Shown here: positions 1 to 43,202 of the stretch, piece by piece
How the letters are laid out: every line of letters begins with the position of its first letter
Position numbering within the stretch: the first letter of the stretch is position 1
NCBI GenBank assembly: GCA_003576845.1
Contig: QEVJ01000037.1
Coordinates: forward strand, 1 to 43,202
From: Planctomycetota bacterium
GTDB taxonomy: Bacteria > Planctomycetota > Planctomycetia > Pirellulales > PLA5
DNA: 43,202 nt
Direction of reading: 5' to 3'
Program-made: the position numbers and the translations under genes
Notes under the pieces: model-generated
Seen by the model: the letters and a program-made list of their open reading frames with translations, nothing else
Databases searched by the model: none
What the model was told of the DNA's origin: nothing

Positions 1-163
1 GGGATTCGGGGACGGTGCAGGCGGGTTGTTTGGCGGTGTTTCGTTGCATTGCGGCGCGTTAGGTTACGGCTTTGTCGATGCTTTGCATTGGGTTGGAGCG
101 CGACCGAAACCCGAAACCCGAAACCCGAACCCCGAATCCTGAAACCCGACCCCCGATTCCCGC
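1..163. repeat. word-repeat element, left edge at window boundary
   Basis: The window opens with GGGATTCGGGG (1-11). Positions 107-163 carry about six degenerate copies of the complementary word (CCCGAAACC, CCCGAATCC), ending directly at the ATG of the next gene. The roughly 95 bases between are GC-rich and contain no convincing gene. This matches the arm-core-arm layout seen elsewhere in the window, though the left arm may continue beyond the edge. No Shine-Dalgarno sequence lies between the arm and the start codon. Confidence 0.6.
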
Positions 164-1126
164 ATGTCCGCAACCTACTTGTCCGAAACCGACGTCGCCG
201 ATCTCGTCGACATGCCGCTCGCTTTGGCGGCCGTCGAAGGCATGTTCGCCGCGTTTGCGCGCGGCGAGGTTGAGAACGTGCCGCGGGCGCGGGCGAAGGG
301 GCCGGGAATCGTGCTGCACAGCATGTCCGCCACCGCCGGTTATCTGGGCGTCGTCGGCTGGAAGAATTATACGACCACGCGAACGGGGGCGAAATTTCTC
401 GTCGGCGTACACGCGAGCGATTCTGGCGAACTGATTGCCCTCATCGAGGCCGACCGGCTCGGACAATTTCGCACCGGCGCCGCGACAGCCGTGGCGATTC
501 GCTATATGACCGCGCCGGAGGTCGATCGCGTCGGACTCATCGGCGCCGGGTGGCAGGCCGAAACGCAGTTGCTCGCGGCATGCACCGTCCGGCCGATTCG
601 CGAGGCGATCGTTTACAGCCGGTCGGCCGAGCGGCGCGGCGAGTTCGCGGCACGGATGGAGCGTGAACTAGCCGCCAAACTTCGCCGGGCGATCCGCGTA
701 CGCGCGGCGGACGAGCCAGGCGAGGCCGCCGCGATGCGGATCGTCATCACCGCCACGACGAGCCGCGAACCGGTGTTTGCGGCCGATGCGCTGGCGGCGG
801 ACGCGCTCGTCTGCGCCGTCGGATCGAATTGGGCGAACAAGGCGGAGGTCGCGGCCGAGGTTGTTGCGCGTGCGTCGGCCGTCGTGTGCGATCAGGTTGC
901 GGCGTGTCGCACCGAAGCCGGCGAGTTGATTCAAGCGGCGGCGGGGCATTTCGATTGGGGCCGGGCCGTCGAACTGGCCGATGTGGTCGCCGGCAAGACC
1001 GCGATACCGCCGAGCGGCGTGAGGCTCTTCAAGTCGGTCGGACTCGCCGCGGAAGACGTGGCGCTCGCTTTTTCGCTCGTGCAATTGGCCCGGGAGAGGG
1101 GTGTTGGGCAATCGCTTCCTTTCTGA
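164..1126 (+). CDS. ornithine cyclodeaminase / mu-crystallin family protein
   Basis: A 320-residue NAD(P)-dependent protein of the ornithine cyclodeaminase/mu-crystallin family. Members cyclise ornithine to proline or oxidise/reduce other amino and imino acids in the cytoplasm. Visible features are a Lys-containing stretch GWKNY (K67, at the family's substrate-carboxylate Lys position), the segment RTGAATAVA from residue 103, and the Rossmann motif GLIGAGWQAE from residue 124. Length is normal for the family (310-350). The ATG at 164 follows a C-rich repeat arm and has no Shine-Dalgarno sequence. It is followed on the same strand by tyrA after 83 bases. Substrate cannot be assigned: ornithine cyclodeaminase, alanine dehydrogenase and ketimine reductase share this fold. 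Family assignment is firm. Confidence 0.88.
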   Translation: MSATYLSETDVADLVDMPLALAAVEGMFAAFARGEVENVPRARAKGPGIVLHSMSATAGYLGVVGWKNYTTTRTGAKFLVGVHASDSGELIALIEADRLGQFRTGAATAVAIRYMTAPEVDRVGLIGAGWQAETQLLAACTVRPIREAIVYSRSAERRGEFAARMERELAAKLRRAIRVRAADEPGEAAAMRIVITATTSREPVFAADALAADALVCAVGSNWANKAEVAAEVVARASAVVCDQVAACRTEAGELIQAAAGHFDWGRAVELADVVAGKTAIPPSGVRLFKSVGLAAEDVALAFSLVQLARERGVGQSLPF

Positions 1127-1209
1127 CCGCTCCCGGCGGCGGCGGCAGGGCGATAGAATGCGGCTAGCGGATGCTCGTTGTGGCCCCCCATCGCGCTCGC
1201 TGTGAGTTC

Positions 1210-2073
1210 ATGGCCGACGTGGAAAAACTGGTGGTATTTGGCGTTGGCCTGTTGGGCGGGTCGATTGCTCGCGCGGCGCTTGCCCGGGGCGTGGCCCGCG
1301 AGGTCGTCGGACTGGGACGCGACGCGGAGAAGTTGGCAAAGGCCGAGCAGGCGGGGATCATTACCCGAAGCACAACCGACGCTGCGGTCGCGTGCCGCGA
1401 CGCCGATTTGATTGTCGTTTGCACGCCGGTCGATCGTATCGCCAACCACGTGATCGAAGTCGCCAAGGCATGCAACCGTCCGGCGCTCATCACGGATGCC
1501 GGCAGCACGAAGGGCAACATCGTCGCGGCACTGCCCGAGCCGTTGCCGGGCGGTTGCCGGTTCGTAGGGAGTCACCCGCTCGCCGGCAGCGAGAAGACCG
1601 GCGCGGAATATGCGACGGAGGATTTGTTCGTCGGGCGAACGGTCGTCCTCACGCCGACGGGCGCATCCCAACCCGCCGACATCGAGCGGCTCGAAGCGTT
1701 CTGGTCGGCGCTCGGCGCCCTCGTTTGCCGAATGGACGTAGAGAGCCACGACCGGGCGCTCGCCGCCACGAGCCACGTTCCGCACCTTGTCGCGGCCGCC
1801 CTCGCGGTGGCGACCGATGTTGGATACTTGGAACTCATCGCGGGCGGTTGGCGGGATTGCACTCGGATCGCCGCTGCCGACGCCGCGTTATGGCAACCGA
1901 TTCTGGCCGCCAATCGCGCCCACGTCTTGAAGGCGCTCGACCGCTTTGAGACAACACTCGCATCGCTTCGCAGCGCGATCGAGACGGGCGACGCGGCGAA
2001 GCTCGCTCGGTTGCTCGGCGAGGCCAAGAAGATTCGAGATTCGGCGCCAACGCTCGGGATCGCGACGTCTTGA
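1210..2073 (+). CDS. tyrA: prephenate dehydrogenase
   Basis: A 287-residue prephenate (or arogenate) dehydrogenase, the NAD(P)-dependent oxidative decarboxylation leading to tyrosine. The N-terminal Rossmann motif GVGLLGGS is at residues 11-18. The family signature GSHPLAGSEKTG starts at residue 120 and includes the catalytic His at 122. A second helical domain carries HVPHLVAAALA. The open frame extends 13 codons upstream, but ATG 1210 puts the beta-strand of the Rossmann fold right at the N-terminus as usual, so it is preferred. There is no ACT domain, so feedback control by tyrosine through such a domain is not expected. The gene sits alone between the cyclodeaminase-like gene and the purine genes. 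Cofactor preference cannot be read with certainty. Confidence 0.93.
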   Translation: MADVEKLVVFGVGLLGGSIARAALARGVAREVVGLGRDAEKLAKAEQAGIITRSTTDAAVACRDADLIVVCTPVDRIANHVIEVAKACNRPALITDAGSTKGNIVAALPEPLPGGCRFVGSHPLAGSEKTGAEYATEDLFVGRTVVLTPTGASQPADIERLEAFWSALGALVCRMDVESHDRALAATSHVPHLVAAALAVATDVGYLELIAGGWRDCTRIAAADAALWQPILAANRAHVLKALDRFETTLASLRSAIETGDAAKLARLLGEAKKIRDSAPTLGIATS

Positions 2074-2080
2074 CAGTCCA

Positions 2081-2116
2081 ATACTCATCGTTCATCACTC
2101 ATCAATCATCGCTCCG
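2081..2116 (+). repeat. word-repeat arm upstream of purL
   Basis: The 45-base tyrA-purL spacer consists mostly of degenerate TCATC words (CATCGTTCATCACTCATCA and similar) ending three bases before the purL ATG. No Shine-Dalgarno sequence is visible. The same word type recurs in the element at 39961-40122. Confidence 0.55.
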
Positions 2117-2118
2117 AC

Positions 2119-5031
2119 ATGCTTTGGGAAGTCGACATCTACGCCGCCGAAGGACAGCCCGACTTGGCCGCAGCGCGGATTCGGTCGGATGCGGCCGATT
2201 TGGGATTGGCGGCGAACCTGGCCGTGCGATCGGCGAACGGGTTTCTCGTCGAAGGGCCGCTCGATGCCGCGGCGGCTGTAAGAATCGCGAATGAACTGCT
2301 CGCCGACCGCGTCGTCGAGCGAACGGTCGTTGCCCAGGTCGGCGACGAGCGGCTTTCGACGCCGCCGGGAGCGGAGAAGCGGCTCGTTCAGGTGCTGATG
2401 AAGCCGGGCGTGATGGATCCCGTCGCGCAAAGCGCGCTCGGCGCGATTGCCGACTTCGGAATGCGGCCCGATGCGGTCCGGACGCTGCGAAAATACTGGC
2501 TCGGCGACCTCGCGGACGACAAGCTGCGGCTATTGTGCCAGAAGGTGCTGGCGAACGACGCCATCGAGCAGGTGGTCGTCGGACCGCTGCGGCTCGAACG
2601 TTTGGAGTTTGGTTCGCCGTACAAGTTCGCGCTCGTGACGACGCCGATCCGCGAACTCGACGACGATGGACTCATGCGGCTCAGTCGCCAGGGACAGTTA
2701 TACCTCAAGATCGCCGAGATGCGGACGATTCAGGTTCATTTCCGCGAACTGGGCCGCGAGCCGACCGACGTCGAGCTGGAAACGATCGCCCAAACGTGGA
2801 GCGAGCATTGCAGCCACAAGACGCTCGCCGGCCGCATCGCCTATCGCGACGAGCGGGGCGAGCGACGCTATGGCAACATGCTCAAGGAGACGATCTTCGC
2901 CGCCACGCAAGAGATTCGCCGCCGCTTGGGCGAGGCGGATTGGTGCGTCAGCGTGTTCAAGGACAACGCCGGCGTCCTCCGCTTCGACGAGCGGCACAAC
3001 GTAACCTTCAAGGTCGAAACGCACAATCATCCTTCGGCGATCGAGCCTTACGGCGGCGCGAACACGGGCGTGGGAGGCGTGATTCGCGATACGCTCGGCA
3101 CCGGCTTGGGCGCAAAGCCGATCTGCAACACCGACGTATTCTGCTTCGCCCCACCCGACATGCCGGGCGACGCGCTCCCGCCGGGCACGCTCCATCCGCG
3201 CCGCGTAATGAAGGGCGTCGTTGCCGGCGTCCGCGACTACGGCAACCGGATGGGCATTCCGACCGTCAACGGCGCGATCTACTTCGACCCTCGCTACGTC
3301 GGCAATCCGCTCGTCTATTGCGGCAGCGTCGGGCTGATTCCGCACGACAAATCGTTCAAGAAAACGAATCCCAACGACCTGATCGTCGCGATCGGCGGGC
3401 GCACCGGGCGCGACGGCATCCACGGGGCGACGTTCAGCTCGGCGGAATTGACCAGCGAAAGCGAAACGGTTTCCGGCGGCGCGGTGCAGATCGGCAACGC
3501 GATCACGGAAAAGATGGTGCTCGACGTGCTGCTGGCGGCCCGCGATCGCGGATTGTTCACGGCCGTGACCGATTGCGGGGCCGGCGGGTTCTCGAGCGCC
3601 GTCGGCGAAATGGGCGCAGAGATCGGCGCGGAAGTCTGGCTCGATCGCGCGCCGGTGAAATACGCCGGGCTTTCCTACACGGAAATCTGGATTTCCGAAG
3701 CGCAAGAGCGAATGGTCGTTTCCGTCGCCGAAGAAAAATGGCCGCAGCTCGATGCGCTCTGCAAGAGCGAAGGCGTCGAGGCCACCGTCATCGGCCGCTT
3801 CGTGCCGACGGGTCGGCTCGTGCTGAAATACGGCGAGCACCGGGTGGCGGACCTGTCGATGGATTTCTTGCACGACGGCCGGCCTCCGGTCGTGCGGGAA
3901 GCAGTGTACGTTCCGCCGCCGGTCGTGCCGCTGTCCATCGCTCCGCGGACCGATTACACGGACGCACTCTTGAAGGTTCTCGGATCGCTCAACGTCGCGA
4001 GCAAGGAATGGGTGATTCGGCAGTACGACCACGAAGTGCAGGGCGGCAGCGTCGTCAAACCGCTCGTTGGTCTGGCGAACGATGGACCGAGCGATGCGGC
4101 GGTGCTGCGGCCGGTGCTATCGTCGCGGCGGGGCGTTGCCGTTTCGTGCGGCATGAACCCGCGGTTCGGCGATTTCGACACGTATCCCATGGCGGCGAGC
4201 GCCATCGACGAGGCGGTTCGGAATTGCGTCGCGGTAGGAGCAGACCCGGCGCGAATCGCGATTCTCGACAACTTCTGCTGGGGCGATTGCGACCGGCCCG
4301 AGACGCTCGGCTCGCTCGTCCGCGCGGCGATTGCTTGCCAAGACGTGGCCCTGGCGCTCGGCACGCCCTTCATCAGCGGCAAGGACAGCTTGAACAACGA
4401 GTTCAGCTACGTCGACGCGCGCGGCGTGAAGCAGACGATCGCCATCCCGCCGTCGCTGCTCATTAGCGCGATCGGTCTGGTCGACGACGTCGAGCGCTGC
4501 ACCACGATGGATTTCAAGCGGCCTGGAAGCGCGGTCTATCTGGTTGGTCTGACGCGCGACGAGCTCGGCGGTTCGCATTTCGCGCTGGTCGAAGGCGCCC
4601 GCGGTGGCGTTGGCCCGACCGTCGACGCCCGCCAAGCGAAAGCAACGTTTACCGCAATGCACGAAGCGATTCGCGCGGGCCTAGTGCTGGCGTGTCACGA
4701 CTTGAGCGAAGGTGGGCTGGCTGCCGCGCTTGCCGAGATGGCGTTTGCGGGCGGCGTGGGCGCCGCGATCGAACTCGATGCGGTTCCGCACGATGCGGAA
4801 ACGCGATCCGCGGCCATGCTGCTGTTCAGCGAGTCGAACACGCGGTTTGCGGTCGAAGTGTCCGAAGAGAACGCCGCCGCGTTCGAAGCGGCGCTCAAAG
4901 ACACGCCGCACGCTCGCATCGGTCGCACGACCAGCGACGCTCGGCTAACGATCGATTACGCTGGCGGCACGGTGGTCGACGGCAACCTCAAGCAATTGAA
5001 AGAGGCGTGGCAAAGCCCGCTCCGCTGGTAA
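2119..5031 (+). CDS. purL: phosphoribosylformylglycinamidine synthase, PurS-PurL fusion
   Basis: A 970-residue FGAM synthase synthetase subunit, using ATP and glutamine-derived ammonia to convert FGAR to FGAM in purine synthesis. The first ~165 residues are not typical of a stand-alone small PurL. Residues ~90-165 match PurS (LMKPGVMDP at 93-101 is a PurS signature) and residues ~1-80 resemble a second, more diverged PurS unit. The PurL catalytic part follows, with WSEHCSHKT near 227 and [14 protein letters not shown] from 300, then GTGLG, FISGKDS and a second AIRS-like half. Length lies between small PurL (~740) and the large PurLQ form (~1290). The glutaminase is the separate next gene, purQ. 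ATG 2119 is chosen because the protein aligns from its first strand. There is no Shine-Dalgarno sequence, and a repeat arm abuts the start. Confidence 0.95.
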
Positions 5032-5039
5032 GCACAATT

Positions 5040-5090
5040 CGTCGCGAAGCGACGTTCCCCGACTCCCGAATCCCGAATCCCGACCCCTGC
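5040..5090 (+). repeat. hairpin plus word-repeat arm between purL and purQ
   Basis: The purL-purQ spacer begins with a perfect hairpin, CGTCGC-GAA-GCGACG (5040-5054). It continues with degenerate words (CCCGAATCCCGAATCCCG, 5064-5081) ending a few bases before the purQ ATG. No Shine-Dalgarno sequence is present. Only the right-hand arm of the two-armed element is seen here. Confidence 0.6.
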
Positions 5091-5092
5091 TC

Positions 5093-5914
5093 ATGCCACC
5101 GCGTGTTCTCATCCTCCGTGCTCCGGGCACCAACTGCGATCGGGAATCGGCGTACGCCTTCGAGGTTGCGGGCGGGCGGCCGGAGTCGGTTCACGTCAAT
5201 CGGTTGCTGGAAAGCCCGCGGCTCGCCGACGAGTTCCAGATTCTGTGCCTGCCCGGCGGGTTTAGTTACGGCGACGACATCGCCGCGGGCCGCATCCTGG
5301 GCAACCAGATTCGCCACCATCTGGCCGACGCCATGCACGCGTTCAAGGCGGCGGGGAAGCTGATCCTCGGAATCTGCAACGGGTTTCAGATTCTCATCAA
5401 GTCCGGCTTGCTGCTCGAAGACGACGGCGTGCGCGGACCGGCGGCGACGCTGGCCTGGAACGCATCGGGCAAGTTCGAGGACCGCTGGGTGCGGCTCGTA
5501 ACGGCTTCGACCAAGTCGGTGTTTCTCGCAGGCATCGACGCGATGTACTTGCCGGTCGCCCACGCGGAAGGAAAATTCGTCGTGCGGGACGAACCGACGC
5601 TCGCCGCGCTCGATGCGGGTGGGCAACTCGCGCTGCGCTACGCGCCGCTCGACGGCGCTGGGGTGGCACTGGCTTCGCCAGTGCATTCACCTTCGACCGC
5701 AGGCGACCAAGTGCCCTACCCAGCGAATCCCAACGGCTCGCCGCGGAACGTCGCCGGCGTGTGCGATTCGACCGGCCGCGTGTTCGGATTGATGCCGCAT
5801 CCCGAGCGGCACATCGACCGCACGCAGCATCCGCGATGGACCCGCGGCGAAGCGGGCGAGATCGGCGACGGCCTGCGCCTGTTCCAGAACGCCGTCAACT
5901 ACTTTGCCGCTTGA
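5093..5914 (+). CDS. purQ: phosphoribosylformylglycinamidine synthase glutaminase subunit
   Basis: A 273-residue class I glutamine amidotransferase that releases ammonia for PurL. It starts with the PurQ signature RVLILRAPGTNCD and carries LPGGFSYGDD, the nucleophile elbow GICNGFQ and the His/Glu motif MPHPERH near the C-terminus. It forms a unit with purL 61 bases upstream. A REP-like palindrome is inserted in frame: residues ~190-210 (VALASPVHS onward) are encoded by the repeat at 5661-5721. They sit in the loop just before PANPNGS, where other PurQ proteins have only a short linker. All catalytic motifs are intact, so the protein is probably active. Confidence 0.95.
   Translation: MPPRVLILRAPGTNCDRESAYAFEVAGGRPESVHVNRLLESPRLADEFQILCLPGGFSYGDDIAAGRILGNQIRHHLADAMHAFKAAGKLILGICNGFQILIKSGLLLEDDGVRGPAATLAWNASGKFEDRWVRLVTASTKSVFLAGIDAMYLPVAHAEGKFVVRDEPTLAALDAGGQLALRYAPLDGAGVALASPVHSPSTAGDQVPYPANPNGSPRNVAGVCDSTGRVFGLMPHPERHIDRTQHPRWTRGEAGEIGDGLRLFQNAVNYFAA
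5661..5721. repeat. REP-like palindrome inside purQ
   Basis: The segment opens with GGGTGGCACTGG and closes with CCAAGTGCCCTACCC, imperfect inverted ends. Inside is a perfect 8-bp hairpin, GCACTGGC-TTC-GCCAGTGC (5666-5684). The same palindrome with a TGA loop is at 28560-28578. Here it is translated as VALASPVHS within PurQ. Confidence 0.75.
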
Positions 5915-5918
5915 TTCT

Positions 5919-6065
5919 TAACCACAGAGGACACGGAGGACACAGAGGAAGAAATGAAGAATACAAAATGAAGATCCGTTTGAAGTGCAGGGACGATCGC
6001 GGAATCGAAGCGCCGTCATTTTTCATTCTTCATTTTGCCTTTTGCATTTCCTCCGTGTGTTTAAG
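5919..6065. repeat. two-layer inverted word-repeat element, purQ-gspM spacer
   Basis: The spacer between the convergent purQ and gspM is one nested element. The outer left arm (5919-5949) is of TTAACCACAGAGGACACGG type and the outer right arm is CCTCCGTGTGTTTAA (6051-6065). Inner arms are AAATGAAGAATAC-type (5952-5974) and TTTTCATTCTTCATTTTGCC-type (6020-6050). The core between (about 5975-6017) is GC-rich and contains GACGATCGCGGAATCG. Both outer ends are TTAA. Confidence 0.75.
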
Positions 6066-6073
6066 GGACCACC

Positions 6074-7567
6074 CTACAATCCGGTGGTCGATGCGGCGAC
6101 TGCGTCGGCTAGCGATTTGCCGCGGTAAAGCGTGATGCGGCGACCGTGGGCTTCGAGAATCACGCGGTCGCGGTCGAAGTCGATCTCGATGAGGCGCGCG
6201 GTAAAGTTGCCGGCGCGGAGTTCGACGATCTTGGGGTCCGGTCCCTGTGGAAGCGAAAGCACGATTTGCTCTCCCGTCGGACGGACCTGGAACCATGCCT
6301 CGGGCGTGCCGTCGACGTCGAGCAGCGCGGTGAGATAGGTCCGCTGGGCGGCGAAGTCGAGTTCGAGCTTCGGCGTTTCCGGTTCGAGCACTGAGAGCTC
6401 GAAGCGCTTCTCGTCGCGGTTGGGCGGAGTCGCGTCGTCCGTGGCGACGAGCGTAAGGCGATAGTCCTTGCCGGCCGCGTCCGCGCCGGGCGTCCACTGG
6501 ATCGCTCCGGTCTTGGCGTCGAACGCGAGTCCCGCGGGCAAGTCGCCTTTGAGCTCGAACGTCTTGGTTCGCTTGGCGTCGTGTTCGAGGAACCGCGGCG
6601 TCGTCGAAAACGCCTTGCCGACGTCGACCTTTTGGTTTGCGATCGAAGCCAGCTTCAGACCGACCCGCTCGACGGCGATGGTAATCGTCTGCGCGGCGAA
6701 CTTTGCGGGCATCCCGTCGTCTTCGGCGAGAACCTTCACCGAGACCGTGCCGGGTTCGCCGTCGGCGGGCGGAGTCCAGGTGAATTTGCCGGTCGCCGCG
6801 TCGAGCGTCGCGCCTTGGGGCGCCTCGCCATCGAAGCGATAGGCAATCTTGTCGAGCGGGTCGTCGTCTTTGCCGCGAAGCGTGAATGCAATCGGCTGTC
6901 CGAGCTTGCCCGTCACGCGGGAGATCGCGGCGAGCGTGGGAGCTCGGTTCGGCGGGCCGGCCATGTTGCGGCCTTCGATGATCTTGCGATAGGCGGCCAG
7001 ATCGCCCAGCGGCAGTCGCTCGGGCATGTCGGGCGGCGCCGCGACGCCCTTGGCGCCGTGCAGGACGACTGCTTCGACGCCGATGTCGAGATCGAGCTGC
7101 TTCGACTTCTCGACGGGCGTGGCGGTGAGACGGCGGACGACGTGCAAGTGGCCCGTGCGATAGAACTTGTGCATCCAGGTCAGCAGTTGCGTCAGGTTGC
7201 CCTTGGCCGTGACGTTGAAGAGCATGGGCTGATAGACGCGGCGGCTCGGTCCGCCGGGGACACTTTTTACGTCGACGCCTTCGAGGCCCGCTTCGACGAG
7301 GCTAGCCAGCAACCAGGCCTGATAGCGCGAGCGGGCCTGCTCGACGTCGCCGGGGAGGGAGCGTTTTTCCATCTCGACGAGCTTCTGCTTGGCTTCGGCC
7401 GCTTTTTGGAGTTGCAATGCATGAACGCCCAGCTCGCCCATGTGCCGCTCGTAGGTCGTCGCGCGCGTATCGTAGGCCGTCATCACCTTTTTGGCGATGA
7501 CGATCAGAACGACGACGCCGACCAGCGCGCCGACGATCATCGCTAGTTTTTTTTCCCGTGGTTGCAT
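6074..7567 (-). CDS. GspM/PilO-like protein with two Ig-like domains and a C-terminal GspC/PilP-like domain
   Basis: A 497-residue inner-membrane protein, last in the secretion operon. A short cytoplasmic N-terminus, one membrane helix (residues ~9-25) and a coiled-coil plus ferredoxin-like region (~40-175) resemble GspM/PilO, which recruits GspL/PilN to the inner-membrane platform. Two putative Ig-like (He_PIG/cadherin-like) domains follow at ~207-300 and ~303-395, each with the pattern P-x-G-x-x-(F/L)-D-x-x-TG-x-x-x-WTP. The last ~80 residues (412-490) have the small beta-barrel look of the GspC HR or PilP domain (VRPTGEQIVLSL, DRVILEAHGRRITLYRG), which touches the secretin in other systems. 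The N-terminal assignment is good; the C-terminal one is a reading by eye. The preceding gspL stop is 15 bases away. Confidence 0.75.
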   Translation of the reverse strand: MQPREKKLAMIVGALVGVVVLIVIAKKVMTAYDTRATTYERHMGELGVHALQLQKAAEAKQKLVEMEKRSLPGDVEQARSRYQAWLLASLVEAGLEGVDVKSVPGGPSRRVYQPMLFNVTAKGNLTQLLTWMHKFYRTGHLHVVRRLTATPVEKSKQLDLDIGVEAVVLHGAKGVAAPPDMPERLPLGDLAAYRKIIEGRNMAGPPNRAPTLAAISRVTGKLGQPIAFTLRGKDDDPLDKIAYRFDGEAPQGATLDAATGKFTWTPPADGEPGTVSVKVLAEDDGMPAKFAAQTITIAVERVGLKLASIANQKVDVGKAFSTTPRFLEHDAKRTKTFELKGDLPAGLAFDAKTGAIQWTPGADAAGKDYRLTLVATDDATPPNRDEKRFELSVLEPETPKLELDFAAQRTYLTALLDVDGTPEAWFQVRPTGEQIVLSLPQGPDPKIVELRAGNFTARLIEIDFDRDRVILEAHGRRITLYRGKSLADAVAASTTGL

Positions 7568-7582
7568 CGAAAGCCGAAGCTG

Positions 7583-9121
7583 CTAGCGAGGATTGCGGTT
7601 GGGCGCGAAACGGGAGCGGCCTTGCGGACCGTTGAGGCGAGCGGCGGCCGCGGCGGCCGCCGCTTCGTCTTGAGGCTTGAGGATGAACGTGAACTTGCGC
7701 GTGTAGCCGGGCCGCGAGCTGTCCGGACTGCTGCCGCGGCTTTCGACGCGATGCTTCTCGTCGCGGAGGCTGTTTTCGGCCGCGTCGATTGTGGCGACGT
7801 CTTTTGCCAGGCCATCGACGGTCATCGCCGGGCCGGCCGCGTTCGACACGATATTGAGCCGCGTGACCATCATCTGGCTCGCATCGGGCACGCGCTCGGA
7901 AGCGCGGGCCAGTTCGTCAAGCCAAACCACGTCGCCGGCGAGCCAGGCTTCCATTTCGCCCCAAGCGGCTTGCGTATCCCGGGCGCGATCGAGCACCGAT
8001 TTCTTTTCGGGATTGTTTTTGGACAAGTTCGCGGCGATGCGTTGGGCGAGTTGAACATTTTCCTCGTCGCGACTGCCCAGATCGTTCCAAATCCAGACGA
8101 CGAGCGCCATGACGGCTGCGGCAACGGCGGAGCCGATGGCGATGTAGCGGTTCTTGCGGCTCGGCGGAGCGGGGCGCTTCTTGGGATCGAGGAAGTCGAT
8201 CGCGTGCCGCTGGCCCTCGGCTTCGTCGAGCAACAGGCCGAGTAGCGGCGCCCAGCGGCCGACGTCGGCGGGCGGAGCGCGGCGAAGGTCTGGGGCAAGG
8301 TCGATGCCGTCGAGCGGGTCGAAGACGATCGAGGGCAGCTTGACGTGCTCCTCGATCGCGGCGGCGAGCGCTTTGAGCTCGGCGCCGTCGCCGCAGACGC
8401 AAATCTGCTCGACCCGTTGGCCGGAAAGCTGGTTGGCGACGGCGACCATCGTGCGACGGGTTTCGGCGACGAGGGCGCTCGTCCGCTCGGCGCTCGACAG
8501 GCCGTGCGACAGCCGCGCCGTGCGCATGAATACGACCGTCTCGCCGACCAGAACGGTCAAATCGGCTTCGTCGTTGAGCACGTCGACCAACAGCCGAATC
8601 CGCGCGTCGGTCGGTCGCCGCCGCAAGAGCGAGGCGGCGGCACAGGGCCGCAAGACCACGTGCTTCACGTCCAACTCGGCCGGGGCGCACGTCGCGAGGA
8701 TTTCCTGGATCGCTTGCGGAGCGATGGCCGCGGCCAGAACCGTGCGCGGTTCGGTTTCGCTGCCGGAAAGGGGGATGAAATCGAGCGGCCAGTCGTCGCC
8801 GAGCGCATTGAAGTCGCGTAGGGCCTGGAACCGGGCAAGGTCCGGCACTTCATCGTCCGGCGCAGGCGGCAGCGCGAGCGGCTTGAGCTCGATGCTCGCA
8901 CGTGCGACGGCGACCAGCGTTTCGGCCTTGGCGAGCTTCCGTTGGCGCACGGCAGCGGCAATTCGCTCGGCGACCTCGGCGTCGGAAAGTTCCGTTTCGC
9001 CGTCGGCTGCGACGAGCCCGATGGCAAACAACTCGTCGACGCGCACGCTCTCCCGAGCCGCAGTGGCCAAAGCCAACCGGGCCTCGCGCGAGTCCCATTC
9101 GATTGCTAGTATTTGCGGCAT
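7583..9121 (-). CDS. gspL: GspL-like (PilM-PilN fused) secretion platform protein
   Basis: A 512-residue protein with an N-terminal actin-like (PilM/GspL) cytoplasmic domain (LAIEWDSREARLALA at the start, ASAF-like nucleotide-fold segments to ~300). A single membrane helix follows at ~325-345 (YIAIGSAVAAAVMALVVW), then a periplasmic coiled coil and PilN/GspL-type ferredoxin-like domain. GspL couples the ATPase GspE to GspM. The C-terminus has an Ala-rich run and a basic tail. The frame stays open for 32 more codons upstream through a repeat element. ATG 9121 is preferred because MPQILAIEWD begins the first strand of the fold and the extra residues are pure repeat translation. It lies between gspK and gspM as in classical operons. 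Confidence 0.82.
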   Translation of the reverse strand: MPQILAIEWDSREARLALATAARESVRVDELFAIGLVAADGETELSDAEVAERIAAAVRQRKLAKAETLVAVARASIELKPLALPPAPDDEVPDLARFQALRDFNALGDDWPLDFIPLSGSETEPRTVLAAAIAPQAIQEILATCAPAELDVKHVVLRPCAAASLLRRRPTDARIRLLVDVLNDEADLTVLVGETVVFMRTARLSHGLSSAERTSALVAETRRTMVAVANQLSGQRVEQICVCGDGAELKALAAAIEEHVKLPSIVFDPLDGIDLAPDLRRAPPADVGRWAPLLGLLLDEAEGQRHAIDFLDPKKRPAPPSRKNRYIAIGSAVAAAVMALVVWIWNDLGSRDEENVQLAQRIAANLSKNNPEKKSVLDRARDTQAAWGEMEAWLAGDVVWLDELARASERVPDASQMMVTRLNIVSNAAGPAMTVDGLAKDVATIDAAENSLRDEKHRVESRGSSPDSSRPGYTRKFTFILKPQDEAAAAAAAARLNGPQGRSRFAPNRNPR

Positions 9122-9140
9122 TACGTCAACGTGGGGAAAG

Positions 9141-9254
9141 GCAAAATGCAAAATGAAGAACGTAAAATGGCAAGCCCGTCGATTGCGACTCAGGCCGCTC
9201 GCCGTTTTATTCTGCATTCTTCATTTTGCATTCTTCATTTTGCATTTTGAATTT
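9141..9254. repeat. inverted word-repeat element, gspK-gspL spacer
   Basis: The left arm is GCAAAATGCAAAATGAAGAA (9141-9160) plus CGTAAAATGG. The core is GC-rich (9171-9204) and contains CGATTGCGACTCAGGCCG. The right arm has three copies of a TTCTTCATTTTGCAT-type word (9205-9250). The arms can pair to form a long hairpin with a ~34-nt loop. The whole spacer is this element. In the gspL direction the frame is open through it. Confidence 0.8.
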
Positions 9255-9257
9255 CGA

Positions 9258-10868
9258 TCACTCGCGGGCTTCGATGCCTAGGAGTTCCGTTGGGTAGCCC
9301 GGGCCCAAGTGGCTGATATCTCTCCAGAATACTATGCGGGGAGAGTCGGTTGTAGCGTCGACGACGGCTTCGATTCGGGCGGCGGGGCCGTCGCGGTCGA
9401 AATATCCGATTACCTGGGCACGAAACACGCTCCCGCCGGCGTTGATGTACGGCATCATGGCCTTCATTTCGCCGAGCGTGACGATGCCCTCGGCCAAGAG
9501 CCACGTTTCGCTGCGGCGGCCGGCGTCGGAATCGGTCGGTTCGGGCGTGCGGCGGCTGAGAATCTCGGCCAGGATGTCCTCGTTCATGCCCGGAATGCCG
9601 GCGAGGATCGTCGCCGGGGCCTGGTTGATGTTGATGCGGCCGGGAATCACCGGCGCGGCGTTCGTCGTGCAGAGGTCCATGAGTTCCGGCAGGTACAGCC
9701 CGTGCAACGCGTCGGGAAACGGCGAGTCGATAACTCTCCGCACCTCATCGTCGCCGTCGAGTCCCGAGACCGTGTCGATCACTTGCACTTTCGCGCCGAC
9801 CAAATCGAGCACCTGCGAAAGCTGCGTGCTGCCGCTGGTGCTGCCTTGTTGCGTGAAGTCGGGCGCCGGGGCGCTCGTACCCGACGACGGATTCGTTCCG
9901 CGGTATGGCCCGTTCCGCCGATAGGCGATGATGAAGTTGATCCAATCGTCGGGCATGCTCGCCGCCTTCATTTCGTCGTACAGCGCGGCGAGGTCGGAGT
10001 TGTTGAGGTTGATCCGCGGCGAGCCATCGGCGCGGACGTTCCGCTCCTGACCGAACAACGTCAGATACGCGGCCCAACCGCTTTGCGGACCATCGCTCGT
10101 AACGCGGTTTTCTTCGGACGGGTCGATGACGCCGTTGCGGTTTACGTCCGGCCCGAACAGCAACTGCGGCGTCACGCCGCGGACGAGCAACAGTTCCTCG
10201 ACCGACATCAGTGGGCCGTTGCGGCTTTGATACGGCGTCGAGAGCTGGCTGTAGTATTCCGACTCGCAGCCGAACTCGCGCGGCTCTTCGTCCGCGTCGA
10301 TGAAGTCGAGGATCGCGTCGGCGATCTGCTCCGTCATGCCGGGCAATGCCATCAGCAAATCGCGGCCCGGCGAGTCGCTGGCCTCCTCGCCGGTGATCGC
10401 CTGATTCACCTCGGCGATCTGCCGGCCGATATCTTCGAGCACGGGCAGGGCGTTGACGTTGAGCCGCGTTGACTCGTCTTCGAGACCGAAGCGAATGCTC
10501 CGCGAGCCGTCGTCGCCTTCGACCGGCGCGACGACGGCGAAGCGGCTGCGTTCGCGGTCGAGATCGTCGTCCTTGACGAGCACCATTTGGAACGCGGGAT
10601 TCTCGTAGACGCCGCCTGCGGCTTCGCGGCTGGCGCGGTCTTGCATCAAGAAGACCTTAATATGCTCGACGCCCGACTCGGCCGACAGGCGGGCTTGCAC
10701 GAGCCGGGCGCTCACGACCGCGCCGCGGTACTCGCTGAACATGTACTGGGAATAGCTGTAGCCGGCGAGGCTCAACAGCGCGATAACGAGCAATACGATG
10801 ATTAGCAGGATGCCGCGGCGGTCTCGCTGGCGGCCGCGGCGACGACATGGGGAAGTTGCAAGTCTCAT
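9258..10868 (-). CDS. gspK: GspK-like minor pseudopilin
   Basis: A 536-residue GspK-type pseudopilin, long because of a large inserted alpha domain, as expected for GspK. The N-terminus is basic with a prepilin cleavage site at G19/I20, followed by a hydrophobic helix (ILLIIVLLVIALLSLAG). Glu at +5 is absent, as is usual in GspK, which caps the pseudopilus tip. The helix-hairpin-helix-like GspK core includes LNVNALPVL and ALPGMTEQIADAILDFIDAD. An EF-hand-like loop, DVNRNGVIDPSEE, lies at residues 241-253; GspK of other bacteria binds calcium in this domain. Its ATG overlaps the gspJ stop as ATGA, indicating translational coupling. Confidence 0.88.
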   Translation of the reverse strand: MRLATSPCRRRGRQRDRRGILLIIVLLVIALLSLAGYSYSQYMFSEYRGAVVSARLVQARLSAESGVEHIKVFLMQDRASREAAGGVYENPAFQMVLVKDDDLDRERSRFAVVAPVEGDDGSRSIRFGLEDESTRLNVNALPVLEDIGRQIAEVNQAITGEEASDSPGRDLLMALPGMTEQIADAILDFIDADEEPREFGCESEYYSQLSTPYQSRNGPLMSVEELLLVRGVTPQLLFGPDVNRNGVIDPSEENRVTSDGPQSGWAAYLTLFGQERNVRADGSPRINLNNSDLAALYDEMKAASMPDDWINFIIAYRRNGPYRGTNPSSGTSAPAPDFTQQGSTSGSTQLSQVLDLVGAKVQVIDTVSGLDGDDEVRRVIDSPFPDALHGLYLPELMDLCTTNAAPVIPGRININQAPATILAGIPGMNEDILAEILSRRTPEPTDSDAGRRSETWLLAEGIVTLGEMKAMMPYINAGGSVFRAQVIGYFDRDGPAARIEAVVDATTDSPRIVFWRDISHLGPGYPTELLGIEARE

Positions 10869-12034
10869 GGCGCGGCCTCCGCGCTGGCGGCGCCGCCCGT
10901 TTCGGCGGTCGAGCCGGTCGAACTGCCGCCCGACGAGGACGCCGCGCCCTCGGCGGCGGGCAGATAGACGACTTGTGTGTATTCGGTCGACTCGCCCTCG
11001 TCGGACGCCGAGCCGCCAAGCGCTCCGACCGTGCGATCGAAGATGCTCTCGATCTTAGGCGCGGCGATCGCAATCGTGATCCGCACGGCGACGGGCGGAG
11101 CGCCCTTCTCGACCATGTCCCAAGTGTCGCTCCACGTGCTGCCGTCGAAGTACTCGAACGCGATGTCGGTCACTTCCGGCGCGAGGACGGCGGCGCTGTC
11201 GTCGAGAGCGGCCGTGCTGCCCGCGTTGAATGCGTATTGCGTGACCGCGCGGTCGACCGCACGGCGGACGAGACCGCCCTGCGCGTCGCTCGACAACGGA
11301 CCGCCGGGCGACGTGCCGCCGCTCGCGTCGTCTGTGACGTAGTAGGCGACCGTCTTGACGTCGCTGGGAATGTCGGCGATCGCGCCCTCGCCGTTTTGCA
11401 TCATCGCGTCGTATTCGTCGACGCGGGGCAGGCGGCTGATGTCGACGTTGATCTCGTAGGCGGAACCGTACACGCCGGGCGGGTCTTCCGTCGGACCTGC
11501 GGCTTCGTCGAGCACGGAGCCGGTGTCGGTCGAACCGCCCGAGGCGCCGCCCGTGTTGCTTCCGCCGCTAGTGTTGTTCGCGCCGCCCGATGGTTGATTA
11601 CCGGACGAGGACTGGTTGCCGCCGGATTGCTGGCCGGTCGGTGGTTGACCGCCGGGAACATTGCCGCCGGGCGTGGCGCCGCCGGGAGTGTTTCCGCCTT
11701 GTCCATTTTGGCCGCCGCCCATGCCGTTCGTGTCACCGCCCATGCTGCCGGCGTCTTCCGTGCCGCCGCCGATGTCGGCGTCGAGGTTGAGATTGGCGAT
11801 GCTCGAAAAATCAAGCGGGGCATACAAGATCGCGTTCCGCAGGTCGTCGCCGATCATCCGAAACACGCTGCGGGCGAGCTGGGCCTGCTCGATCTTCGCC
11901 CGGCTGCGCTCCGAAATCGTGATGTGCGCGTCGATGGCGATGCCGATGAGCAGCAGGACGAACGTAGCGAGCGTGAGCGAGAGGATGACTTCGAGGAGCG
12001 TGAAACCCGTGGGCGCTCGGTGGCGGTTTCTCAC
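10865..12034 (-). CDS. gspJ: GspJ-like minor pseudopilin with Gly/Asn/Ser-rich insert
   Basis: A prepilin-like protein of about 389 residues. The leader is RNRHRAPTG with cleavage before FTLLEVILSLTLA (Glu at +5). The fold then follows GspJ (RSVFRMIGDDLRNAI; VRITIAIAAPK). Residues ~88-172 are an unusual low-complexity insert rich in Gly, Asn, Ser and Thr (for example GGNTPGGATPGGNVPGG). The start is uncertain. The open frame runs 149 codons further upstream, through a repeat element and over gspI, but those residues are repeat translation. GTG 12034 gives a normal short prepilin leader and lies inside a repeat arm (TTTGCGGTGAG). An ATG 37 codons upstream is the alternative. It ends in an ATGA overlap with gspK. 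Confidence 0.78.
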   Translation of the reverse strand: MRNRHRAPTGFTLLEVILSLTLATFVLLLIGIAIDAHITISERSRAKIEQAQLARSVFRMIGDDLRNAILYAPLDFSSIANLNLDADIGGGTEDAGSMGGDTNGMGGGQNGQGGNTPGGATPGGNVPGGQPPTGQQSGGNQSSSGNQPSGGANNTSGGSNTGGASGGSTDTGSVLDEAAGPTEDPPGVYGSAYEINVDISRLPRVDEYDAMMQNGEGAIADIPSDVKTVAYYVTDDASGGTSPGGPLSSDAQGGLVRRAVDRAVTQYAFNAGSTAALDDSAAVLAPEVTDIAFEYFDGSTWSDTWDMVEKGAPPVAVRITIAIAAPKIESIFDRTVGALGGSASDEGESTEYTQVVYLPAAEGAASSSGGSSTGSTAETGGAASAEAAP

Positions 12035-12200
12035 CGCAAAGGCGCAAGGACGCGAAGGGAATGCAGAATGAAAAATGAAAAATGAAGAATGGGACGATGG
12101 CGATTCAGTCCGTTGCTCGTTCCATTTTTCATTCTTCATTCTGCATTTTGCATTTCCCCGCGTTCCTCCGTGCTCTGCCCCTGTGCCCTCTGTGTTTAAA
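12032..12200. repeat. nested inverted word-repeat element, gspI-gspJ spacer
   Basis: The outer left arm is CACCGCAAAGGCGCAAGGAC-type (12032-12057). The inner left arm has AATGCAGAATGAAAAATGAA words (12060-12091). The core contains CGATGGCGATTCAGTCCG (12095-12112). The inner right arm is TTCCATTTTTCATTCTTCAT-type (12120-12156), and the outer right arm ends CCTCTGTGTTTAA (12188-12200). The gspJ GTG start falls in the outer left arm. The remaining spacer up to the gspI stop (12201-12272) shows nothing recognisable. Confidence 0.78.
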
Positions 12201-12272
12201 GATCGACCGGGCCAGCGCGATTTGCGGTGGTTGGCGAGCGTTCGCGTTGTCCGGCAGGTGGGTCGCATCGGG

Positions 12273-12719
12273 TTAGTTCGTGGTCGTGCCGCTCGTGGCG
12301 CTGCTGGCGTAATCGGGATCGACCATCCAGCGGACGAGCGCGCAGCGGATCGGTTCGGCCGAGTATTCGGGATTGGTTTCGACGACGACGTGGACTTCGA
12401 GGAGGCCCTCTTGCGCCCCCGTGGGGATATCGATGGAGTAGACAAACGTGTCGTTCTCTTCGTAGGTCGCCGCTGACTCATTCGTCAGACCGCGGTCGCC
12501 GGCGACGATTTCGGCCATGATGCTCTCGCAGATGATCGCGGCCTGCGTCATGTCCTCGGCGCGACGGGCGTTCGTCATGCCGAACTGGACCAACTGGCCG
12601 AGCACGGCCATCGAAGCCGCGAGAATGGCGAGGGCGAGGATGACTTCGAGGAGCGAGAAGGCGGGGCGCGAGAGGTTAGAGGTTGGAGGTTGGAGGTTGG
12701 GAAAACGGTAGCGGGTCAT
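12273..12719 (-). CDS. gspI: GspI-like minor pseudopilin
   Basis: A 148-residue pseudopilin. After a 20-residue leader comes FSLLEVILALAILAASMAVLG, a type IV prepilin helix with Glu at +5. The body has the GspI pattern (ICESIMAEI, then a small beta domain with EGLLEVHVVVE). The residue before the cleavage point is Ala (SRPA/FSLLE), not the usual Gly. The leader itself (RFPNLQPPTSNL) is translated from a run of CCAACCTC words like those in planctomycete intergenic repeats, so a repeat has become part of the leader peptide. The start overlaps the gspH stop as ATGA. The low-confidence point is the exact I versus H/J assignment; order and length favour GspI. Confidence 0.8.
   Translation of the reverse strand: MTRYRFPNLQPPTSNLSRPAFSLLEVILALAILAASMAVLGQLVQFGMTNARRAEDMTQAAIICESIMAEIVAGDRGLTNESAATYEENDTFVYSIDIPTGAQEGLLEVHVVVETNPEYSAEPIRCALVRWMVDPDYASSATSGTTTN
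12673..12701 (-). repeat. AACCTCC word repeat inside gspI leader
   Basis: On the minus strand, four degenerate tandem copies of CCAACCTC/TCTAACCTC lie just after the gspI start codon and encode PNLQPPTSNL. This is the pyrimidine-rich word class seen in other spacers of this window, but located within coding sequence. Confidence 0.7.
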
Positions 12720-13303
12720 CGCGACTCTCCCGACTCGTAAGGCGCGGTGACCGTGACGACGCCGGTCATGCCGCGCATCGAGATGCGGACGCGGGTGCCG
12801 TACTGGTTGGCGATTTCGAGCTCAACGGTGCTGGTCGATCCGTCGGGATAGAACATCACGCTCGGCGCGGTTCCGGTGTCGGCGCCGGACATGGCTTGCG
12901 CTTCGTAGTCGGCGCGGAAGTCGACTTGATCGCCGCCGACGAACGTCACGTCCTCGGGCAACAGGAGTTGCTCGTCGCTGGCGGTCGTGCTGCCCGCACT
13001 CGGGCCGGAGGAGGACGAAGTGTCGGCGTTGATCCACCGCTGGACCTGGTAATTGCCCGTGTCCGGCTCGTAGCGGAAGAGGTGGATTTCGCCGGTCATC
13101 ATCGCGTCGCTGCGGGCGTTGTTCCACGCGCCGCGGATCGTCTCGGCGGCCGACTTGAGGCGCTGACGGGCGAGCGGGCCCTGCAATTCCGGATAAGCGA
13201 GCGCCCCGAGCACGACGATCAGCGCCAGCACGAGCATCAGTTCGAGGACGGTATAGCCCGAGCGCGCGGGCCGAACGATACTAGAGGAACGGCGCTTGGA
13301 CAT
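12716..13303 (-). CDS. gspH: GspH-like pseudopilin
   Basis: A 195-residue pseudopilin. The leader MSKRRSSSIVRPARSG is followed by YTVLELMLVLALIVVLGALAYPE: Gly at -1, an aromatic residue at +1 and Glu at +5. A GspH-like beta domain follows (RGAWNNARSDAMMTGEIHLFRYEP). A Ser-rich loop (TSSSSGPSAGSTTASDE) sits in the middle. The open frame extends 42 codons upstream over the gspG end. ATG 13303 is preferred since it gives a normal leader; no clear Shine-Dalgarno sequence precedes it. It is 56 bases after gspG and ends in an ATGA overlap with gspI. Confidence 0.83.
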   Translation of the reverse strand: MSKRRSSSIVRPARSGYTVLELMLVLALIVVLGALAYPELQGPLARQRLKSAAETIRGAWNNARSDAMMTGEIHLFRYEPDTGNYQVQRWINADTSSSSGPSAGSTTASDEQLLLPEDVTFVGGDQVDFRADYEAQAMSGADTGTAPSVMFYPDGSTSTVELEIANQYGTRVRISMRGMTGVVTVTAPYESGESR

Positions 13304-13359
13304 GACGGTTTTCGGACTGGCGGCATGGCGAACGGATTGCGTAGGGAGATCACGCAAAG

Positions 13360-13788
13360 TTATTGCATGACGGTTGTGTTCGAAATGTCGTCGGCGTCGC
13401 CTTGCTGACCGTTGGGTCCGTTGGACCAAATCCGCGGCTTGGCGCTGGGATCGTCGCTCGTCGGCGGCTCATAGCCGTAGGGATTGCCCCAAGGATCGTT
13501 GCCGACTGGCTCCATGTGCCTTCGGTTGGTTTTCGGACCTGGAGTCCAAAGATCAGCTAGCTCGCGCGGCCACTCGCCTTCGTCCATCAAGTAGGTGTTC
13601 ATTGGCAGCTTGAAGGCGTCGATTTGCGTCTTTGCGGCCTTAGTCTTGCCCGCAAACAGCATGTCGCCGAACGCGAACCACGCGACCGATCCGAGAATGA
13701 CCAGGATCGCCAGGACGAGCATGACTTCCATCAACGTAAAGCCGCTGCGGCGACGACCGCGGCGACGGAGCGAACGATTGCGAGACAT
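13360..13788 (-). CDS. gspG: GspG-like major pseudopilin
   Basis: A 142-residue major pseudopilin that polymerises into the pseudopilus. The leader MSRNRSLRRRGRRRSG is followed by FTLMEVMLVLAILVILGSVAWFAF (cleavage after Gly, Glu at +5). The conserved GspG C-terminal part is present: LMDEGEWPRELADLW, the loop NDPWGNPYGYEPP typical of the calcium-binding region, and SNGPNGQQGDADDI. Length is typical (140-150). The start has one of the few strong ribosome sites in the operon, GAGGAG 10 bases before the ATG, fitting high expression of the major subunit. Confidence 0.93.
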   Translation of the reverse strand: MSRNRSLRRRGRRRSGFTLMEVMLVLAILVILGSVAWFAFGDMLFAGKTKAAKTQIDAFKLPMNTYLMDEGEWPRELADLWTPGPKTNRRHMEPVGNDPWGNPYGYEPPTSDDPSAKPRIWSNGPNGQQGDADDISNTTVMQ

Positions 13789-13852
13789 TTCGGCAAACTC
13801 CTCTACGAATCACCCAGAAGGAACACGTGTCTATTAACTTCAACCCCGGGAC

Positions 13853-13962
13853 AGGGGTCAGGTTTCAGGGGCCAGGATTCGGGATTCGGGATTTGGGGCG
13901 CGAGCGGCTGCGCCAATCGCGGGCGGACAATCTCTGAATGCTGAATCCCGAATCCCGACCCC
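13853..13962. repeat. inverted word-repeat element, gspF-gspG spacer
   Basis: The left arm has GGATTCGGGATTCGGGATTT words (13874-13897) preceded by CAGGGGTCAGGTTTCAGGGG. The GC-rich core (13898-13930) includes GAGCGGCTGCGCCAATCGCG. The right arm is CTGAATCCCGAATCCCGACC-type (13941-13962). Read on the minus strand, the core resembles that of the element at 9141-9254 (CGATTG...CAGCCGCTCGCG). Confidence 0.78.
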
Positions 13963-13963
13963 G

Positions 13964-15169
13964 CTATTGTACGATTGAGCTCATTTTCATTACTGGAAGC
14001 AATAGGCCGATGGCTACTACCAGGACGACGCCAGCTAGCATGAGTAGCATGACTGGCTCCAAGAACCGGACGAACAAGTCGAGTTGCCGCCAGGTGCGGC
14101 GTTCGAGCTGGTCGGCCATGTTGATGAGCACGGTTTCGAGCGTGTTGGATTCCTCGGCCACGGCGATCATTTCGACCATATCCGGCGGGAAATGGCCGCA
14201 GGCGGCGAGGGGCGCGGCGAGCGTCTGGCCGGAGGAGATGTTCTCGGCGGCTTTGCGAATGGCATTGCCCAGGACGCGGTTGCCGGTGGCTTGGCTGCTG
14301 ATTTCGAGCGAGCGGAGGATCGGCACGCCGTTATGCAGCAATGTGCCCAACACGCGGCAGAACCTCGAGACGGCCATGCTCATGTAGATTCTGCCGACCA
14401 TCGGAAGGCGGAGCTTGAATTGGTCGCTGGAAAGTCGACCCTCGTCGGTTCGCAGCCAGACGCGCAGCCAGACGATACCCATAACCAGCCCTAACAGCGG
14501 GATCAGACTCCATGGGCTGCCGATCGTGGCGCTTAAGCCCAGCAGCCATTCGGTAATGGCCGGCAATTCGCCGCGCTGTTTGAGCTGAGCGAACAGCGGT
14601 TCAAACATCGGCACGAAGAACACGATGAGGACCGTGACGACGATCGTGCCCACGGCGGCGAGGAACACGGGGTAGGCTACGGCGCCGATCGTGCGGCTCT
14701 TGAGGTCTTCCTGCTGTTCGGTGAACACAGCGACGCGTTCGAGGGCGTCTTCCAGGAAGCCGCCTTCACCGCCGGCGCGGACCATATTGACGGCCATCTC
14801 GCCGAACGCCTTGGGATGGCGAAGCATGGCGTCGGCGAGCGTGGAGCCTTCTTCGACCTTGGCGTGGACCTGCGTGAGGACTTCCTTGAGGCCGCGGTGC
14901 GACGATTGATCGCGCAACACGGCGAGCGACCGCAACAGCGGCACGCCGGAGCGGAGCAGGCCGGCGAGCTGGCCGTAGGTCGTGGCCATGAGTTGCGGCT
15001 TGATCCGCGTGCCGCCGAACGTCATGGCCGCCGATTCGGCTTTGACTTCGAGCGGAAAGAGCGACTTCGCCATCAATGTCGATAAGACATCGCGCTCGTT
15101 GGGCGCGGTCAGCGTGCCGGTGACGCGCTGACCCGTACTGCTGCGGGCGATGTAGGCGAAGTCGGGCAT
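13964..15169 (-). CDS. gspF: GspF inner-membrane platform protein
   Basis: A 401-residue GspF/PilC family polytopic protein that anchors the pseudopilus assembly platform and contacts GspE. It contains two T2SSF domains (residues ~65-190 and ~265-390) and three membrane helices (~165-190, ~220-240, ~372-396). Family motifs are QLAGLLRSGVPLLRSL, MVRAGGEGGFLEDAL and LLHNGVPILRSLEI. Length is standard. The start is the ATG at 15169. It follows a C-rich repeat arm by three bases and has no Shine-Dalgarno sequence. Order E-F-G is the classical one. Confidence 0.94.
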   Translation of the reverse strand: MPDFAYIARSSTGQRVTGTLTAPNERDVLSTLMAKSLFPLEVKAESAAMTFGGTRIKPQLMATTYGQLAGLLRSGVPLLRSLAVLRDQSSHRGLKEVLTQVHAKVEEGSTLADAMLRHPKAFGEMAVNMVRAGGEGGFLEDALERVAVFTEQQEDLKSRTIGAVAYPVFLAAVGTIVVTVLIVFFVPMFEPLFAQLKQRGELPAITEWLLGLSATIGSPWSLIPLLGLVMGIVWLRVWLRTDEGRLSSDQFKLRLPMVGRIYMSMAVSRFCRVLGTLLHNGVPILRSLEISSQATGNRVLGNAIRKAAENISSGQTLAAPLAACGHFPPDMVEMIAVAEESNTLETVLINMADQLERRTWRQLDLFVRFLEPVMLLMLAGVVLVVAIGLLLPVMKMSSIVQ

Positions 15170-15172
15170 GAA

Positions 15173-15245
15173 TCAGGGGTCGGGGGTCGGGGGTTGGGGA
15201 ATAGAGGGTTTTGAATTTCCCTGCCCCCTGACACCCGACCCCTGA
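15173..15245. repeat. inverted word-repeat element, gspE-gspF spacer
   Basis: The left arm has TCAGGGGTCGGGGGTCGGGG words (15173-15199). The loop is short and AT-richer (15200-15221). The right arm is CCCCTGACACCCGACCCCTG-type (15223-15244). It forms a strong hairpin occupying nearly the whole spacer and ends three bases before the gspF ATG. Confidence 0.78.
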
Positions 15246-15247
15246 GG

Positions 15248-16951
15248 CTATTCGATTCTGTCGCCCTTGGTGGTTCGGGCGACTTCGTCGATGGTGGTTT
15301 GGCCGGCTAGGACTTTGTTCCAGCCGTCCTGGCGGAGCGTGCGCATGCCGTGTTTCTGGCCTGCGCGGCGGATTTCCCAACTGCTGGCGCGGTCGTGAGC
15401 GAGCTTGCGGACGTCTTCGGTCGTGACGAGCAACTCGAAAATCGCCTTGCGGCCCGCGTAGCCGATGTGGTGACACGCGCGGCAGCCCTTGGCGCGGAAC
15501 AGCTTGCCGCCGATTTTATTGAGGTCTTCGCGGGGGAAGTCGGGCGGCAGGTCTTCGTCGGTGGGCGAAAACTCTTCCTTGCAGTTCTTGCAGAGCGTGC
15601 GGACGAGCCGCTGGGCCATCACCGCTTCGACCGTGCTGGCGACGAGGAACGGCTCGACGCCCATGTCGATAAGCCGCGTGTAGGCGCTCGCCGCGTCGTT
15701 CGTGTGCAGCGTGCTGAACACCAGGTGGCCCGTGAGCGAGGCTTGAATCGCGTTTTCGGCCGTTTCCAAGTCGCGGATTTCGCCGATCAGGACCACGTCG
15801 GGATCGTGACGCAAGATGCTCCGCAGCGACGCGGCGAACGTCAGGCCGATCTTGGGATGCACCTGAATCTGGCAGATGCCCGGCAACTGGTACTCGACCG
15901 GATCTTCCGTGGTGATGATCTTCGTGTCGTCGCTTTTGATTTGCAGCAAGGAACTGTAGAGCGTCGTCGATTTGCCGGAGCCGGTCGGGCCGGTGACGAG
16001 AATGATGCCGTGCGGGATTTCGATCAGCTCGCTGTAGGTCTTGTAGATCGCCTCGTCCATGCCGAGGTTGCGGAGCTCGAACTTCATGTTTCCCTTGTCC
16101 AACAGACGCATGACGATGCCCTCGCCATGAATCATCGGAATGACGGAAACGCGGACATCGACCTCGCGGCCGTGGACTTTGAGCTTGATGCGGCCGTCTT
16201 GTGGCAAACGCTTTTCGGCGATGTTCAGCCGGGCCATGATCTTCAGGCGGCTGATGATCGCGGCCTGAAAGCGGCGCATCTCGGGCGGAATCGGCTGCGT
16301 CTGCAACATGCCGTCGATGCGGTAGCGGATCGTGAGTCCGTGCTCTTCGACCTCGATGTGAACGTCGCTGGCGCGGAGCTCGATCGCTTCGAGCAGGATT
16401 TCGTTGACGAGCCGCACGACGGAGGCCTCGTGGGCCATTTCGGACAGCTCGGACCCGTCGGACTCGATGTCTTCGAGCAGTTGGACGTCGTTGTCTTCGA
16501 CGGCCTGAGCCATCAAGCCGTCGATCGTTTCGCCGCCGACGCCGAGATGGCTCTTGATGAGCTTGTCGATTTCGACGCGGCTGGCGAGGACCGGCTCGAT
16601 GGAGAGGCCCGTCGCGGCGCTGGCTTCGTCGAGCGGGTAGAGGTCGAAGGGGTCGCTGGTGGCGACGGTGATCGTGCCGTTGCGGCGGCTGATCGGAAAC
16701 AGGGCCTCGCGGTAGATGAGCTTGGGCGGGAAGGTCTTGAGCAGCGAGAGATCGACCTCGGTTTCGGCGAGGTCGACGAAATTCAGGCCGACTTCCGCGC
16801 CGAGCGCCCGCAACGACGCTTCTTCCGTGATGTATCCCTTTTCGACGGCGAGTTGATCGAGCCGCCGGCAATCGGGCTGCGCGCGGCGGAGCTCGGCGAG
16901 TTGCTTCTCGCTGATCAGGCCGCGTTGGACGAGGATGTCACCGGCTTCCAT
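15248..16951 (-). CDS. gspE: GspE-type secretion ATPase
   Basis: A 567-residue GspE/PilB family ATPase powering pseudopilus assembly from the cytoplasmic face. An N-terminal MshEN-like region ([18 protein letters not shown]) is followed by the N2E domain and a RecA-like domain. Walker A is GPTGSGKST (321-329), Walker B is VVLIGE (386-391) and there is a His box STLHTND. A zinc-binding insertion with paired CxxC motifs is at C464/C467 and C490/C493. All catalytic motifs are intact. It is the first gene of the nine-gene operon, with 665 bases of non-coding DNA upstream where its promoter must lie. ATG 16951 has no obvious Shine-Dalgarno sequence. Confidence 0.95.
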
Positions 16952-17408
16952 GGCAGCGTGCGAACGGTCGAGGGCGTAATTGACAGCGTTACTTACGAAT
17001 TCGGCTCGGCGAGCGGTTTTCTTGGCGGCGTGCTACGGCGCGCGCCTACGGCCTTTAACCGCAGGTTCGAGCGCCGGTTTTGGCAGGCGGGAACGGAGTC
17101 GGGCGGGATCGCGATGCGGCGGAGGTCGCCGGATTGGCGGCCCGACGGGTCGCGATCGCCCGCCGTGGCAAAGTTCGGCCGAAACTGTCGGCCCAGTTCT
17201 ACCTTACGAACGATACCCGAGGTCGGTCTAGTCGGTTTTTGGATTGGACGGTTGCCATGCGGGGCGTGGGGAGCGATACTGTCAAGCGGCGAGTGGCAAG
17301 TAAGTTTGTAAAATGTTTGCCGTTTGTGGGCCGATGGCCGCGTTCATGTTTCGACGGTGGTCACCTCGAAAGCGACCGTCGGGCACTTCTGAGCTTTCTT
17401 CGAGGCGC

Positions 17409-17468
17409 AAAAAACAAGGGATTCTCCCGGCGTCGAATCACGTGGGTGGGAGCGATCGACGCCGGGAG
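17409..17468 (-). terminator. possible intrinsic terminator (13-bp stem, T6)
   Basis: Read on the minus strand, a perfect 13-bp stem (CTCCCGGCGTCGA with its complement TCGACGCCGGGAG; 17456-17468 and 17424-17436) with a 19-nt loop is followed nine bases later by TTTTTT (17409-17414). It lies about 150 bases downstream of the Spy-like gene stop and could end that transcript. The T tract is further from the stem than usual. Confidence 0.4.
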
Positions 17469-17569
17469 GAGATCCCAGTTCGGCACGCCTGGTGGCGTCT
17501 TCTCTTGTTCGCGGCGGACTGCGATCGCAGAGCCACCGTGATTCGCGATATGCGTCGAGCGACGCCACC
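17424..17569. other. cluster of inverted repeats, possible structured RNA
   Basis: Three perfect inverted repeats sit in 146 bases of non-coding DNA. These are a 13-bp stem (17424-17436/17456-17468), a 9-bp stem GGTGGCGTC/GACGCCACC (17491-17499/17561-17569), and inside the latter the 12-bp palindrome CTGCGATCGCAG (17519-17530). They could be a folded untranslated RNA or the 3' region of the Spy-like transcript. The strand is undecided. Confidence 0.4.
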
Positions 17570-17616
17570 CACGTTCGGCGGCGCTCGGTTTCGTCATTCC
17601 TTTTCGACTCCGGCGA

Positions 17617-18357
17617 TTAGACGCCGTTGGCTGGCGGAGTACGGCCGCCGCCCTGGCCACGTCCACCTTGGCCGCGACCACCACGGCCGCCCGGTCCGAA
17701 TTGCGGACGCTCTTCGATCAGTTTCTTCACCTTTTCGCGTTGCTCGGGCGTGAGGACAGCGAGGATTTCATCTTCGGCCTCTTCGCGGAGCTTGGCGATC
17801 TTCTCTTGGAGTTCTTCTTGGACTTCGCGGTTCTTTTCTTCAAGCTTCTTGCGTTGCTCTTCGGTCAGGCCGAGAGCCTTGGCGGCCGTGGCGTTGGTCA
17901 AGCCGCCCGCGCCGCCGAATTGGACCGACTGGGCCAGCACGCGCTGGTCGAGCTTGGCGCGTTGATCGGGCATCAAGATTTCGTCGATCTTCTTGTCGTA
18001 TTCGGCGGTGAGCTTCTCCATTTTTTCGCGCATGCCCTGGAACGCTTCGCGGCGTTCGTCGTCACTTAGGTCTCGCAAGCCTTGGAATTGTTCGCGCATT
18101 TCGTCGCGCATCTGGTCCTGCAAGTCGCGAAGCTTGTCCTCTTGATCGGGGACGATTTCAAGCTCGTCCATGACGTCGTTGCGGAGAGCGACGCCGAGGC
18201 GACCGCCGCCGAAACCGCCCGGTCCGCCGAAACCACCACCGGGACCGCCTTGCCCCCGACCGCCGCGGCCGCGCTGGGCCAGGGCATCGGCCGAGAACAT
18301 GGCGACCAAAGCCGCCACGACGGCCAACGTGAACATCGTTTTTGCCGATCTACGCAT
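17617..18357 (-). CDS. Spy/CpxP-like exported protein with Gly/Arg-rich ends
   Basis: A 246-residue exported protein. The signal peptide is residues 1-28 (hydrophobic LAVVAALVAMF, cleavage near ADALA/Q). A Gly/Arg/Pro-rich stretch (29-53) leads to a long charged helical region (60-217), and the tail is again Gly/Arg-rich (221-240). The helices carry two LTxxQ-type motifs, LTEEQ (164-168) and LTPEQ (202-206), the hallmark of Spy/CpxP periplasmic chaperone-like proteins. An earlier similar turn is LMPDQ. Function beyond a possible periplasmic stress or metal role is unknown. ATG 18357 is chosen over the longer frame because it starts the signal peptide and has GGAG eight bases upstream. It is divergent from the EF-hand gene. 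Confidence 0.75.
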   Translation of the reverse strand: MRRSAKTMFTLAVVAALVAMFSADALAQRGRGGRGQGGPGGGFGGPGGFGGGRLGVALRNDVMDELEIVPDQEDKLRDLQDQMRDEMREQFQGLRDLSDDERREAFQGMREKMEKLTAEYDKKIDEILMPDQRAKLDQRVLAQSVQFGGAGGLTNATAAKALGLTEEQRKKLEEKNREVQEELQEKIAKLREEAEDEILAVLTPEQREKVKKLIEERPQFGPGGRGGRGQGGRGQGGGRTPPANGV

Positions 18358-18690
18358 GACGAGAGCTCCCTTGGTTGGATGAGGACCGGCCGGCAAGGCG
18401 AGCCGGGCGGCGCCAGAGATTCGCCGCCAGGACGCCTGGACTGAACGGTCGGTCGGGCCGAAGACACCCACACTCCAGCGAGCCGCCAACGCGCCGCTGG
18501 GCAACAGAGGGTTCAACCCCTGAGGAACCGCCGGGTTGCGGCGGGGTTTTTAATTGTTGAACGCGGTCGACCAAACGTCCGATCCGGCTGGCTGCCTACG
18601 GAAAGGACAATTATGATCGTAGTGCCGAGTGCGGAAACGCTCGTTGCAAGGACGCCGTTTGCGAGCCGTGGCGTTGAGTGGAGACAAACG
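18358..18690. other. 333-base divergent spacer between Spy-like and EF-hand genes
   Basis: It must hold promoters for both divergent genes. No clear sigma-70 pair was found. A GC hairpin followed by five Ts (18528-18551) lies on the plus strand upstream of the EF-hand gene and is listed separately. The start at 18613 of the longer open frame is rejected in favour of 18691. Confidence 0.5.
18510..18551 (+). promoter_or_regulatory. possible attenuator ahead of the EF-hand gene
   Basis: On the plus strand CCGCC-GGGTTGC-GGCGG (18528-18544) is followed by GG and TTTTT (18547-18551), a short terminator-like hairpin. GGTTC (18510-18514) can pair with GAACC (18525-18529), which overlaps the left half of that stem, so the two pairings exclude each other. 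The next plus-strand gene starts 140 bases downstream and no plus-strand gene lies upstream, so it would act within a leader. This is suggestive only; the stem is just 5 bp. Confidence 0.3.
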
Positions 18691-20319
18691 ATGAACCGAT
18701 GCCTTTCAACGGCGAAAGTCGTTTGGTGGTCAGGGTTTGTGCTGATCGTGTGGATCGTGAGCGCGGCGGCCTACGGGCAGAACGCGGCCCTGGACGCGAT
18801 GCTCAAGCGGTTCGACTCGAACGGCAACGGTCAGCTCGACCCCACCGAGGTTCCGAGCCAGTACCGGGCGATGATTGACCGGGCCGCGAAGCAAGCCGGC
18901 ATGGATACGACCAAGCCGCTGTCGATCGAGCGGCTCAAGCGGGCCGCCAGTGAGGGAAACGAGGACCGGGGCGATCGGGGAGACAGGGGAGACAGAGGGG
19001 ACCGCGGCGACCGGGGCGGAAGAGACCGTGGCAATTGGGGCGGCGACCGGGGCGGCGGACCGTGGGGCGGTGGCCCTCCGGGTGGAGGCGGCCCCTGGGG
19101 CGGTGACCGTGGCGGAGACCGGGGAGATCGGGATCGCGAACGGGAGCGGGAACGCGAGCGAGAGCGACGGCGCAACGAGCGCAATTCGGAGACCACGGCC
19201 GCCTTGGTTCCGGGCTTTGGCAGCAACCCGAACGACCCAACCGCGGCGATCGTGCCGGGGTTTGGCGCCGAAGCGGACGCGATCGCCATGCCGATCGAAC
19301 AGCGGTTCGACGAGCGCGTATTGCGAAATGTCGACCGGGAGATCCTGGCCGAATACGACCACAACCGCAACGGCTCCATCGACCCGGACGAATGGCGCGA
19401 CGTGCCCTGGGGCGACGATCCGCGGCAAGACGACAAGAACCGCGACGGACGGCTTTCGCGGGAGGAACTCGCCGGCCGGATCGCGCGCCGCTGGGGATTC
19501 GGCGACAAGACCGCGGGACAACCGCAAAACGCCTCCGACCAGCGGGGCGACGGCCGGCGGGAACGCGACGAACGTAACCGGGACGAGCGTAACCGTGACG
19601 AGCGCGATCGGGATGAGCGCAACCGCGATGAGCGCAATCGGGACGAGCGACGACGCGACGGCGAAGAGGGAGATCGCGGGAGGCGCGGTCCCGGAGGTCC
19701 AGGCGGACCGGAGGACGAAGCCGCGCGAACGCGGAATTACGCGATGGGGCTCATTCGCCAGTACGACGCCAACCGCGACGGGTTCTTGACTCCTGAGGAG
19801 TGGAAGGACGCGCGGACCGACATCCGGGCGGCGGACCGAAATAGCGACAATCGCGTGGACGCCGGCGAATTGGCCGCCCACCTGTTACAGCAGGCCCAGC
19901 GCAATCGTCCCGGCGGAAGCTCCGGCGGCGAGCTTGCCGCCCGCGACTTGCGGTTCGACACGGCGCACGAGCGGTTGCCCAAGGGGACGCCGTCTTGGTT
20001 CATTGAGAAGGACGCCAACGCCGACGGTCAGGTGGCGATGGCCGAATACAGCACGACGTGGAACGACGTCACGGTCGCCGAGTTCACCAAGTACGACGGC
20101 AACGACGACGGGATCATCACGCCGTTCGAAGCGATGAATCCGCGGACATTGGTTGCGCCGGCTGTGGAGTCGACGGCCGCGGGATCGAGCCCGGCGCGCA
20201 ACCCTTATGCAAGCGGCACGCGGCCTGACCGCGTCGATCGGCCCGAGCGGGGAGACCGGCCGGAACGCGGCGACCGGCGCGAAGGCCGGCGGCGCGGCGG
20301 GCTGTGGGGCGGGAACTGA
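18691..20319 (+). CDS. exported protein with seven EF-hand loops and RG/RD-rich repeats
   Basis: A 542-residue exported protein. The signal peptide is residues 1-29 (VVWWSGFVLIVWIVSAAAYG). Seven EF-hand calcium-binding loops begin near residues 42 (DSNGNGQLDPTE), 223 (DHNRNGSIDPDE), 248 (DKNRDGRLSREE), 359 (DANRDGFLTPEE), 383 (DRNSDNRVDAGE), 441 (DANADGQVAMAE) and 469 (DGNDDGIITPFE). Between them are low-complexity runs: repeats of RGD triplets with Gly/Trp/Pro after loop 1, a doubled VPGFG motif, and tandem NRDER units before loop 4. The C-terminus is again Arg/Gly/Asp-rich. The start at 18691 has GGAG seven bases upstream and begins the signal peptide. Related multi-EF-hand exported proteins are common in planctomycetes; the role is unknown, plausibly calcium-dependent surface binding. 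Confidence 0.82.
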   Translation: MNRCLSTAKVVWWSGFVLIVWIVSAAAYGQNAALDAMLKRFDSNGNGQLDPTEVPSQYRAMIDRAAKQAGMDTTKPLSIERLKRAASEGNEDRGDRGDRGDRGDRGDRGGRDRGNWGGDRGGGPWGGGPPGGGGPWGGDRGGDRGDRDRERERERERERRRNERNSETTAALVPGFGSNPNDPTAAIVPGFGAEADAIAMPIEQRFDERVLRNVDREILAEYDHNRNGSIDPDEWRDVPWGDDPRQDDKNRDGRLSREELAGRIARRWGFGDKTAGQPQNASDQRGDGRRERDERNRDERNRDERDRDERNRDERNRDERRRDGEEGDRGRRGPGGPGGPEDEAARTRNYAMGLIRQYDANRDGFLTPEEWKDARTDIRAADRNSDNRVDAGELAAHLLQQAQRNRPGGSSGGELAARDLRFDTAHERLPKGTPSWFIEKDANADGQVAMAEYSTTWNDVTVAEFTKYDGNDDGIITPFEAMNPRTLVAPAVESTAAGSSPARNPYASGTRPDRVDRPERGDRPERGDRREGRRRGGLWGGN

Positions 20320-20349
20320 GCCCCTGGTTTGAATCGACAGTCGCTCGAA

Positions 20350-20628
20350 TTACGCTGGCGTGGCTCGCTTGAGCTTCTTCACGCGGGCCGAGAGGCGGCT
20401 TTTGGTGCGGGCGGCCGTGTTGGCGTGAATCACCCGCTTGGAAGCGGCCTGGTCTAGCTTCTTGCTGGTCAGACGGAATTCGGCGTCGGCCTTGGCCTTA
20501 TCGCCCCCGGCAATCGCTTCGAGGACGCGGCGGACGTACGTCGCGAGGCTCCGCTTGATCGAGCGGTTGCGGACGCGGCGGACTTCGCTTTGACGCAGGC
20601 GTTTTTCGGCGCTTTTGGTGGTGGGCAT
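20350..20628 (-). CDS. rpsT: 30S ribosomal protein S20
   Basis: A 92-residue S20 that binds 16S rRNA early in 30S assembly. It starts MPTTKSAEKRLRQ and has the three-helix basic pattern of S20 (KSAEKRLRQSEVRRVRNRSIKRS; ...KLDQAASKRVIHANTAARTKSRLSARVKKL). ATG 20628 is chosen over the longer frame since MPTTKSA is the classical start. The extra upstream residues are translated from a spacer containing a 15-base palindrome (20670-20684). It is convergent with the EF-hand gene and follows the TPR gene on the same strand. Confidence 0.95.
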   Translation of the reverse strand: MPTTKSAEKRLRQSEVRRVRNRSIKRSLATYVRRVLEAIAGGDKAKADAEFRLTSKKLDQAASKRVIHANTAARTKSRLSARVKKLKRATPA

Positions 20629-20669
20629 GAAAGGCGTGCGGCGAACCGCAATGGAGTTGTTCGGTGCGG

Positions 20670-20684
20670 CGGACTTCAAGTCCG
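20670..20684. repeat. 15-base palindrome upstream of rpsT
   Basis: CGGACTT-C-AAGTCCG is a perfect palindrome around one base, about 40 bases upstream of the rpsT start. It may be a REP-like unit or a hairpin in the S20 leader. S20 is autoregulated through its leader in some bacteria, but nothing here proves that. Confidence 0.4.
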
Positions 20685-20718
20685 TTTGACGCAAATGGCC
20701 GCGGTCTGCGGCGAATCA

Positions 20719-22149
20719 CTAATTTTGCCGCATCTGTTGGAGCTTGTCCAGTAGAACGGACAGGTCTTTGTAGCTGAAGTCCATGCCGGCCAGGGCATTG
20801 AGGAACTTGTCCGCCTTTTCCAGGTCGCGGGTGCCGAGCAAGGCGACCTTACCCGCCCAATAGAGGGCCTGCTTTTTGACCTCTTCGTCGCGGGCGGACA
20901 AAAGCTCTAGAGCCGCTTCATAGGCCTGAATCGAAAGGGGGTACTGCTTGATCATTCGGAAGCATTCGCCCAACTCGAAATTGGCGAGCGCCTTGCGTTT
21001 CGGGTCGTTCTTGGCCTGTTGCAGGTATTTGATCGCTTCGCTGTAGTTGGCCGCGCGGCGCAGGCGGACGCCCAGTTCGTAGCGATAGGCCGTGTTGTTC
21101 GGATAGCGCTCGCAGCGGGCCGCGTAAATCTCAGTTTCGAGCCGGTTCACCTCGGCCAGAAGCTGCTGGGCAAGGGCCTTGGCCTGATCCGTTTTGTCTT
21201 CGGCGGCGCGACGCTCGGCGATGCGGGCATTTTCGCGGGCGTGGCGAACCTGCATGTCTTCGCCGAGCTCGCGGATTTTGACGTCGCCGCCGGACGCTTC
21301 GAGCGCCTTGGCGAGGACGCGCTTCGCTTCGTCGAAACGGGCTTCGGTGGCGAGAATTTCCGCCAGTTCGATGTAGTTGGCCACGTCGGCGGGATTCTTC
21401 TCGATCGCCTCGCGGAATTTCTGTTCGGGCGTTTGCCGTTGGGCTTCGCCTTTGCGGGCGGCCTGCTCGGCCTTGTCGGCCATCGTGTCGGTGGTCGATT
21501 CGGCCTCTTCGTACTTGCCCTTCTTGATCGTCTTGTCGACGGAGAGCTTGCCGATCATCTGGTCGGCTTCCATATCCTGAGGCAGGGCTTCCTTGACCCG
21601 TCGCCAGCATTCGATCGCGTCGTCGAATCGGCCGATGCCGGCGAGCACCTTGGCGCAGGTGCGGTTGACGTCGGGGTCTTTCGGGCTGCCGTTGCGGGCG
21701 CCCTTGAGGTACGCGAGCTGCGCGTCGAGCAGGTGAAGCTTGGCGGCCGCTTCGGCCATCTTGATGAGCACGCCGGAGTCCCAAGGATTGCTCTTGAGAT
21801 AGCCAAGCCCGGCTTTGATGAGTCCGGTCCAGTCTTTGGACGTTTCGAATTTCTTGAGGTTACCGGCGCTCGTTCCGCCGCCGCCGAACCAGCCGCCGAG
21901 CTTGCTCTCCTTCTTCTTGCCGCCGAACTTCTTGTAGAGGTTGTCGATCAGGGCCTTGAAGTACGTGACGTTCGCGAGATCGCCCATCACGCACACGACG
22001 TACATGTCGTGGGCGTAGTCGAAGTTGGTTTTTACGCCGTCCTTGAGCGCCTTTTCGGCCGTCTTGTTGGCGTGTTCGAAAGTCTGTTGCAGCCGCGCGC
22101 GCTGGGCGGGGGAAAGGGGCTGCGGTCCGGTGGCGGCTTCGGTAGACAT
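20719..22149 (-). CDS. TPR-repeat protein
   Basis: A 476-residue, apparently cytoplasmic protein without a signal peptide. It contains several tetratricopeptide-type helical pairs. Examples are AIECWRRVKEALPQDMEAD, NPADVANYIELAEILATEARFDEAKRVL (shown only in part by ANYIELAEILA), RYELGVRLRRAANYSEA and LANFELGECFRMIKQYPLS. A short Gly-rich loop (GGWFGGGG) follows the first ~75 residues, and a Gln/Lys-rich coiled region lies mid-protein. TPRs mediate protein contacts; no partner is evident. The open frame extends far upstream, but MSTEAATGPQPLSPAQRARLQ is the natural start, 73 bases after the -10 of a plausible promoter. Confidence 0.8.
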   Translation of the reverse strand: MSTEAATGPQPLSPAQRARLQQTFEHANKTAEKALKDGVKTNFDYAHDMYVVCVMGDLANVTYFKALIDNLYKKFGGKKKESKLGGWFGGGGTSAGNLKKFETSKDWTGLIKAGLGYLKSNPWDSGVLIKMAEAAAKLHLLDAQLAYLKGARNGSPKDPDVNRTCAKVLAGIGRFDDAIECWRRVKEALPQDMEADQMIGKLSVDKTIKKGKYEEAESTTDTMADKAEQAARKGEAQRQTPEQKFREAIEKNPADVANYIELAEILATEARFDEAKRVLAKALEASGGDVKIRELGEDMQVRHARENARIAERRAAEDKTDQAKALAQQLLAEVNRLETEIYAARCERYPNNTAYRYELGVRLRRAANYSEAIKYLQQAKNDPKRKALANFELGECFRMIKQYPLSIQAYEAALELLSARDEEVKKQALYWAGKVALLGTRDLEKADKFLNALAGMDFSYKDLSVLLDKLQQMRQN

Positions 22150-22243
22150 GGGCACAAACGGCGACGACCGCGGCCCAGGCGGCGCGGCGACGCAAGTCAA
22201 AGGAATGGCAGGAGACGACTGTTGGGCAATCGCGTTCTCTCTT

Positions 22244-22271
22244 ATTCTAACTCGTGGCGCAGTCAACACAA
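22244..22271 (-). promoter_or_regulatory. possible sigma-70 promoter for the TPR gene
   Basis: On the minus strand TTGTGT (22266-22271), 16 bases, TAGAAT (22244-22249). The -10 matches the consensus at five of six positions, the -35 at three. It lies about 95 bases upstream of the TPR gene start. Confidence 0.4.
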
Positions 22272-22330
22272 CACAACGCAACCGCCAGCGGCGCAAAGAC
22301 TTCGATTCGCCAGTCCAACGGCCGAAAACC

Positions 22331-22360
22331 CGTAGCGGAAGTCTTGCGACGATCGCTACG
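22331..22360. repeat. REP-like palindrome upstream of cobA-hemD
   Basis: CGTAGCG (22331-22337) and CGCTACG (22354-22360) enclose GAAGTCTTGCGACGAT, in which GTC/GAC also pair. The half-site CGTAGCGGAAGTC recurs in inverted form at 41945-41971, so both belong to one repeat family. It ends 17 bases before the cobA-hemD start. Confidence 0.6.
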
Positions 22361-22377
22361 CAACCCGAACAGCCTTG

Positions 22378-23922
22378 ATGAGCGAGCAAAAGCCAGAGCC
22401 GGCGACCGAAAGTCCGAAGCCGGGCCGCGTCTATCTGGTCGGCGGCGGGCCGGGAGACCCGGGTCTCATCACGCTCCGCGGCGTCGAGTGCCTGCGGCGG
22501 GCGGACGTCGTGGTGTACGACTACCTGGTGAATCCGCGCGTCCTCCGGCATGCCCGACGCGACGCCGAGCTCGTCTGTTTGGGCCGACACGGCCACGGGC
22601 GGGTCATGAATCAAGACGAGATCAACGCCCTGCTCGTCGGCCGCAGCCTCGCGGGAAAGACCGTCGTGCGGCTCAAAGGGGGCGATCCCGCGATCTTCGG
22701 GCATCTGGGCGACGAGGCGGCGGCGCTGGCCGCGGCGGGAGTTCCGTTCGAGGTCGTGCCCGGCGTCACGGCCGCTTCCGCCGCGGCGAGCTATGCGGGC
22801 GTGCCGCTTACGCATCGCGACAGTGCTTCGGCCGTGGCGTTTGTCGCGGGTCATCAACGGTGCGACGCCGAGGCGAACGGGCTGGATGCGGCGGCGCTTG
22901 CCGCGTTTCCCGGCACGCTCGTCATCTACATGGGCGTGACCACGGCGGCGACTTGGACGCGGGAGTTGATCGCCGCGGGGAAGAAGCCCGAAACACCGGT
23001 GGCGATCGTGCGGCGAGCGAGCTTACCGGATCAGGAGCGGTGGTTCTGCCGGCTCGACGAAGTTGCGGCGCGGTTGAGCACGGGGCACATCCGTCCGCCG
23101 GTGCTGGTGATCGTCGGCGAAGTTGCCCGCGCCGACGCGACGCTTGAATGGATTACGCACCGGCCGCTCTTTGGCAAGACGGTACTCGTAACGCGCGCCG
23201 TGGATCAAGCGGACGAGTTGTATGCGGCGCTGGCGGAACTCGGGGCGAACGTGCTCGTGCAGCCGGCGATCGAGATTCTGCCCGTCGAGGGTTTCGGCGA
23301 GCTCGATCGGGCGATCGCTCGGCTCGGCGAGTTTGAGTGGCTCGTGTTTTCGAGCGCCAACGGCGTGCGGTTCTTTTTCGAGCGGCTCTTGGCGAGCGGC
23401 GACTTGCGGCGACTCTTTTTGGTGAAGCTCGCGGCGATTGGGCCGGGCACTGCCGAAGCGCTGGCCGAGTACCACCTGCGGCCCGACCTGGTACCGGGCG
23501 AGTATCGCGCGGAAGCGCTCGCCGAGGAACTCGCGCCGCACGCCGCGGGCACGCGGGTATTGCTCGTACGAGCAAGCCGCGGACGCGAAGTGCTCGCCGA
23601 ACAGCTTTCCGCGGCGGGGGCAACGGTCGAGCAGGTCGTGGCCTATCGCAGCGTCGACGTGGCGCAGGCCGACGCAGAAATCGTCGACGCGATCGACGCC
23701 GACCGAGTCGATTGGATCACGGTGACCAGTTCCGCAATTGCCCGGTCGCTCGTCAAAATGCTGGGCGAGCGATTGCGAAAGAGCAAGCTGGCGACGATCA
23801 GCCCGCTGACTACGGAGGCGCTTCGCGAGCAAGGCCATGAAGCGGCGGCGGAGGCGGGCGAGTATACAATGGCGGGTGTGGTCGCGGCGATCGTCGACGC
23901 CGAATCGCAACGTGCGCAATGA
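22378..23922 (+). CDS. uroporphyrinogen-III C-methyltransferase / uroporphyrinogen-III synthase fusion
   Basis: A 514-residue two-domain enzyme of tetrapyrrole synthesis. Residues ~16-255 are a CobA/SUMT methyltransferase (VGGGPGDPGLITLRG at 21-35, VVRLKGGDPAIFGHLG, VVPGVTAASAAASYAG, and the late RASLPDQ). This domain makes precorrin-2 from uroporphyrinogen III with SAM. Residues ~262-512 are a HemD-type uroporphyrinogen-III synthase (GKTVLVTRAVDQADEL, FSSANGVRFFFERL, AIGPGTAEAL, TSSAIARSLVKML), which closes the ring. The fusion makes and uses the same intermediate, at the heme/siroheme-cobamide branch, and is known in several phyla. No other heme gene is nearby. ATG 22378 is preferred over TTG 22375. 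Confidence 0.93.
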   Translation: MSEQKPEPATESPKPGRVYLVGGGPGDPGLITLRGVECLRRADVVVYDYLVNPRVLRHARRDAELVCLGRHGHGRVMNQDEINALLVGRSLAGKTVVRLKGGDPAIFGHLGDEAAALAAAGVPFEVVPGVTAASAAASYAGVPLTHRDSASAVAFVAGHQRCDAEANGLDAAALAAFPGTLVIYMGVTTAATWTRELIAAGKKPETPVAIVRRASLPDQERWFCRLDEVAARLSTGHIRPPVLVIVGEVARADATLEWITHRPLFGKTVLVTRAVDQADELYAALAELGANVLVQPAIEILPVEGFGELDRAIARLGEFEWLVFSSANGVRFFFERLLASGDLRRLFLVKLAAIGPGTAEALAEYHLRPDLVPGEYRAEALAEELAPHAAGTRVLLVRASRGREVLAEQLSAAGATVEQVVAYRSVDVAQADAEIVDAIDADRVDWITVTSSAIARSLVKMLGERLRKSKLATISPLTTEALREQGHEAAAEAGEYTMAGVVAAIVDAESQRAQ

Positions 23923-23923
23923 T

Positions 23924-25426
23924 CTATCGCTTCACGCCCTCGCGGCGCTGTTTTTCCTGGTACTTCTCGTACAGCCGCTTGTGCCGGTTGGACAAGTCGA
24001 CCTGGCGGCCTTGGACGAAGGCTTGTTCGACGTGGGTGGCGACTTCGAGGATGTCGCCGTCGGCGATGAAGAGCGTGGCGTCTTTGCCGGCTTCGAGCGA
24101 GCCGGCGCGGTCGCCGATGCCGAGAATCTGTGCGGCGGAGAGCGTGACCGACTTGAGGGCTTCGTCCGGAGGCAGACCATAGGCGGCGGCTTTGGCGGCT
24201 TCGTAGGGCAGGTTGCGGATGTTCGACGCTTCGAACTTGCCGCCGTCGCAGATGCAGAACTTGACGCCGGCCTGGCGCAGTCGCTCCGGCACGGTAAACG
24301 GCGCGTCGAACGGATCGCTGCGGCGCATCGGCAGGCGATTGACGCTGTTGACGACGACCGGGATGTCGTGCTCTTTGAGCAGCGCGGCCGCGTGCGGGGC
24401 GTCGTAGCCGCCGACGATCACGAGCTTGAGATTCTCCTTGAGCGCGAACGCGACGGCCGCTTGAATCTCGACGATCTCGTCCGCCCGCACAAATACCGGC
24501 AGCTTGCGGTCGAAGACTTGCAAGAGTGCTTCGTAACGCACGTCGAGGGGCGTGTTCGGATTGCCGGCCCGCGCCTTGGCGTAGGCCCGGGCATCGTCGA
24601 ACGTCTTGCGGAGGAGCGTGAGCTGCTCGTTGCGGTTTTCGGGCGGGGGTTGCTGCCCGCCGATGCCGACTTCCCAACTGCGGGCGGCGGACATGCGAGG
24701 CCAGTTGATGTGCATGCCGACGGGCGCGGCGAGCGTCATGTCTTCCCACGTCCAGCCGTCGAGGGCGACGACCGCAGATTGGCCTTGAATAAGCTGCCCG
24801 CGGGGCGTGACTTGCGCCAGCAGCACGCCGTTCGCACGCGTCACCGGGATCAGTTCGCTGTCGGGATTGACGGCGACTTGCGCGCGGACGTTGGGATTGA
24901 TCGGGCCAACTTCGGTGTGGTCGATCGTGGCGCGGATCGAATCGACTTCGACGAGGCCGAGCGTCGAGTTGGCGGCGATGAGCCCGGGAAAGACATGCTT
25001 GCCCTTCGCGTCGATCCGCGTCGCGCCGCCGGGAATGGCCGTGTCCGCTCCGCCGACGGAGGTGAGCTTGCCCGAGTCGAAAACGACGACGCCGTTTTCG
25101 ATCACCGGGCCGCAGGCCGTGTGGACGGTTGCGCCGACGATGGCGATGGGGCCGGACTGGGGCGCGCCGGGAATCTCCGGCCCGGCGCTAGCGACGCTTG
25201 CGATAAGCGCAAATATGGCGAGAACAACGAATCCAGTCGCGAATCTTGGCGTTGAACGTGAGGTTGAGTTGATTCGTTTTTTAACGCAGAGGGCGCAGAG
25301 GTCTCGCAGGGGGCGCAGAGAAGACAGGCGAGTGAATTGCAGAGATGGCCGTTTTGAGTTCACAGTTTGCAGAGTGGAACTCTCCGCGCCCTCTGCGCCC
25401 TCTGCGTTAAAGAAGTACCGATTCAT
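23924..25426 (-). CDS. exported amidohydrolase-family protein, metal site degenerate, repeat-derived N-terminus
   Basis: About 500 residues. The body (from ~90) is an amidohydrolase-type fold: a beta-sandwich start IAIVGATVHTACGPVIENGVVVFD, the GKHVFPGLI strand, and the C-terminal VTLSAAQILGIGDRAGSLEAGKDATLFI. The metal motif expected after PGLI (D-x-H-x-H) is replaced by AANSTLG, so hydrolase activity is doubtful. A signal-like helix is at 63-82 (FVVLAIFALIASVASA). The start is unclear: no ATG, GTG or TTG lies between that helix and the upstream repeat. The nearest starts (ATG 25426, or GTG inside the element) read through the repeat at 25281-25410. This gives residues NAEGAEGAESS and LRPLRDLCALCVKK, plain repeat translation. 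It is convergent with cobA-hemD and downstream of a paralogue. Confidence 0.72.
   Translation of the reverse strand: MNRYFFNAEGAEGAESSTLQTVNSKRPSLQFTRLSSLRPLRDLCALCVKKRINSTSRSTPRFATGFVVLAIFALIASVASAGPEIPGAPQSGPIAIVGATVHTACGPVIENGVVVFDSGKLTSVGGADTAIPGGATRIDAKGKHVFPGLIAANSTLGLVEVDSIRATIDHTEVGPINPNVRAQVAVNPDSELIPVTRANGVLLAQVTPRGQLIQGQSAVVALDGWTWEDMTLAAPVGMHINWPRMSAARSWEVGIGGQQPPPENRNEQLTLLRKTFDDARAYAKARAGNPNTPLDVRYEALLQVFDRKLPVFVRADEIVEIQAAVAFALKENLKLVIVGGYDAPHAAALLKEHDIPVVVNSVNRLPMRRSDPFDAPFTVPERLRQAGVKFCICDGGKFEASNIRNLPYEAAKAAAYGLPPDEALKSVTLSAAQILGIGDRAGSLEAGKDATLFIADGDILEVATHVEQAFVQGRQVDLSNRHKRLYEKYQEKQRREGVKR
25281..25410. repeat. 130-base element with perfect 21-bp inverted ends
   Basis: The element begins TTAACGCAGAGGGCGCAGAG (25281-25300, plus G) and ends with the exact complement (25390-25410), giving perfect 21-bp terminal inverted repeats that start and end in TTAA. 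Further imperfect GCAGAG words follow each end inward. The ~60-base centre (25321-25380) is less ordered. It lies inside the N-terminal open frame of the amidohydrolase-family gene. Confidence 0.85.
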
Positions 25427-25488
25427 TTTTGCTTGATGCTGAGAGTTGGCGAGCGATGTTTCCATCGAAGTATTCTTGGTGGCGGACA

Positions 25489-28400
25489 CTATTGATCGGC
25501 GGACCGGCAGCGGCAGTAGATATCGGTTTTGGGCCAGAGGTCTTCTTCGAGCGGTTCGGCTTCGCCCGGTTGGGCTATGCTCGCGCCGGAGGAGAGGATG
25601 CGCTGGACGAGCTTCGCACGAAGATCGTCGTCGCGCTTGCGCATGGCGGCGTCGTTGGCAAGGTCGAAATACTTGCGTCCGTCGATCCAGGTTTGCTCGC
25701 AGCGCGAGTAACTCGATAGCGGCGAACCGCTCCAGACGACGAGATCGGCGTCCTTGCCCGGTTCGAGCGAGCCGACTCTGTGGTCGATCCCGAGTTGCTT
25801 TGCCGGATTGAGCGTGACGAACTTGAGCGCTTCCTCGGGAGCGACGCCGCCGTACTTGACGGCTTTCGCGGCTTCGAGATTCATCCGCCGGCCGAGTTCC
25901 GCGTCGTCGGAGTTGAACGACGTGTTGATGCCCGCCCGGTGCAGGAGGGCGCCGTTGTACGGAATCGCGTCGACGACTTCGAACTTGTAGTTCCACCAGT
26001 CGGAAAACGACGAACCGGCCGCGCCGTGCTTGGCGATGGCGTCGCTGACCTTGTAGCCTTCGAGGATGTGCTGGAGGGTGCCGATTCGAATGTGGAACTG
26101 TTCGCAGGTGCGGAGCAGGGCGAGGATTTCGTCCTGGCGGTAGGAATGGCAGTGGATCATGCGGCGGCCTTCAAGGATTTCGACGAGCGCTTCGAGTTCG
26201 AGATCGACGCGCGGCGGCAGGCCCGTGTGGTTCTTCTTCCAGTCGAGATGCCGGTCGCGATATTGGCGGGCGGCGAGGAAGGCGTCACGCATGATCTGTT
26301 CGACGCCGGGCCGCGACTGGGGATAGCGCGAGGTCGCATTGGGCACGTTGCTTTGCTTGACGTTTTCGCCGAGGGCGAACTTGATGCCCGGGGGAGCGCC
26401 GGCGAATTTGACTTCCTCCGGCAAACCGCTCCAGCGGAGTTTGATGACCTGATTCTGGCCACCGATGGGATTCGCGGAACCGTGCAAGATGTTGGCCGCG
26501 GTGAGTCCGCCGGCGAGTTGGCGGTAGATGCTGATGTCGTCGGGATTGACGAAATCGCCGATGCGGACTTCCGCCGTGATCGCCTGGGTGGCTTCGTTGA
26601 TGCCGCCGTCACTGGCGATGTGCGAATGACAATCGATCATGCCTGCGGAAATGTGCTTGCCGGCGGCGTCGACGACGATTGCGCCTTCGGGTGTGGGGAG
26701 ATTTTGGCCGACGGTTTCGATCTTGCCTTCGCGGACGACGATCGACGCGTCTTGGAGCGTGCCGGCGGGGCCGCTGGTCCAGATCGTGGCGCCGCGAAAG
26801 ACGACGACTTTCGGTTGCTCCGGTGGGGCAGCGCGGCCGAACGCGCCGAAGGGATAGTTGACCGGGGAGATGGGTGGTTGCGGCTTGTCGGCGTCGTCGG
26901 TATCTGGCGGGTTGCCGGGCTTTTTCGAGTCGTCCGCCGTGGCGTCGCTCGGTTTGGCGTCGCTCGGTTTCGCGTCGAGCTTCGGCACGTCGGTGCTCGC
27001 GCGCGTTGCGGAAAAGGCGAACGTCGCGCCGTCGGGCCAAATGCCGCTACCGGGACCGAGCGAGGCCTGTTCGGCGGCGAGGTTGACGATGGCCGTTGCG
27101 CGGGCGATGCCGGCGCGGTCGAGATCGTCGGACTTGAAGACGATCGTGAGGCGGCCTTCCTCGATCGCGATCGATTTCGCGTCGATTTTCTGTTCGCCAA
27201 CGGCAAGTTGTGCCTTCGGCTTGTCGGCTTCGCCGGCGATGAGGAGCGTCGCATCGAGTGCGGTATCGGCGGTGGTCAGTTTCGCCGCCCACGTGCCGCG
27301 AACGTCTTGTAGCGGCGGCGGTTTGATTTCGTGCCGCTTGCCGCCGACCCAGGTTTCGAGAATCTTGGTCTTCTTGGCGAAGAGGTCTCCGTCGGCAACG
27401 ACGAGATTCGCCGACTTGCCGGCTTCGACCGTACCGAGGCGATTGTCGACGCCGAAGAGCTTGGCGGGCGTGGTCGTGAGCGCGCGGAGGGCCGCTTCGC
27501 TCGACAGGCCGCGCTCGACTGCCTGGCGGACGTTCTTCAAGAACTCGCCCGCGTCGCGGAGGCCATTCGTCGTGAGCGCGATCGTAACGCCAGCGCGATC
27601 GAGCCGCCCCGGGTTTTCCGGCGCGAGCTCCCAGTGCATTAGGCGTTCGAGCGGCGCGCTGAGCGCGGCTTCCGGCGATGAGACATCGGGAGCGCGGGGA
27701 AACGCGACGGGCACGATGATCGCGCGGCCCGTCTTGGCGACGGCGTCGAGGCGTTGATATTCGCGGCCCGAGCCACGGACGATCGCTCGCAAGCCGAACT
27801 CGCGGGCGATCTGGTCGGCGCGGAACACGTACAACTCCGTCGGCGCGTCGACGATGACGGAACGTTCGCCGTCGACGACCGGTTCGAGCGCGGCGAGCGC
27901 GTCGTTGCGCTCGGGACGCGGCAACCGCGAGTCGGCGGCCGCGGCGGCTTGAGCCGACTTGTACCACTGGGCGTCGAGCAGCGTTTGGCGGGCGAGCGCG
28001 AGGGCGCCCATCGGCGAGCCGGGGTATTCCTGCGCCGTGCGGCGGCGGGCGATGCGCGGGACAGTCAACGTGGCGTGCATCGCGATGCCGCTCTTGACGA
28101 TCGTCGCGCCGCCGTCGCCTTCGCCGGTGGTCACGACCGCGGAAAGGCCTTTGAAGATTCCGGCGCTCGGCGCGACGAGGCGCGCGGTGATGCCCTGGCC
28201 GCGGAGGGTGGCGTTCGTTTTTGCGTCGCCTAGATAGACCGCGGCGACATCGACTTGCGGGACGATGTTCGCGTTCCAATGGTTTGCGCCGCCGGTGGGA
28301 GCGGGGACGTCGATTTCGGCGAAAGCGTCGATCAGGCCCGCGTAGATCGTCTTGCGGGCGAGGTCGATGACGCGGGCATCGGCGGGAGGTTTCACGTCGG

Positions 28401-28659
28401 CGCCAACCGCTTCGAGGACACCGTCTCGAACGACGACCGTTCCCTTTTCGATTTCGCGGCCGGGGGCGACGACGATCTTCGCGTCGACAAGTGCGTAGAC
28501 CGAAGGCGTGTTCGTGCGCAGGCCGTCGGCGGGGCGGGTTGAGGTTTCGTCGGCGGCGTGCACTGGCTGAGCCAGTGCCACCGAAACCATCAGCACCGAC
28601 ACGGCAATGACAAGCGGGAGTCGGCGACGCGGCCGGACGGGACGGGCGAAGATCGGCAT
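25489..28659 (-). CDS. exported tandem amidohydrolase-family protein (one degenerate, one intact domain)
   Basis: A 1056-residue exported protein with two amidohydrolase-type units. The signal peptide is residues 1-35 (RRRLPLVIAVSVLMVSVALA, cleavage near VHA/AD). Unit 1 (~54-540) begins VYALVDAKIVVAPG. After YAGLI it has DAFAE where a metal-binding D-x-H-x-H is expected, so it is probably inactive. A charged linker (~550-620, with DAKPSDAKPSDA) leads to unit 2 (~628-1056): VVVFRGATIWTSG, then MIDCHSHIASDGG with H678 and H680 in place, later MIHCHSYR and the C-terminal LGIDHRVGSLEPGKDADLVVW. Unit 2 could be an active imidazolonepropionase- or dipeptidase-like hydrolase; the substrate is unknown. 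The signal peptide end is encoded by a REP-like palindrome. ATG 28659 was chosen as the start of the signal peptide. Confidence 0.82.
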   Translation of the reverse strand: MPIFARPVRPRRRLPLVIAVSVLMVSVALAQPVHAADETSTRPADGLRTNTPSVYALVDAKIVVAPGREIEKGTVVVRDGVLEAVGADVKPPADARVIDLARKTIYAGLIDAFAEIDVPAPTGGANHWNANIVPQVDVAAVYLGDAKTNATLRGQGITARLVAPSAGIFKGLSAVVTTGEGDGGATIVKSGIAMHATLTVPRIARRRTAQEYPGSPMGALALARQTLLDAQWYKSAQAAAAADSRLPRPERNDALAALEPVVDGERSVIVDAPTELYVFRADQIAREFGLRAIVRGSGREYQRLDAVAKTGRAIIVPVAFPRAPDVSSPEAALSAPLERLMHWELAPENPGRLDRAGVTIALTTNGLRDAGEFLKNVRQAVERGLSSEAALRALTTTPAKLFGVDNRLGTVEAGKSANLVVADGDLFAKKTKILETWVGGKRHEIKPPPLQDVRGTWAAKLTTADTALDATLLIAGEADKPKAQLAVGEQKIDAKSIAIEEGRLTIVFKSDDLDRAGIARATAIVNLAAEQASLGPGSGIWPDGATFAFSATRASTDVPKLDAKPSDAKPSDATADDSKKPGNPPDTDDADKPQPPISPVNYPFGAFGRAAPPEQPKVVVFRGATIWTSGPAGTLQDASIVVREGKIETVGQNLPTPEGAIVVDAAGKHISAGMIDCHSHIASDGGINEATQAITAEVRIGDFVNPDDISIYRQLAGGLTAANILHGSANPIGGQNQVIKLRWSGLPEEVKFAGAPPGIKFALGENVKQSNVPNATSRYPQSRPGVEQIMRDAFLAARQYRDRHLDWKKNHTGLPPRVDLELEALVEILEGRRMIHCHSYRQDEILALLRTCEQFHIRIGTLQHILEGYKVSDAIAKHGAAGSSFSDWWNYKFEVVDAIPYNGALLHRAGINTSFNSDDAELGRRMNLEAAKAVKYGGVAPEEALKFVTLNPAKQLGIDHRVGSLEPGKDADLVVWSGSPLSSYSRCEQTWIDGRKYFDLANDAAMRKRDDDLRAKLVQRILSSGASIAQPGEAEPLEEDLWPKTDIYCRCRSADQ
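28559..28582. repeat. REP-like palindrome in the signal peptide of the tandem amidohydrolase
   Basis: GCACTGGC-TGA-GCCAGTGC (28560-28578) plus CACC. Read on the gene strand it gives GGTGGCACTGG and continues CTCAGCCAGTGC, the same unit as at 5664-5684 in purQ. It encodes VALAQPVHA, including the likely signal peptidase site, in the same frame as VALASPVHS of purQ. Confidence 0.75.
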
Positions 28660-28876
28660 GTGGAGAATCTCAGGCAGAGGAGGCGGGAGCGGCGGCATGG
28701 TCGCGCCGCTGCGCTCCATGCGGGACGATTTCGATTGGGGCGGGTTGGCTTGAGCGGCATCACTTGCCGCGGGCGGGAACGTGCAGCGCCGCACGGTTCG
28801 AGTTTAATTGCCCAAGAGCGGCGAAGCTACCAGGAATCGTGGGCGTTTTGCGGGCGTGCGTGCAAGCTGCGGCGAA

Positions 28877-29170
28877 TCACGGATTCGATTCTCGGTCGGC
28901 GTGTCCCAAGTCTTTTCCCGGAGCGACGCGGTCGCGCACGAGTTGTTTGAGCGTCTTGATTTCGGGAAACCCGCCGCTCTCTGCCCGCGACCAGATCAGC
29001 GTGTCGTCGACGCAGATATCGAACACGCCGCCCGAGCCGGGCACGAGCGCGATCTCGCCGAGCTCGTCGGCAAACGTGAAAAGGAGTTCCTGAGCCATCC
29101 ACGCCGCGCGCAGCAGCCAGCGGCATTGCGTGCAATAGACGATTTCGACGCGGGGAGTTTTTGGGGACAT
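28877..29170 (-). CDS. SelW-like Rdx-family protein
   Basis: A 97-residue thioredoxin-like protein of the Rdx family (SelT/SelW/SelH). A first strand, RVEIVYC, leads into the redox motif CTQC (C13, C16), followed by WLLRAAWMAQELLFTF and a strand-rich end with GSGGVFDICVDDTLIWSR and GGFPEIKTLKQLVRDRV, matching the family fold and length (~90-100). Selenocysteine forms exist in other organisms; here both active positions are Cys codons. Partner and function are unknown, probably thiol redox. It starts 218 bases upstream of the tandem amidohydrolase on the same strand; no link is evident. Confidence 0.85.
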   Translation of the reverse strand: MSPKTPRVEIVYCTQCRWLLRAAWMAQELLFTFADELGEIALVPGSGGVFDICVDDTLIWSRAESGGFPEIKTLKQLVRDRVAPGKDLGHADRESNP

Positions 29171-29643
29171 GGTTGTTCGCTTTCGCTGCGGTTAAGAGGC
29201 GATTCTGGTTTGCGTCATTATGCCAGGTGTTGGCAAGTCCGCCTTGCGCGGCTATTGGCTTAGGGGAGCGACGATTCGTGGCACGCAACTTTGAGGGCCG
29301 GGCGAATTCCGAATAAATTGGCGAAGGTGTAAAAAAGTTTCTGGAAAGGGAGGGTTGAATTTGGTATAGAAGTGGATCGCCGGAGCGGCTGTGCGCGATG
29401 GCGTTTGGACGTGGCGCTCGGGAGCGGCTGGTCTAGGGGTCGGGGTGTGCGCCGATGCATTTGACGGAGACGCCTCGCACCACCAGGACGAGGGAATTAT
29501 TTGACATTACTCGCGTTTTTTGACCGACGGCTGGTGTCCGGATAGCGGCAATGCGTCGCGAGTTCGGCCCTAACGTTGATAATTTGTTTGAGCGAACGGG
29601 GTGGGCGTCGCAACCGTGGAACCTTTTTTATTCGGAGGTCGCC
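29171..29643. other. 473-base divergent spacer between the Rdx gene and the PQQ-repeat gene
   Basis: No protein gene is convincing. It must hold promoters for both genes. TTGACA at 29501-29506 has no good -10 at the right distance, and GATAAT at 29578-29583 has no matching -35. Small overlapping hairpins TGCCA/TGGCA and GCAAG/CTTGC lie at 29221-29247. The stretch is richer in A/T around 29300-29380 than its neighbours. Confidence 0.45.
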
Positions 29644-31044
29644 ATGTTTCGAGTGAGCCCGTGGATTGCAGTCGTTGTGTTGCAGGCGTTGGCCGCGTCG
29701 CCGTGCGCGTTCGCTCAGGACTGGCCGCAGTGGCGCGGGGCGAACCGCGACGGCAAGGCGACGTTCGAGGCGCCGGCGGAATGGCCGAAGGAACTGGTGC
29801 AGAAATGGAAGATCGCGATCGGCGACGGCGTGGCGACACCGGCGCTCGTCGGCGACCGGCTGTATGTATTCACGCGGCAAGATGGAAATGAAGTCGTGCG
29901 GTGCTTGAACGCGGCCGACGGGTCGGAGGTTTGGGCGGATAAGTATGAGGCCGAAGGCGTGCGCGGCGCGGCGGGCGGGTTTTCCGGTCCGCGGGCGTCG
30001 CCGACCGTTGCCGGCGGAAAAGTGATTACGTTCGGCTCGCAAGGGACGCTCTCGTGCTACGACGCGGCGAGCGGCAAGGTGTTGTGGCGAAACACGCAGC
30101 ACGTCGGCAAAGCGCCGCGGTTCGCGACGTCGAGTTCGCCCCTGGTCGTTGGGGCGCTTTGCATCGTGCAATTCGGCACGGAGCGCGACGGCGGCGTCGC
30201 GGCGCTCGATCTGGCTTCCGGCGATGAAAAATGGAAGTGGACGGGCGATGGGCCGGCGTACGGGTCGCCGGTGGCGATTCAAGTCGGCGAAACGGCGGCG
30301 ATCGTCGCACCGACGGACAAGAACATGGTGATCCTCGCGGCGGCCGACGGCAAAGAGTTGTGGAAAATCGGCTACGAACAGGGGCGGTACAACGCGGCGA
30401 CGCCGATCGTCGACGGGACGACGCTCATCTACGCCGGTCCGACGCGCGGCTCGACGGCGCAGAAGATCGAAATGCAAGGCGGCGCCGTGGAAGCGAAGCC
30501 GCTATGGACCAACTCGGAACACTCGGTCCAGTTCAACACGCCGGTGCTCAAGGACGGCATGGCGTACGGCATCTCGAATCTTAACAACGTGTTTTGCATC
30601 GAAACGGAAAGCGGCAAGACATTGTGGAGCGCGCCGCTGGGAGCGGCGGGCACTGAGCAGCGGTCTGGTGAACGCCCGACCGAACGGCGCGGAGACGATG
30701 CGAACGCGCAGCAAGATCGTCCGCGCGAGACGCCACGCGACGGTCAGCGTGCCGAGCAAGGCGATCGGCCGCGTGGACCCGGTGGGCCTGGCGGTCGCGG
30801 ACCGGGAGGACGCGGCGGTCGAGGCGGCGGACGCGGCGGCTATGGCTCGGTGGTCGACGCCGGCAGCGTGCTGTTCGCGCTCGTGCCGACCGGGGAGCTG
30901 ACCGTATTCGCGCCGGGAAAAGAGTTCAAGAAGTTGGCGAGTTATAAGGTTGGCGAGCGCGGGACGTATGCGCATCCGGTCGTGTCGGGCAAGCGGATCT
31001 TCATCAAGGATCAGGATTCGCTCGCGCTGTGGCAGATGCCGTAA
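29644..31044 (+). CDS. exported PQQ-type beta-propeller protein
   Basis: A 466-residue exported protein. The signal peptide is residues 1-24 (AVVVLQALAASPCAFA/Q), followed by the planctomycete signature WPQWRGANRDG. Repeated PQQ-like blades follow, with the pattern A-x-D-G-(S/K)-x-x-W (AADGSEVW, DAASGKVLW, DLASGDEKWKW, AADGKELW, ETESGKTLW). Such propellers resemble BamB and PQQ dehydrogenase domains but no quinone-dehydrogenase active site is seen, so a binding or scaffolding role is likelier. Residues ~340-400 are an insertion rich in Arg, Gly, Asp and Gln ending in RGG-type repeats. ATG 29644 is preferred: it has a strong GGAGGT four bases upstream. Confidence 0.88.
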   Translation: MFRVSPWIAVVVLQALAASPCAFAQDWPQWRGANRDGKATFEAPAEWPKELVQKWKIAIGDGVATPALVGDRLYVFTRQDGNEVVRCLNAADGSEVWADKYEAEGVRGAAGGFSGPRASPTVAGGKVITFGSQGTLSCYDAASGKVLWRNTQHVGKAPRFATSSSPLVVGALCIVQFGTERDGGVAALDLASGDEKWKWTGDGPAYGSPVAIQVGETAAIVAPTDKNMVILAAADGKELWKIGYEQGRYNAATPIVDGTTLIYAGPTRGSTAQKIEMQGGAVEAKPLWTNSEHSVQFNTPVLKDGMAYGISNLNNVFCIETESGKTLWSAPLGAAGTEQRSGERPTERRGDDANAQQDRPRETPRDGQRAEQGDRPRGPGGPGGRGPGGRGGRGGGRGGYGSVVDAGSVLFALVPTGELTVFAPGKEFKKLASYKVGERGTYAHPVVSGKRIFIKDQDSLALWQMP

Positions 31045-31148
31045 CGCTGCGTTGGGCGGCCTGCCGGCGGCATTGTTTCGAGTGGATCGTGGACAGCGGG
31101 CAGCGGACGGTTAGCGACGGGCGATGCTAGCACGCGCGGCAGTCGATC

Positions 31149-31177
31149 TTGACGCATTTTGGGAGGAACTCTAGGCT
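31149..31177 (+). promoter_or_regulatory. possible sigma-70 promoter for the aminotransferase
   Basis: TTGACG (31149-31154), 17 bases, TAGGCT (31172-31177), 43 bases upstream of the aminotransferase start. The -35 is close to consensus, the -10 moderate. Confidence 0.4.
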
Positions 31178-31220
31178 AGCGGCCCGTCTTTTCCCAGCAC
31201 GGAGGCTCTGGAAAACCACC

Positions 31221-32453
31221 ATGTCGCGCACGCCCAGTTCGAACGCTCGTTCCGCCGCCAACACCTCGGTTCCCCTGCTCGACGTTCATCGCCAGTACGA
31301 CGAATTGCGAGACGACATCCGCTCGGCCATCGACCGCGTGTGCGATTCGGGCCGGTTCATTTTGGGGCCGGAATGCACGGCCCTGGAGCAAGAGATTGCC
31401 GCGTATTGCCATGCGGCTCACACCGTCGGATGCGCTTCCGGAAGCGATGCCTTGTTGCTCGCGCTCCTGGCGCTCGACATCGGTCCGGGCGATGAAGTGA
31501 TCGTGCCGAGCTACACGTTCTTCGCGACGGCGAGCGCCGTGTGGCGCGTCGGGGCGAAGGTCGTGTTTGCCGAAATCGACGCCGACACGTTCAACGTCGA
31601 CGCGGAGCACGTCGCGTCGCTCGTCACGCCGCAGACGAAGGCGATTATTCCGGTTCACTTGTTCGGGCAATGCGCCGACATGCACGCGATCAACCGCATC
31701 GCGCGACAGTTCGGGCTGTACGTCATCGAAGACGCCTGCCAGGCGATCGGGGCGGAGCTTGACGGTAAGCGGGCCGGCTCGATGAGCCACATCGGCACGC
31801 TCAGCTTTTATCCGACGAAGAACCTCGGCGGGTTCGGCGACGGCGGCATGCTGACGACCAGCGACGACGCGATCGCCACGCGGCTGCGGCTCATCGCCGC
31901 GCACGGCATGAGTCCGCGCTATTATCATCGCGTCGTCGGGATCAACAGCCGGCTCGATTCGCTGCAAGCTTGCGTGTTGCGGGTGAAGCTGCCGCACTTG
32001 GAACGCTGGACCGAAGCGCGGGCGGCGAACGCGGCGCGGTATCACGAGCTGTTCGCCGAGCGCGGCCTGGCCGACGCGGTGCGTTTGCCGGCGACGGCGA
32101 GCGGTTGCCGGCACGTGTGGAACCAGTTCGTGATTCGCATCGACGAAACGCGGCGCGACGCGCTGCGGCAGTTTCTTACGGACAGCGGCGTCGGGACGGA
32201 GATTTACTATCCCGTGCCGCTGCACATGCAGGAGTGCTTCCAGCCGATCGGGTGCCGCGAAGGGAGCTTGCCGATCACGGAACGCGCGGCGCGCGAGACG
32301 ATCGCACTGCCGATCTTTCCGGAGCTTTCGGCGGCGGAACAACGGCGGGTGGTCGATCGAATCGGCGAGTTCTTCTCGTCGAACGCGAGCCGCAAGCTGC
32401 AAACCGTCGAGGCGGCGAAGCCGATGCGTCAGATGGCGCGGCGGGCTTCGTAG
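31221..32453 (+). CDS. DegT/DnrJ/EryC1/StrS family sugar aminotransferase
   Basis: A 410-residue PLP enzyme of the DegT/DnrJ/EryC1/StrS family, which transaminates nucleotide-linked keto-sugars for surface glycans or glycosylated metabolites. Visible features are PLLDVHRQYDELRDDI at the N-terminus, GCASGSDALLLALLAL (phosphate-binding loop), VIEDACQAIGAELDG (the Asp that contacts the PLP ring nitrogen) and SFYPTKNLGGFGDGG with the Schiff-base Lys at 200. The end is GVGTEIYYPVPLHMQECF. Length is typical. ATG 31221 is used; upstream residues in the longer frame are not family-like. No glycosyltransferase or sugar dehydratase is adjacent, so the exact sugar cannot be named. Confidence 0.92.
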   Translation: MSRTPSSNARSAANTSVPLLDVHRQYDELRDDIRSAIDRVCDSGRFILGPECTALEQEIAAYCHAAHTVGCASGSDALLLALLALDIGPGDEVIVPSYTFFATASAVWRVGAKVVFAEIDADTFNVDAEHVASLVTPQTKAIIPVHLFGQCADMHAINRIARQFGLYVIEDACQAIGAELDGKRAGSMSHIGTLSFYPTKNLGGFGDGGMLTTSDDAIATRLRLIAAHGMSPRYYHRVVGINSRLDSLQACVLRVKLPHLERWTEARAANAARYHELFAERGLADAVRLPATASGCRHVWNQFVIRIDETRRDALRQFLTDSGVGTEIYYPVPLHMQECFQPIGCREGSLPITERAARETIALPIFPELSAAEQRRVVDRIGEFFSSNASRKLQTVEAAKPMRQMARRAS

Positions 32454-32498
32454 CGCGGCGCGGTTTGTACGGTGCGTACGGTGCGTCGGGCGCGTTGC

Positions 32499-32556
32499 GT
32501 CATGCACGGGGTGCATGACCTACGGCTATTCGTCACGCACGGAGTGCGTGACCTAC
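32499..32556. repeat. two tandem REP-like palindromes at the nnrE 3' end
   Basis: GTCATGCAC-GGG-GTGCATGAC (32499-32519) followed by CTACG, and GTCACGCAC-GGA-GTGCGTGAC (32532-32552) followed by CTAC. These are two perfect 9-bp-stem palindromes of one family. The second overlaps the end of nnrE and encodes its last residues and stop codon. Upstream, GTACGGTGCGTACGGTGCGT is a short direct repeat. Confidence 0.8.
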
Positions 32557-33273
32557 ATTGATGCCGATGTCGGTTAGGTGGAGTTGGCCGACGTAGGGTG
32601 CGGCGGCGGCGGCGATGAGGCCGGGCTTGAGTGCGGCGAACGTGCAGGTGTGTGCGGCGCGGATTGTCGGGTCGGCGGCATCGCCCGTGTCGCAATCGAG
32701 GCCGCTGGGCAGGTCCAGCGCGAACACCGGCAGACCGCTGGCGTTGATCTGGCGAATTACGCCGTCGATGGGCGGGCGGGGCAAACCGGTCGCGCCGGTG
32801 CCCAAGAGCGCGTCGATCACCCAGGCCGCGCCGACGAGCGCTGCCGCGAGGTTGGCGTCGAGCCGACCATCGTTGTGACCTTGCGACGTTGCGGCAGCAT
32901 CGTCGTCGAGTCGCCAGTCGATTCGGACGCCCGCCCTTTCGAGTATCGCCGCGTTGGCCGCCGCGTCGGGCGAGAGTTGGCCGCGCTTCGACCACGCGAG
33001 GACGCGAACCGCGTGGTTGCGAAGCTCCAAGTGCCGGGCGACGACAAAGCCATCGCCGGCGTTGTTGCCTTTGCCGCAGCAAACGACGACCGGCCCGGCG
33101 ATGCTCAGCGAACAGAGCACGTCGGCGGCGCCGCGGCCCGCGTTTTCCATGAGCACGAGCGAGCTTACGCCGAGCTCGTCGACGGCGCGGCGGTCCAACT
33201 CGCGAACTTGCCGGCGCGTCAGAACGGGCGCGCGGAACGGCGACGCGGCGAGGTCGATTTCGATGGGCGTCAT
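32533..33273 (-). CDS. nnrE: NAD(P)H-hydrate epimerase
   Basis: A 246-residue YjeF-N-domain protein that interconverts the R and S forms of damaged NAD(P)H hydrate so it can be repaired. Family motifs are ELDRRAVDELG, LMENAGRGAADVL (from residue 41), the ion-binding signature GKGNNAGDGFVVARHL (from 67), DALLGTGATG and the late LDLPSGLDCDTG. The repair dehydratase (NnrD) domain is absent here and must be encoded elsewhere. The last residues, VGHALRA, and the stop come from a REP-like palindrome, so the original C-terminus was probably replaced. The start codon overlaps the GGDEF gene stop as ATGA. Confidence 0.93.
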   Translation of the reverse strand: MTPIEIDLAASPFRAPVLTRRQVRELDRRAVDELGVSSLVLMENAGRGAADVLCSLSIAGPVVVCCGKGNNAGDGFVVARHLELRNHAVRVLAWSKRGQLSPDAAANAAILERAGVRIDWRLDDDAAATSQGHNDGRLDANLAAALVGAAWVIDALLGTGATGLPRPPIDGVIRQINASGLPVFALDLPSGLDCDTGDAADPTIRAAHTCTFAALKPGLIAAAAAPYVGQLHLTDIGINVGHALRA

Positions 33274-34211
33274 GCGGATTGCTCCCCGCCGTCGCGTTCA
33301 GTCTCGCACGCAAACGCCTCGGTGCGGTCGCGGCCGAGTTGCTTGGCTTGGCGAAGAGCGACGTCCGCCCGGCGAACGACAGCGTCGGGCGGGTCGTGCG
33401 GACCGATCGCACACCACCCGGCGCTGGCCTTCACGGCGATCTCTCTACCGCCATCGGCGACGACGGTCGTCGACACGTCCTGCCGCACCCGTTCCACGAT
33501 CTTGCTGGCTTGCTCGACCGTAGAGTTGCCGAGGATCAGACCAAACTCGTCGCCGCCCAATCGCGCGACGAAATCGCCTTCGCGCACGCCGGCGGAGAGC
33601 CGCGACGCGACGGCGCGGAGCACTTCGTCGCCCGCGTCGTGGCCGTGGGTGTCGTTGATGTTCTTGAAAAAGTCGACATCGAACAGAGCGACGCAGACGG
33701 CAGCGCCTTCGTCGCGCGCTCGGCGGCTCGCGGCAGCGAGGCGGGCTTTCCACGCGCGCACGTTGCCGACGCCCGTGAGCGGATCGGACAGCGAGAGTCG
33801 CCGCATTTGTTGCTCGCGACGGGCGCGGCGTTCGAGCCGTCGTCGCCAGCGATCCGCGTCGGCGACGAGCACGCATGCCAGGCGCACCTCGCGCGGCGTC
33901 GCGTCGGCGGGTAGCACGATCGACTCGGCCAGCGGCGAGTCGGGAGCGTCGTCGACGCCCACGTACACTCGGCCCATGTGTCGTCGTCGCGGCGTAACGA
34001 GCGATCGCCACTCGCTGGCCGAAATCGCGCGGTCCGCGAGCAGTACGTCGATCGGAGGCAGAGCGTCGGGGGAGGGTGCGCCGGGCTCGTCCGTACGATG
34101 AACGGCGATCGGCGGCAAATCCTCAATACCGGCTGCGGCGAGCGCCAGGGCGAACAGCCGCTCGCCGCCGAGCACCAGAACCTGCGTATCGTGAACCGCG
34201 TGCTGTTCCAT
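33270..34211 (-). CDS. GGDEF-domain diguanylate cyclase
   Basis: A 313-residue protein. Residues ~140-300 are a complete GGDEF domain that makes cyclic di-GMP from two GTP. It has DPLTGVGN (143-150), FDVDFFKNINDTHGHDAGD with the metal Asp, the active-site motif RLGGDEF (217-223), and an inhibitory site RxxD (R210-E-G-D213) five residues before GGDEF. It is therefore probably active and product-inhibited. Residues 1-125 form an alternating beta/alpha domain (VLVLGGERLFALALAAAG, IDVLLADRAIS, LACVLVADADRW) that resembles a receiver-like fold. No clear phospho-acceptor pattern is seen, so the input is unknown. A charged Arg-rich helix (~121-140) links the two. ATG 34211 is preferred over the longer frame. 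Confidence 0.88.
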   Translation of the reverse strand: MEQHAVHDTQVLVLGGERLFALALAAAGIEDLPPIAVHRTDEPGAPSPDALPPIDVLLADRAISASEWRSLVTPRRRHMGRVYVGVDDAPDSPLAESIVLPADATPREVRLACVLVADADRWRRRLERRARREQQMRRLSLSDPLTGVGNVRAWKARLAAASRRARDEGAAVCVALFDVDFFKNINDTHGHDAGDEVLRAVASRLSAGVREGDFVARLGGDEFGLILGNSTVEQASKIVERVRQDVSTTVVADGGREIAVKASAGWCAIGPHDPPDAVVRRADVALRQAKQLGRDRTEAFACETERDGGEQSA

Positions 34212-34236
34212 ACGGTCGATTATAAATCGACGCGCG

Positions 34237-35031
34237 CTAATCGGGAGCAACGGAGCGGGCCACGATCGGTCGAATCTGGGCCGGGCGGTTGGAAATGATG
34301 CCGTCTATGCCGAATGCGATGAGTTCGGCGGCCCGAGCCTCGTCGTCGACGGTGAAGTCGAACACCTTCAGGCCATGTTCGTGGGCGAGGGCGATGCCTT
34401 CGCGGGTGAGGTCTGGATCGGCCCAACCAATGAACCGGGCGCCCGTTGCCAGAGCCGCGACGAGCTTCTCGGCGGTGATTTCGCGCCGGCCCAGTGCGCC
34501 CACGACGAGGTCCGGCCGCAATCGACGGCATTCGGCGAGAAACGGCCAGTCGAACGCTTGGAGGATCACGTCGCCGAGGCGGTCGTGCGTTTCGAGGGCG
34601 GCGACGAGCGCGGCCGGGTCGCCCGACTTGCGTTCGATCAGCGTGACACAGCCGCCGGCGTGGATCGTTTCGATGGCTTCGACCAGCGTCGCGAGCCGCT
34701 CGTGGGCGAATTCGGCGGCGAACCACCTTCCGGCGTCGAGCGCGACAAGTTCCGCCAGCGTTCGCTCGGCAACAGCGGGCTTTTCCTCGCCCCAGCGGAT
34801 CGCGGCGTCGGTCGTTCGTTCGAGCGTGGCGTCGTGAATCACGACCGGCACGCCGTCGGCCGACTGGTGGTAGTCGAGTTCGACCATGTCGACGCCCAAG
34901 GCCGTCGCCGAGCGAAAGGCCGCGAGCGTGTTCTCGGGAGCGACGCTGCTGTTGCCGCGATGGGCGATGACCAGCGTGCGGTTGGCCAAGAGAAGCTGTG
35001 CAGAGCGGCTCAACGGGGGCGGTGGCGTCAT
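34237..35031 (-). CDS. glycerophosphodiester phosphodiesterase
   Basis: A 264-residue GDPD/UgpQ-type enzyme that hydrolyses glycerophosphodiesters to glycerol-3-phosphate and an alcohol. TIM-barrel motifs in order are VIAHRGNSSVAPENTLAAF (H24, R25, E33, N34), VELDYHQSADGVPVVIHD (E51, D53, H66, D67), LERTTD, LIERKSG and VFDFTVDD with GIDGIISNRP at the end. No signal peptide, so it is presumably cytoplasmic. ATG 35031 follows GAGG closely; GTG 35040 is an alternative three codons upstream. It lies 25 bases before the GGDEF gene on the same strand. Confidence 0.92.
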   Translation of the reverse strand: MTPPPPLSRSAQLLLANRTLVIAHRGNSSVAPENTLAAFRSATALGVDMVELDYHQSADGVPVVIHDATLERTTDAAIRWGEEKPAVAERTLAELVALDAGRWFAAEFAHERLATLVEAIETIHAGGCVTLIERKSGDPAALVAALETHDRLGDVILQAFDWPFLAECRRLRPDLVVGALGRREITAEKLVAALATGARFIGWADPDLTREGIALAHEHGLKVFDFTVDDEARAAELIAFGIDGIISNRPAQIRPIVARSVAPD

Positions 35032-35073
35032 AAACCTCACATCCGGCGGGCAATTCTCGCAGACTAGGCGCGA

Positions 35074-35478
35074 CTACGGCCGCGCAGCCAGGTACACGGC
35101 AACGGCCGCGCCGGCGACGACCAGGGCAACGACGACGAGCAACACGACGAGCGCCGCACACCCGCCGCCTTGGGAACCGGGCGAAATGCCGTATCGCTGG
35201 GCAATCTGCTCGACGGCGTCCTTAGCTTCCTTGAGACCGGCGCCGGTCGCAGTGCGAAAGACCTTGATCGCTTCGATCTTGCGGCCGAGCGCCATCAGCG
35301 CCACAACTTGGGCCTCGGTTGGGTCCGTCGGCTGTGGAGTCCCGCTCGCCGGTGCTTGCGGCGCGGGCTGCGCAGAATCGCCGCGGGCCTCGTTCGCCAC
35401 GTCGAGCCACGCGCCGCAACTCGCGCACCGCTGGGCATCCGGCGGGTTGTTCGAATTACAGATCCGGCAAGTCGCCAT
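35074..35478 (-). CDS. zinc-ribbon, L7/L12-like, C-terminal TM protein
   Basis: A 134-residue protein of unusual layout. An N-terminal zinc ribbon has C4-R-I-C7 and C18-A-S-C21. A Pro/Ala/Gln-rich linker follows (36-54). Residues ~55-93 (VVALMALGRKIEAIKVFRTATGAGLKEAKDAVE, only partly quoted by GLKEAKDAVE) look like the C-terminal domain of ribosomal protein L7/L12, the part that recruits translation factors. A C-terminal membrane helix is at ~108-130 (CAALVVLLVVVALVVAG). This looks like a tail-anchored protein with its soluble domains in the cytoplasm. The function is unknown. ATG 35478 has GGAGG about 11 bases upstream. The longer open frame upstream is repeat translation. Confidence 0.75.
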   Translation of the reverse strand: MATCRICNSNNPPDAQRCASCGAWLDVANEARGDSAQPAPQAPASGTPQPTDPTEAQVVALMALGRKIEAIKVFRTATGAGLKEAKDAVEQIAQRYGISPGSQGGGCAALVVLLVVVALVVAGAAVAVYLAARP

Positions 35479-35508
35479 CGCCGTCGAGCCTCCGTGCCGA
35501 CGAGAAAC

Positions 35509-35597
35509 GCAAAAAGGCAAAATGAAGAATGAAGAATGAAGGCCGTGGCGATGACCGCTTCGGCATTTTGCATTCTTCATTCTGCCTTTTGCATTCC
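35509..35597. repeat. inverted word-repeat element, frr to zinc-ribbon gene spacer
   Basis: The left arm is AAAAAGGCAAAATGAAGAAT (35511-35530) plus GAAGAATGAA. The core is short and GC-rich, containing CCGTGGCGATGACCGCTTCG (35543-35562). The right arm is CATTTTGCATTCTTCATTCT (35564-35583) plus GCCTTTTGCATTCC. It can fold into a hairpin with a ~23-nt loop. Confidence 0.8.
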
Positions 35598-35618
35598 CCT
35601 CCGCGCCGCCTCGCTTGG

Positions 35619-36179
35619 TTAATCTTCCATTACGTCCTTTTCGCGGGCCTTGGCCATCTCGTCGACTTTGGATTCGTAGGTCTTCGTCAGTTCTTGGATA
35701 TCTTCCTTGAGTTTGTCGCGGTCATCTTCGCTGAGTTCCTTATCTTTCTCGGCCTGATCGGCGGCCTTGTTGCTTTCGCGGCGGACGTTGCGGATCGAGA
35801 TCTTGGCTTCCTCGGATAACTCCTTGATCCGGGCGACGAGCTTCTTGCGGACTTCGGTGGAGAGCGGCGGGATGTTGATGCGGATCAGCTTGCCGTCGTT
35901 CTGCGGCGTAAGCCCCAGGCCGCTCGCGAGAATTGCCTTTTCGATGTCCTTGAGCGTGCCGGGATCGTAGGGCCGGACGACGATCTGCGTCGGCTCGGGA
36001 GCGCCGACGGAAGCGAGTTGTTTCATCGGCACGGTCGAACCATACGCCTCGACGCGGAGCGAATCGACCAGGCCGGGATTCGCCCGACCGGTGCGGATGC
36101 CGGCCAGGCTGCTCTTGAGGTGATCGACGGATTTGTCCATCCGCTCTTCGGCGTCCATCAGGATATCGTCGGCGCTCAT
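35619..36179 (-). CDS. frr: ribosome recycling factor
   Basis: A 186-residue RRF that splits post-termination ribosomes together with EF-G. It has the full family pattern: AEERMDKSVDHLKSSLAGIRTGRANPGLVD at the start (in part: LAGIRTGRANP), then VEAYGSTVPMKQLASV, VRPYDPGTLKDIEKAI, LRINIPPL-type LIRINIPPLSTEVRKKLV, and the coiled C-terminal helix rich in Lys/Glu. Length is standard. ATG 36179 has GAGA upstream and is the natural start; the longer frame adds unrelated residues. In most bacteria frr follows pyrH; here the region upstream carries no kinase gene and a divergent gene begins. Confidence 0.96.
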   Translation of the reverse strand: MSADDILMDAEERMDKSVDHLKSSLAGIRTGRANPGLVDSLRVEAYGSTVPMKQLASVGAPEPTQIVVRPYDPGTLKDIEKAILASGLGLTPQNDGKLIRINIPPLSTEVRKKLVARIKELSEEAKISIRNVRRESNKAADQAEKDKELSEDDRDKLKEDIQELTKTYESKVDEMAKAREKDVMED

Positions 36180-36276
36180 CGTGATCTCGCTGTGAAGGTT
36201 CGCATCGGCGGGGGCGGCATTTCCCGAGCGTTGGCTTTCGGCGACGTGTTGCCAAAGCTCCCGAGAGTCTGTGGCA

Positions 36277-36305
36277 ATTCTGCAACATCCGCGGCCGGGA
36301 CGCAA
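36277..36305 (-). promoter_or_regulatory. possible sigma-70 promoter for frr
   Basis: On the minus strand TTGCGT (36300-36305), 17 bases, CAGAAT (36277-36282), about 98 bases upstream of the frr start. The match is moderate (three of six and four of six). Confidence 0.3.
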
Positions 36306-36445
36306 GCGGTATCTGCCGCGCGCAAGCGGTGTTAACATAAAGACTTGCGGCCGAACGTGGGAGCTTTGCGGCCGGCGCGGCATCGGCTGTGCTTGACGAC
36401 GTTTCGGCAGAAAATCGTGGACACCCAGCGGCCTTTGAGGTCATT

Positions 36446-36511
36446 ATGAACTACAGCCTCCAACTCTGGCACCGCGTGTTTCTCGTGGTCCTGATGGTGA
36501 TCGGCAGCTAG
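36446..36511 (+). CDS. possible 21-residue membrane peptide
   Basis: A 21-codon frame with ATG, preceded by TGAGGT at a good Shine-Dalgarno distance, and a TAG stop. The product is MNYSLQLWHRVFLVVLMVIGS (split as MNYSLQLWHR then VFLVVLMVIGS): a polar start with one His-Arg pair followed by a single hydrophobic segment, the shape of many small bacterial membrane proteins. It lies 84 bases upstream of the NIPSNAP-like gene. Chance cannot be excluded for so short a frame; the support is the ribosome site and the sharp hydrophobic segment. Confidence 0.35.
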   Translation: MNYSLQLWHRVFLVVLMVIGS

Positions 36512-36594
36512 CAACGGTGAAGGACGCCCGCGCTTGGACCGTGCGATTTCCTGCCTGGCTCCCTTCGGCCCGCGCACCGCAAAGGTAACCCGTC

Positions 36595-37386
36595 ATGTTC
36601 TTGCGGATCTTCCGCTATCGCGTCAAACCGCAAATGCGCGACCGGCACCTCGCGCTTCAGTCTCGGGCTGCGCAGTTGTACGCCAAGTACGTCACCCGGA
36701 CGCCGAGCTACTATCGCCGCTCGGGCGACGCGAACAGTTGGGTCGAGTTGCACTGGTACGTCGACAAGGCGGAGTGCCAGAAGGTGGCCCAGTTGGTGGC
36801 CGACGACTTGGAATTGGCCCGACTGTGGCGCGAGTTTCAGGAGACGCTCGATCCGGACCAGCCGCCGACCTTGGAAGAGTACAACGAATACGAGTTGCCG
36901 CGGCCGGTGAACGCCTCGCCGTTTTCTCAGCCGCCGATCGACGATGCGACGCCGCAACTGCCGCGTCCCGCATCGGCCAAGTCCGCGGTGACGGAGAAGC
37001 CCGTCACGGCCGCGATCGTGGAGGCGCCGACCGAACCGGCGGTGATCCCTCCGACCGATCCGGGCCACGTGGTCGAGCCGCTCGCCAAGACCGCCAGCGA
37101 CAAGATTGCCAGCGACAGGATTTCCGGCGATAACGGCGACGGCCGCGGACACGACGACGCGGCATTGGCAGATTCTCAGGCTGGAGCGTCCACGTCGGAG
37201 AACGCGAATGGCGACGATCCGCCCGCCCGAGAGGTCTGGCCGAGCCCCCCATTGCCGGCGGAACCGGAACGGGACGAAATCGTGGTCGAAGACAATCCGC
37301 CCCCCGAACCGCCCAGCACGACGCTCTCTTTCAACGACGGGGTATGGATCGTCGAGCCGCAGCCGAAGCGCCGCGACGACGAGTGA
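36595..37386 (+). CDS. NIPSNAP/ABM-like N-terminal domain with long disordered tail
   Basis: A 263-residue protein, no signal peptide. Residues 1-~95 (MFLRIFRYRVKPQMRDRH..., ending LWREFQETLDP) look like a small ferredoxin-like dimeric alpha/beta-barrel domain of the NIPSNAP or ABM kind: a first strand, a helix, SWVELHWYVDKAECQKVAQLV, then a helix. Residues ~96-263 are low-complexity and acidic, rich in Pro, Ala, Asp and Ser, probably disordered, ending in a short hydrophobic-aromatic patch (LSFNDGVWIVEPQPKRR). ATG 36595 has AAAGG upstream. Function unknown; the family assignment is by pattern only. Confidence 0.6.
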   Translation: MFLRIFRYRVKPQMRDRHLALQSRAAQLYAKYVTRTPSYYRRSGDANSWVELHWYVDKAECQKVAQLVADDLELARLWREFQETLDPDQPPTLEEYNEYELPRPVNASPFSQPPIDDATPQLPRPASAKSAVTEKPVTAAIVEAPTEPAVIPPTDPGHVVEPLAKTASDKIASDRISGDNGDGRGHDDAALADSQAGASTSENANGDDPPAREVWPSPPLPAEPERDEIVVEDNPPPEPPSTTLSFNDGVWIVEPQPKRRDDE

Positions 37387-37484
37387 TCGCTCTTTACCTG
37401 GCGGCGACGGCAAGTTTTTTGTTGGTCGGGAACCCGCCGGTTTGCGAAATCCAGACAGGAACCGTCCTCCGACTCGCCCAAAAC

Positions 37485-37513
37485 TTGATAAACAAGACCT
37501 AGTTTAGTATTAT
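37485..37513 (+). promoter_or_regulatory. sigma-70 type promoter for the halogenase-like gene
   Basis: TTGATA (37485-37490), exactly 17 bases, TATTAT (37508-37513). Both boxes match the consensus at five of six positions in a locally AT-rich patch, 51 bases upstream of the gene start. This is the best promoter candidate in the window. Confidence 0.6.
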
Positions 37514-37564
37514 TGGTGTGTCTTCCGTCGTTTCGCGAGGCCGCAACATTGGTTGGAGCACGCC

Positions 37565-38815
37565 ATGCAAAACCGCACGACAAACGGCGCCAACGGCAAA
37601 TACGATGTAGCAGTCGCGGGCGGGGGACCCGCCGGCGCGGCACTGGCTACCTTCCTTCAACGTCGCGGCCACCGGTGCATCGTGCTGGAGGCGAGACAGT
37701 TTCCGCGGTATCACATCGGCGAATCGCTGATTCCAAATACCTACGGCGTCCTCGATCGGCTGGGGCTGCTGCCCAAGCTGCGCCGATCTGATTATCCCGT
37801 GAAATACAGCGTGCGGTTCGTCTCGCCGTCGGGTGAGGAGTCGCAGCCGTTCTATTTCTTCGAGACGATCGAAGGCGAACGGTCGCAGACGTGGCAAGTG
37901 GAGCGAGGGTCGTTCGACGAAATGTGCCTGGAAAACGCCCGCGAATCGGGCGTAGAGGTTCGCCAGAACCATCCAGTCGAGAAAGTCGTGTTCGACAACG
38001 GCCGGGCTGTCGGGGTGGTCGCGCGCGACGCGGATGGCCAGGCGGTCGAAATTGGCGCGCGGGTCGTTGTCGACGCCTCCGGCCGCACGTCGCTGATCGG
38101 CAGGCAGTTGGGCCTTACGTCGCGCGTGCCGGGATTGGACAAGGCTGCGATCTGGTCGTACTTTCGCGGCGGAAAGAGGCTCGAAGGCATCGACGAAGGC
38201 GAGACGACGGTATTCATGCTGCCCCGGCGGGGCTGGTTTTGGTACATCCCGTTGCCCGACGACGTCGTCAGCGTGGGAATCGTCGCCGACCCCGATTATT
38301 TGTTCGACGAATCGCCGGATTTCAACGCGGTGTTTCCGAGGGAGGTCGCCAGGTGCGCGCCGCTTTCCGCTCGACTAGCCCCTGCCCAGCAGATTGCCCC
38401 CATTCGAGGTCTTCGGCGTTTGGCATATCGCAATGTGCGCGTGGCGGGCGATGGCTGGCTGATGGTCGGCGACGCCGCGGCGTTTCTCGATCCGATCTAC
38501 TCGTCGGGGCTGTTCCTCGCGCTCGCGGGCGCCGAACTGGCCGCCGAGTGCGTGCACGACGCACTCGCTGCCGACGAGTGTTCCGAAGCACGCCTGGGCG
38601 CGTACTCCGGCAGACTTTTTGCCGGCGTCGAGGTCATTCGCCGGCTGATCCATGCCTTCTACAACCCGCAGTTCAGTTTCCGCGAGTTCGTCGACCGATT
38701 TCCGGAGCAGAAACCTGCGTTGATCGATTGTCTCGTGGGTGACGTGATCGATCGCGATATGTCCGGCCTGCTCGATTGTCTGGCAAAGGTCACGCCACCG
38801 CCGCCGCCGCTGTGA
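37565..38815 (+). CDS. flavin-dependent halogenase-like oxidoreductase
   Basis: A 416-residue FAD protein of the tryptophan-halogenase/geranylgeranyl-reductase type. The Rossmann motif GGGPAGAALA (19-28) is followed by IGESLIPNTYGVLDRLG (51-67), a Lys at 80 (YPVKYSVRF) at the position of the conserved halogenase Lys, and WFWYIP (224-229). The last fits the W-x-W-x-I-P motif that separates flavin halogenases from monooxygenases. FAD-binding GDAAAFLDPIYSSG lies in the C-terminal half. It could chlorinate or brominate a small molecule or carrier-bound substrate using reduced FAD; the substrate is unknown. Similar planctomycete proteins are often named tryptophan halogenase without proof. It is convergent with fabH. 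ATG 37565 has TTGGAG upstream. Confidence 0.85.
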   Translation: MQNRTTNGANGKYDVAVAGGGPAGAALATFLQRRGHRCIVLEARQFPRYHIGESLIPNTYGVLDRLGLLPKLRRSDYPVKYSVRFVSPSGEESQPFYFFETIEGERSQTWQVERGSFDEMCLENARESGVEVRQNHPVEKVVFDNGRAVGVVARDADGQAVEIGARVVVDASGRTSLIGRQLGLTSRVPGLDKAAIWSYFRGGKRLEGIDEGETTVFMLPRRGWFWYIPLPDDVVSVGIVADPDYLFDESPDFNAVFPREVARCAPLSARLAPAQQIAPIRGLRRLAYRNVRVAGDGWLMVGDAAAFLDPIYSSGLFLALAGAELAAECVHDALAADECSEARLGAYSGRLFAGVEVIRRLIHAFYNPQFSFREFVDRFPEQKPALIDCLVGDVIDRDMSGLLDCLAKVTPPPPPL

Positions 38816-38942
38816 GCATGGTCGGCGGCGTCCTGGCGATCGTTGCAGCGCGAGGCGGCGAATTTGTCCCGCGCTATGTGCGCTTATCGAATCGCTCGCA
38901 TTCTGCGACAGCGGCGGCGCGACGCACATGCTTCGCGCGGAC

Positions 38943-39959
38943 CTACCATCGCCAGATCGCCGTGCCCCAAGCGAGGCCGGCGCCGAAGCCGCTCATGCAG
39001 ATGCAGCTGCCTGGACCGACGACGCCGGCGCGATGGGCTTCGTCGAGGGCAAGCGGAATGCTGCCGGCGGACGTGTTGCCGTAGCGGTCGACGTTGATTG
39101 CCAGCTTGTGCGGGTCGATGTCCATCGCTTCGGCGGCGGCGTCGATGATTCGGCGGTTCGCCTGGTGCAGCACGAACAGGTCGACGTCGTCGAGCGTCAT
39201 TTCGGCCCGATCGAGCACGGCGTGGATCGTTTCGTCCAAGAGCCGCACGGCCCACTTGAAGACGGGGCGGCCGTTCATGAACAGGTATTGATCTCCCTTG
39301 GCCATCGACTCGGCGTTGGGCGGAATCCGGGAACCGCCCATCGGCCGGCAGAGCAATTCGCGGCCGGCGCCATCCGAGCCAAGCGTATAGGCCAGCAAAC
39401 CCTGCTCGTCGGTGCCGCGCGAAAGCAGGACCGCCCCGCCGCCGTCGCCGAACAGCGGATAAGTCTTCTTGTCGTTTGGGTTGATCGCCCGGCTGTTGCA
39501 GTCGGCGCCGATGACGAGGGCCAACTGGCTCGTGCCGGCAGCGACGTATTGCGCGGCCGTGATGAGCGAGTACATGAAACCGGCGCAGGCGGCTTGCACG
39601 TCGAACGCCGACGCGCAGATACCGAGATTGTCTTGCACGCGGCAGGCCGACGCGGGCACGGGCATGTCGGCGGTGAACGTCCCGAGGATCACGAGGTCGA
39701 TGTCGCTCGCCTTCACGCCGGCCGCTTCGATGCAGCGTCGCGCGGCTGCCGTCGCCACGTCGCTCGTGGCCATTTCCGGCGGAGCGTAGCGGCGTTCGAG
39801 TATCCCGGTTCGCTGGAGGATCCAATCGGCGTCGAACCCGAGCGCGGCGAGATCGGCGTTCGTCACGACGCGGTCCGGAACGTAGCTGCCGGTAGCGACC
39901 AACCGCACGCCCGTGAGGCGGCGGATTGGCGAGCGGCGGCTAAGTTCGGGTTCGTCCAT
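38943..39959 (-). CDS. fabH: beta-ketoacyl-ACP synthase III
   Basis: A 338-residue KAS III that condenses an acyl-CoA starter with malonyl-ACP to begin fatty acid synthesis. The catalytic triad is visible: Cys125 in VQAACAGF, His265 in VLHQANRR and Asn295 in YGNTSAGS. Other signatures are GSYVPDRVVTN near the start, GFDADWILQRTGI, GDGGGAVLL and the C-terminal GSCICMSGFGAGLAWG. It stands alone, not in a fab cluster, with its end 127 bases from the end of the convergent halogenase-like gene. It could thus be housekeeping or a special-purpose starter enzyme. The ATG abuts a C-rich repeat arm and lacks a Shine-Dalgarno sequence. Confidence 0.93.
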   Translation of the reverse strand: MDEPELSRRSPIRRLTGVRLVATGSYVPDRVVTNADLAALGFDADWILQRTGILERRYAPPEMATSDVATAAARRCIEAAGVKASDIDLVILGTFTADMPVPASACRVQDNLGICASAFDVQAACAGFMYSLITAAQYVAAGTSQLALVIGADCNSRAINPNDKKTYPLFGDGGGAVLLSRGTDEQGLLAYTLGSDGAGRELLCRPMGGSRIPPNAESMAKGDQYLFMNGRPVFKWAVRLLDETIHAVLDRAEMTLDDVDLFVLHQANRRIIDAAAEAMDIDPHKLAINVDRYGNTSAGSIPLALDEAHRAGVVGPGSCICMSGFGAGLAWGTAIWRW

Positions 39960-39960
39960 G

Positions 39961-40122
39961 GGGCGGGATTCGGAATTCGGGATTCAGAATTCAGGGGTGA
40001 CGAACGATGAACTCATCGAAAGCGATCGGCAGACTCAATTCATCGCTTCTCGCTCATCAATCCCGCTCATCACTTGCCTTCCTCCGTGTCCTCTGTGCCG
40101 CCTCCGTGTTCTCTGTGTTTAA
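39961..40122. repeat. composite word-repeat element, fabH upstream spacer
   Basis: Three word types are joined here. GGGATTCGGAATTCGGGATT-type words are at 39964-39997, next to the fabH start. GATGAACTCATCG and its complement-like TCATCGCTTCTCGCTCATC surround a small core with GCGATCGGCAGACTC (about 40001-40075). CCTCCGTGTCCTCTGTG-type words are at 40081-40122, ending GTGTTTAAG. It fills the whole space between fabH and the oxidoreductase gene. Confidence 0.7.
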
Positions 40123-40148
40123 GAAACCGATTCCATTCGCCGCGCGAG

Positions 40149-41258
40149 CTAGACCAGCTCGAGTTCCATCCATTGCCGCGTCTCGTGCGACTGGAGGACG
40201 GCATCGGCGACGAGCTGGGCGTTGAGTCCGTCGCGGAAGCTGGGGACGGCTTCGCGGCCTTCGACGATCGCCGAGACGAACTCCCACATCAAATCGTATC
40301 GAAAAACGGTCGCCGGAGTACCCTGTGCAGGATCGCGCGGGCTGTCTTTGGGTTTGAGAAACTCGGCAGGCACGGGCACGCTGTGCAAGTCGTCGCCGGT
40401 CTTGCCGACGAGGATCGTGTTCGGTTCGTGAAGCTGATACACGGCCGAGCCTTCCGCGCCGTTGATTTCCGCCCATTCGTGGCCGAAGCCGTTGCGGTGA
40501 TAGCCTTTGGCCAGCGTGGTTCCTTCCCACACGCCGACCGTCCCGCCGCGAAACTCGCCGATCAAGGCCGACCAGTCGTCCACTTCGGAGGGCGGGCAGT
40601 CCTGGCCGTCCTTCGTCTTGTTCCGCGGCACGAACCGGGCGACCGCGCCACAAATCCGCGCCAGCGGCCCGCACAGGTCCATCGCAAAGTCGAGGCGATG
40701 GACCGTCATGTCGAACAAATCGCCTGCACCGGCGGTGGCCTTGTACTGTCGCCAGCCCCAACTCGTTTCGGGCCAGTCGAGGAATCGTTGGCTGCGAAAG
40801 TGCCGCGGTTCGCCGAGCGCTCCGGACTTGACGAGATGGGCCAGGTACCGCATCGACGGCGCGAAGCGGTATGTGAACGCGGTCATGTGGACGACTTTGC
40901 GCTGCCGCGCCGCGTGGTACATCTCTTCGACTTCGGCCGCGTTGAGGCCCAGCGGCTTTTCGCACATCACGTGCTTGCCGTGGCTGGCCGCTTCGACGGC
41001 GATCGCCCGATGCGTAAAGTTCGGCGTGGCGATCACGACGGCGTCGACGTTCTCGTCGCGACAGGCGGCGAGCGGGTCGGTCGTTATGCGCTCGACGCCC
41101 CAATCCTTCTTCCGCTGTTCGAGCAAGGCCTCGCTCGTGTCGCAGACAAGCGCCAATTCGCACCGCGGATCGAGCCGAATCCCCGGCACGTGGTGATAAT
41201 CGCTCACGGCGCCCGCGCCGATGATGGCGATGCGGATGGGAGGTTGAGAAGCTGGCAT
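40149..41258 (-). CDS. Gfo/Idh/MocA family oxidoreductase
   Basis: A 369-residue NAD(P)-dependent oxidoreductase of the Gfo/Idh/MocA family, acting on sugars, inositols or related alcohols. The Rossmann motif IAIIGAGAVSDYHHVPG is at 10-26. VVIATPNFTHRAIAVEA leads to the family motif CEKPLG (E100-K101-P102), and the C-terminal alpha/beta domain has GDLFDMTVHRLDFAMDL, where Asp and His take the usual catalytic places. No signal peptide is seen; many planctomycete members are exported, this one seems cytoplasmic. The substrate is unknown. It lies in the direction of fabH but is separated by a repeat element. Confidence 0.92.
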   Translation of the reverse strand: MPASQPPIRIAIIGAGAVSDYHHVPGIRLDPRCELALVCDTSEALLEQRKKDWGVERITTDPLAACRDENVDAVVIATPNFTHRAIAVEAASHGKHVMCEKPLGLNAAEVEEMYHAARQRKVVHMTAFTYRFAPSMRYLAHLVKSGALGEPRHFRSQRFLDWPETSWGWRQYKATAGAGDLFDMTVHRLDFAMDLCGPLARICGAVARFVPRNKTKDGQDCPPSEVDDWSALIGEFRGGTVGVWEGTTLAKGYHRNGFGHEWAEINGAEGSAVYQLHEPNTILVGKTGDDLHSVPVPAEFLKPKDSPRDPAQGTPATVFRYDLMWEFVSAIVEGREAVPSFRDGLNAQLVADAVLQSHETRQWMELELV

Positions 41259-41283
41259 GACGACGAATCAAAGCACGTACTTA

Positions 41284-41307
41284 GCCCCCGGTGAACACAC
41301 CGGGGGC
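41284..41307. repeat. 10-bp-stem palindrome upstream of the oxidoreductase gene
   Basis: GCCCCCGGTG-AACA-CACCGGGGGC is a perfect 10-bp stem with a 4-nt loop, 25 bases upstream of the oxidoreductase start. It resembles a REP unit more than a terminator, as no T run follows on either strand. A smaller palindrome, CGTAG-C-CTACG, follows at 41348-41358. Confidence 0.6.
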
Positions 41308-41420
41308 AATGAGCAGCGAAGTGCGAAAAGAGCCCGCCGAAGCAACGTAGCCTACGCCGTTTGCCCCACGGAAACAAGGCCGATGCGGCGTCTGAGAAGT
41401 GCGCGGGTGCAGCGCCACAT

Positions 41421-41900
41421 CTACTTCGCGGCCGCTTCGAAGTCCCCGGCCAGCCGCAGGAGCACTTCCCGCGTGACCTGGGCGGGCACGATTTGCCGCA
41501 CATTGCCGACCTGTTTGGAGAAACGGCAGAGCGACAGTTCTCCGCCGGCGCGGACGAGCAATTCATAGTACGTCGTGCCGTCGTCGTTCTTTTGCGGCGG
41601 CGACGAACGCAGTTGAACGACGCACTGCTCGTGGTCGACTTCGACGGGGCTGATCGGTTCGAGCAGGTACGTGAGCCGACCGGAAAGCTCGGCGGCGATT
41701 TTTTGCAGGCGGTCCGTCGCCGCGCCGGCCAGACGCGGCGTGCTGACCGAGAGGCGCATGAACTCGCAGCCCGTGCGGTCGAGCGCTTCGAGTTCGCAGC
41801 GGAGTGTGAGGTCGCCGTCGACGGCTTCGATGGTTTGCGCCGAACCGGCAAACGCGGAAAGGGCCGAGAGTTGGGCTTGAAGTTGGGTTTTGAGCGTCAT
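41421..41900 (-). CDS. conserved-looking hypothetical protein
   Basis: A 159-residue protein not recognised. It is predicted soluble and cytoplasmic, without signal or membrane segments. A helical start (TLKTQLQAQLSALSAF) is followed by alternating strands and helices (DLTLRCELEALDRTGCEFMRLSV, in part; RLTYLLEPISPVEVD; YYELLVRAGGELSLCRFS). A final helix carries VTREVLLRLAGDFEAAAK. The codon pattern and the strong GGAGG ten bases before ATG support it as real. It is on the same strand as spoVR, 66 bases downstream, and may be co-transcribed. Confidence 0.6.
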   Translation of the reverse strand: MTLKTQLQAQLSALSAFAGSAQTIEAVDGDLTLRCELEALDRTGCEFMRLSVSTPRLAGAATDRLQKIAAELSGRLTYLLEPISPVEVDHEQCVVQLRSSPPQKNDDGTTYYELLVRAGGELSLCRFSKQVGNVRQIVPAQVTREVLLRLAGDFEAAAK

Positions 41901-41940
41901 GGTTATTGCCTCCGGTTGCGAGCCGGCGCGCGTCGGGTTC

Positions 41941-41972
41941 TCTGGCGGAAGTCTGGGCGACTTCCGCTACGA
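41941..41972. repeat. REP-like palindrome at the spoVR 3' end
   Basis: GCGGAAGTC-TGGGC-GACTTCCGC (41945-41967) then TACGAG: a perfect 9-bp stem. The unit CGTAGCGGAAGTC on the gene strand also occurs at 22331-22343. It supplies the TAG stop codon of spoVR (41967-41969). Confidence 0.75.
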
Positions 41973-43202
41973 GCGGACCTTGATTTCCTCGCCGAGTTCG
42001 GTTTGTTCGTGTTCGATGCCGTCGAACGACAGGACGACGCGCTCCTCGCCGAGCACCGTTTCGACGTGCACCGGCCGCTTCCAGAGCGCGTAGAGGTTCG
42101 TGAGCGTGTCGGCCGCGTACTTGGCGTCCAGCTCGACGCCTTCGTAGTAGTGTTCGAGCAACAGCTCGCTGCGATTACGGTAATTCGCGTCGCGGACGGC
42201 GATTTGCGGACGGCCGCGATTCGTCAGGTTCGCGAGCAGTTGGGCCTTTACCTGCGGGAACGCGCGGCTTTCGATCTCGTAGGCTTCGGCGTCTTCGTTC
42301 CAACCGAATTTGAACAGCTTGTGCCGCCGACAAAAGTCGAGCGTCAGGAACTCGTCGATGAACGTGAGATCGTTGTGAATGCGGCGGACCTCGAAGATCT
42401 TTTCGCGGCCCTTGCCCGTGCCGAGGTCCCACCGCCGCTTCGTCTCCCAGTCGTCGCACTCGTCCCATTCCTTGCCGAACTGGCCGCGGTTCCAGCGTTC
42501 TTCGATGTCGCGGAACAGCTCGATGCCGAGCTTGTAGGGATTGAGCCGCGTCGGCGAACTGGCCATCGTGCCGCTGTGATGGTCGCAGTAGCAGATCAGG
42601 TCGCTGGCCGAAAGACCCTGCGTCGTCATGATGGTCGAGTGCCAATAACTGGCCCAACCTTCGTTCATGATCTTGGTCTGGGCCTGCGGAGCGAAGTAGT
42701 ACGCCTCGTCGCGGATGATCGACAACACGTCCGCCTGCCACGGCTTAAGCGGCGCGTGCTCCATGAGGAACAGCATCACGTCGCGCTCCGGCTCGGCGGG
42801 AATCGGGCCGACCGACGCCTCGCTTTCTTTCCGCTGGCGCTCGCGCTCTTCCTGCTCGCGGCGGATCGCCTCCGGCGGATTGACGAACCGATCCATGTAC
42901 CGCTTGGCGTCGAACCGCGGGGGACCATCCGGCTCGGCTTCTTCGTCGTCCTGGTGAAACTTCCGCACCGGCTCCGCCCGGCGCTTGATCGCGGGGGCAT
43001 GGATGTCGATCAAGTCCTCAATGCTCAGGCACCAGTCGACAAACACTTCGACTTCTTCCACGCCGAAGCGATCCATGTACGACCGGATCCGCTGGCCGTG
43101 GTTGGCCATCGTGTCGACCATCTTGCGGTTCGTGTGGGCGAAATAGGCGTTGTTTTTGAAAAAGTCGCAGTGTCCGTACACGTGGGCCATCACCAGCTTT
43201 TG
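41967..43202 (-). CDS. spoVR: SpoVR family protein (N-terminus beyond window)
   Basis: The last ~411 residues of a SpoVR-family protein; the frame stays open to the window end (QKLVMAHVYGHCDFFKNN). Family motifs are AHVYGHCDFFKNN with conserved His/Asp, LSIEDLIDIHAP, APLKPWQADVLSIIRDEAYYF, NEGWASYWHSTIMTTQ, SPTRLNPYKLGIELFRDIEERW and RRIHNDLTFIDEFLT. Complete members have about 500 residues, so roughly the first 90 lie outside. The family is needed for spore cortex in Bacillus and is widespread in non-spore-formers, usually beside a PrkA kinase and a DUF444 protein, whose genes would be to the right of the window. Its stop codon comes from a REP-like repeat. Confidence 0.93.
   Translation of the reverse strand, partial: QKLVMAHVYGHCDFFKNNAYFAHTNRKMVDTMANHGQRIRSYMDRFGVEEVEVFVDWCLSIEDLIDIHAPAIKRRAEPVRKFHQDDEEAEPDGPPRFDAKRYMDRFVNPPEAIRREQEERERQRKESEASVGPIPAEPERDVMLFLMEHAPLKPWQADVLSIIRDEAYYFAPQAQTKIMNEGWASYWHSTIMTTQGLSASDLICYCDHHSGTMASSPTRLNPYKLGIELFRDIEERWNRGQFGKEWDECDDWETKRRWDLGTGKGREKIFEVRRIHNDLTFIDEFLTLDFCRRHKLFKFGWNEDAEAYEIESRAFPQVKAQLLANLTNRGRPQIAVRDANYRNRSELLLEHYYEGVELDAKYAADTLTNLYALWKRPVHVETVLGEERVVLSFDGIEHEQTELGEEIKVRS

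Follow-up and report, generated by a model that had tools for sequence, protein, structure and literature searches.

IVSs that carry an S23p ORF are known from 23S rRNA genes, as are short IVSs without an ORF. In Coxiella burnetii, heptamers precede the S23p ORF and RNase III excises the IVS from the 23S rRNA (PMC4990558). Heptanucleotide repeats are the commonest of the longer microsatellites in many bacteria and have been ascribed to polymerase slippage (PMC4679880, PMC4692102). Heptameric G-rich repeats have been described from Xanthomonas and Nostoc, with 70-75 convergent inverted pairs in Xanthomonas (Rehm 2015, PMC4692102), and the TAACTGA heptamers of the Beggiatoaceae are repeated directly, hardly ever in inverted form, ahead of start codons, and a regulatory role has been proposed for them (PMC4679880). 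Avd, the cofactor of diversity-generating retroelements (DGRs), belongs to the same fold family as S23p (PMC10053308). The S23p crystal structure 2GSC (Xcc0516) originates from Xanthomonas. The 23S IVSs with S23p, the heptamer repeats and the inverted heptamer pairs were thus previously known, each separately. The open-access literature yielded no account of dispersed intergenic S23p elements with heptamer arms, of their GxxExxY-nonamer counterpart or of a period and word that depend on the lineage of the protein; an earlier description in subscription journals is possible.

The window analysed here is an entire contig (C247, 43,202 nt) of a planctomycete genome of 7.05 Mb in 289 contigs. Its elements follow one plan, a G-rich arm, a core and a C-rich arm, in which the arms are heptamer arrays facing each other (coordinates are given without strand). 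In the element from which the analysis started, inverted-arm and word analysis places a purine-rich left arm of AATGMAR words at 9136-9169 and a pyrimidine-rich right arm at 9209-9255, around a core of unique sequence (9170-9208) whose likeness to other cores is at chance level. Further AATGMAR elements lie at 5953-6048 (arms 5953-5973 and 6014-6048), 12060-12154 and 35512-35595; the words used in this family (elements at 5953, 9138, 12060 and 35514) are AATGAAG, AATGCAA, AATGAAA and AATGCAG. A GGGATTC element occupies 13868-13962, and two elements had been overlooked: a GGGGTCG element at 15173-15245 and a gene-less nonamer element, CGCAGAGGG, at 25277-25414, whose arms resemble those of the GxxExxY elements L171 and L172. 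Single heptamer arrays are found at 104-156 (C-rich, CCCGAAA words), 5058-5083 (CCCGAAT) and 12671-12700 (GAGGTTG).

The first-pass annotation had described inverted arms of degenerate short words at five places and probably a sixth. The five were borne out by inverted-arm calls at 5947-6054, 9136-9255, 12059-12154, 13868-13962 and 35512-35595, and paired elements of the window fold at z -4.1 to -7.9 relative to dinucleotide shuffles, on both strands wherever both were folded. The sixth, at 39961-40122, falls away: its fold scores z +0.2, and it consists of a single unpaired GGGATTC array (39964-39994) followed by other words. The arms are real and their words are heptamers, and outer arms of longer words had escaped notice around 5919-6065 and 12033-12200. 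The element at 5953 sits inside nonamer words of GxxExxY type, with an outer left arm, CACAGAGGA, at 5919-5949 and its partner, CCTCCGTGTG, near 6050-6065, and the element at 12060 has outer 8/9-mer words at about 12033-12059 and 12155-12202. Such layering, with nonamer arms outside, heptamer arms inside and the core in the centre, is seen in the window at 5919-6065 and 12033-12202 and elsewhere in this genome (G000) at C192:128325-128505 and 130947-131101; the inverse nesting, heptamers outside nonamers, was not seen.

Several of the elements are hosted by a type II secretion system (T2SS) operon on the minus strand, between co-directional genes: the 15173 element fills the spacer between genes E and F, the 13868 element is downstream of F, and the 9136 element lies between K and a PilM-like gene. 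In a comparison with intrinsic terminators, the paired arms are 25-34 bp long, AT-rich or GC-rich and symmetric, and they stand between co-directional operon genes. A search of the window against Rfam gave no matches, and nothing relevant was found on CACAGAGG words in the open-access literature.

What is constant in this element type is its architecture, the polarity of its arms and the length of its words. The first-pass annotation had seen a single element type with exchangeable arms around a conserved GC-rich core; the type and its exchangeable arms stand, but the conserved core does not. For 30 trimmed cores of AATGMAR elements, drawn from a sample of 1.18 Mb (17% of the genome, read in stretches) and compared in 435 pairs, the mean pairwise score was 10.73, against 10.82 +/- 0.26 for random genomic segments of equal length; it exceeds the 10.02 +/- 0.10 of mononucleotide shuffles, which disregard the dinucleotide make-up of the genome. 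The two cores that had looked related by eye, CGATTGCGACTCAGGCCG and CGATGGCGATTCAGTCCG, are identical at 15/18 positions, and their score of 21 is the highest of all pairs and lies within the range of null sets, which reach about 20-22. In substance, AATGMAR cores in this sample are no more alike than control sequence, the outcome that the annotation itself had named as counting against it. That a conserved GC-rich core defines a single family, a reading for which the 15 shared bases of that one pair speak, is therefore scarcely credible beside 30 cores as dissimilar as random genomic segments. The cores had no convincing match elsewhere in the 1.18 Mb or among S23p genes, and the idea that they derive from captured genomic or S23p sequence was rejected.

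Compared word by word, the two arms of an AATGMAR element are no better matched than arms taken from different elements, although their word orders had looked matched by eye. Arm-to-arm copying within an element thus leaves no signal, and hairpin-templated copying is unsupported in this family. Likewise, no preference for G.U over A.C mismatches was seen in the arms, and a selected, G.U-tolerant sense-strand RNA stem was discarded for want of any mismatch signal. Some single arrays switch word in register midway, from GGGGTCG to GGGATTC (G000 C199:1219-1252, 2275-2335 and 4234-4297). Mixed-family facing pairs, with GGGATTC on the left, CTCGATC on the right and the G-rich-first polarity kept, occur at G000 C179:19859-19941 and C184:17921-17995 and at the congener's site corresponding to window 15173, and no copying model accounts for them.

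The arrays are abundant in this genome. In the 1.18-Mb sample, 187 period-7 arrays were counted, third-order shuffles giving 8. Facing pairs of AATGMAR arrays number 33 there, with a purine-rich left and a pyrimidine-rich right arm in 33/33, and the family also includes unpaired arrays (9 R and 7 Y). The 15-mer GCAAAATGAAGAATG is present in 120 copies in this genome, 7 in one congener and 0-1 in 38 order-mates, its reversed control in none. Of 392 genomes from the phylum, 17 have three-word AATGMAR arrays, in low numbers outside this genome (at most 27, in G313). With 9.5 arrays per 80 kb, this genome far exceeds ten others, from each of which 80 kb was sampled, in array density. The array abundance in this genome is a lineage-specific expansion. 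The presence of S23p predicts array density only weakly and was set aside as a predictor, since heptamer arrays numbered 0 in five S23p-less and only 3 in five S23p-bearing genomes (80 kb each); most genomes with S23p show no such expansion of gene-less arrays, so presence of the protein is not sufficient for it. Another expanded heptamer family, the reversed word RAMGTAA three times in tandem, reaches 4-89 copies per genome in other planctomycete lineages (G149, G169, G179 and G208).

What identifies the element type is the S23p gene that full-length copies carry in their core, and this lies outside the window. In this genome and its congener, genes of the S23p family (PF05635, '23S rRNA intervening sequence protein') are preceded by a G-rich heptamer array and followed by a C-rich one, in a word particular to each locus (GGGATTC, GGGGTCR, GGATYGA, GGCTTGA, CGCGGGG, CAGGAGA, GAGGTTA, TAGGCTG and CAAGTTT), and GxxExxY (PF13366) genes lie between facing 8-9-mer arrays, for example CGCAGAGGA, CACGGAGGA and CACGGATTG. 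Same-word facing pairs with a core of >150 nt number only four in 1.18 Mb; two of them enclose S23p genes, and the other two (gaps of 687 and 1026 nt) contain no recognisable gene and resemble neighbouring arrays. None of the S23p genes found in this genome has AATGMAR arms; such arms do flank S23p in two other planctomycetes, as AATGCAG in G204 (L300) and as AATGCAA in G256 (L305).

The association extends well beyond these genomes. In 80 S23p loci of many phyla, obtained from a scan of genome contigs, a period-7 array (score 9 or more) was present within 200 nt of the gene in 51/80, against 3/80 at 700-900 nt. Period 8 was found at 12 loci and period 9 at one (period 14 being 2x7), so that 63/80 loci have period 7 or 8 nearby, and several of those remaining show short degenerate facing words by eye. 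The polarity is also general, with G>C in 38 and C>G in 5 of the arrays upstream of S23p and C>G in 37 and G>C in 6 of those downstream. Among 35 GxxExxY loci of the Planctomycetota, periods 8, 9 and 10 were found at 11, 17 and 8, against 0, 2 and 0 in controls, and period 7 at 1, against 3.

Word length and word composition are furthermore coupled to the lineage of the protein. Octamer arms are clustered (10 changes vs 13.4 when shuffled, 1/500 shuffles being as low) on a tree of 119 S23p proteins that rests on few columns and leaves many forks unresolved; of the six rows in one clade with 99% support, five are octamer loci, and these come from several phyla. The 18 proteins of a deep second clade are flanked throughout by heptamers and have AT-rich words, with a mean GC of 0.31 vs 0.64 in the main clade (P=4e-7); the hosts of the two clades overlap and are mostly GC-rich. 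The AATGMAR word of the window fits this AT-rich second clade, of which this genome has one member (L189, with CAAGTTT arms). A fixed period combined with free choice of word implies that something measures length, and slippage alone is inadequate where period and composition track protein lineage. The association with S23p, the fixed period with locus-specific words, the polarity and the coupling of word class and period to S23p lineage are thereby demonstrated.

Copies with and without a gene belong to one group. The seven S23p loci of this genome supply two-word 14-mers that recur in 13, 8, 3, 0, 11, 8 and 1 other sampled arrays, although the matching array of L188 is possibly a neighbour's, whereas those of 65 foreign S23p loci recur 0.46 times on average and not at all in 57 cases (own vs foreign, P=5e-7). 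Similarly, gene-less nonamer elements share arms with the GxxExxY elements L171 and L172, mostly at 80-95% identity. An alternative is that the arrays are made by slippage in the host and selected as intergenic hairpins that process, terminate or insulate transcripts, the S23p and GxxExxY genes being passengers that settled in the loops. Strong RNA folds on both strands, the location between operon genes, the 9 R and 7 Y arrays of the AATGMAR family that stand unpaired and the general commonness of heptamers in bacteria (PMC4679880) would all suit such host structures. This alternative is nonetheless considered unlikely, because period and word composition track S23p lineage across hosts, words differ from site to site without relation to gene function, compensatory pairing between the arms is not seen and copy number is extremely different between congeners.

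The congener (G001), with 71-85% identity in genes, allows orthologous sites to be compared. The element at window 15173 is present in both, with a different word in the right arm, and the nested architecture at C192:128.4k and 131.0k is common to both, with diverged words. Elements at C192:116.3k and C52:34.9k are absent in the congener, a different element is carried at C52:33k, and at the orthologue of the window element at 9136-9255 the congener has a nonamer-armed element with a GxxExxY gene as its core. The proposal that arms are exchangeable is borne out at an orthologous S23p element, where the gene is retained (protein 72% identical) and both arms are reworded, GGGATTC in the congener vs GGGGTCR here. 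S23p and GxxExxY orthologues are under purifying selection, with dN/dS of 0.07-0.14, some dS values being near saturation. It is likewise demonstrated that gene-less copies share words with gene-bearing ones of the same genome, that the ORFs evolve under purifying selection, that both arms changed word at one orthologous site and that the elements have been amplified in this lineage. Neither an insertion event nor a clean empty site at base resolution was seen in the genomes compared. In both congeners a tRNA gene cluster harbours, at orthologous positions, S23p elements with words of TAGGCTG type (L186 and L188), and two S23p copies on Calothrix plasmids occupy a shared plasmid region.

Taken together, the window elements probably belong, as gene-less and lineage-amplified representatives, to a class of IVS-like hairpin elements found between genes. 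In this explanation, a full-length heptamer element of about 450-500 bp comprises a G-rich array, a short leader, one small S23p/four-helix-bundle ORF (PF05635) and a complementary C-rich array, and a sister class has 8-10-mer arms around a GxxExxY ORF (PF13366, PD-(D/E)XK fold). The element transcript would fold into a long hairpin cleavable by RNase III, as reported for 23S rRNA IVSs; if this RNA is cut as in the Coxiella IVS, copies inside operons may be tolerated with little harm. Word sharing and the coupling of protein and word suggest that S23p may recognise the word arms and act in trans to spread or maintain gene-less copies, while arms might lengthen, shorten and change word in 7-nt steps. 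A DNA-level route of copying is favoured, because no reverse transcriptase was detected. A retro-element in which S23p works with a reverse transcriptase, like its fold relative Avd, and heptamers arise from repeated copying of a 7-nt template would make sense of the kinship in fold between PF05635 and Avd (PMC10053308) and of tandem words with a telomere-like strand asymmetry. It is highly improbable, as no RVT_1 domain was found in this genome (G000, 99% complete) or the congener (G001), and word variation consists of ordinary transitions on both strands and is not adenine-directed.

Movement of the hairpins by a transposase acting on ssDNA (RAYT/IS200-like), with S23p as an accessory, would predict the lack of target duplication seen here: flanking direct repeats are not in excess (P=0.81), in elements whose ends are fuzzy. 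GTAG-tagged REP-like pairs are also abundant in the same genome, but the heptamer elements lack both a fixed end sequence and any GTAG or CGTC tag, and this route is very unlikely. The GTAG-tagged pairs, which are present at high copy and whose fixed arms (CTGTAGGAGGCGAATCCTTTCGCCGA) enclose a variable core of some 20 nt (G000 C192:7144-7214, C199:58126-58199, C17:8143-8214 and others), are REP/BIME-like and opposite in design to the heptamer elements. Two further dispersed inverted families, GGGTGCCACTGCTGGCTTGTCCAGCAGTG and CAGCCTGTTGAAAAAGGGGACAGACCCT, have fixed arms and partly conserved cores (G000 C148:3692-3768, C14:29083-29172 and C184:26222-26305; C15:41333-41429 and C186:18397-18493). 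Some GTAG-tagged inverted pairs have a heptamer array or element in their loop, as though hairpin loops were preferred sites (G000 C192:152474-152643 and C186:9177-9275).

S23p and GxxExxY proteins are widespread and their function is not known; repeat period and word class track protein lineage across phyla. Beyond the class of IVS-like hairpin elements, it is tentatively proposed that S23p and GxxExxY form the heart of a mobile element of a new kind, one with ends set by word length and strand asymmetry and not by fixed sequence; the protein might set a step of 7-8 nt (S23p) or 8-10 nt (GxxExxY) and, at both ends, build or recognise whatever word is of the right class, seeding bacterial heptanucleotide repeats. 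The puzzle of heptamer repeats is now tied to the S23p family, and a single protein and a single hairpin, of DNA or RNA, would allow both questions to be tested.

Among described systems, the long form of the 23S IVS shares inverted arms as a stem and an S23p ORF in the loop of long copies, the window copies being ORF-less. Unlike the 23S IVS, the elements here are intergenic in protein operons, occur in many copies and have locus-specific words on both arms; they lie between protein genes and not in a helix of the 23S rRNA gene. The four-helix-bundle protein family is shared with DGRs (PMC10053308), whereas no reverse transcriptase was detected here, and template and variable repeats and adenine mutagenesis are absent; DGR-type mutagenesis was rejected, since A>G and G>A rates are alike and transitions dominate. 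The first-pass annotation doubted that these were standard REPs or MITEs, and rightly so. Intergenic palindromic pairs are shared with GTAG/CGTC-tagged REPs and BIMEs, which have a fixed sequence of 20-40 nt and a tetranucleotide tag (PMC3733652); the heptamer elements have neither, being variable arrays of words without a fixed palindrome. A MITE is opposed by the unrelated heptamer cores and by the unremarkable flanking repeats of these fuzzy-ended elements, although nonamer elements do share arms. The TAACTGA repeats of the Beggiatoaceae (PMC4679880) are similarly intergenic heptamer arrays, unlike the inverted pairs found here. Also close in form are the Xanthomonas and Nostoc heptamers (PMC4692102), together with cyanobacterial STRRs, which are likewise tandem 7-nt words, intergenic and G-rich on one strand. 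The link to S23p is absent from the Xanthomonas and Nostoc work (PMC4692102), and what sets the present elements apart from those heptamers is the combination of many word families in one genome, gene-bearing forms and a period linked to a protein.

Follow-up and report, generated by a model that had tools for sequence, protein, structure and literature searches.

The window, a 43,202-nucleotide stretch of DNA from a Planctomycetota bacterium, contains an amidohydrolase gene with an inverted element in its 5′-region. The features of this region, with coordinates given on the window, are:

23924–25426, minus strand: amidohydrolase gene (Amidohydro_1), in the reading that starts at ATG 25426 and crosses the element
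25184–25231, minus strand: signal-peptide hydrophobic core, FVVLAIFALIASVASA, located downstream of the element
25262–25280, plus strand: left arm, outer conserved segment; consensus of the family GTTGGTTCGTTTTTTAA
25281–25410, no strand assigned: element core, inverted arms plus a 61-bp spacer, as originally delimited
25285–25320, plus strand: left arm, four tandem heptamers CGCAGAG/CGCAGAG/CGCAGGG/CGCAGAG, spacing 9/11/9
25321–25381, no strand assigned: spacer of the element
25361–25363, minus strand: in-frame GTG within the spacer, an alternative start
25382–25406, minus strand: right arm, three tandem heptamers CGCAGAG/CGCAGAG/CGCGGAG, spacing 9/9
25411–25428, minus strand: right arm, outer conserved segment of TCGGTACTTC type, common to other copies
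25424–25426, minus strand: in-frame ATG just upstream of the element
25489–28794, minus strand: two-domain amidohydrolase of 1101 aa, upstream neighbour in the same direction

Additionally, uroporphyrinogen-III methyltransferase and uroporphyrinogen-III synthase were, by eye, apparently fused in a single reading frame at 22375–23922.

The original prediction had described the element as MITE-like, with perfect 21-bp inverted ends that were sharp at TTAA. The ends (TTAACGCAGAGGGCGCAGAGG) were indeed inverted and exact, at 25281–25301 (plus) and 25390–25410 (minus). Their sharpness was not borne out: the 21 bp are the inner portion of longer arms, composed of tandem CGCAGAG heptamers and approximately 20 conserved bases outside TTAA, and homology to other copies extended about 20 bp outward past TTAA (consensus ends GGTTcgTTTTTTAA) as well as inward into a four-heptamer arm. 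The right arm of the window element is a three-heptamer variant of this four-heptamer family arm. The spacer had no full-length relative among the 34 other elements, with a single partial match of 29 bp. The strand of the element folded more strongly than its dinucleotide shuffles (z = −6.5 with DNA parameters, 0 of 200 shuffles equal), and an Rfam search returned no match.

The start of the amidohydrolase gene

Four in-frame starts were found for the Amidohydro_1 gene: GTG 25489, which is overlapped by the stop of the upstream two-domain amidohydrolase gene, ATG 25465, ATG 25426 and GTG 25363. As had been claimed, the frame contained no ATG, GTG or TTG between the element and the signal helix. 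Three of the starts lie upstream of the element, where all of them had been placed; GTG 25363, within the element, had been missed. Given a start at ATG 25426, the element accounts for about 43 codons, compared with the predicted figure of roughly 45 repeat-encoded residues before the signal sequence. An open frame was rejected as a sign of selection: it carries little information because one or more frames are fully open in 29 of 35 such elements of the genome.

Comparison with the orthologue of the only same-genus relative (G001), a check proposed with the original prediction, agreed with it. The two genes showed 80% identity, the G001 orthologue was without the element, and no upstream residues were common to both. 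In the G001 gap ahead of the orthologue lies an arm whose heptamers are of a different flavour (CTCCGTGTCTCCGTGCCTCCGTGTTTC, coding strand). A GTG in frame within it would yield MSPCLRVSIKPALQAACFLVAQLVTITAQA, an ordinary signal peptide, and the G001 orthologue appears to start within this arm. Among orthologues from other families of the order with readable starts, nearly all had their start codon immediately ahead of the signal peptide. Because the element is absent from G001 and nearly all other orthologues start right at the signal peptide, repeats have probably displaced or rewritten the gene start in the two species of the genus. The idea of a repeat-written N-terminus or a lost start was strengthened by this comparison, its oversight being GTG 25363, and the sequences support an N-terminus of the amidohydrolase that may have been written by the repeat.

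Long extensions ahead of a signal peptide are unusual, and an initiation at a rare codon such as ATC 25273, not through the element, would give a textbook signal peptide (MNSTSRSTPRFATGFVVLAIFALIASVASA); otherwise the enzyme may no longer be secreted. We consider this alternative unlikely, as ATC starts are rare, ATG 25426 and GTG 25363 are both in frame with no stops, and the G001 orthologue apparently also starts in a repeat, at GTG.

Other short repeats were observed in the gap upstream of the orthologous amidohydrolase. In G001 (L062, contig C380) a second, unrelated repeat, GCGTGGGCCGAACGAAGTGAAGCCCACC, gives the peptide AWAERSEAH, which is common in planctomycete annotations. The gaps of two further genomes contained an inverted GGTGGGACCAGCGAG (L041, G005) and a tandem AAAATCCAAAATCG (L045, G023), and because these genomes also hold other short repeats there, the gap seems to collect them.

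The arm family in two species of one genus

Analysis of the source genome (G000, 7.05 Mb in 289 contigs) with the arm pattern TTTAACGCAGAGGNCGCAGAGG, allowing up to three mismatches, revealed 123 matches, against 0 for the same pattern reversed. The MITE-like reading therefore stood in so far as the window element is an interspersed repeat, one of about a hundred copies in its genome. There were 45 matches in G001. In a DNA search of 97 genomes of the order (these two and 95 more), only these two yielded copies.

Within the stretches of sequence analysed 109 arms were mapped. Eighty of these had four units, spaced 9/11/9 in 65 cases. Neighbouring arms less than 800 bp apart faced inward in 35 instances and outward in none, with four in tandem. 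The spacers between paired arms were 40–403 bp, and most were unrelated to one another, the exceptions being one shared-spacer subfamily and nested repeats of other flavours. The subfamily, TTAAACGCGGAGGACGCAGAGG, was found on G000 contigs C4, C49, C115, C8, C190 and C257 (L155, L157, L158, L174, L149 and L176, respectively). Its 81-bp spacer is conserved, as is sequence beyond the arms (GCGAAGATTTGGGC..., GGTTGCGGCCACCGGCCGCGCTGGG), and it represents a duplicated repeat of larger size whose copies are more recent. The window also contained:

5918–6066: inverted element of flavour CACAGAGG (AACCACAGAGGACACGGAGGACACAGAGG ... TTTCCTCCGTGTGTTTAAG); its right arm is degenerate and it contains a palindrome, ATGAAGAAT/ATTCTTCAT
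40082–40124, minus strand: lone four-heptamer arm of CACAGAG/CACGGAG flavour, CTTAAACACAGAGAACACGGAGGCGGCACAGAGGACACGGAGG, with no partner arm within about 400 bp

Eleven other mapped copies, all located in gaps between genes, had syntenic context spanning the site in G001 and were compared by eye from the aligned gaps. At five of these sites the G001 gap had no arm (46–160 bp versus 292–472 bp), and at four it had an arm or pair of a different flavour. A single unit was shared at one site, and at the other (L014/L122) the G001 gap contained other sequence and a short arm-like stretch. Neither a target-site duplication nor an exact empty site could be read at the G001 sites, whose gaps were too diverged to align. 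Because most of the compared sites were empty or differently occupied in G001, arm turnover appears to be fast relative to the divergence of the two species.

GxxExxY genes and their arms

One of the 35 paired copies in the source genome had a gene-sized spacer, and its content was a GxxExxY gene:

C193:4825–5329 (source genome): arm-bracketed GxxExxY gene, two full inverted arms and one gene of about 125 aa

The arms enclose nothing besides this gene, the product of which is a strong member of the GxxExxY family TIGR04256 / PF13366 (PDDEXK_3), at 145.7 bits against a cut-off of 35. The arms of the window element matched those on C193, and the window element belongs to the repeat family of this same-flavour GxxExxY element. 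The spacers of the gene-less copies were mostly unlike each other and unlike the gene. Where both flanks were available, the remaining complete GxxExxY genes of G000 and G001 were bracketed too, by arms of CGCAAAG, CACGGAG and CACGGAT flavour.

A locus was counted as bracketed if an inverted repeat between its 250-bp flanks beat all same-geometry controls of that locus. The first set comprised 33 GxxExxY loci of a separate genome collection, from Planctomycetota, Acidobacteriota, Chloroflexota and a single locus each of Verrucomicrobiota and Nitrospirota. Thirty-one were bracketed, counting the Verrucomicrobiota locus (L104), where the repeat is of unrelated sequence; of the two loci that failed, one was that of Nitrospirota. 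In the second set, from the order of the window, all 34 loci were bracketed. Combined, with one locus (L075 = L067) common to both sets, 65 of 67 loci were bracketed by inverted arms, mostly in Planctomycetota, Acidobacteriota and Chloroflexota, compared to 3 of 28 loci (no score above 25) for the ParE toxin, a control family that is likewise small and patchy (Fisher 2e-17). The usual reading of the GxxExxY arms was ACC-R-C-R-R-A-G, with one or two further heptamers behind it at 9–11 bp. Quite different arms were found at L218, L221 and L230 (GGGGATAA-like) and at L216 and L229 (CACGAATTACACGAATT), which widens the heptamer range.

The generic arm pattern CRCRRAGRNCRCRRAGR was counted in 146 genomes of the order, in 78 of which a PF13366 gene was present. 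The median count was 20.5 in these and 2 in the 68 genomes without the gene, and at least 30 arms were found in 32 of the former versus none of the latter. Per genome, arm count followed the gene with a Spearman coefficient of 0.74 (n = 146); permutation within taxonomic families gave p = 0.0002, p-values here being limited by the relatedness of genomes inside families. The arms belonging to the gene itself cannot explain the excess, because 31 of the 78 gene-bearing genomes carry at least 20 arms beyond four per gene. Up to 27 arms occurred in a few genomes lacking the gene. Protein distance co-varied with arm flavour (Mantel r = 0.45 over 55 loci; r = 0.38 in Planctomycetota alone).

In another genus of the order, for which several species are sequenced, most GxxExxY loci were syntenic and shared, not polymorphic. 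Arms in this genus were closer to their own partner than to the orthologous arm in five of six comparisons, and at one syntenic locus both arms had switched together from the CGCRGAG to the CGCRAAG type. Such concerted arms fit inter-arm copying, a pairing constraint or same-site replacement.

Across thirty GxxExxY members E30, D70, E80, K82, Q94 and Y98 were invariant, and the PD-(D/E)XK residue set E, D, ExK and QxxxY is present in the protein. A PD-(D/E)XK core with a QxxxY motif is known from RecB/Cas4-type nucleases. A fold search with the AlphaFold2 model (pLDDT 84) returned SSO0001 first, followed by lambda-type exonucleases and a Holliday-junction resolvase, all as weak matches (best E 0.004). 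The title of the first entry gives SSO0001 only, which we take to be Cas4. A profile search of solved structures gave no real match. From the invariant residues and these weak fold matches GxxExxY is predicted to be a small Cas4-like PD-(D/E)XK nuclease. In the searched open-access literature GxxExxY was mentioned twice, both times incidentally and once for a gene that another tool had annotated as cas4; PDDEXK_3 was not mentioned, and PF13366 appeared in one paper, on Arctic microalgae. The papers searched gave neither a function nor a repeat association for the family, and a search by the letters of the repeat found no relevant paper. No description of the pairing of arms with GxxExxY was found in this open-access library, and an earlier account may exist elsewhere.

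Origin of the insert and rival explanations

We consider it reasonably probable that the window insert derives from a GxxExxY element as a MITE-like form that lacks the gene, and mobilisation of the arms by the nuclease is the best-supported way in which the family may have spread. The complete form would consist of an arm, the GxxExxY nuclease gene and an inverted arm. The Cas4-like nuclease would recognise tandem heptamers of its own flavour, spaced about one per helical turn, and cut DNA there; repair or copying across the inverted arms would spread arms with or without the gene and would also keep the two arms of one copy alike. In the window, the insert would have landed between two neighbouring same-direction genes, just ahead of the signal peptide. 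Translation starting at ATG 25426 and running across the element, or starting at GTG 25363 within it, would have made good the displaced or lost start, and the enzyme would now have a repeat-encoded extension before its signal sequence (43 element codons from the ATG). The unrelated spacers of the gene-less copies count against deletion derivatives of one master, and as vertical sharing of gene-bearing copies is frequent among members of a genus, movement would be slow or rare. The weak fold matches and the arms of gene-less genomes count against this explanation.

MITEs with autonomous partners (reviewed in PMC10969869) are similarly short, with inverted terminal ends and many dispersed copies, and gene-less copies of the window family share their ends with the gene-bearing copy on C193; in-frame fusions are possible in both. 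Unlike MITEs, the window family has spacers that are mostly unrelated between copies, so that homology is not whole-length, and the partner is a predicted Cas4-like nuclease, not a known transposase. No target-site duplication could be read against the diverged gaps of the relative. Rickettsia palindromic elements (reviewed in PMC10969869) are also palindromic repeats of 100–150 bp that form an in-frame portion of a protein, as the window element may do: its frame is open and orthologues lack it. However, the window element is at the N-terminus ahead of a signal peptide, its sequence is unrelated, and the other compared copies of its family sit in gene gaps. REP/RAYT and TIR/TIRYT systems (PMC3733652) likewise have small repeats in gene gaps with each flavour tied to a bracketed gene, but their protein is an HUH tyrosine transposase whereas the one here is predicted to be PD-(D/E)XK, and the arms are tandem heptamers with no GTAG or GGGGWSAS tag.

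The strongest rival holds that the arms are hairpins maintained by the host, for transcript ends, mRNA stability or attenuation between genes, with GxxExxY as a passenger or regulated by the arms. Such a role is consistent with the strong folding of the window element, the intergenic position of the compared copies and the stable inheritance of some gene-bearing loci, and the concerted change of two arms would fit a pairing constraint. We nevertheless think it rather improbable, as the two congeneric species mostly do not share sites, one protein family is bracketed almost throughout and the control family is not, and arm number depends on the presence of the GxxExxY gene. An ordinary MITE of an undetected DDE transposase, with an indirect link to GxxExxY, would have the inverted ends and size observed, but the sole gene-sized spacer among the paired copies holds GxxExxY and bracketing of this family recurs across phyla, which leaves this reading quite improbable. 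Movement by a Y1 tyrosine transposase (TIRYT/RAYT), as in Acidobacteria and Rhodopirellula, is very improbable and was rejected: although such systems are known in related bacteria (PMC3733652) and the source genome has four Y1_Tnp genes, CGCAGAG arms bracket none of the four, one carries a repeat of its own, of the GGGGACGGGAG type and similar to the published GGGGWSAS motif (PMC3733652), and G001 has CGCAGAG arms with no Y1_Tnp detected.

If the arms are spread by the GxxExxY nuclease, these elements could, as a more tentative proposal, constitute a new class of selfish DNA. In it a stand-alone Cas4-like nuclease, with no known transposase, would propagate and homogenise inverted heptamer arrays of matching flavour, and gene-less copies would shape N-termini across several phyla. 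A protein family that was named yet without function gains a concrete context, with arms at nearly every locus and arm number following the gene, and it may account for a large class of interspersed repeats that environmental bacteria carry and that apparently has not been described. The amidohydrolase would represent one route by which repeats become protein parts, here ahead of a signal peptide, and start codons inside such repeats are relevant to gene calling. The window element suggests a poorly described selfish DNA family able to rewrite the front ends of genes.
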